Origin: a virus
Direction: 5' to 3' (one strand)
IMG/VR virus record: IMGVR_UViG_3300022591_000051
Span: 1-28,618 of that record
Length of the DNA stretch: 28,618 nt
Shown in pieces: positions 1 to 28,618 of the stretch; the first letter of the stretch is position 1, and every line of letters begins with the position of its first letter. A model generated the notes under the pieces. The model was not told where the DNA came from. It did not search any database and saw only the letters and a list, made by a program, of their open reading frames with translations. The translations under genes were made by a program, and so were the position numbers.

Positions 1-884
1 AATGTATCATAATACATTTCTGTATAACTTAGTCTATCTGGAACCATTGGAATAGCATTTACTAGAGCACCTTCGTACATACTAATACCTAGTGTTTCTT
101 GTAAGTTAGCACTGAAAACCATTTTAGCTTCGCCTAGTAGGTTATGGTATTCATTTTTTGACAGTTGTTGATCTTGACAAACAATAAACTCAAATTGTGG
201 TAAATGTTCTTTTAAGTCGCGGAATATTTCAACTTGCTTTTCTGGAGCAATACGATGCGGAAATAAAATAAGATCACGTTTTGGCATACCTTTGTAATCT
301 AATAATACATCCTTCATATATTCCATCGGCCAACCTGTGCGAACAACTTTGCCTGTTATATTAGCTTCGGGAACATACGCACTTTTGCCTAGCAGATTCT
401 TACCAAACATTTCGATATGAAATGTTGTGGCAAAGTAGTTGTGATCAAATGCGTGATAGAAACTTTGTTCAGCATGTCTGACCCAAGGCTTATCTCCAAC
501 TAAGCGTCCGAGAAAGTCTTGAGGATCATAACTGCCAGCATGCCAAAGTCCGTGGGTTGTTACTGGAATATTCAGTAACTCACTCATGTATTTTAGGTTG
601 ATGATACCAGGGTGCCAAGCATCAGTAAAAATAAAGTGATCGCCAGGGCTAACTGATCCGCTACAAAATAGCCGCCCAATTTGCTCAACTTGATTAGCTT
701 TGTATATATTGGTGCCACCAAAATTAAGGAAAGCACCAGGAGTAGTGGCAGCAGGAATATCCTGAGGGCCAGAGATAATTTGAACATCGTGTCCTCCTTT
801 ACGTAAAATCCTAGGTACATGAGTCTTCCACTGACCCGTGTACCTAGTTTCTACAGCTTCTAGATCAACTAGAAAGATTTTCAT
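1..884 (-). CDS. GT-B type glycosyltransferase, 3' end cut by window edge
   Basis: The minus-strand frame opens at ATG 884 and stays open to base 1, so about 294 residues are visible and the C-terminus is missing. The N-terminus MKIFLVDLEAV followed by KTHVPRILRKGGHDVQII has the look of the first Rossmann half of a GT-B enzyme. A second half shows FPHRIAPEKQ (start of the nucleotide-sugar domain) and LQETLGISMYEGALVNAIP, the acidic EGALVNAIP loop typical of GT4-like enzymes that grips the donor sugar. The start overlaps the stop of the upstream 78-aa gene (ATGA), so it is the last visible gene of the clamp/deazaguanine operon. The acceptor is unknown: it could be DNA bases, virion protein or a host surface glycan. 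The family call is fairly sure; the substrate is not. Confidence 0.75.
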   Translation of the reverse strand, partial: MKIFLVDLEAVETRYTGQWKTHVPRILRKGGHDVQIISGPQDIPAATTPGAFLNFGGTNIYKANQVEQIGRLFCSGSVSPGDHFIFTDAWHPGIINLKYMSELLNIPVTTHGLWHAGSYDPQDFLGRLVGDKPWVRHAEQSFYHAFDHNYFATTFHIEMFGKNLLGKSAYVPEANITGKVVRTGWPMEYMKDVLLDYKGMPKRDLILFPHRIAPEKQVEIFRDLKEHLPQFEFIVCQDQQLSKNEYHNLLGEAKMVFSANLQETLGISMYEGALVNAIPMVPDRLSYTEMYYDT

Positions 885-1117
885 TGTTGATGATATGGTT
901 TACGATATGGCTTGTTATTGTTACCTTGATAACCACCTTTACGCTTACCTGAACGGTAAACAAAATCCCTATACTCTTTAGACTTATATAAGTCTGCGGG
1001 ATTAAAATTGATCATCTCAAGACGACAATAATCATGCCACGCTTCGAGGTCATCGAAGAGTTTCGTTACTTCTGGCTTCATAGTCAGATACTTAGCTAAC
1101 CATTTTGGCTGTGCCAT
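881..1117 (-). CDS. Small basic protein, unknown function
   Basis: A 78-residue protein starting MAQPKWLAKYLTMKPEV, with an AAGGAA ribosome-binding site just upstream. The first 55 residues look folded (aromatic and acidic helix-like segments around FDDLEAWHDYCRLEM). The last 25 are a basic, Gly/Asn/Tyr-rich tail (KRKGGYQGNNNKPYRKPYHQQ-like), which suggests binding to nucleic acid, although no known domain is recognised. It lies between the QueD-like gene and the glycosyltransferase and overlaps the latter by ATGA. The N-terminal half resembles small conserved proteins I associate with T4-like phages, but no role is assigned. Confidence 0.7.
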   Translation of the reverse strand: MAQPKWLAKYLTMKPEVTKLFDDLEAWHDYCRLEMINFNPADLYKSKEYRDFVYRSGKRKGGYQGNNNKPYRKPYHQQ

Positions 1118-1128
1118 TTTGTGTTTCC

Positions 1129-1554
1129 TTAAATTACTAATAACTGCGTTGGACGAGTAAGGTTATAATGAATGACGCATCCGTTCTCGCCGTCTTCGGA
1201 TACATCAATTACTACAGCTCGGTTTGGATACCTTGCCGCAATTTGGTCATACAAATCATCTGCGATCATTTCGCAAGATTTGAAGTCTAATTCTAAAATG
1301 TCTTTGCTGTAAAGACCTTCTAACCAGCGTTTGAATTGAATAAACTCAATATCGCGGTCATTGTGGAAAACATCAATAGCTATACGAAAGTGAAAGATAT
1401 GTCTGTGTGCGTTTGCTAAAAAACTTACATCATATTCACCTGCTGTACACAAGTTAGGATCTGTAGCCGCCGCTGGATAGCGATGAATACCTTCCTTGCG
1501 AAATGATACCCAAATCTGTCTCTGTGCGGCTTCTTTAACTGTTTCGATACTCAT
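1129..1554 (-). CDS. QueD / 6-pyruvoyl-tetrahydropterin synthase-like T-fold protein
   Basis: A 141-residue protein. It can be laid along QueD/PTPS: an early His (H24), a Cys (C36) before an H-x-H pair (H50, H52, in AHRHIFHFRIAI, matching the zinc-binding HGH strand), DIEFIQFKRWLEGLY (matching the strand-DF-helix segment), LELD (D90, matching the catalytic Asp region), and SCEMIADDLYDQI (matching the PTxExxAxxI helix). The QueD His after the Asp is Phe here and the C-terminal catalytic Glu is not obvious, so activity may differ. QueD makes 6-carboxy-tetrahydropterin, an early step towards preQ0. Its neighbours (a TGT-like gene two upstream, ATGA-coupled) support a 7-deazaguanine role. No full preQ0 pathway (QueC, QueE, FolE) is visible in this window. 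The family match is moderate. Confidence 0.55.
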   Translation of the reverse strand: MSIETVKEAAQRQIWVSFRKEGIHRYPAAATDPNLCTAGEYDVSFLANAHRHIFHFRIAIDVFHNDRDIEFIQFKRWLEGLYSKDILELDFKSCEMIADDLYDQIAARYPNRAVVIDVSEDGENGCVIHYNLTRPTQLLVI

Positions 1555-2075
1555 TCTATAATCTCGTCTTTACCGTACTGATCCCAATTGGTATAGTACT
1601 CTTGTTGTGTTAACTTGTTTAGTGGAATACACCAAACACCTGGATTACTTGCTTCAAACCCTTTGTCGTCTAGCTTAATTGTAGCATTATATCCTAGTTG
1701 TGTCAAGTAGGGCAACTTAACACTAATCTGTGGAATAAATCTACGATGCTCAACTAGTCCGCACTCTAAAAGACCTTCTGCTTGTGCTACGTCCAAATCC
1801 AAAGTACACCAAAGTCCAAATTCTAAACACTCTTCGATCATCTTTTCCCATGGACGCCAATCTAGAGAATCAACATCAAGTTTTGGAAAACTTTGATTGG
1901 CACCAAAATAGATATGGGTACAATCATTGTTCTTGACTAAATTGCTAATAACACTTGCGTCTTGAACACCTACAACAAATAAGGTTTTCATTCCAAACGC
2001 AGGAGTCTTTTCAATTTCAGTTCCAATAAAGAATATTACATCTTGTTGGGTACCGCTGTTATATGTTCTTTTCAT
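1551..2075 (-). CDS. Conserved-looking protein of unknown function in the TGT-like cassette
   Basis: A 174-residue protein starting MKRTYNSGTQQDVIFFIGTE. It overlaps the upstream TGT-like gene and the downstream QueD-like gene by four bases each (ATGA), so the three are probably translated together. It has no signal peptide or membrane segment. Visible blocks are DVIFFIGTEIE, KTLFVVG, HIYFGANQSF, LWCTLDLDV and RFIPQISVKLPYL, which look like an alternating beta/alpha fold. It has no radical-SAM CxxxCxxC, so it is not QueE, and no P-loop. By position it should serve the same base-modification pathway, perhaps as partner or substrate-handling subunit. That is inference from context only. Confidence 0.75.
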   Translation of the reverse strand: MKRTYNSGTQQDVIFFIGTEIEKTPAFGMKTLFVVGVQDASVISNLVKNNDCTHIYFGANQSFPKLDVDSLDWRPWEKMIEECLEFGLWCTLDLDVAQAEGLLECGLVEHRRFIPQISVKLPYLTQLGYNATIKLDDKGFEASNPGVWCIPLNKLTQQEYYTNWDQYGKDEIIE

Positions 2076-3589
2076 TTGTTTTGTTCGTTAAATTCAGCTT
2101 CGAGTTCTAACAATCTTTCGTCATCTGGATCATTAAGATCTTCAATACCAGCAAAGCTAGTTTGTTCTTCTTCGAACAAGTTCTTGAAAGTGTTGCTAGC
2201 ATTACCACCACGTAAGCGCATACCCATCATTGAGTTAAGCATAGGTTTAGCATCTTCAATCATCTGCATCGGATTCTCAGATTTAAACAAGTCTTCAACG
2301 AACGCATTAAAGTAAAGAATGTTACGTGGAACCCAATCTGAGTATTCATCACTCATATCACCGTTCTTAACTTTCTTCCAGTAACGATAGTCCGGTTGTA
2401 CTTTATGGCTTTCGATGTCTGCTAAGTTGTTAGCACGTTGTACAGCAACAATATGTTGATATGTATTATGCGCCATCATTAGTGCGTAACCAAAACTATC
2501 CCAAGAAGTCTTACCTTCCTTACCAATCTTGTTTAACATACCTGGTTGATAATGACAAATATCTTTCATTGTCAATCGACGTCCAATCGCACTTTCGAAT
2601 GGGAATGGAATATCAGTTGTTGCTAGTGCTTTATTATCTGGAGCCTTGTCCATAATAACTGACCAGCGTTTATTTGTATGCTGAGAATTGGTATAAACTA
2701 ATCCGTGTGCTGTAGCAATAAACGGACTTGCGCAGTCAAAGCTAACAGTAAAGTTTTCATTAACTGTTTTACGGACTTGACGCTGAATAGCAGTAAGATA
2801 GCAAGACCAGTCTAGTTGCGCAGTACCTAAAAAGTGCATCCAGTTACGATCATCAAGTAAATGTTCATCACGTAAAATAATCAAACGCTTAAGAGCAACT
2901 TCCATATCGCACATGTTCTTACCACCCATTGCCCAACCTTCTGTAGGCAAGTGCTTAACAGCTTCGTACCATGCTTGTGCTGATTCCCAATCGCTACCTT
3001 GTAGAACGTTTAAGAACTTAGTTTGACCTAAACGGTTACGAATAAAGTAATCATTGTTATGTAAAGTCTTATCTAAACAATCTTGGAAACTCTTTAATCC
3101 AGTCTTTGGACTATGAATATGATCGCATGCCCATGTCGGCACGTCTAGTAACATTGACCAATCAGCAGTTAGTTCTAACCAATTAAGAATATCATCGCGG
3201 GTCTTATTAGCCGCGGCCCCTTCAAAGTTTGCCCAGTCAAATTTAAGAACGCCCTTACCAATCTGGTAACCACCTGAGTCACCTAAAATCATTGTATTGG
3301 CACGATCTCGATCTTGTAACATAGCATCTTGAATCATTGTCTTTTGAAGATCTAACTGAGCATGACCTGCTGAGTACAAACCATACTTATAGGTAAAGTA
3401 CCCTTCTTCTGGATTAAGAAAGTTCATACCTTCAATGCCACGATCAAATCCTGCTGGGATACGGTCGTCTGGGACAAACTTGCTAAATCGTTGTTTGCTG
3501 ATATATGTACTAAAGAAAGTACTAATAGCTGGCAAATATACAGCGTAGTCTTTTTGTAACGGTGTTAAATTAACTGGTGGAGTTTTCAT
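2072..3589 (-). CDS. tRNA-guanine transglycosylase / DpdA-like enzyme (7-deazaguanine insertion)
   Basis: A 505-residue protein whose blocks follow TGT in order: ILGDSGGYQ (D104; TGT has TDSGGFQ), SMLLDVP (D149; TGT substrate-binding AFDEC), FLNVLQGSDW (Q197-G198; TGT IVQGG), GWAMGGKN (G222-G223; TGT YAIGGLS), WMHFLGTAQ (TGT YLMGVGTP) and VSFDCASPF (D285; TGT nucleophile FDCVLPTR). TGT enzymes swap guanine for a 7-deazaguanine in tRNA; the DpdA branch does so in DNA. The CxCxxC zinc cysteines of bacterial TGT are not seen in the C-terminal third, and there is extra sequence beyond residue 400 ending in an acidic tail. This suggests a divergent phage branch rather than a host tRNA enzyme. It is followed by the 174-aa and QueD-like genes and preceded by the sliding clamp operon. 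The family is clear; DNA versus tRNA as substrate is inferred. Confidence 0.8.
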   Translation of the reverse strand: MKTPPVNLTPLQKDYAVYLPAISTFFSTYISKQRFSKFVPDDRIPAGFDRGIEGMNFLNPEEGYFTYKYGLYSAGHAQLDLQKTMIQDAMLQDRDRANTMILGDSGGYQIGKGVLKFDWANFEGAAANKTRDDILNWLELTADWSMLLDVPTWACDHIHSPKTGLKSFQDCLDKTLHNNDYFIRNRLGQTKFLNVLQGSDWESAQAWYEAVKHLPTEGWAMGGKNMCDMEVALKRLIILRDEHLLDDRNWMHFLGTAQLDWSCYLTAIQRQVRKTVNENFTVSFDCASPFIATAHGLVYTNSQHTNKRWSVIMDKAPDNKALATTDIPFPFESAIGRRLTMKDICHYQPGMLNKIGKEGKTSWDSFGYALMMAHNTYQHIVAVQRANNLADIESHKVQPDYRYWKKVKNGDMSDEYSDWVPRNILYFNAFVEDLFKSENPMQMIEDAKPMLNSMMGMRLRGGNASNTFKNLFEEEQTSFAGIEDLNDPDDERLLELEAEFNEQNK

Positions 3590-3980
3590 ATTCTTTGCTT
3601 AAAATTACTGTTGCCTTTAATTGTTGTTCTGCTTTTTCTACTTCTAGTTGTGCGACTTTAGCTTGTTCTCTAGCACGGGTGATATTTTCTTTAGCAATTT
3701 TAACAGCAGGATGATCATTATCTAGTGCTTCAATCCTTGCCATTTCTTCTCTATGTTTAATAACCCACTCTATTGCTTTCTCTGCATCTGAAGTAAGACC
3801 AATGCTTGCGTATCCAGATGGTAGTGACTGCCAACTATTGCCATTAAATGCTTCTAAATAGCCATTGCTTACTCGAACTATGCCCTGCATTGGATTACTG
3901 CTATTAGGGGAAATATATGGTAAACTACTGCCACCGCTGGCAATTACATATTTCCCCGAAGAACTAATACCGTCTATCAT
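3570..3980 (-). CDS. Protein with C-terminal coiled coil, unknown function
   Basis: A 136-residue protein. The N-terminal half is Gly/Ser-rich and looks like a beta structure with repeated short strands (KYVIASGGSSLPYI, GYLEAFNGNSWQSLPSG), the kind of segment common at the ends of phage structural proteins. Residues about 65-130 are a charged helix with heptad character (REEMARIEALDN then ENITRAREQAKVAQLEVEKAEQQL), probably a coiled coil. It overlaps the end of the clamp gene by ATGA and runs 20 bases into the TGT-like gene, so it is co-translated with both. It might be a virion or assembly protein that happens to sit in this operon; no family is recognised. Confidence 0.7.
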   Translation of the reverse strand: MIDGISSSGKYVIASGGSSLPYISPNSSNPMQGIVRVSNGYLEAFNGNSWQSLPSGYASIGLTSDAEKAIEWVIKHREEMARIEALDNDHPAVKIAKENITRAREQAKVAQLEVEKAEQQLKATVILSKEYENSTS

Positions 3981-4711
3981 GCTTGTGCTGGAATAATGTA
4001 TTTGTAAGTAGCAAGACCGCTGTCTAAAGTAATCTGTAAAGCACCTTCATTACTAAAGCCCATCTTAGTATTGTTTACATCAGCAATCTTAAGAATGCTT
4101 AATACTTGCGCTACTGGCCATGCTAAGTTAGTTGTAATCTTACCTGTAATGCCTTCAGCAAAAACAAATTCACCTGCGTGTGTTGATTGATCACCAAAGT
4201 AAAACTTCAACTTGTCGCCATCTGTCTTAACAACAAATGTAGTATGTTCGTTATTTGCGGCGGCTTGGAAATTAAAACGTTGTACTGCGGCAACGCTAGG
4301 AACAATTTCTACATCCCACTTAACACCTTTGAACTTAACAGTTTTCATCTTTTCGTTAATGATTTCTGTATTCATAAAGCGGTAATCGTTCTTAAAGTCT
4401 CCGCCTTTATTTTCAAAGTGTAAGCCCACTGGCAATGTAACGCCGTTACGTTCAGCAGTAACAACATCAATCTTAGCGTCCTCTTTATACTCTGGGCAGT
4501 CTAAGTGAATCTTTAACTTATTAAGTTGCGGCATACCAAAAACGCCTAGCATATCTGCGTATGGGTTAGCTGTTTCAGCTTCCATAATAACTGAACGGTC
4601 ATCTGCCATTGAGTTAATAGTTGTTTTATCTTCTGCGCCTGTAACTTTTACAATGTTTAAGAAGCCTAGGTTGTGAGTATGTGATACGATGTCTTGTAGA
4701 ATGTCTTTCAT
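3977..4711 (-). CDS. 45: Sliding clamp, T4 gp45-like DNA polymerase processivity factor
   Basis: A 244-residue protein, close to the usual 220-245 residues of T4-type clamps. Recognised by the two-domain clamp layout and blocks such as GVFGMPQLNKLKIHLDCPEY near the middle of domain 1 and LAWPVAQVLSILKIAD followed by EGALQITLDSGLATYKYIIP at the C-terminus. It forms a trimeric ring around DNA that tethers the polymerase, and in T4 it also activates late transcription. It lies just downstream of the polymerase gene and behind its own consensus promoter (4730-4758), with a leader of about 12 bases and an AAAGGA ribosome-binding site. It heads the operon that carries the TGT-like cassette. Confidence 0.88.
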   Translation of the reverse strand: MKDILQDIVSHTHNLGFLNIVKVTGAEDKTTINSMADDRSVIMEAETANPYADMLGVFGMPQLNKLKIHLDCPEYKEDAKIDVVTAERNGVTLPVGLHFENKGGDFKNDYRFMNTEIINEKMKTVKFKGVKWDVEIVPSVAAVQRFNFQAAANNEHTTFVVKTDGDKLKFYFGDQSTHAGEFVFAEGITGKITTNLAWPVAQVLSILKIADVNNTKMGFSNEGALQITLDSGLATYKYIIPAQA

Positions 4712-4729
4712 TTTATATTCCTTTTGTTA

Positions 4730-4758
4730 ATTATATTTAGGTTTTTGGTTAAAGTCAA
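4730..4758 (-). promoter_or_regulatory. Sigma-70 type early promoter for the clamp/TGT-like operon
   Basis: On the minus strand TTGACT (4758-4753), a 17-base spacer and TATAAT (4735-4730) lie in the gap between the polymerase and clamp genes. The expected transcript start near 4723 leaves a very short leader carrying the AAAGGA ribosome-binding site of the clamp gene. The match to the consensus is five of six at -35 and six of six at -10 with ideal spacing. Confidence 0.85.
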
Positions 4759-4765
4759 GTTATTT

Positions 4766-7438
4766 TTATTCAAAACTGAATAAACTGCTAAAAGTATTAT
4801 TTTGGGTAGTTGAGTCTAAGTCCCATTCTAGTACTCCTATAAGGTTTTCCAGTTTGTTGTTAATAATGGTTGTTTCCATTTCGCTATGATCAAATGGCAA
4901 TTCTTGGAACCATTTAGGTAACCGTAATTCGTCAACTGGATAAGCAACGCTGGTAAAGCCTAACGGATTTTCTTTGACCTTACAAACAATTACTTTCATA
5001 CCGTCGACAATGTTTACTGAATACTTGTCGCCGTTCATACGCTTTAGAGTATTCCAGTTAACACTTGCTCGAACGTGCCCGGGCATATTAGTCTTACCTG
5101 CTTTTTTCTCTTTAGCTTCGTAGTCTGTAATGTTGTTAGCACGTTTTGGACTACCTTTCTCCCAACCAGGTCTAGCTTTAAACTCAGTTCGGAATTCTCC
5201 AATGCGTTCTAGGATCTCAGTTTCTTGAGCACCGTTAAGTACTTTAGTTAAAACTTCTTCTAAGAACTTCTGCATAAATTCTGGAGTATCGCTTCGCTTA
5301 AGGTCTAAGCCCATAGCTTTGATCTTGCCTGGCTTGCCATCTACATCAGCTCGTTTATTTTCTTTATCGTAGTACAACACAGCATAACGCTTCTTAGTAA
5401 TAAACAGGCCCTTAGTAGCAACAATCTCACGACCTGCTTTAATAACTTCTCCGCGGCTCTTTGGGCAATGAAATGCGTTTAACATCAAGTCTGGGAATGT
5501 ATCATTAACATTATCAGCAATTTGATTATATAGTTGAACTACAGTTTCTTTATCCCAAGGCAACCGACCTTTGTCAATGTCTGATTTTAAAGTGCTGTAT
5601 GCTGAGAAATACGCAGAGTCAGTATCACCGTAAATAATTGAACGTCCGCGATGATCATATTCGCCACAGATAATTTCGTTTATCTTTGCGGCCATATGAC
5701 GTGCGATACATCTACCTGTAAGAGTGGTTGACTGACCAATACGCTTATCGAAGAAACGGCAACCAGCATTAAGAATAGCACCATAGAGACTGTTGAGGTT
5801 AATTTTCTTAACCAACTGACGCTTGTCCCAATATTCTTCTTCAATTTTATTACCGGCATTAATCGCCTCCTTTAGTTTGGCCTGCATGTCTTTACGTTCT
5901 TTATACCAACGTGCTAGCAAGCCAGGAATAATACCTTCCGTTTCGTAAGTAAAGATAGTACCGTTAGCACTCATCATCCAGGGTTTATTACTTTCGTAGA
6001 TAATTTCGTAAATCTGAGCACCAGTTAATACGTCACTCTCTCCATTCTCCCAATCGACAATAATGTCAGATGCTTTATCTTGAGCCATAACAAGTTCATA
6101 CTCGTTACTACCAAACTTACCTTCCCAAGCAAGAGCAAACTTGCCGCCATTCTTAGCCATCGTGGCTTCGATTTCAGCTTTAGTATAATCTTGACGTAGC
6201 TGACCTACAATAGTCTCTGGACCCATGTTAAGTGCTCTAATGGCACTTGGGTATAGTGAGTTAATATCAACTGAGCCAATCCATTCATGAAGTCCTTTTT
6301 TAGGAAACGCAACATACGCACCTGCCGCTTGATTGTCTGCGTTTTCATCACGTCTTGGACGACTAGGAACAATAAGACCTCTATGGTGAGCTTCGTTAAT
6401 AATAGCTTGCTCAGTAACAGCTACAGCACCCATTGTAGTTTGTAGCAATACAGTACATTCGTGTGCTAGTGTGTTAGCAAGGTCGATAAACTTTAGTTTC
6501 TTATCTAGTTTATCTAACAAGAAAGTATCTTGTCTGTTGTATTCAATAAACTTGCGGAAGTCATTGTTGTATAACTGATCCAATGTACCTTCGTACACAG
6601 TCTTGTTCTCACCAATTTCCATTTCACCAATAGCATCTAGTCGATATGTATGGCGCTCTTCGTATGTGTATTTGCGGTATAGTTCTAACGAGTCTAAGTG
6701 TACACGACCTACAAAGTCATAGGTAACAGCTTGTTTCCCATACTTTTCGTATTCACGTTTCTTAGGCATAGCATCAAACAAACAAAAACGTCGTGTATCT
6801 TCTTTGCTTAAAACTTTAGTAACACGGTTAACAGTATATGGTACGTCGAAACCTTCTGAGTTCCAACCGCTAATAACATCAGCGTCTTCGATTAGTTTTA
6901 AAAACGTATCGAGCATATCTGCTTCGTTATCAAACAAATGTGTGTTTGGAAATTCTTTAACTAATTCCTCTGCGGCTTCCATAGTAAGTGTCTTTGGAGG
7001 AATCGCAAAAGTAACCATAGTCTCTAGCCATTGTAGGTAAACAGAGATCGCAGTAATTGGCATGAACGCATCTTCTGGAGAAGCATAACCACGCTCTGGA
7101 TCAAAGTCTACCTCGATGTCGAAAAACGCTACGTTTAGTTTTGGAGCATCCTTGCCTAGATAGTTGTCTTCTAGGATACGGAATACTGCGTTAATGTCGC
7201 TTTCGTATAATGTATGACTGCTATGGATTTTTTGTTCTTTGATAAAATCTTTGAATGTTTTACAAGTAACTTTACTAAGCGCATCTCCATAAATGGATCT
7301 GTACTTGCCTCGTTGGTCTGGATAGTAAAACAAATATTTGGCTGGGTAATCTGTAAAGATTCTACCCTTTTTTGGGTCTCGTTCAACGACACGTACAACG
7401 TCATTCTCACGATCCCAGATGGCATCGATATAACTCAT
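4766..7438 (-). CDS. 43: Family B DNA polymerase with 3'-5' exonuclease, T4 gp43-like
   Basis: An 890-residue protein close to T4 gp43 length. Exonuclease motifs: FFDIEVDF (D107, E109), VISGWNSEGFDVPY (188-201) and YNRQDT (300-305). Polymerase motifs: A as DINSLYPS (391-398), B as KKINLNSLYGAI (544-555) and C as YGDTDS (603-608). All acidic catalytic residues are present, so both activities should work. The extreme C-terminus, TFSSLFSFE, resembles the short hydrophobic tail that docks T4 polymerase into its clamp, and the clamp is the next gene downstream. The start is ATG behind AGGAG; a 7-bp inverted repeat abuts that ribosome-binding site (separate entry) and may mediate autoregulation as in T4. 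Confidence 0.97.
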   Translation of the reverse strand: MSYIDAIWDRENDVVRVVERDPKKGRIFTDYPAKYLFYYPDQRGKYRSIYGDALSKVTCKTFKDFIKEQKIHSSHTLYESDINAVFRILEDNYLGKDAPKLNVAFFDIEVDFDPERGYASPEDAFMPITAISVYLQWLETMVTFAIPPKTLTMEAAEELVKEFPNTHLFDNEADMLDTFLKLIEDADVISGWNSEGFDVPYTVNRVTKVLSKEDTRRFCLFDAMPKKREYEKYGKQAVTYDFVGRVHLDSLELYRKYTYEERHTYRLDAIGEMEIGENKTVYEGTLDQLYNNDFRKFIEYNRQDTFLLDKLDKKLKFIDLANTLAHECTVLLQTTMGAVAVTEQAIINEAHHRGLIVPSRPRRDENADNQAAGAYVAFPKKGLHEWIGSVDINSLYPSAIRALNMGPETIVGQLRQDYTKAEIEATMAKNGGKFALAWEGKFGSNEYELVMAQDKASDIIVDWENGESDVLTGAQIYEIIYESNKPWMMSANGTIFTYETEGIIPGLLARWYKERKDMQAKLKEAINAGNKIEEEYWDKRQLVKKINLNSLYGAILNAGCRFFDKRIGQSTTLTGRCIARHMAAKINEIICGEYDHRGRSIIYGDTDSAYFSAYSTLKSDIDKGRLPWDKETVVQLYNQIADNVNDTFPDLMLNAFHCPKSRGEVIKAGREIVATKGLFITKKRYAVLYYDKENKRADVDGKPGKIKAMGLDLKRSDTPEFMQKFLEEVLTKVLNGAQETEILERIGEFRTEFKARPGWEKGSPKRANNITDYEAKEKKAGKTNMPGHVRASVNWNTLKRMNGDKYSVNIVDGMKVIVCKVKENPLGFTSVAYPVDELRLPKWFQELPFDHSEMETTIINNKLENLIGVLEWDLDSTTQNNTFSSLFSFE

Positions 7439-7443
7439 ATTTT

Positions 7444-7483
7444 CTCCTGTCGCTTGTGGCCGACTAACCTTCTATAAAGCGAC
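7444..7483 (-). promoter_or_regulatory. Hairpin abutting the polymerase ribosome-binding site (candidate translational operator)
   Basis: In the mRNA, GTCGCTT (7483-7477) and AAGCGAC (7455-7449) are perfect 7-base inverted repeats with a loop of about 21 bases. The downstream arm touches the AGGAG ribosome-binding site (7448-7444) of the polymerase gene. In T4, gp43 represses its own translation by binding a hairpin at the same place. The analogy is by position only; the sequence and loop size differ. Confidence 0.45.
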
Positions 7484-7510
7484 TTATGGCTCGCGAAACC
7501 TTTCTCAATA

Positions 7511-7813
7511 TTATTTATGAACAAGCATGTTAACTAGACCAATAAAGTCAATGCTAACAAGCAGAATATAGTTAGCAACCATACCAAAAGAGCCCCGGGT
7601 CCACGAAGCCCAACCATACATAGCGCACCCACTAATCCAAATAGGATACAGGACGATAAGAGGAGGGTTAGGAACTGTAAAGGCCATAGTAATACTACAG
7701 CCAATACTAATAGCCCAAGCAAGTATTTCAATGCAGAACCTTAGTGGCCATTCTAGATAATCTCGCTTGGCCCATTTAAAAACATCAACGAACCCATTGG
7801 TTATTTGATCCAT
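7511..7813 (-). CDS. Small membrane protein with three predicted transmembrane helices
   Basis: A 100-residue protein. After a polar, amphipathic N-terminus (residues 1-24) there are three hydrophobic stretches, roughly residues 26-48, 51-70 and 78-98, so it should lie in the inner membrane. No signal cleavage site or catalytic motif is visible. It starts at the ATG that overlaps the last base of the dsbA stop codon region and is followed by the polymerase gene, so it belongs to the dsbA transcript. Function is unknown; the position among replication genes does not by itself suggest a role in lysis. Confidence 0.75.
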   Translation of the reverse strand: MDQITNGFVDVFKWAKRDYLEWPLRFCIEILAWAISIGCSITMAFTVPNPPLIVLYPIWISGCAMYGWASWTRGSFGMVANYILLVSIDFIGLVNMLVHK

Positions 7814-8115
7814 TAGTCGTCGTTACGATTTGGATTAATGTTGTCGTTATGTTCTTCACGTGTAGCATGTCCGCTAATATCGACAATAGTTTCTAAATCA
7901 TCGAATTCTGTGAATACACGATCCCAATCGCCTTTTTGTGCGATCTTAATTGCTTTTTTGATGATGCTTGGTTTAACTTCTAGTTCTTCTGCGACAGCTT
8001 TAATAGTGTCGTTAAGACCTTCGTTTAAATCTTCAATTTCTTGTAGGACAGTTACGCCTTCTGAAATGAGTTGTTTAATTTTTGCTTGCTCTGGTGCGCC
8101 GAATACTTTAGACAT
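7813..8115 (-). CDS. dsbA: DsbA-like double-stranded DNA-binding protein
   Basis: A 100-residue, mostly helical and acidic-tailed protein starting MSKVFGAPEQAKIKQLISEG. The central part (EIEDLNEGLNDTIKAVAEEL followed by KPSIIKKAIKIAQKGDWD) follows the layout of T4 DsbA (about 89 residues), a small protein that binds double-stranded DNA near late promoters. It has its own consensus promoter (8137-8165). Its AGGAG ribosome-binding site sits in the downstream arm of a hairpin (8121-8151), then a run of seven T and the ATG. Family assignment is from overall pattern and length rather than a strict motif. Confidence 0.7.
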   Translation of the reverse strand: MSKVFGAPEQAKIKQLISEGVTVLQEIEDLNEGLNDTIKAVAEELEVKPSIIKKAIKIAQKGDWDRVFTEFDDLETIVDISGHATREEHNDNINPNRNDD

Positions 8116-8120
8116 AAAAA

Positions 8121-8151
8121 AATCTCCTATACAGTAATTATATAGGAGATT
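8121..8151 (-). terminator. Hairpin plus T-run before dsbA: terminator that also hides the dsbA ribosome-binding site
   Basis: On the minus strand AATCTCCTATA (8151-8141) pairs perfectly with TATAGGAGATT (8131-8121) across a 9-base loop, followed by a T-run that ends at the dsbA ATG. It has intrinsic terminator form for the 12-kb operon ending at 8176. The AGGAG of dsbA lies inside the 3' arm, so read-through RNA would have it paired. RNA made from the dsbA promoter starts about 8130 and lacks the 5' arm. Confidence 0.7.
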
Positions 8152-8165
8152 ATGTGTAAAGTCAA
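8137..8165 (-). promoter_or_regulatory. Sigma-70 type early promoter for dsbA
   Basis: Minus strand TTGACT (8165-8160), 17-base spacer, TATAAT (8142-8137). The -10 overlaps the hairpin loop described at 8121-8151. The bases after the -10, TACTGTA, match those after the dnaJ promoter, so the two are probably related by descent. Predicted start near 8130. Confidence 0.85.
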
Positions 8166-8175
8166 GTATTGATTA

Positions 8176-8913
8176 TTACTTTTTGAGTTTTTTATTCAAC
8201 ATTCCAGTTAATCGATCTTCGTAAGTTAGCTCTTGCTCAAATAATTGGGCGGCTAAGCTATCATGGGTCCAGCCTTCTTTAGTGTTTACTTGCTTTTCCA
8301 AACGGTCAATCGCAGATTTCATTCCAGAACCACTTGGTGCTTTTTTACGATCGGCTTCGATTTTATCATGCTTTGCTTGACGTTGAGCGGCACCTTGACG
8401 GAATTTAGTTAATGCTGACGGATTGCTTCCTTCCATGCTAGTTGATGTAGCACGTAATGTACCAACGTGTGTATGTTTAACACCCTTTTGACGCCATGCT
8501 TTATATGCTCCAGACATTACTTCAGCATCGGCAACACCTTGCGCATCACTTCTGGTTAAACCTTTTGCTTCTAATTCGGCAACACGTTCTGCGTAACCAG
8601 TTGGTTCATGTCCTACTGGCATTTCTTCATCCATTACTGGCGAAGTAGCACGTAATGTACCTACGTGGTTATGATGTACTTGGCTATTTTCTTCTATTTT
8701 AGTTTTTAATAGTTGTTCGAGCCCTTCAGCGTATTCTTGTTGCTTGTGTTTTGTATCGCCTTGTTTCATAGCTTTCTTTTTATCCTTGTGAGCGCCTGCT
8801 CCGCTTGTTGTAGTACTTGCGTTCTTAGCAACAAAGTTACGTGGCTTACTTGGCCCAATACTAGCTACTTTACGTTTATGTCTGGCTTTTACGCCTTTAC
8901 GATTTTCGTTCAT
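8176..8913 (-). CDS. Lys/Ala-rich protein with duplicated HVGTLRATS motif, probable virion protein
   Basis: A 245-residue protein. The start at ATG 8913 (MNENRKGVKARHKRK) is preferred to an upstream in-frame ATG at 8967, because it lies five bases after the stop of the preceding gene and has AAGAGA in front. The N-terminus is strongly basic (KARHKRKVASIGPSKPRNF), the middle is charged and helical. The nonapeptide HVGTLRATS occurs twice, about 66 residues apart (see repeat). No catalytic motif is seen. It is the last gene of the operon that carries the sedolisin and fusion proteins. Its low complexity suggests a DNA-condensing or internal head protein, which is inference. Confidence 0.7.
   Translation of the reverse strand: MNENRKGVKARHKRKVASIGPSKPRNFVAKNASTTTSGAGAHKDKKKAMKQGDTKHKQQEYAEGLEQLLKTKIEENSQVHHNHVGTLRATSPVMDEEMPVGHEPTGYAERVAELEAKGLTRSDAQGVADAEVMSGAYKAWRQKGVKHTHVGTLRATSTSMEGSNPSALTKFRQGAAQRQAKHDKIEADRKKAPSGSGMKSAIDRLEKQVNTKEGWTHDSLAAQLFEQELTYEDRLTGMLNKKLKK
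8447..8661 (-). repeat. Direct repeat, 17 bp x2, coding for HVGTLRATS
   Basis: The 17-mer gtagcacgtaatgtacc occurs at 8447-8463 and 8645-8661, 198 bp apart (exactly 66 codons, same frame). The flanks are also similar (atgtag/aagtag before; aacgtgtgtatg/tacgtggttatg after). It encodes the two copies of the HVGTLRATS peptide and so reflects an internal duplication in the 245-aa protein. Confidence 0.85.
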
Positions 8914-8917
8914 GATA

Positions 8918-9790
8918 TTATCTCTTAATTGCCGCGCCACTACCGCCAAATAAACTACCTTTAGCATCTAAGCCATTTTTAGCTGTGCCATCTTTATTTG
9001 TTGGTTGTTTTACTTTTGGTTGTGTTGGTGCTTTTGTTCCTGATCTGCCAGGTGTACCTGTATAGCTCTTTTGACCACGAGACTTGCCTAAAATAACAGC
9101 AGGGTTCCCGCCAATGCTTCCAACTGCGGCAACATTAGTAGTTCCACTATCAGTCCATTCTTTAATATCGGCAGCTGACCCAGGATGTTCGTCACTATCA
9201 CCGCTCTTAGCAATTAAGTTACCATTGCTACGATCTAAACTCTTTAACGCTTGTGGTTTATGTTCTTCTTCACCTGCTAAAATCTTACGAGCACGTTGTA
9301 ATCCTGAGACAATAGTTTGTAAACTATCTTCGTCTGCTTGATACTTGATACCAATACCACCTGCGGCTTCCCAAGCACTGATGTTACTGCCTCTATCATC
9401 GATTAGGATGTTAGGAGTGCCGTCTGCTTGTTTAGCCCACTTGGCTTTGTTTGGAGTAATAACAACATCAACCGGCTGTGGGTTTAAGTGTTTTTGAATC
9501 CAAACTTTTTTATACTTTTCGCTACCTTCGTGATCCCCGCGTAATGGGCTAGAACAGATATGATAGTGACCGTACATTTTAACAATCATATCAACTAGTT
9601 GGTCAGCACTATTAAACTTTGGTAAACGTGCAAAGAAATCGGTTCCTACCATTTTTTGTAATGTAGGATCTGTTTTAGCTGGAGGAATATCTCTATAGTT
9701 GCCGCTTTCAATTCCGGCAAGTTTTGCGTATTCGGTAAAGAAGTCTGCTACAACTCCGTCCATATCTAGGTAAACTTCTGGTTTTTTCAT
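8918..9790 (-). CDS. HAD-family 5'(3')-deoxyribonucleotidase-like domain with long disordered tail
   Basis: A 290-residue protein. Residues 1-165 are a HAD phosphatase of the 5'(3')-deoxyribonucleotidase type: YLDMDGVVADF (nucleophile D9, acid D11), HICSSP (motif II Ser), K115/K117 region, and ILIDDRGSNISAWEAAGG (metal-binding D131/D132). Such enzymes remove phosphate from (deoxy)nucleoside monophosphates. Residues about 190-290 are Gly/Ser/Lys/Pro-rich with no domain (KSYTGTPGRSGTKAP, KVKQPTNKDG), unlike free metabolic nucleotidases, which end at about 200. It overlaps the sedolisin gene upstream by ATGA. The tail and the neighbours suggest the enzyme may ride in the virion; this is inferred. 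Confidence 0.8.
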   Translation of the reverse strand: MKKPEVYLDMDGVVADFFTEYAKLAGIESGNYRDIPPAKTDPTLQKMVGTDFFARLPKFNSADQLVDMIVKMYGHYHICSSPLRGDHEGSEKYKKVWIQKHLNPQPVDVVITPNKAKWAKQADGTPNILIDDRGSNISAWEAAGGIGIKYQADEDSLQTIVSGLQRARKILAGEEEHKPQALKSLDRSNGNLIAKSGDSDEHPGSAADIKEWTDSGTTNVAAVGSIGGNPAVILGKSRGQKSYTGTPGRSGTKAPTQPKVKQPTNKDGTAKNGLDAKGSLFGGSGAAIKR

Positions 9791-12708
9791 TTTTTATCTA
9801 TCTTTAAATTAACTGCCCAAGGTACTGTGTTTGATGGTTGGTATCTAATATTATTATAACCTCTATATACATCACTGCCGTTGTATTCTGCCCAGAAATA
9901 TAATTGTCCAGCAACGCCGGCACCAGGAAACGGAATAACAACAGTAGTAGCTGTAACGTTATTTACCAGTGTGAATTGAGTAGCGGTTGTTGCTAGGCTT
10001 GGAGGGTCGTTATACGGATAATGATTATTCATCATGTACGGAGTATTATTACTAGACACATCAACATCGGCACCGTTGAATACTAATTTATAGTAAAAAC
10101 TTACGGTACCATCTATAACATCTGCGCTTGCTACTGCGTTGTTATCAAAAAGATCGCGCCATTCAAATCGGACTGTGCCCTTCCAAACATTGTCAGTAGT
10201 TAACCGCCCTAGTACTCCTTTGGTATTTGTGTAATGCCCTTCGGAGATTGAAAGCGTATCTACAATAGATACAGAAGTATTTGTAGATAGTGATAAAAAC
10301 GCAATGCCGTATTCTTCAACGTGCTTTAACGCTCCTAAAACAAATGTGCTGGTACTAACTTGTCTAGGCCCTGCTGGGTAAGTGCTTGAAGCAGTAATTG
10401 AATAAGTTGAGGCAAGTAAGAACTGGGTTACTGATCCAGATACTTCGCCTGTAGTTGAATTTAAACTAAGTCCAACGGGTAGACTTGGTGAAACACTAAA
10501 TGTTACACCGCCGACTCCACCTATTGCGGTAACCGGAGTAAAACTATACGATTGATTTTGTTCAAGTACTTTACGTGTTATGACAGTTGTTGTTACAACC
10601 GGAGGAATAATATATAAACTAACCTGAGTAGTAGTTGTCTGTGGATTTGGTGTTAGTAAATCGTGTACTGTAATTTGATAAGTAGCCGTAGCTGAATACG
10701 CAGTTGGAGTTCCGGTAATTACACCAGTTGATGTACTAATAGACAACCCTGCTGGCAATGCTGGAAGAATAGACCATACACGATTTATATAACCACCAGT
10801 GGCTGTTTCAAAAGAGAATGATACTGCGGTACCAGTAGATAATACAGTTGATGTTGTTGTAATTGAAACAGTTAATGGGGCCGCGATGTTTATTGTAACA
10901 TTTTTACTGCTAGTGCGCGGAGTAGGTTGTAACTGGTCAGTAACAGTAATCGAGTATGTAAGTCCCGATGCGCCAGATGTTGGAGTTCCAGTAATATCAC
11001 CGGTAGCTGGGTTTAATAATAATCCGCTAGGCAATGATGGAAATACACTATATGATAATGCGCCATATCCGCCTGATCCAGTTACTGGATGAAAAGCAGT
11101 TGCCCAATGTAGCGCAATAACAAATGAAGATAAATTTTGTACAGTAGATACGGGTCTAAACAAATAGCTAAGTTGTGTACCATTAGGAGTTCCCCATCCG
11201 CTAGCGGCATCCCAACCAGTAGTGGCTGCATATCCTAAGGTAGTACCAGTCGGTGCGTTGTTGCCGGAAGTAACATCATTAAACACTCCAGGATTTGCGT
11301 AAACAGTTTGATTAACAAATCCAGTAGCGCCATAGTTAGCAATTATTCTTGCGAACAAACCTGCGAACAGCGGAGCTACGGCACTAGTTCCACCGTATTG
11401 TTGTAGAGTGCCATTGACATAAAATCTATATCCAGTGTAAGGGTCTGCATTACCTGAGAAATCTGGAACTCCTCTTTTTGGAAGAGTAGTAGCACTACCA
11501 GTTACACCGTTTTGATATGTGTTATAAGTTAAGCCATTTTGCCATGGTGGTTTACTAATGTTGGCGCTAATGCCACCACCGCCTGCGGAATATGTTTGGC
11601 TTGGATAATTATTCCATACGGTTTCTGAAATTATAGTATTAGTGTTAGTATCTGCGATTAATTTAGTACCACCGCATGATACTACATACGCACTACTTCC
11701 TGGATATGATACTATTGCGGAACCTAATCCGCCTGTGTAAGATCCAGAGTCACCGCTAGAAACAAGTATTGTGATTCCTAATACAACCGCAGATTGAAAT
11801 ATGTCTTCTAACGCAAATAAGTTAGGAACAAATGTTTCCGGGGCTCCGTAGCTTATTGATAAAATTTTTGGATTGACTGTAGTATCATGTACCGCATAGC
11901 TAATTGCTGACGCAAATCCTGTGTAGCTAATGTTTGGATCACCGTTGTATATATAAAGATGCGCTCCAGGTGCGGCTCCTCCGGCGCAATATATATCTAA
12001 CAAAGTTTCAGGTCCGTCTGGACTTGATGATCCTTTATTGTATCCGCCGTATCCGTCTGGGATATTAATATCAGTTACTGTCGGAGCAGTAAGCCCTATA
12101 TTTGAAAAACTAGAAGTTACATCAGATTGATTCCAACCTCCGTTCCATTCTAAAATACCTATATTAACTCCAGCACCTGTTCCTGTTGGAAAATTATATG
12201 CGTTTGCTACTTGCGGTGGAGTTAGTGATCCAGTGCCTGGATCGTTTAATGCTACAATATCTTCGTTTTCAACTTTTCTTAGCAATGGCCCAAATATCTG
12301 TTTAGTGCTAAATCCGTCAACGCTTTGAACAACGCTAGCAATTTCTACAGGGATAGTTATATCGCCTGTGAATCCTCTATACGGTCTGCCGTTATTGTCA
12401 ATGTCGTCTACTATCGTAATGTTAAACAAATTATTGAATTGATCAACAAATCCTTCTATGCGTACAATCGCACTAGCTGAGTCACTGCTTACTAAAATTA
12501 ATTGATGTTCTTCGGCAAACGCCGCTACTGTAGCAATAGTTTCGTCTGTCGCTCCGTAGATTTGTTGAAAGTGTTCTCTTGATAGCGGAGGCTTATCACC
12601 ACTAATGACAGAATCTGCCCAATCTTTTAAAGACATCGCATATTCAGGACGTGAAAGTAAAACGCTTAAGGTTATTCTATCACTAAGATTGGTTGGAGTT
12701 GCCGCCAT
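9787..12708 (-). CDS. Sedolisin (S53) family serine-carboxyl peptidase with pro-domain and three Ig-like repeats
   Basis: A 973-residue protein. Residues about 10-140 resemble the kumamolisin pro-domain (LSREHFQQIYGATDETIATV; AIVRIEGFVDQFNNLFN). The catalytic core has DGPETLLDI (E234, D238), VSSGDSGS (oxyanion D320) and GGTSAVAPL (nucleophile S442), so the Glu-Asp-Ser triad and oxyanion Asp are all present. The calcium site typical of the family is visible as FNDVTSGNN (D478) and GWDAASGWG (D500). Three putative Ig (He_PIG-like) repeats follow at about 541-608, 630-698 and 720-788 (each LPxGLxLxxxTGxITGTP-like), then a beta-rich C-terminal domain to 973 resembling a virion attachment region. 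There is no signal peptide, so it is not exported by Sec. It overlaps its downstream neighbour and lies among probable virion genes. Confidence 0.9.
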   Translation of the reverse strand: MAATPTNLSDRITLSVLLSRPEYAMSLKDWADSVISGDKPPLSREHFQQIYGATDETIATVAAFAEEHQLILVSSDSASAIVRIEGFVDQFNNLFNITIVDDIDNNGRPYRGFTGDITIPVEIASVVQSVDGFSTKQIFGPLLRKVENEDIVALNDPGTGSLTPPQVANAYNFPTGTGAGVNIGILEWNGGWNQSDVTSSFSNIGLTAPTVTDINIPDGYGGYNKGSSSPDGPETLLDIYCAGGAAPGAHLYIYNGDPNISYTGFASAISYAVHDTTVNPKILSISYGAPETFVPNLFALEDIFQSAVVLGITILVSSGDSGSYTGGLGSAIVSYPGSSAYVVSCGGTKLIADTNTNTIISETVWNNYPSQTYSAGGGGISANISKPPWQNGLTYNTYQNGVTGSATTLPKRGVPDFSGNADPYTGYRFYVNGTLQQYGGTSAVAPLFAGLFARIIANYGATGFVNQTVYANPGVFNDVTSGNNAPTGTTLGYAATTGWDAASGWGTPNGTQLSYLFRPVSTVQNLSSFVIALHWATAFHPVTGSGGYGALSYSVFPSLPSGLLLNPATGDITGTPTSGASGLTYSITVTDQLQPTPRTSSKNVTINIAAPLTVSITTTSTVLSTGTAVSFSFETATGGYINRVWSILPALPAGLSISTSTGVITGTPTAYSATATYQITVHDLLTPNPQTTTTQVSLYIIPPVVTTTVITRKVLEQNQSYSFTPVTAIGGVGGVTFSVSPSLPVGLSLNSTTGEVSGSVTQFLLASTYSITASSTYPAGPRQVSTSTFVLGALKHVEEYGIAFLSLSTNTSVSIVDTLSISEGHYTNTKGVLGRLTTDNVWKGTVRFEWRDLFDNNAVASADVIDGTVSFYYKLVFNGADVDVSSNNTPYMMNNHYPYNDPPSLATTATQFTLVNNVTATTVVIPFPGAGVAGQLYFWAEYNGSDVYRGYNNIRYQPSNTVPWAVNLKIDKK

Positions 12709-12709
12709 G

Positions 12710-13072
12710 TTATTTCTTATTCCAGTTGCTTACTGGACTAACGGTATTAGTATTGTCTGGTTCAGTACTACCATCAGGACTTTGTCTTTTTTGATCGTAT
12801 CCAAATTTCTTAATTGACTTTGAAATAATCTCTCTATCAGCTTCACTATATCCTACCATAACCATATCGTCAACAAATTGACCTGTTGTAGGATAGTTGT
12901 GTTCATCGTCTGGAGATCCAGCCATCATAACACCTAAGCGATATTTGTGATAGAAATTAGTTGGACCCATTGGTAACGGAGGCACGCCTACACTACTCAT
13001 GCTAGGAATAACGCTTTGCTGATCAGCATTTACTGATTGCTTCTGTTCAACTAATAAATCTCTAATCTTCAC
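12710..13072 (-). CDS. Small phage protein, unknown, possible virion module
   Basis: A 120-residue protein starting MKIRDLLVEQ, a start shared in style with other phage proteins here (MNLVELFITE, MKLYEFFGAL). The middle, NFYHKYRLGVMMAGSPD followed by YPTTGQFVDDMVMVGYSEADREIISKSIKKFG, looks like a compact folded module; the ends are Ser/Pro/Asn-rich. It is squeezed between the 99-aa gene and the sedolisin with 1-bp and 11-bp junctions, so it is part of the same transcript. I associate this module with T4-like phages of aquatic bacteria, but its function is unknown. Confidence 0.7.
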   Translation of the reverse strand: MKIRDLLVEQKQSVNADQQSVIPSMSSVGVPPLPMGPTNFYHKYRLGVMMAGSPDDEHNYPTTGQFVDDMVMVGYSEADREIISKSIKKFGYDQKRQSPDGSTEPDNTNTVSPVSNWNKK

Positions 13073-13361
13073 TTTTTTGTTCGCCTGTCATAAATGGTCT
13101 GCTAAACCATAATTTAAACCATTCTGGAGTACCTGGTTTAATATTTTGTTCACGTTGTATTCTAGCATTTTCTGTAGCAGTTACAGTTATATTACTACCT
13201 TGATTTAGCTTTGATCGATATTCGGCAAGTCTTTCATTTGCCCCTAGACCTGCTAGTGTTTGTACAATTTTTAATTCGTGTATCGGATCTTCTGGAGCAA
13301 GATAGCAATCGTCATCACTATCTTGAGGAAGATGGTCGGTAGTTATTTTGTATTGCTTCAT
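13062..13361 (-). CDS. Small phage protein with GTPEWFKLWF motif
   Basis: A 99-residue protein. The C-terminal third carries IKPGTPEWFKLWFSRPF, an aromatic motif of a type that recurs as a short module in aquatic phage proteins. The N-terminal part is acidic and contains LKIVQTLAGLGANERLAEYRSKL, a helical segment. It overlaps the upstream fusion gene by ATGA and the downstream 120-aa gene by 11 bp. No enzymatic motif is seen. Function unknown; probable virion or assembly protein from its neighbours. Confidence 0.7.
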   Translation of the reverse strand: MKQYKITTDHLPQDSDDDCYLAPEDPIHELKIVQTLAGLGANERLAEYRSKLNQGSNITVTATENARIQREQNIKPGTPEWFKLWFSRPFMTGEQKSED

Positions 13362-15022
13362 TTCTTAGCACGACCTGCTTTCATATTAGCCATCCAGTGA
13401 GCCATACGTGCTTTTTCACCAGTTGAATGTTTAGCTGTAGCTCTTAAATCGCTAACACTTGCTTTAGTGTTAACGCCGCTACGTTTTGCTAGGCCTTTGC
13501 GTCCGGGGTTCTTCCCATCTGCAAAGTTTTCTAATAATTTGTTAACAGCATCGGACATTTCAGCTTCCCAGCCTTCTCCGATCTCAACTTGTTTATTTTC
13601 GTAAAAACCGCCAATATCCTTTTTAGCATAATGACGTAGGTTACGCAATGCTTTAGCTTCTATCTGGCGAATTCGTTCTCTACTAACTCCCATTACGGCA
13701 CTAACTTCATCTAGAGTCATGTCACTCCAGTATCGTAGTTTCATAACCATCTTATATTTCTTTGGAAGAGTATCAAGATGTTTAGCAATTAATTGTTTTA
13801 ATTTTTCTTTATCAAAATCTTGTTCGTACGGCTCATCGTGTTCAGGCCCAAATCTTTCAGCATCGTCTACCGGATCGTTATCTAACGTAGGCATTTTTTC
13901 ACCTCGGTAAGTTGTACCGATTGGGTTATATAACGCCGCTTGTTGATTTGGACTTGCTTCATTAGCAACACAGTTATTAACGCGAACACCACCTTTTATC
14001 TTAGTGCCTTCTTTGTGCTTGCCCTTCCAGCATTTAGGATCTAAGCGTTGCTTAACACTTTCAGACATGCTAATGTTATTCTTTAGATCTTTTACAATTA
14101 ATTGTAATAGTTCTTTAGCGGCACCGTCGCCCCATTGTAAACTCTTTACAATAGCGTGTGCGCCTTCTGTACCAACTTGTTGAATAATATGTGTTAACAG
14201 TTCTTTAGTTAAGTGTGGTAATCCTTCTGGTTCGCCTTCAGCTTCATCGATACTTTCACCTGCGTGTTTAAAATATTGTACTTGACGTTCACGTTTTTCA
14301 GCACCAGCTTTAGTAGGATACTTACCTAAATTCTTACCAGTCTTTTTGCTCTTAAGTTCGTAGCCACCTTTAACTTTTACAATGTGTTCATTTGTGGCAT
14401 TTCTTTCTGGATTGTCTAACATACCAACCCCTGCCATTGTTTCTTGTTGAGTAACACCCATGCCTTGTTGAACATCATTCATAAGTGCGTGTGCTGTTTG
14501 TTCATCGCTAATACCAGTAATCTGCATAAACTTCTTAAGGTCATTTGATACTGCGGCATTACGAGCATCAGTTGAACGGCCTTCTGGGCTAGGACTTTCT
14601 GCAAATTGTAGCGGACGGAAATCATACATACCGTGAGTACTTTCAACACCGTTGTATTTTTCTAATGCTACTTTCATTGCGGCTAAATCTTCTGTTCCTG
14701 CTACAAAGGTAGCTGAGCGATAACCTTTGGCATATAGATATGCCGCGGCTTGTAGATATGTTTTAACTGCCGGATCAGTTACTAGATGTCCCTTAAGATC
14801 AGGATGTAGTTTTTGTAACCAGTTAGTCTTTTGTTGAAATGTTAGCGGATTCTTTTTCTTATCTTGACTCTGACTTGTAAAAATAAACCAATCACCTTCG
14901 CCAGCAGCCTTAGCTACAGTTTGGAATACAACTGCATGACCTGCGTTAGGTGGATTGAATCGACCAAAGCAAAATGCTACGTGTCGATTATCTTCAGTAA
15001 TAAAGAGTTCTACTAGGTTCAT
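13358..15022 (-). CDS. Fusion protein: nucleotidyltransferase domain + phage modules + RpoD-like sigma-70 region 4
   Basis: A 554-residue multidomain protein. Residues 10-165: nucleotidyltransferase of the HxGH superfamily (FCFGRFNPPNAGH at 17-29; SPSPEGRSTDARNAA at 143-157 as the ISTTxxR-like motif), related to NMN adenylyltransferases and cytidylyltransferases. Residues 213-252: a basic module (KVKGGYELKSKKTGKNLGKY). Residues 322-356: a two-Cys module (DPKCWKG, VNNCVANEA). Residues 403-468: a sigma-70 region 4 with TLDEVSAVMGVS and SRERIRQIEAKALRNLRH, nearly the same as the -35-binding helix-turn-helix of RpoD. Residues 486-554: another basic module (ENFADGKNPGRKGLAKRSG). No sigma region 2 is seen, so it cannot initiate transcription alone. 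ATGA-coupled to both neighbours. Modules suggest a packaged or assembly protein; that part is inference. Confidence 0.88.
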   Translation of the reverse strand: MNLVELFITEDNRHVAFCFGRFNPPNAGHAVVFQTVAKAAGEGDWFIFTSQSQDKKKNPLTFQQKTNWLQKLHPDLKGHLVTDPAVKTYLQAAAYLYAKGYRSATFVAGTEDLAAMKVALEKYNGVESTHGMYDFRPLQFAESPSPEGRSTDARNAAVSNDLKKFMQITGISDEQTAHALMNDVQQGMGVTQQETMAGVGMLDNPERNATNEHIVKVKGGYELKSKKTGKNLGKYPTKAGAEKRERQVQYFKHAGESIDEAEGEPEGLPHLTKELLTHIIQQVGTEGAHAIVKSLQWGDGAAKELLQLIVKDLKNNISMSESVKQRLDPKCWKGKHKEGTKIKGGVRVNNCVANEASPNQQAALYNPIGTTYRGEKMPTLDNDPVDDAERFGPEHDEPYEQDFDKEKLKQLIAKHLDTLPKKYKMVMKLRYWSDMTLDEVSAVMGVSRERIRQIEAKALRNLRHYAKKDIGGFYENKQVEIGEGWEAEMSDAVNKLLENFADGKNPGRKGLAKRSGVNTKASVSDLRATAKHSTGEKARMAHWMANMKAGRAKK

Positions 15023-15390
15023 ACTTTATATTCACCGTTTACAATATCTTTGCGATAGTGATCGTCTAATAGTTCGCATAGTTCTTCACGAAACTTTTTA
15101 GTAAACACGTCTTTAGGATCTTCCTGCATTTTGTGGGTATGATAAAAATCCATACATCCGTCAGTAACTAGTTGTGACCATACTGATTTCTCAGCATCTT
15201 TATTTTTAGCAATTTCTTCTACTACATCGTAGAAATGCTTTTTATGTAAATTGTCATGATCAATCACATGGAAGAAAATTTCATCTCGTAGCTGTTTTTC
15301 TTGCTCGAGAGTTTTACCTTGCTCGCTTTGGTCTTTAACATTGGGCGATTCTAAACTACTTAGTGCGCCAAAAAATTCGTATAGTTTCAT
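15019..15390 (-). CDS. Hypothetical acidic/charged helical protein
   Basis: A 123-residue protein, MKLYEFFGALSSLESP, then an almost fully helical charged region rich in His, Asp, Glu and Lys (FFHVIDHDNLHKKHFYDVVEEI; FYHTHKMQEDPKDVF; LCELLDDHYRKDI). No domain is recognised. Only a weak ribosome-binding site is seen, and the start lies three bases after the stop of the upstream gene, so translation probably depends on coupling. It overlaps the fusion-protein gene by ATGA. Confidence 0.65.
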   Translation of the reverse strand: MKLYEFFGALSSLESPNVKDQSEQGKTLEQEKQLRDEIFFHVIDHDNLHKKHFYDVVEEIAKNKDAEKSVWSQLVTDGCMDFYHTHKMQEDPKDVFTKKFREELCELLDDHYRKDIVNGEYKV

Positions 15391-15392
15391 AA

Positions 15393-15836
15393 TTAAAAGT
15401 TGTATTGAATGCTAATCATAGTCCCTTGACTAATCTGTACTTTTCCTCGTACCCAAACAAAATTGCCAGTAAATGTAGTAGCAATAGTTGAAGTGGTATT
15501 TGTAGGATTGTAAGCGTATGATTGTTTGGTATCAGGTACATCGAACCAGTCAGTATCTGTCGGCGCAGTTGCTAAAGTAGCCTGCATTGAAAGAGTTCCA
15601 ACAAATGTAGGTGCTACAGTATAAGCTACGGTATGTAAACCTGAACTTATTCCATAATACCCTGTTCCCTTTTCTTGATTACTAGGAAACGTTAAAATAT
15701 TGTAGGGAGGGTTAAAAGTACTATTCCCATGATAGTACGCAGGCATACTTAGTACACTAGTGGTTGTTAAAACCGTGACCGTACCTGTAGTATTGATATC
15801 TGTATTAAAACTTAGTGTTTTGCTCAATGCGGGCAT
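15393..15836 (-). CDS. Beta-rich Thr/Ser protein, probable virion surface protein
   Basis: A 147-residue protein with high Thr, Ser, Asn and Tyr and few charged residues (MPALSKTLSFNTDINTTGTV; FVGTLSMQATLATAP; FTGNFVWVRGKVQISQG). This composition and the alternating strands fit a small beta-sandwich decoration or tail protein; FVWVRGKVQI resembles the last strands of such folds. It has a GAGGAA-type ribosome-binding site, and a candidate late promoter AATAAATA lies about 20 bases before its start, which fits a structural gene. No family is recognised. Confidence 0.7.
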   Translation of the reverse strand: MPALSKTLSFNTDINTTGTVTVLTTTSVLSMPAYYHGNSTFNPPYNILTFPSNQEKGTGYYGISSGLHTVAYTVAPTFVGTLSMQATLATAPTDTDWFDVPDTKQSYAYNPTNTTSTIATTFTGNFVWVRGKVQISQGTMISIQYNF

Positions 15837-15854
15837 AATTTTTCCTCTGCCCTG

Positions 15855-15862
15855 TATTTATT
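15855..15862 (-). promoter_or_regulatory. Candidate T4-type late promoter AATAAATA
   Basis: The minus strand reads AATAAATA, one base from the T4 late -10 octamer TATAAATA, 18 bases before the ATG of the 147-aa structural-type gene. The octamer is also present before the 227-aa holin-like gene. In A+T-rich DNA such octamers arise by chance, so confidence is low. Confidence 0.4.
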
Positions 15863-16538
15863 ACGGAACTAAGGTATGCTTAGGAATGTATTCCGTGACT
15901 TTGACAATTTTATCGCCTAAAATTAGGCTTAACATAGTCAGCATCTTAACATCTTCGATGTAGATAAACGGCCTGCTGTACATTTTCTTTTTGTTTAAAA
16001 AGAACAACCTGCTGTTACGACTTATTTTAAGCTGGTTATCGTGGTAGTTAGACATCCAATTAAAGCATTGTGCTTTTAGATTATCGGGTATTTGATTCTT
16101 AAATTCTACACGGTATGCGTACTTACTATAGGGCAATTTTTCAACAATCGTTTTATTACGATTTCCAGCTAAAAACTCCGATTCTACTGATGATTCTGGT
16201 GCCCAAACGTCAATTAAACACCAATTGAAGACCTTTTCTAATTCTTCGCAGGTATTGGCATCCGCAGGGTACAAACTAAAGGTAGAATTTTCAGCTCGTG
16301 TTTTTATACCTTTTGCTAGATAGGGTTCTAACGTAGTAACAAACTTGTGTAATACAACCTTGTCAATATCGTTCCAGTATCCGCCGCGATATTGTGGAAC
16401 AAAAAAGTTATCAACTGTACAATATTGTTTGACCCAGGGAACTCCGCGATACTTAATTACGGGAGCTCCCTTGATCTTTAATTCGACCTTGTAAGGAAAC
16501 TTACCAAAGAACAGCTTATTGGTCGACTGTCTCTTCAT
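15861..16538 (-). CDS. Protein of unknown function
   Basis: A 225-residue, basic and aromatic-rich protein ([71 protein letters not shown]). Repeated strand-like segments with Lys/Arg and Tyr/Phe suggest a mixed beta structure that could bind nucleic acid or protein, but no family is recognised. Its ATG lies inside the last 23 bases of clpA in another frame, with GGAAG upstream, so it is translationally coupled to clpA. Its position right after clpA raises the possibility of a Clp adaptor, which is only a guess. Confidence 0.7.
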   Translation of the reverse strand: MKRQSTNKLFFGKFPYKVELKIKGAPVIKYRGVPWVKQYCTVDNFFVPQYRGGYWNDIDKVVLHKFVTTLEPYLAKGIKTRAENSTFSLYPADANTCEELEKVFNWCLIDVWAPESSVESEFLAGNRNKTIVEKLPYSKYAYRVEFKNQIPDNLKAQCFNWMSNYHDNQLKISRNSRLFFLNKKKMYSRPFIYIEDVKMLTMLSLILGDKIVKVTEYIPKHTLVP

Positions 16539-18792
16539 CTGGTTCTTCCTTTGCTACTTTATCAACTGATAAAATTTCTACAAGTTCAAACCCAAACTTA
16601 TCATTAGTATGTGTTAGGTTAACAACACCGCCGTTTGATAATTTGCCAAACAAGATTTCACGTGATAGCGGTTTCTTAACTTCTTCGTCAATAATACGCT
16701 GTAACGGTCTAGCACCCATCTTACTATTAAACCCTTTCTTAACCAAGTATTCAAGTGCTTCTTGATTAGGTTTAACATGAATGTTTTTATCTTTAACTAG
16801 GCTATTAAGTTCGTCGATAAACTTCTTAACAACTTTAATCATTGTAGTATGATCAAGTTTACCAAACTGGATAATGCCATCTAAACGATTGCGGAACTCT
16901 GGAGCAAAGAACTTATTAACTGCTTCTGTATTATCGTAGTCACGTTCCATCTTACCAAAGCCAACACCGTTCTTTTCAGCATCAGCGGCACCTAAGTTAC
17001 TGGTCATAATAATGATAGCATTACGACCATCGGCGATCTTACCGTTAGATCCAGTTACAAAGCCGTTATCCATTAAGCCTAGCAATACTTGGCTAACGCT
17101 AGGATGTGCCTTTTCAATTTCGTCTAACAACAATACGCAGTTAGGATGTTCTTGTAATTGGGTAATCAATTGACCTGCGTTGTCTTCAAAGCCAACATAT
17201 CCCGGAGGAGCACCAATAAACTTAGCTACGGAGTGTTGTTCTTGGAACTCACTCATATCAAAGCGTACTAGTTTAACACCCATCGACTCTGCTAGTACTT
17301 TAGCAGTTTCAGTCTTACCACAACCTGTAGGACCAACAAACAAGAAGTTACCAACTGGTTTATTAATGGATTTTAATCCTGCTTGCGCAATATAGATCTT
17401 ATCTAGTAGAATATCAATTGCTTTCTCTTGACCGAACACTTTACTGTGCATATTCTTTTCAAGGCTTTGAAGATTCTTGTTTTCTTTGCTTGCTACTTGT
17501 TCAATAGGCAAGTTAGTGATCTTAGCAACTTCAAATACAATCTCGTCATGATCAACAACACCGTTTTCTTCATCACGTACTTTGAAACGTGCGCATGCGC
17601 AGTCAATTAAGTCAATTGCCTTATCTGGCAACTTACGATCACTGATATATTTGTTAGAATACTTAACTGAGTCAATAATAGCTTGGTTAGTAATTTTAAC
17701 ACCGTGATGTTTCTCGTAATACTTCTTAAGACCTTTCATGATCTTAATAGCAACTGCTTCTGTAGGCTCATCAACTGTAACACGTTGGAAACGACGCATT
17801 AACGCACGATCCTTTTCAAAGTGCTTACGGAACTCTTCCCAAGTAGTTGACGCAATAACTTTAATAGTACCCTTGCCCAATGCTGGCTTTAACATATTAG
17901 CCATATCGTTTGAACCACCACCTACAGCACCAGCACCGCTCATCATGTGTGCTTCGTCAATAAACAAGATGCTGTTCTTTTTCTTTTCAAGTGCGGTAAT
18001 AACCATCTTCAAACGTTCTTCAAAGTCACCGCGGTATTTAGATCCAGCAAGCATAGCGCCAATATCTAAACTGTAAACAACGTGATCTTTAATATACTTA
18101 GGTACTGTGCCTTCTAGAATCTTTTTAGCAAGTCCTTCTGCGATAGCAGTTTTACCAACACCCGGATCACCAATAAGCATTACATTAGACTTTGTACGGC
18201 GAGCAAGTACCAATTGAATTTCTTCAATTTCCTTATCACGTCCAATTACTGGATCAATACGCTTCTCTTTGGCTTTCTTAGTAAGATTGGCGCAATACTG
18301 AACTAACATGCGTTCTAGTTGAGGATTAGGTGCGTCATGCTCGGTATCAGTTTCTGCGTCAGCTGATTCTTGTGTAATGAATTCAACAAATTTATCTTTG
18401 TCAATTTTAGCGTTACGTAATGAATACGCCGCATAGCTTTTCTTTTCTGAGAACAAACTAATAAAGCAATCTAGTGGCTCAATAGTATTCTTACCATTAA
18501 ACAATACATTTGTAAACGCACGATTAAGCATACGTTCCATTGAGTGTGTTTTCTTTGGCTTAGTTTCTTCAGCGGTAACAATGTCACCTAGTTCTGTAGT
18601 AACATAGGTGCTAATTTCTTTCTTTAGGCTATTAACGTCTGCGCCAAATGCTGTTAATAGTAGATTGAATTTTTCATCTACTAGTAGACCATATAAGAAA
18701 TGCTCGAGGGTTATATATTCGTGCTTGTTGTTTACCGCAAACTTAATAGCACGTTCGAAAATCTTTTCTAGGTCTTGACTTGGTTCAAGCAT
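16516..18792 (-). CDS. clpA: ClpA-like AAA+ unfoldase (Clp protease ATP-binding subunit)
   Basis: A 758-residue protein, the same length as bacterial ClpA. Clp N-domain at 1-145 ([12 protein letters not shown]); first AAA+ with Walker A GDPGVGKT (208-215) and Walker B ILFIDE (275-280); second AAA+ with GPTGCGKT (487-494), VLLLDE (553-558) and FRNRLD (633-638). At 610-612 it has VGF where ClpA/ClpC carry the hydrophobic-Gly-hydrophobic tripeptide that docks on ClpP, so it could feed substrates to a host ClpP. There is no ClpB-type middle domain. No clpP or clpS is seen in the window. It lies in the order dnaJ-def-clpA with 8-bp and 4-bp overlaps. Confidence 0.96.
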
Positions 18793-19297
18793 TGTTCTTC
18801 CTTTTATTTGATTTAAATTTCTTCATAGCCATGGCCCACTTTAACTGACTAGTTCTATCTGAAAATACAATTCCTTCTAAGTGATCTAATTCATGTAAAA
18901 AACACTTACACTCATAACCTTTAAATTCACCTTCTTGCCATTCTCCGGAACTATTCTGCCAGCGGACCTTAACTGCTCTAGGTCTTTTAATTGTAACAAA
19001 TATTCCGGGAAAACTCAAACACCCTTCCTCCAAATCAGCAACATCGTCCGTATTAGCAACAACTTCTGGATTAAAAAACGCTTGCGCATTGTCGGGCATA
19101 GTAGGATGTCCCATAGTAAACACTCTAGTTGCTATACCAACTTGGTTAGCCGCAAGTCCCATTCCGTTATTGGACAGCATAGTTTCGATCATATCCTTTT
19201 CCAACTGGACAGGATCTACAACAGGATTATCAAAATCAAAGTCTGGCATACGTTCGCGAAGAATTGGACTTGGGAATTTAACAATATCTAGGATCAT
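18785..19297 (-). CDS. def: Peptide deformylase
   Basis: A 170-residue protein, full length for the family. All three motifs are present: GMGLAANQVG (45-54), EGCLS (91-95, metal ligand C93) and HELDH (135-139, metal ligands H135 and H139, catalytic E136). It removes the N-terminal formyl group from nascent proteins in the cytoplasm. Phage deformylases are known in marine T4-like phages, usually shorter than this one at the C-terminus; here the C-terminal helix (LKWAMAMKKFKSNKRK) is kept. It lies between dnaJ and clpA in the same transcript. Confidence 0.97.
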   Translation of the reverse strand: MILDIVKFPSPILRERMPDFDFDNPVVDPVQLEKDMIETMLSNNGMGLAANQVGIATRVFTMGHPTMPDNAQAFFNPEVVANTDDVADLEEGCLSFPGIFVTIKRPRAVKVRWQNSSGEWQEGEFKGYECKCFLHELDHLEGIVFSDRTSQLKWAMAMKKFKSNKRKNNA

Positions 19298-20088
19298 GGG
19301 AATAGTTGTTTGAGGGTTGAAATTTGAACTTCATCAAGTTTTGGAATAGACATTTTAATTTCTAATAACAGTCGACCTCTACTTGCTGAATTATTAATAT
19401 TAGGCATACCTTGATTTGGAATACTTAATACGCTATCTGGTTGTGTTCCTGCGGGAATAATTCCGTTTAATGTTTTGCCGTCGATAGTAGTAATGTTAAT
19501 ATCTTTACCTAGCATAGCATCAATACAAGTAATGTCTATAGTTTTAATTAAGTCGTCACCTTGCCTACGGAATTCGCGGTGTGTTAATATTTCTATAAGA
19601 ACAAACACGTCACCTGCTGGGAATCCAGGCAAGCTATCATCACCTACTCCGCTTAATCGTAAAGTAGTACCGCTTTGTATTCCTGCTGGTATCTTTACAT
19701 TTAGAATCTTTTCTTTACCATTAGCTTTAAAAAAGTTAACAACTAGTTCTTTACCATTGAACGCATCTTCTAATGTAATTTTGGTATGGAAATTTAAGTC
19801 TCGATTTCTAGGACGTTGCGGTCTAAGGAAATCATTAAATCCAAAATGACTGAATATGTTTTCAAATCCTGGAGGAAATCCTTGGCCGCCGCTATGATAT
19901 GCGGGTTGATCGTATTCAGCACGTTTTTGATCATCGCCTAGTGTGCGATATGCTTCTTCAATTTCTTTAAATTTAGCAGTATCCCCACCGCGGTCGGGGT
20001 GATGCTTCATAGCCGCAGAGCGGTATGCTTTTTTAATTTCTTCTTGTGACGCCCCTTTAGGCACGCCTAATGTTTGATAATAATCCAT
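19294..20088 (-). CDS. dnaJ: DnaJ/CbpA-type co-chaperone (class B J-protein)
   Basis: A 264-residue protein. J-domain at 1-65 with the HPD tripeptide at 30-32 (MKHHPDRGGD), a Gly/Phe linker (about 66-90: YHSGGQGFPPGFENIFSHFGF) and two beta C-terminal domains (LNFHTKITLEDAFNGKEL; KIPAGIQSGTTLRLSGVG; GDVFVLIEILTHREFRRQGDDL). The CxxCxGxG zinc repeats are absent, so it resembles CbpA more than classical DnaJ, and the C-terminal dimerisation part is short. It would deliver clients to host DnaK. It is the first gene of the 12-kb operon, right behind a perfect consensus promoter. Confidence 0.95.
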   Translation of the reverse strand: MDYYQTLGVPKGASQEEIKKAYRSAAMKHHPDRGGDTAKFKEIEEAYRTLGDDQKRAEYDQPAYHSGGQGFPPGFENIFSHFGFNDFLRPQRPRNRDLNFHTKITLEDAFNGKELVVNFFKANGKEKILNVKIPAGIQSGTTLRLSGVGDDSLPGFPAGDVFVLIEILTHREFRRQGDDLIKTIDITCIDAMLGKDINITTIDGKTLNGIIPAGTQPDSVLSIPNQGMPNINNSASRGRLLLEIKMSIPKLDEVQISTLKQLFP

Positions 20089-20098
20089 AGTCCAATAA

Positions 20099-20141
20099 AA
20101 AGCAAGGTGTAACAGTAATTATACTGTCATAACCTTGCTTT
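20099..20141 (-). terminator. Hairpin and T-run upstream of dnaJ
   Basis: On the minus strand AAAGCAAGGT (20141-20132) pairs with ACCTTGCTTT (20108-20099), with an inner ACAGTA/TACTGT stem, followed by TTTTTATT. It fits an intrinsic terminator for the small secreted-protein gene ending at 20156. The promoter at 20118-20146 is nested in it: RNA starting there lacks the 5' arm, so it should escape termination. Confidence 0.75.
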
Positions 20142-20146
20142 GTCAA
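20118..20146 (-). promoter_or_regulatory. Perfect-consensus sigma-70 promoter of the dnaJ-def-clpA operon
   Basis: Minus strand TTGACA (20146-20141), 17-base spacer, TATAAT (20123-20118): full identity to the sigma-70 consensus with ideal spacing. Predicted start near 20111. TACTGT follows the -10 as at the dsbA promoter. This promoter precedes dnaJ by about 23 bases and marks the operon as early-expressed. Confidence 0.92.
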
Positions 20147-20155
20147 ATTACGAAA

Positions 20156-20323
20156 TTACTTTTTCTTTGCTGGCTTTGCCGCCGGCTTTACAGGTGCTGT
20201 CGGAACCTTTTCGCCTTCGAACTTTTGGTGATGCTTAACTACTTTTGGTGCTGGCTTTTTTGGTAATGCTAATGCTGGCATAGCAAATGTTGCCGCAATT
20301 AAAAGTGCTATAAGTTTCTTCAT
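20156..20323 (-). CDS. Small secreted Lys/Pro/Ala-rich protein
   Basis: A 55-residue protein read directly from the sequence: MKKLIALLIAATFAMPALA is a classic Sec signal peptide with an ALA cleavage site, leaving a mature chain of about 36 residues rich in Lys, Pro and Ala (PKKPAPKVVKHHQKFE, PAAKPAKKK). AAAGGA is six bases before the start, which lies 11 bases after the stop of the holin-like gene. It ends just before the dnaJ promoter/terminator. Role unknown; a small cationic periplasmic protein at the end of a lysis region could act on the envelope. Confidence 0.75.
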   Translation of the reverse strand: MKKLIALLIAATFAMPALALPKKPAPKVVKHHQKFEGEKVPTAPVKPAAKPAKKK

Positions 20324-20334
20324 TTTATTTTCCT

Positions 20335-21018
20335 TTATAGTGGGGGTTGTGCGTCTTGAGGTATTACCTTTTGACCTTTTGCGTTCAGTGTCGGTGTTGT
20401 TGCTGAAGTCGTTGGGGCTGGACTTCCAAATGCTGGAGCTGGAGTTGATCCAAATGCTGGAGCAGGACTTGAACCAAATGCCGGTGCTGGACTTGAACCA
20501 AATGCTGGAGCAGGGCTTCCAAATCCGCCGGATTGTTGTCCACCAAATCCGCCGGATTGTTGTCCACCAAATCCACCTGTGTTTCCACCGAATCCACCGC
20601 CCATGCCATTATTCATTCCACCGCCCATGCCATTATTCATTCCACCCATACCGTTGTTCATACCCATACCGCCCGGCATACCACCTGGTGGAATGTACTG
20701 TGTACCCATTGGTTGATTGTTACCAGCAACGCCTTCTAGTTTTTCTTTGGTACGGCCATATGCACTGATACCAATAACAGCACCCATAGCAACGTGGAAC
20801 AAGCCACCGCCTTGTAAGGTCAAAGGTTGCCACTGTGTGTTAATACCACCGTGGAATAATGCTTGAATACTTGTCCACATAACTGGAGCCATAACAAAGT
20901 CGAATAAACATACAAACATGTACATCCATCCCATCATTGGACGCCATTTGGCATTCATCCAATCTTCTTTCTTCTTCTCGCTATCAGACGAGTGATTATA
21001 CTCGTTTAACTGTGTCAT
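20335..21018 (-). CDS. Holin-like (3-TM) membrane protein with Gly/Asn/Ala-Pro repeat tail
   Basis: A 227-residue protein. Residues 22-90 carry WRPMMGWMYMFVCLFDFVMAP, then a second and third hydrophobic segment (GLFHVAMGAVIGISAYGRT); this WRPM-GW...GxxAxxRTxEK layout is that of the three-TM holin family. Residues about 105-215 are low-complexity repeats (GMNNGMGG x3, GGFGGQQS x2, PAPAFGS x4-5), not usual for a holin. It is the last large gene of the lysis region, so pore formation for endolysin release is likely. The tail could be cytoplasmic and regulatory, but nothing in the sequence says how. Confidence 0.65.
   Translation of the reverse strand: MTQLNEYNHSSDSEKKKEDWMNAKWRPMMGWMYMFVCLFDFVMAPVMWTSIQALFHGGINTQWQPLTLQGGGLFHVAMGAVIGISAYGRTKEKLEGVAGNNQPMGTQYIPPGGMPGGMGMNNGMGGMNNGMGGGMNNGMGGGFGGNTGGFGGQQSGGFGGQQSGGFGSPAPAFGSSPAPAFGSSPAPAFGSTPAPAFGSPAPTTSATTPTLNAKGQKVIPQDAQPPL
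20411..20680 (-). repeat. Coding tandem repeats in the holin-like gene
   Basis: Short in-frame direct repeats: units around aatgctggagc(a/t)gga...ccaaatgctgg (coding AFGSxPAP), ccaccaaatccgccggattgttgt twice in tandem (coding GGFGGQQS), and ccaccgcccatgccattattcatt twice (coding GMGGGMNN). Such arrays expand and contract readily by slippage. Confidence 0.8.
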
Positions 21019-21042
21019 ACTTCGCTCCTATTAGTGTAAATT

Positions 21043-21050
21043 TATTTATT
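21043..21050 (-). promoter_or_regulatory. Candidate late promoter AATAAATA before the holin-like gene
   Basis: The minus strand reads AATAAATA at the stop of the 117-aa gene, 24 bases before the start of the holin-like gene. Same octamer as at 15855-15862. It overlaps coding sequence (last Gln codon and TAA), so it may be chance. Confidence 0.3.
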
Positions 21051-21399
21051 GCGGGTGTTCGCAAATACACGGGTTAGATTTGCACATTCCGCAAGTGGGC
21101 ATTGTGACTGGTAGTGTAGGTTCTGTGGTTAATTTGCCAGCATGATATTCTGCTTGTTTAGCGGCATCTTCTGCTTCTTTAATTAACGCCTCTGTTTCAG
21201 CTTTGGCTTTTTCGACTGCGGCTAATGCGGCTTGATGCGCGGCCTTACTTAACCCTGCGGCTTTTTCTCTAGCGTGAACTAGTGCGGCTTCTGCGGCTTC
21301 TACTTCGTGGCTTGCTGTTTTTGCTAGCTTCTTAGCATCACCGAAAGCAACCGCTAATTTACCTGCTATATTTTTTTCTAAGTTAGTAAACCAACCCAT
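21046..21399 (-). CDS. Alanine-rich coiled-coil protein with C-terminal cysteine cluster
   Basis: A 117-residue protein. Residues 3-85 form one long Ala/Lys/Glu-rich helix (ASHEVEAAEAALVHAREKAAGL; AEDAAKQAEYHAGKL), likely a coiled coil. The last 17 residues are MPTCGMCKSNPCICEHP, four cysteines in a CxxCxxxxCxC pattern that could bind zinc or a metal cluster. There is no signal peptide. Ribosome-binding site AGGAG at seven bases. It lies between the 86-aa gene and the holin-like gene. Unknown function. Confidence 0.7.
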   Translation of the reverse strand: MGWFTNLEKNIAGKLAVAFGDAKKLAKTASHEVEAAEAALVHAREKAAGLSKAAHQAALAAVEKAKAETEALIKEAEDAAKQAEYHAGKLTTEPTLPVTMPTCGMCKSNPCICEHPQ

Positions 21400-21409
21400 A
21401 GTAATTCTC

Positions 21410-21670
21410 CTAGTATACCGCTCCGATAATAGTGATTAATCCAGTGATACATGTATTCAATGTTTCTTTATAGCTTAGTTGACTCATGTCTTGTACAATG
21501 TCTAATTGACGTTGAGCATCTTTTAAAATCTCTGCTAAATCTTGTGGACTCATTTGTCCTGCTTGTGCCGCGGCAGTTGCTTGCCCGATGTATGTAGCGG
21601 CCTGCGCAAATGTTGGATCACCGCAGTTGGCAAGTGCGGCTAATTGGTTGTTAATATCATCTAATGTCAT
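21410..21670 (-). CDS. Small protein of unknown function
   Basis: An 86-residue Ala/Gln-rich, helical protein (MTLDDINNQLAALANCGD; TYIGQATAAAQAGQMSPQDLAEILKDAQRQLDIVQDM) ending in a hydrophobic segment (TCITGLITIIGAVY) that could touch the membrane. It overlaps the upstream lipoprotein gene by ATGA. No family recognised. The composition recalls phage tail or lysis-accessory proteins of similar size, without firm evidence. Confidence 0.65.
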   Translation of the reverse strand: MTLDDINNQLAALANCGDPTFAQAATYIGQATAAAQAGQMSPQDLAEILKDAQRQLDIVQDMSQLSYKETLNTCITGLITIIGAVY

Positions 21671-22065
21671 CTTGGTCTATTTCCTATAACGTGCTGAATT
21701 ACTTTCGCACTATTTTCAATACTGCCGTACTTTAACTTACAAAATAAATCCGGAACTGGGGGACTATCATATCGTTTAGCAAGTCCTTGTGCTATTTCAT
21801 TTAACCTCTTACTAGCACCGTATCCATCTTTATTGTTAGGAATTTGTTCACTGTATGTTTCAAACAAATCTGTTTTGTTTGCCATTGCTACTGCGTTGGC
21901 CTGCGCTAATAGCGGATTGCTACATTGTGTTTTATAGTGACTAGCATCGACACGAATTTCAGTAATGATCTTATATTCATTTGGGTCAAACCCAGTCATT
22001 GTTATTGCGTCATATACTGCGCAACTAGCTAGAAATGGAACAAGTAAGAATACTAATTTTTTCAT
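21667..22065 (-). CDS. Lipoprotein of unknown function in lysis region
   Basis: A 132-residue protein starting MKKLVFLLVPFLASC: a type II signal peptide with lipobox LASC, so Cys15 would be lipidated and the mature protein anchored in a membrane facing the periplasm. The rest has a small globular look with two further cysteines (YKTQCSNPLL, DLFCKLKYG) that may form a disulfide. It overlaps the upstream spanin-like gene by ATGA. With two lipoproteins in a row, one is likely the outer spanin and this one an accessory or an anti-superinfection factor; undecided. Confidence 0.7.
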   Translation of the reverse strand: MKKLVFLLVPFLASCAVYDAITMTGFDPNEYKIITEIRVDASHYKTQCSNPLLAQANAVAMANKTDLFETYSEQIPNNKDGYGASKRLNEIAQGLAKRYDSPPVPDLFCKLKYGSIENSAKVIQHVIGNRPR

Positions 22066-22334
22066 TTAGCGTCCTGATATATTTGTTGATGCGACTTATA
22101 CCATTGTTGCCATGTATCGTACTTGTCTTTTAATATGTAATATTTGGTATAGTTTGTATTTGCGTTGTCAATTAAATCACTCAATTGAGTCTGTTCTGGA
22201 GTTAGTGGTGTTAGTTCTTCACTAGGTTCCATTAATTCCGCAGGAGTATCTGGCCAATTAATTTTAACAGGAGCACTATTACTAGCACACCCAAACAAAC
22301 TAATAAGCATTAGTGCCGCAATTAGTTTTTTCAT
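22062..22334 (-). CDS. Outer-membrane spanin-like lipoprotein (Rz1-type)
   Basis: A 90-residue protein: MKKLIAALMLISLFGC gives a signal peptide with lipobox LFGC (Cys16). The mature part is short (about 75 residues), with a Pro-rich stretch (INWPDTPAELMEPSEELTPLTPEQ) then a helical, Tyr/Trp/Lys-rich end (YILKDKYDTWQQWYKSHQQIY). This is how o-spanins of T4-like phages look, and it follows a membrane/coiled-coil protein and an endolysin. It would join with the inner spanin to fuse the membranes in the last step of lysis. ATGA overlap on both sides. Confidence 0.65.
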   Translation of the reverse strand: MKKLIAALMLISLFGCASNSAPVKINWPDTPAELMEPSEELTPLTPEQTQLSDLIDNANTNYTKYYILKDKYDTWQQWYKSHQQIYQDAK

Positions 22335-22822
22335 TTAGGTGCTCCGATTACTACAACAGATGGTATTTGCTTGCTACCTGAATTTTTAACAGCACGATTA
22401 TAATCTTCCCAAGCATCATGATTAATCTTAGCGCAGTCGGCATTGATCTTATCTTTGTCTTTGGCAATAATCTGCTGAACACCGTAACCGCGACCACTAA
22501 TCAAGTGTGCGTTATTGGCAATTGATGCGGCAAGTGCGGCATTGGCGGCCTTGGCTTTTTCGTCTGCTATTGCGACTTTTTGTTCTGCTTCTTTAACATC
22601 TGCTTGATATACGGCAACAACACCTGCGCCACCATACATAAACACGCCTGTTAAACAAACAATTAACGCAGTTGGTTTAATAAACAATGCCCACGGTTTA
22701 AATTGCGGTAAATGGCTTAGAATACCGGCCATAAAGAATACCACCAGTCCAGCACTAGCCATAGCTGGCCATGCCCAATCTGGAATGTTACCTAGTGCGT
22801 AGTGAACGACCCAAGCAAACAT
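22331..22822 (-). CDS. Membrane protein with periplasmic coiled coil (candidate inner spanin/holin)
   Basis: A 163-residue protein. The start at ATG 22822 (MFAWVVHYALGN) overlaps the endolysin stop as TAATG and is preferred to an upstream GTG. Three hydrophobic stretches span about residues 14-32, 45-60 and 60-75 (WAWPAMASAGLVVFFMAGIL; ALIVCLTGVFMYGGAGVVAVY), then a helical coiled coil rich in Ala, Lys and Glu (KEAEQKVAIADEKAKAANAALAAS) to residue 110. This is membrane anchor plus periplasmic coiled coil, as expected for an inner spanin, although more TMs than usual are present, so a combined holin-like role is possible. Confidence 0.6.
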   Translation of the reverse strand: MFAWVVHYALGNIPDWAWPAMASAGLVVFFMAGILSHLPQFKPWALFIKPTALIVCLTGVFMYGGAGVVAVYQADVKEAEQKVAIADEKAKAANAALAASIANNAHLISGRGYGVQQIIAKDKDKINADCAKINHDAWEDYNRAVKNSGSKQIPSVVVIGAPK

Positions 22823-23451
22823 TAAGCCCCCATCACTTGACACGCATGCTGGAAACGTGCTGTGCGATCGTCTAACCCTAATGTTCCACCGTTAATAACT
22901 TTAGTCATATGAACTAAGTCGCCGGCATCGGCTACAGCATTTAGGTTGTTATTTTCCCAGAACCAGCAAGCTGATTGAATAGCACCTTCAAAAGTTGCTA
23001 AGAAGTCTGGAACTTCTTCTACAGGAGTATCAATACTTTGAGCAAATGCAGTGTAGTTTGCCTTGCCAGTCAACTGAATAAGTCCACGACCACAGTAACG
23101 GAATCCATCGCCACTAGCTTCGTCACCGTTGCCCATACGACTAGCGTAGGCCCGATTAGCAATAGCTTCTGGATTATGCGCATATTGAGCCGCTACATCT
23201 GGTGGAAACTTGCTTGGCCATACCTTGCTTAATGTTTCAGCACGATAGTTTAAGTTTTCTGTTAGGGCACGATAGCCACCTGACTCGTGTGCTGTTTGGG
23301 CTAAGAAAGCCGCAACACGTGGGATGGTTGAAATATCATAATCAGGTAAAATTTTACATAGTGCTTCATACCAATGATCTACATAAGGATTACCTTGTAG
23401 AATTTGTGCTAACTGATCTTGCGTAAAATTAAAATTAAATGGTGTTGCCAT
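22822..23451 (-). CDS. GH19 chitinase-like endolysin
   Basis: A 209-residue protein with the GH19 lysozyme pattern: AAFLAQTAHESGGY (catalytic acid E56), second acid E65 (TENLNY), RYCGRGLIQLTGKANY and a Trp-rich C-terminal half (AIQSACWFWENN; VIKNGG-like VINGGTLGLDDR). It cuts peptidoglycan. There is no signal peptide, so release needs a holin, and candidate holin proteins lie downstream in the same transcript. RBS AAAGGA. TAATG overlap with the next gene. Confidence 0.92.
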   Translation of the reverse strand: MATPFNFNFTQDQLAQILQGNPYVDHWYEALCKILPDYDISTIPRVAAFLAQTAHESGGYRALTENLNYRAETLSKVWPSKFPPDVAAQYAHNPEAIANRAYASRMGNGDEASGDGFRYCGRGLIQLTGKANYTAFAQSIDTPVEEVPDFLATFEGAIQSACWFWENNNLNAVADAGDLVHMTKVINGGTLGLDDRTARFQHACQVMGA

Positions 23452-23461
23452 TCTGTGTCCT

Positions 23462-24205
23462 TTATATTAGTTTAATAACTGCGGCTTCGTTGCCTTTACG
23501 AACAATAAATTGTCCGTCTATCTTGTGTATCTCATAGTTACCTAAATATTTGGTAAGGAATACTGTTTCCGATGCAGATGATTCATCAACCTGAACACCA
23601 CCTTTAACAAAATTCTTAACGTCGTCGTAACTGCCAATACACACTAAATTTATTTTTAAACTTTCACCAAACGCTTTCTTAAAAGTAACATTCATGCTTT
23701 CGTCAATGTCAATGCTATCAACAGCACCTTCGCTAAAGAAATCGCCGACTTCTTTATGTTTAGATTCGTTTAATGTTGCGTCATACGCATCCGGAGTAAG
23801 CGGAATACTTTCTGAAAGTGATTGTTCGGTAAAATCACGGCTTTCAATATCTTTATAAAAACGGAATCTCCAATCTGTGTGATCGGTTAACAAGCTGATG
23901 CCATCTAATAGATTTCTAATTTGTCCTGGTAACTGCTTACTGCGTTCCATTTCTACAAATACTGAATACTTGCCATCACGTTCTTCGCCTGAGCTAATGT
24001 CAGCATCTAAAACAAAAGGATAACCCTTTTCAATAAACTCCATCATATCAATAGCTGGGAATTTATCTTTAACACGGAATCGTAATACAGCAACATCGCG
24101 ATCCATACCCATTTTACTAGTGTATTGATCAACAGTAAAAATACTTTCTACGCAATCCTTTAGATCGCCTTTACGTAGACCTTCGAATAATTTATTGGCC
24201 GGCAC
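23462..24205 (-). CDS. Conserved-looking T4-type phage protein, unknown
   Basis: A 247-residue protein. I set the start at GTG 24205 (MPANKLFEGLRKGDL), since GGAG lies seven bases upstream and the stop of the previous gene overlaps it; an ATG at 24310 would add 35 residues that lie within the upstream gene and look unnatural. Blocks such as TVDQYTSKMGMDRDVAVLRF, MMEFIEKGYPFVLDADIS and KYSVFVEMERSKQLPGQI resemble a protein I associate with aquatic T4-like phages. The C-terminal 80 residues look like a small separate beta domain. No enzymatic motif. Function unknown. Confidence 0.75.
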   Translation of the reverse strand: MPANKLFEGLRKGDLKDCVESIFTVDQYTSKMGMDRDVAVLRFRVKDKFPAIDMMEFIEKGYPFVLDADISSGEERDGKYSVFVEMERSKQLPGQIRNLLDGISLLTDHTDWRFRFYKDIESRDFTEQSLSESIPLTPDAYDATLNESKHKEVGDFFSEGAVDSIDIDESMNVTFKKAFGESLKINLVCIGSYDDVKNFVKGGVQVDESSASETVFLTKYLGNYEIHKIDGQFIVRKGNEAAVIKLI

Positions 24206-24743
24206 TTGGTTGCTCCACTGTTGTTTGTTCTGGTTGGTTAGGCATTGTTTCGTTGCCAGCCTCTTCAGTGGACATTGTGTCATGCTGAAGTTGTTGCATG
24301 CTATCCGCATACTTCATATTGTCTTTTAATTCTTTACCTGTAAAGATATCCTGCATCAATTTCTTAGGCATTGTAATTTCTACAGTCCAAATAGGATGTG
24401 GATCGATCTTGCCTTTCTTTGTACCAGGGCGGAAGTCGCTTGGCTTATATACTTTACGTGGAACTAATACATAACTCTTTTGATACTTAACCTTACAACC
24501 GTAATCAAGTAGACGCTCACCGCCTTCTGGATTAGGCATGTCAGCATACGGCCACATGAATTTACAAGTTACATAGTAACGTGTTACATTTGGTCCAGCA
24601 AGCAACTCTCCATTTTCCCAGTTATCAAATACATAAAGGTCGAGCTCATCTAAGGCTCTTTCAAAATCTTTAAGGATCTGAAAACTAGTATCGTCTGAGG
24701 ATAGTGATTGGATGTTTTTAATAATGTCTACGATATCATGCAT
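24192..24743 (-). CDS. Conserved-looking T4-type phage protein, unknown
   Basis: A 183-residue protein. ATG 24743 (MHDIVDIIKNIQSL) is preferred to a TTG at 24755. The centre carries LDLYVFDNWENGELLAGP, YYVTCKFMWPYADMPNPEGG, LLDYGCKVKYQK and HPIWTVEITMPKKLMQDIF, a pattern I associate with a protein recurring in T4-like phages of aquatic hosts. The last 35 residues are Gln/Thr/Glu-rich and disordered. A candidate late promoter lies 21 bases ahead. It is the first gene of the minus-strand block left of phoH. Function unknown; structural or DNA-associated role possible. Confidence 0.75.
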   Translation of the reverse strand: MHDIVDIIKNIQSLSSDDTSFQILKDFERALDELDLYVFDNWENGELLAGPNVTRYYVTCKFMWPYADMPNPEGGERLLDYGCKVKYQKSYVLVPRKVYKPSDFRPGTKKGKIDPHPIWTVEITMPKKLMQDIFTGKELKDNMKYADSMQQLQHDTMSTEEAGNETMPNQPEQTTVEQPSAGQ

Positions 24744-24764
24744 AAGGGTTCTCAAGTATGTAGA

Positions 24765-24772
24765 TATTTATG
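24765..24772 (-). promoter_or_regulatory. Candidate late promoter CATAAATA
   Basis: The minus strand reads CATAAATA, one base from T4 late TATAAATA, 21 bases before the ATG of the 183-aa gene. It is in the non-coding gap between the divergent blocks, where no sigma-70 promoter is seen for the minus-strand genes, which makes it the best late-promoter candidate in the window. Confidence 0.45.
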
Positions 24773-24790
24773 CTCGTTTTGCTCTATCCA

Positions 24791-24818
24791 AAAAAACCCT
24801 GTTTCCACCCGGTTTTTT
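24791..24818. terminator. Symmetric A/T-stem hairpin in the divergent gap
   Basis: AAAAAACC (24791-24798) and GGTTTTTT (24811-24818) form an 8-bp stem with a 12-base loop. It reads as a terminator on both strands. No plus-strand gene lies upstream of it, so its likely use is to stop minus-strand transcripts that read through phoH in antisense from the clamp-loader operon. Confidence 0.5.
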
Positions 24819-24848
24819 CAATATGGTGTAAATATCTTTGCAGGTCTC

Positions 24849-24866
24849 CTAACTAACGGAGGTTAG
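24849..24866 (+). promoter_or_regulatory. Small hairpin with the phoH ribosome-binding site in its loop
   Basis: CTAAC (24849-24853) and GTTAG (24862-24866) flank the 8-base loop TAACGGAG, which carries most of the GGAGG of phoH. An alternative pairing is CTCC (24846-24849) with GGAG (24858-24861), which would hide it. Either could tune translation from the TTG start. No clear sigma-70 promoter is seen for phoH in this gap. Confidence 0.4.
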
Positions 24867-24868
24867 AT

Positions 24869-25618
24869 TTGTCAAGAAATAACGCAAAAAGACGCAGTCA
24901 GCCGCAAGGGCAACGTCAAAACGACAGTCAAAACTTAATAGAAATAAACACTTATTTCAAAAAGAAACAGCAAGTCCACATAGTTCCACGGAATACATCA
25001 CAGGAACGCTATCTCGAACTACTAAAGAACCCTAAAAAGTATATAGTTTTCGCCATTGGCCCAGCGGGTACAGGCAAGACAATGCTAGGTGTTCAAATGG
25101 CCATCAAACAATTAAAAGAGGGGGTGATTGATAAGATCGTAGTTACCCGGCCAGCAGTTAGCGTGGACGAAGAGCATGGCTTTTTACCCGGTACCCTAAA
25201 TCAAAAAATGGAACCCTGGACAAAGCCAATTATGGACGTATTCCAAGAATACTACCATACTAAACAAATAGCAGAGATGCTAGAAGAGGGAACAATAGAA
25301 ATATCACCGCTGGCATACATGCGCGGTCGTACATTCAAAAACGCATTTATTGTCGCAGATGAAATGCAGAATGCTACACCTAGCCAGATGAAGATGTTGC
25401 TCACCCGCTTAGGCGAGGGCAGTCGAATGGTGGTAACAGGGGATTTGAATCAAGCGGACCGTCCTAAAGAGAACGGCTTGCTACAATTTTGCGAATTATA
25501 CGGCCAAGGAGGTGATTATCGTATGATTGCGATGGCGAGGTTTGAGACAAAAGACATCGAGCGACACCCTGTAGTTAAAGAAGTACTATCAATTTACAAG
25601 GAGACTGATAGCGAATAA
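24869..25618 (+). CDS. phoH: PhoH-like ATPase
   Basis: A 249-residue protein, the only plus-strand gene in the window. Walker A GPAGTGKT (64-71), Walker B FIVADEMQN (160-168), and the PhoH signatures KIVVTRPAVSVDEEHGFLPG and VVTGDLNQADRP. It is a cytoplasmic P-loop ATPase, widespread in aquatic phages, of still uncertain role (RNA-linked or phosphate-stress-linked). The start is TTG 24869, with GGAGG six bases upstream; no in-frame ATG precedes the conserved core. The N-terminus is basic and polar (SRNNAKRRSQPQGQRQ). A strong terminator follows the stop. Confidence 0.96.
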   Translation: MSRNNAKRRSQPQGQRQNDSQNLIEINTYFKKKQQVHIVPRNTSQERYLELLKNPKKYIVFAIGPAGTGKTMLGVQMAIKQLKEGVIDKIVVTRPAVSVDEEHGFLPGTLNQKMEPWTKPIMDVFQEYYHTKQIAEMLEEGTIEISPLAYMRGRTFKNAFIVADEMQNATPSQMKMLLTRLGEGSRMVVTGDLNQADRPKENGLLQFCELYGQGGDYRMIAMARFETKDIERHPVVKEVLSIYKETDSE

Positions 25619-25640
25619 CCCCTAGAACTAATTCGTCAGA

Positions 25641-25688
25641 AACCGCATAAATCCTTTAGACCTGCACAGTCGGATTATGCGGTTTTTG
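25641..25688 (+). terminator. Intrinsic terminator after phoH
   Basis: AACCGCATAA (25641-25650) pairs with TTATGCGGTT (25675-25684), extended by ATCC/GGAT inside, followed by a T-run (25683-25687). It lies 22 bases after the phoH stop and directly before the end of the convergent clamp-loader gene. The minus-strand side lacks a long T-run, so it is mainly a plus-strand terminator. Confidence 0.85.
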
Positions 25689-25690
25689 TT

Positions 25691-26611
25691 TTATTGTAGT
25701 CTAGCTAGTTTTACAAGTGTTGCGGCTAAGTTAATTTCAGGATCAGCAATAATAGCATGATCACATAATCCTTGTTTAATAATTAGCAACGCACTATCTT
25801 TAGTTTCTTCGTCTTTACCGATTAAATCCAAGTTGTCATACAACCAGCGATAGATATCTTCCATCTCTTCTGGGCGAGCACTAGCACATACTAGCTTACG
25901 TGCTTCTTGAATTTTACCTTTCTTAAACAATTCAACCATTTCTAGTTTATAGTCAGCACCTTCAGCATCGCCTTGATTTGGACTTAGCAACTTGCCATCG
26001 TCGATATTTTGCTGTACTAGATTAATACACTTACGTAAGTCTGGATATGCAACCTTAACAAATGTATCAACAGTATCTAAATCAAACTCAATTTCTTCTG
26101 CTAGTAGTATGGTAGCAATACGAGCAGTAAACTCTGTTTGATCAACTTTCTCAACGTGGAATGTTTGACAACGACTATGAATCGCTGGCATAATCTTGTT
26201 AGGCAAGTTACAAGTAAGAATAAACCGTGCTGTTTCGTGATACTCTTCCATAACACCGCGAAGTGCCGCTTGCGCATTATGAGTTAAGTAATCAGCCTCA
26301 TCAAGCAATACTGCTTTAAACGGACCAAACGGAATCATACTAACAAATTTAGTAATCAAATCACGCACTTCTTCAACACCGTTAGTACGTGATGCGTTAA
26401 TTTCTAGGATGTCGTATTCTTCAATACCGATTTCATTCAACAGAATCTTTGCTAATGTAGTTTTGCCAATGCCTGGACTACCACTTAACAACAAATGGGG
26501 AATTGACTTTTCTTTAATCCACGTATTAATTTGTCTACGTTGATTCTCATCACGAAATACGTAACCGTCTACTGTATTTGGACGATACTTCTCTACCCAT
26601 AGTTCTTTCAT
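25691..26611 (-). CDS. 44: Clamp-loader ATPase, T4 gp44-like
   Basis: A 306-residue AAA+ protein of the RFC-small/gp44 type (T4 gp44 is about 320). KYRPNTVDGYVFRD at the N-terminus is the RFC box; Walker A GSPGIGKTT (44-52), Walker B LDEADYLT (103-110), sensor 1 ILTCN and SRC box (146-148). It opens the gp45 ring and loads it onto primed DNA. The small partner (gp62) is not seen here. Its start overlaps the stop of the 56-aa gene; converges with phoH. Confidence 0.95.
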   Translation of the reverse strand: MKELWVEKYRPNTVDGYVFRDENQRRQINTWIKEKSIPHLLLSGSPGIGKTTLAKILLNEIGIEEYDILEINASRTNGVEEVRDLITKFVSMIPFGPFKAVLLDEADYLTHNAQAALRGVMEEYHETARFILTCNLPNKIMPAIHSRCQTFHVEKVDQTEFTARIATILLAEEIEFDLDTVDTFVKVAYPDLRKCINLVQQNIDDGKLLSPNQGDAEGADYKLEMVELFKKGKIQEARKLVCASARPEEMEDIYRWLYDNLDLIGKDEETKDSALLIIKQGLCDHAIIADPEINLAATLVKLARLQ

Positions 26612-26778
26612 TCTTTATCCTTAGGTTCTTCGTTGTTTTCTTGTTTAACTACCGGTTCGTCCGGGATTTGTTTTCTTAAGTATAAAGGAACATACTTTCC
26701 AAAGATGGCTTCGTAATTTGCATCTGCTACTGCTTGTGGTACTAATGTCTTTCTACGGCGATCACCTTTACCTGCCAT
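26608..26778 (-). CDS. Small basic-to-acidic protein, unknown
   Basis: A 56-residue protein, MAGKGDRRRKTLVPQAVADANYEAIFGKYVPLYL then an acidic tail. The start at ATG 26778 overlaps the stop of the 55-aa membrane gene as TAATG, and a GGAG ribosome-binding site precedes it; the longer frame up to 26856 is the shadow of that gene. It overlaps the clamp-loader start. Perhaps a small replication accessory by position only. Confidence 0.75.
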   Translation of the reverse strand: MAGKGDRRRKTLVPQAVADANYEAIFGKYVPLYLRKQIPDEPVVKQENNEEPKDKE

Positions 26779-26945
26779 TATACTAACTCCTCTGCGATGC
26801 CTAGCACTTCGGCTAGAATAAGTAATGCGCCAGCGGCATACAACTGCCCTGCGCATAGAAGCAAGCCGGCAATGATGCGAACTCCGCTCTTAACAAGACT
26901 AACATAAAAATGTTTCTTGCTCGGATCTTTTGGTTGAATTTCCAT
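26778..26945 (-). CDS. Small membrane protein (55 aa)
   Basis: Read directly: MEIQPKDPSKKHFYVSLVKS, then a hydrophobic helix GVRIIAGLLLCAGQLYAAGALLILAE-like that continues to the end (residues 21-50). One or two short transmembrane segments are likely. It fits exactly between its neighbours with TAATG overlaps at both ends, which is strong support that it is real. It has its own nearby promoter (27008-27036). Function unknown. Confidence 0.75.
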   Translation of the reverse strand: MEIQPKDPSKKHFYVSLVKSGVRIIAGLLLCAGQLYAAGALLILAEVLGIAEELV

Positions 26946-27142
26946 TAATGTTTATGACCGCAGTCGCAGTCGTCCTTTGTAAAAATGTTTTTAATTGATT
27001 TGAGTACATTATAAAATCTTGACTTATAATTGTCAACAAGCACTTGATCTAGCAAGGCAGTATGTTGAGGGCATCTACCCTGCATGTAATCGCATGCTGG
27101 ACTATAGGGCTTATTACAAGTGTTACAGTTATTATTTTTCAT
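26945..27142 (-). CDS. Small cysteine-rich, zinc-ribbon-like protein
   Basis: A 65-residue protein with CNTCNKPYSPACDYMQGRCPQH at the N-terminus and DDCDCGHKH at the C-terminus: seven cysteines plus His, arranged as CxxC and C...C pairs, as in a zinc-binding fold. A similar small protein with a KPYSPACD-type core is one I associate with aquatic T4-like phages. The start overlaps the cytidylyltransferase gene by 11 bases with AAAGG ahead. A consensus promoter for downstream genes lies within the coding sequence. Function unknown. Confidence 0.75.
   Translation of the reverse strand: MKNNNCNTCNKPYSPACDYMQGRCPQHTALLDQVLVDNYKSRFYNVLKSIKNIFTKDDCDCGHKH
27008..27036 (-). promoter_or_regulatory. Perfect-consensus promoter inside the Cys-rich gene
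   Basis: Minus strand TTGACA (27036-27031), 17-base spacer, TATAAT (27013-27008). It lies within the coding region of the 65-aa protein and would start RNA near 27001, serving the 55-aa membrane gene, the 56-aa gene and the clamp loader. Full consensus match makes chance unlikely. Confidence 0.8.
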
Positions 27143-27617
27143 TGTTGCCTTTTAGAATTTTCTCTGTTTCTGCTATTACTACACGCTTTCGCAAACTACT
27201 CGAACTAAAGGAATGATCACGTCTATTAAAAATAATTTCAATATCACGCATATAACATTCTGCTCTACCAGTGAACTCTTGATTTTCGTATTCTACACCT
27301 AATATTCTAACATCAATAGGTAATGTTAACAATATGTCAATTAAATCTTGTTCTGTTTGGTAAACAACTACTTCGTCTACATAACGACAGGCGGCCAATT
27401 GAATTTGACGTTCTACAATACTTTGAACAGGCTTATTTTTAGTGTCTGGGCGGTCGATAGTTGGATCTGTTTGTAATCCGCATATTAGGTAATCGCAATG
27501 ATTTTTAACCTCAGCTAACATAGCAATATGTCCGGCGTGTAACATATCAAACGTACTAAAGGTAATGCCGATTCTTTTACCTTCTTCTTTTAACTTTCTA
27601 ATGTGGTTGAATATCAT
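27132..27617 (-). CDS. Cytidylyltransferase-like nucleotidyltransferase (TagD/RfaE family)
   Basis: A 161-residue protein of the HxGH superfamily: GITFSTFDMLHAGHIAML (HAGH ATP site), YLICGLQTDPTID (VGV.SD equivalent), KPVQSIVERQIQLAACRYVDEVV (the Lys/ERxxxL helix) and HSFSSSSLRKRV (ISTTxIxxR equivalent). It resembles glycerol-3-phosphate cytidylyltransferase and the ADP-heptose synthase domain; the substrate is unknown. A strong promoter ends only eight bases before the ATG, so the mRNA may be leaderless. A second member of this superfamily is fused to the sigma-4 protein at 13358-15022. Confidence 0.88.
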   Translation of the reverse strand: MIFNHIRKLKEEGKRIGITFSTFDMLHAGHIAMLAEVKNHCDYLICGLQTDPTIDRPDTKNKPVQSIVERQIQLAACRYVDEVVVYQTEQDLIDILLTLPIDVRILGVEYENQEFTGRAECYMRDIEIIFNRRDHSFSSSSLRKRVVIAETEKILKGNNEK

Positions 27618-27625
27618 ATACTGAT

Positions 27626-27655
27626 ATTATACAGGGAAGAACAGGGCTATGTCAA
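27626..27655 (-). promoter_or_regulatory. Sigma-70 promoter for the cytidylyltransferase gene
   Basis: Minus strand TTGACA (27655-27650), 18-base spacer, TATAAT (27631-27626). The -35 element lies in and beside the loop of the hairpin at 27641-27662. The ATG at 27617 is only eight bases beyond the -10, so RNA probably starts at or next to the start codon. Confidence 0.85.
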
Positions 27656-27662
27656 GCCCTGT
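27641..27662 (-). terminator. GC-rich hairpin after the 66-aa gene
   Basis: ACAGGGCT (minus, 27662-27655) pairs perfectly with AGCCCTGT (27648-27641) over a 6-base loop. It stands two bases after the stop of the 66-aa gene. The minus-strand tail is TTCTTCCC, a weak T-tract; the plus-strand side has a clean TTTTT. It works as a partial terminator between the co-chaperonin block and the next gene. Confidence 0.6.
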
Positions 27663-27664
27663 TT

Positions 27665-27865
27665 TTATTTGCGAGCGGCAATACGTGCGCTGATTTGTTC
27701 GAAACTTGAACGACTGCGTTGATCTTGTCTTTGTAAAAACTCGATAATTTGACTTAGTTGTTGTACTTGTTGAGATAATCTAGCAACTGTTTCTTCTAAA
27801 TGAACAATACGGTCAGCATCATCCTTAGGTCTAAACTCAAAGTCTTGATGTTTGTATTGTTCCAT
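27665..27865 (-). CDS. Small coiled-coil protein
   Basis: A 66-residue protein starting at ATG 27865 (MEQYKHQDFEFRPKDDA), four bases after the co-chaperonin stop. A longer upstream start at 27949 would lie wholly inside the co-chaperonin gene and is rejected. Residues 18-50 form a heptad helix (RIVHLEETVARLSQQVQQLSQIIEFL), a clear coiled coil; the end is basic. Function unknown. Confidence 0.7.
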   Translation of the reverse strand: MEQYKHQDFEFRPKDDADRIVHLEETVARLSQQVQQLSQIIEFLQRQDQRSRSSFEQISARIAARK

Positions 27866-27869
27866 TATA

Positions 27870-28250
27870 TTATCCAGGTATGTTAAAGTTGAAATTACCA
27901 CCAGCCGCGGCGGCAATACTACGCATAGTGCTGTCTGGCTTCTCTTCACTGATCAGCATCATACCTTTAAGGTCTGCCATGTGTACGTCAAACTCTTTAC
28001 CATCAGCGTCTTTGTAGTTAACGGCACGGGTCCAACGAGCATGTTCCATCATTACCCATTCGCCAACTTTAACATCTTGTTGATCAGGGCCTACAGCATA
28101 TATCTGCGCCCATCGAGGATGTACACCTTCGCCTTTACCATTATCGCTTTGTAATACTAATCCTGATGAAGTAACTTCCTCACCAAAATTCATATTATAA
28201 ATGAAAACCTTATCTCTAAGAGGTAAAATAGTACCAGTAACTGCCGCCAT
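27870..28250 (-). CDS. GroES/gp31-like co-chaperonin
   Basis: A 126-residue protein. ILPLRDKVFIYNMNFGEE is the GroES N-terminal strand, EVTSSGLVLQSDNGKGEG fits the mobile loop with the GroEL-docking hydrophobic tripeptide (LVL), and AQIYAVGPDQQDVKVGEWVMMEH the core barrel. Bacterial GroES has about 95 residues and T4 gp31 about 111, so this has extra sequence, chiefly a C-terminal tail (SIAAAAGGNFNFNIPG). It would cap host GroEL to fold phage proteins such as the capsid. TAATG overlap with the previous gene. Confidence 0.88.
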   Translation of the reverse strand: MAAVTGTILPLRDKVFIYNMNFGEEVTSSGLVLQSDNGKGEGVHPRWAQIYAVGPDQQDVKVGEWVMMEHARWTRAVNYKDADGKEFDVHMADLKGMMLISEEKPDSTMRSIAAAAGGNFNFNIPG

Positions 28251-28453
28251 TATTTGTTGCCTTCTTGATTGTCTTGGTAATATTGCGCTACGATTTCTTC
28301 GCGAGTGCGCACTACTTTTCCGCCTTGACCTAATTCATCGCCACGTGCGTTCATACGAACATTTCCAACTGCGGCAATCTTTTCATTCTTAGCTAGCATT
28401 TGGTCCATATCGACCTCTTTACCCTGCATTGTTTTGTAAACACGTTTATTCAT
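28250..28453 (-). CDS. Small conserved-looking phage protein, unknown
   Basis: A 67-residue protein, MNKRVYKTMQGKEVDMDQML, then KNEKIAAVGNVRMNARGDELGQGGKVV and a Gln/Asn-rich end. It has a strong AAGGAG ribosome-binding site. A similar layout (MNKRVYKTxxGKxVDM...NARGD) is one I associate with small proteins in T4-like phages. The RGD here is probably not functional. It sits between the polymerase III-like gene and the co-chaperonin, TAATG-coupled to the latter. Confidence 0.7.
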   Translation of the reverse strand: MNKRVYKTMQGKEVDMDQMLAKNEKIAAVGNVRMNARGDELGQGGKVVRTREEIVAQYYQDNQEGNK

Positions 28454-28463
28454 GTTATTCTCC

Positions 28464-28618
28464 TTATTTTAGAAATTCATGTATGTCTAATTCATATTTA
28501 ATACTATCAATTTTATGTACGCCTATTAGATATAAGCAGTAACTAGCAACTGAACTTCCTCTACCAACACCCCAAACTATGTTATTAGCTCGTAATGTAT
28601 CGACCAAGTATTTAAGAT
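28464..28618 (-). CDS. DNA polymerase III alpha-like protein, C-terminal fragment, cut by window edge
   Basis: An open frame enters from the right edge and ends at TAA 28464, giving 50 residues. Its core WGVGRGSSVASYCLYLIGVHKID followed by IKYELDIHEFL matches the conserved stretch of bacterial DnaE/PolC ([24 protein letters not shown]...LLFERFL). In DnaE this stretch begins the polymerase palm with catalytic Asp residues just after it; here the protein stops right there. So it is either a short alpha-like protein that lacks the palm, or a split/truncated gene. Only the tail can be seen. Confidence 0.65.
   Translation of the reverse strand, partial: LKYLVDTLRANNIVWGVGRGSSVASYCLYLIGVHKIDSIKYELDIHEFLK

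Follow-up and report, generated by a model that had tools for sequence, protein, structure and literature searches.

Acid conditions are typically where sedolisins are active, and those secreted by bacteria are thought to digest lysate proteins, matrix or competitors. The closest described enzyme to the protein considered here is pro-kumamolisin (PDB 1t1e, MEROPS family S53), which has the same succession of pro-domain and catalytic domain, the same Glu/Asp/Asp/Ser active site and the same calcium-site aspartates. On the phage side, tail-borne polysaccharide depolymerases are a classic tool, and tail- or whisker-borne proteases are, to our knowledge, little studied. Two cultured phages, Agrobacterium phage Atu_ph07 and Sinorhizobium phage Phosso, encode proteases in which, as in the present protein, a serine protease domain is followed by He_PIG repeats. 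Their catalytic domain, however, is of family S8 (subtilase) instead of S53, and their genes occupy another genomic position: that of Atu_ph07 (AUZ95088, phrog_3677) lies two genes from a tail-fibre gene, and in Phosso the distance to an annotated minor tail protein is three genes. A gene count across the published landmarks gp288, gp292 (ClpA) and gp327 places AUZ95088 at gp329. According to the Atu_ph07 paper (Attai et al., PMC6102473), the virion proteins detected by ESI-MS/MS come mostly from three clusters, one of which is CDS 284-329; read from the boundary of that cluster, gp329 would be present in virions.

No paper on phage sedolisins and none on tail subtilases of jumbo phages was found in the literature; one match, to Histophilus, was to a mere cluster name. 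Likewise, three sedolisin queries gave zero tblastn matches in 50,697 annotated phage records, in which a control polymerase query matched 2,588, so that the family is entirely missed by the public phage catalogue searched. The first-pass annotation had pointed to no well-studied phage example. The protein described below is encoded in a 28.6-kb IMG/VR virus fragment of 28,618 nucleotides, the whole of which is referred to as the window.

A complete sedolisin zymogen

The sedolisin gene (9787..12708) runs on the minus strand, as do all its parts given below, from an ATG at 12708 to a TGA at 9787 and is an intact frame of 973 aa. When the region was shuffled 300 times, the longest open run was 155 codons, compared with the 973 codons of this frame. 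Pfam, a PDB sequence match and residue alignment together identify the product as a complete peptidase-family S53 zymogen, as the first-pass annotation had read it, and its place in S53 is practically beyond doubt. The protein begins with a pro-kumamolisin activation domain (PF09286, residues 7-133, 12310..12690), matched at 37.3 bits against a Pfam cut-off of 23.5 and modelled with a pLDDT mostly about 90. A linker (residues 134-160, 12229..12309) with low pLDDT at 141-157 leads to the S53 catalytic domain (residues about 161-519, 11152..12228), which is matched in the PDB by sequence and structure and by residue alignment. The linker is the likely autoprocessing region, given that the mature-enzyme chains of kumamolisin align from residue about 160. 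There follow three He_PIG Ig-like repeats (PF05345, 62.3 bits over three stretches; residues about 520-790, 10339..11151) with cores at residues 559-574, 651-666 and 743-758, in agreement with the three repeats proposed at first, and the alignment to the fused phage sedolisin L189 described below reaches residue 788 of this part. The beta-rich C-terminus (residues 791-973, 9790..10338) is an orphan for which no relative was found, and with a pLDDT under 50 no fold is claimed for it. Used alone as a query for close relatives, this C-terminus gave zero matches, as did the full protein, although alignment-based scans did find relatives of the latter. PHROGs and NCBIfam assigned no family to the protein.

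Pro-kumamolisin 1t1e was matched in the PDB sequence search with an E of 4e-84, the sequence identity to kumamolisin being about 40% in alignment and 43-44% over the catalytic domain alone. The S53 triad and the oxyanion-hole Asp align to kumamolisin at E234 (codon 12007-12009), D238 (11995-11997), D320 (11749-11751) and S442 (11383-11385), exactly the four residues named before. The calcium site, also listed by the first-pass annotation, is represented by its Asp pair, D478/D500, the equivalents of kumamolisin D316/D338. None of the six varies across an alignment with nine phage relatives and six bacterial homologues. One deviation was noted, Tyr287 replacing Trp129 of kumamolisin. Tyr occupies this position in three phage sedolisins (L187:4429-7827, L200:9963-13946 and the window), and L187 also carries Gln at the position of kumamolisin Glu32.

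The AlphaFold2 model is confident over the pro-domain and catalytic domain, but not over the C-terminus, and superposes on intact pro-kumamolisin 1t1e with a Z of 55.8 and an rmsd of 2.3 over 498 residues at 36% identity, pro-domain included. The protein differs from pro-kumamolisin in being encoded by a phage and in its extension of about 450 residues, made of the Ig-like repeats and the orphan C-terminus. The best viral structural matches are subtilase-family proteases of Homavirus and Barrevirus (BFVD A0A3G5A7D9 and A0A3G4ZQ87, E 3e-42 and 4e-41), giant viruses unlike the tailed phage of the window, and the best phage match by fold is Atu_ph07 gp329 (E 3e-17). The missing export signal remarked upon at first was borne out inasmuch as a crude test revealed no hydrophobic stretch at the N-terminus (best 12-residue mean 1.07). 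Since 80 of 80 bacterial relatives also lack a hydrophobic N-terminus by the same test, the feature is not distinctive and the signal-peptide argument does not discriminate.

The phage and the locus

The window phage, a large freshwater phage, belongs to a T4-like family that is distant kin of the jumbo phage Atu_ph07. A search with its DNA polymerase reached over 590 viral contigs, of which the top 80 share 80-89% identity with it; among cultured phages, Phosso and Atu_ph07 come closest, at 47-50%. Besides this polymerase, the products of the wider segment include ClpA, DnaJ, a clamp loader and an endolysin; in Atu_ph07, the corresponding interval from polymerase to ClpA contains the tail-fibre gene gp288.

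The window sedolisin is not beside a tail-fibre gene. Its downstream neighbour (8918..9790, minus strand) encodes a 5'-deoxyribonucleotidase-like (NT5C-like) protein and has an ATG that overlaps the sedolisin stop by 4 bases; its upstream neighbour (12710..13072, minus strand), a gene of 120 aa with no family assigned, is separated from the sedolisin ATG by a 1-base gap. The virion-like character first ascribed to the neighbours is thus only weakly true: one weak virion PHROG match (phrog_14467) lies at 15393-15836, but the direct neighbours are the 5'-nucleotidase-like protein and small unassigned ones. In four related contigs (L025, L037, L091 and L094), the flanking genes have homologues that are near neighbours, separated by a small gene at most and by no sedolisin, the homologue of 8918..9790 coming after that of 12710..13072 or after another small gene. 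The window sedolisin is therefore an accessory gene in a variable interval. Nor did PF09286 match anything in the close polymerase relatives L015 (88%, 200-kb record) and L025 (86%, 331-kb record), records that are possibly fragments. The sedolisin gene has a phage-like composition, with a GC of 0.40 and a GC3 of 0.25.

Elsewhere in the window, a single protein at 13358-15022 joins a cytidylyltransferase-like N-terminus to sigma-70 region 4. The N-termini MKIRDLLVEQ, MNLVELFITED and MKLYEFFGA, at 12710-13072, 13358-15022 and 15019-15390 respectively, have similar counterparts in relatives such as L063 and L185, and presumably resemble the leaders of T4 internal head proteins and Alt.

A phage-only clade, mostly near tail-fibre genes

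In a tree of 158 rows, a quick version supported by SH-aLRT without bootstrap and containing several phage rows that deviate in amino-acid composition, the window protein and nine pro-domain sedolisins (L166, L178, L180, L181, L182, L183, L187, L189 and L200) form one phage-only clade with an SH-aLRT of 100 and a long stem. The neighbours of this clade in the tree are bacterial enzymes, mostly from Burkholderiaceae.

In seven of the nine relatives, the sedolisin gene directly adjoins, or is joined in frame with, genes of the collagen/tail-fibre region or genes encoding He_PIG repeats and a C-terminal domain (CTD). In L185 and L186, which carry the L178 and L183 genes, the sedolisin starts two bases after a gene of collagen-like repeats, that of L185 being confirmed as a Collagen/tail-fibre PHROG. 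Ahead of the L182 sedolisin come a He_PIG-CTD gene and another large protein, of no Pfam family (phrog_9627/15343); that of L180 is followed at once by a CTD protein of 2234 aa and then by one with collagen repeats. An 877-aa protein without assignment directly precedes the sedolisin of L181. L166 ends in collagen repeats of its own. In L189 (1430 aa) and L200 (1327 aa) the pro-domain, the S53 domain, Ig/cadherin-like repeats and the CTD are fused, in this order, into one protein, with collagen and Peptidase_S74 tail fibres encoded downstream; the contig that bears L189 also carries L057, whose DNA polymerase is 83% identical to that of the window. The exception in the clade is L187, which has no structural neighbour.

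A C-terminal motif, hP-x-x-x-x-G-x-R, is common to the five shorter members (L185, L181, L182, L186 and L166), mostly in two copies. Motifs such as FPKKNFGFRPTTGPTYPRISTGARVN, repeated at the sedolisin C-termini of L178, L181, L182, L183 and L166, did not recur at the C-terminal end of any other ORF across the nine mapped loci, and are candidate docking peptides.

A C-terminal domain shared with S8 proteases

Two S8–He_PIG–CTD proteins of cultured phages, the Phosso S8 peptidase and the 'extracellular serine proteinase precursor' of Atu_ph07, contain a match to the CTD of L189 and L200 (only 26% identity and E 1e-8 between the CTDs of L189 and Atu_ph07). As the CTD was modelled poorly, with a mean pLDDT of 58.9, fold matches serve here only to support the sequence match. 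In genomes of the window family, the CTD also occurs with He_PIG repeats but without a protease, beside tail-fibre-like genes. The window copy, on the other hand, lacks this domain: its C-terminus was rejected as a CTD (hhalign probability 0.3%) and the domain was absent from the whole window record. Because this test failed, the window protein is not classed with Atu_ph07 gp329.

Proposed role and alternatives

The best explanation, held with slightly better than even confidence, is that the window gene encodes an accessory phage-lineage sedolisin zymogen carried on the phage particle. The protein, having no signal peptide, would be made in the cytoplasm, folding together with its pro-domain, which would then be removed by self-cleavage in the 134-160 linker, as predicted from kumamolisin. 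Since the Ig-like stalk comes after the catalytic domain in the chain, the mature enzyme would remain attached to it after cleavage, and stalk and C-terminus would anchor the sedolisin on the virion, probably in the tail or whisker region, from which it may digest host-surface proteins or the surrounding matrix during adsorption. The tail-fibre neighbourhoods and fusions of the clade suggest that certain phages bear a protein-cutting enzyme of their own on the particle; for the window copy, we infer incorporation, activation and substrate. Display on the virion through the Ig-like repeats, as the first-pass annotation had it, thus draws support from the tail-fibre adjacency or fusion of relatives and from the CTD shared with the S8 proteases, of which that of Atu_ph07 lies at the edge of a virion-protein cluster. 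Against it stand the window copy itself, which lacks the CTD, has an orphan C-terminus and lies in a variable interval away from structural genes, the close phage relatives, which do without the sedolisin as far as their possibly fragmentary records go, L187 with its lack of structural neighbours, and the low identity of the CTD match between L189 and Atu_ph07.

An enzyme that stays soluble, is freed at host lysis and digests lysate proteins, matrix or competitors is a rather unlikely alternative. It would suit the bacterial relatives, stand-alone zymogens that likewise lack a detectable signal peptide, as well as the position of the window gene outside any tail cluster and L187 with no structural neighbour. 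Most clade members, however, adjoin or are fused to tail-fibre-region genes, and in several phage copies, that of the window among them, the C-terminal extension runs to hundreds of residues, compared with a median of 2.5 in 80 bacterial relatives. A protease that acts inside the cell during infection, in host takeover or against host defences, would agree with the lack of an export signal and with the nearby genes for nucleotide metabolism, DnaJ and ClpA, but is improbable: a pro-domain and an Ig-like stalk are more in keeping with a place at a surface than in the cytoplasm, and sedolisin activity typically calls for acid pH.

Proteases that cut head or tail proteins during particle maturation are common in T4-like phages, and the first-pass annotation had offered this function too; here it is highly improbable, as the gene is accessory and PF09286 has no match in the L015 and L025 records. 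Equally little credence is given to a recently inserted passenger gene without selected function. The sedolisin is indeed sporadic in the family and missing at the same site in relatives, but its frame is intact, all catalytic residues are kept, its GC is phage-like, its junctions of one and four bases are tight, and the long stem of its phage-specific clade points to a lengthy stay in phages.

Beyond the window, a sedolisin on the particle may be one case of exchangeable protease modules that large tailed phages mount on an Ig-like scaffold associated with the tail, whereby secreted-type zymogens of families S8 and S53 are swapped onto, or placed beside, the same structural CTD and yield a self-activating host-surface protease on particles. 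This broader reading is tentative and rated somewhat below even. The phage-specific sedolisin lineage and the S8/S53 swap on a shared CTD point to a general protease-on-particle strategy.

Other viral sedolisins

Alignment-driven scans of IMG/VR recovered 82 distinct sedolisin sequences after removal of copies, and a plasmid search gave 50 sedolisin records. Outside the window clade, the phage sedolisins are mostly short and without a pro-domain, 55 of 73 starting their catalytic domain near the N-terminus, and their neighbour genes are mixed. They include a larger second set (L002-L014, L095-L175 and L195-L250), mostly of about 340-480 aa and mostly without a pro-domain or signal peptide, which falls into separate clades in the tree and whose contigs reach 447 kb (L096), 392 kb (L099) and 381 kb (L195). 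The phage-specific lineage of the window also adds a source of possibly acid-active proteases. The giant viruses Homavirus, Barrevirus and Sylvanvirus (BFVD A0A3G5A7D9, A0A3G4ZQ87 and A0A3G5AIP2) also appear to have sedolisin-like proteases.
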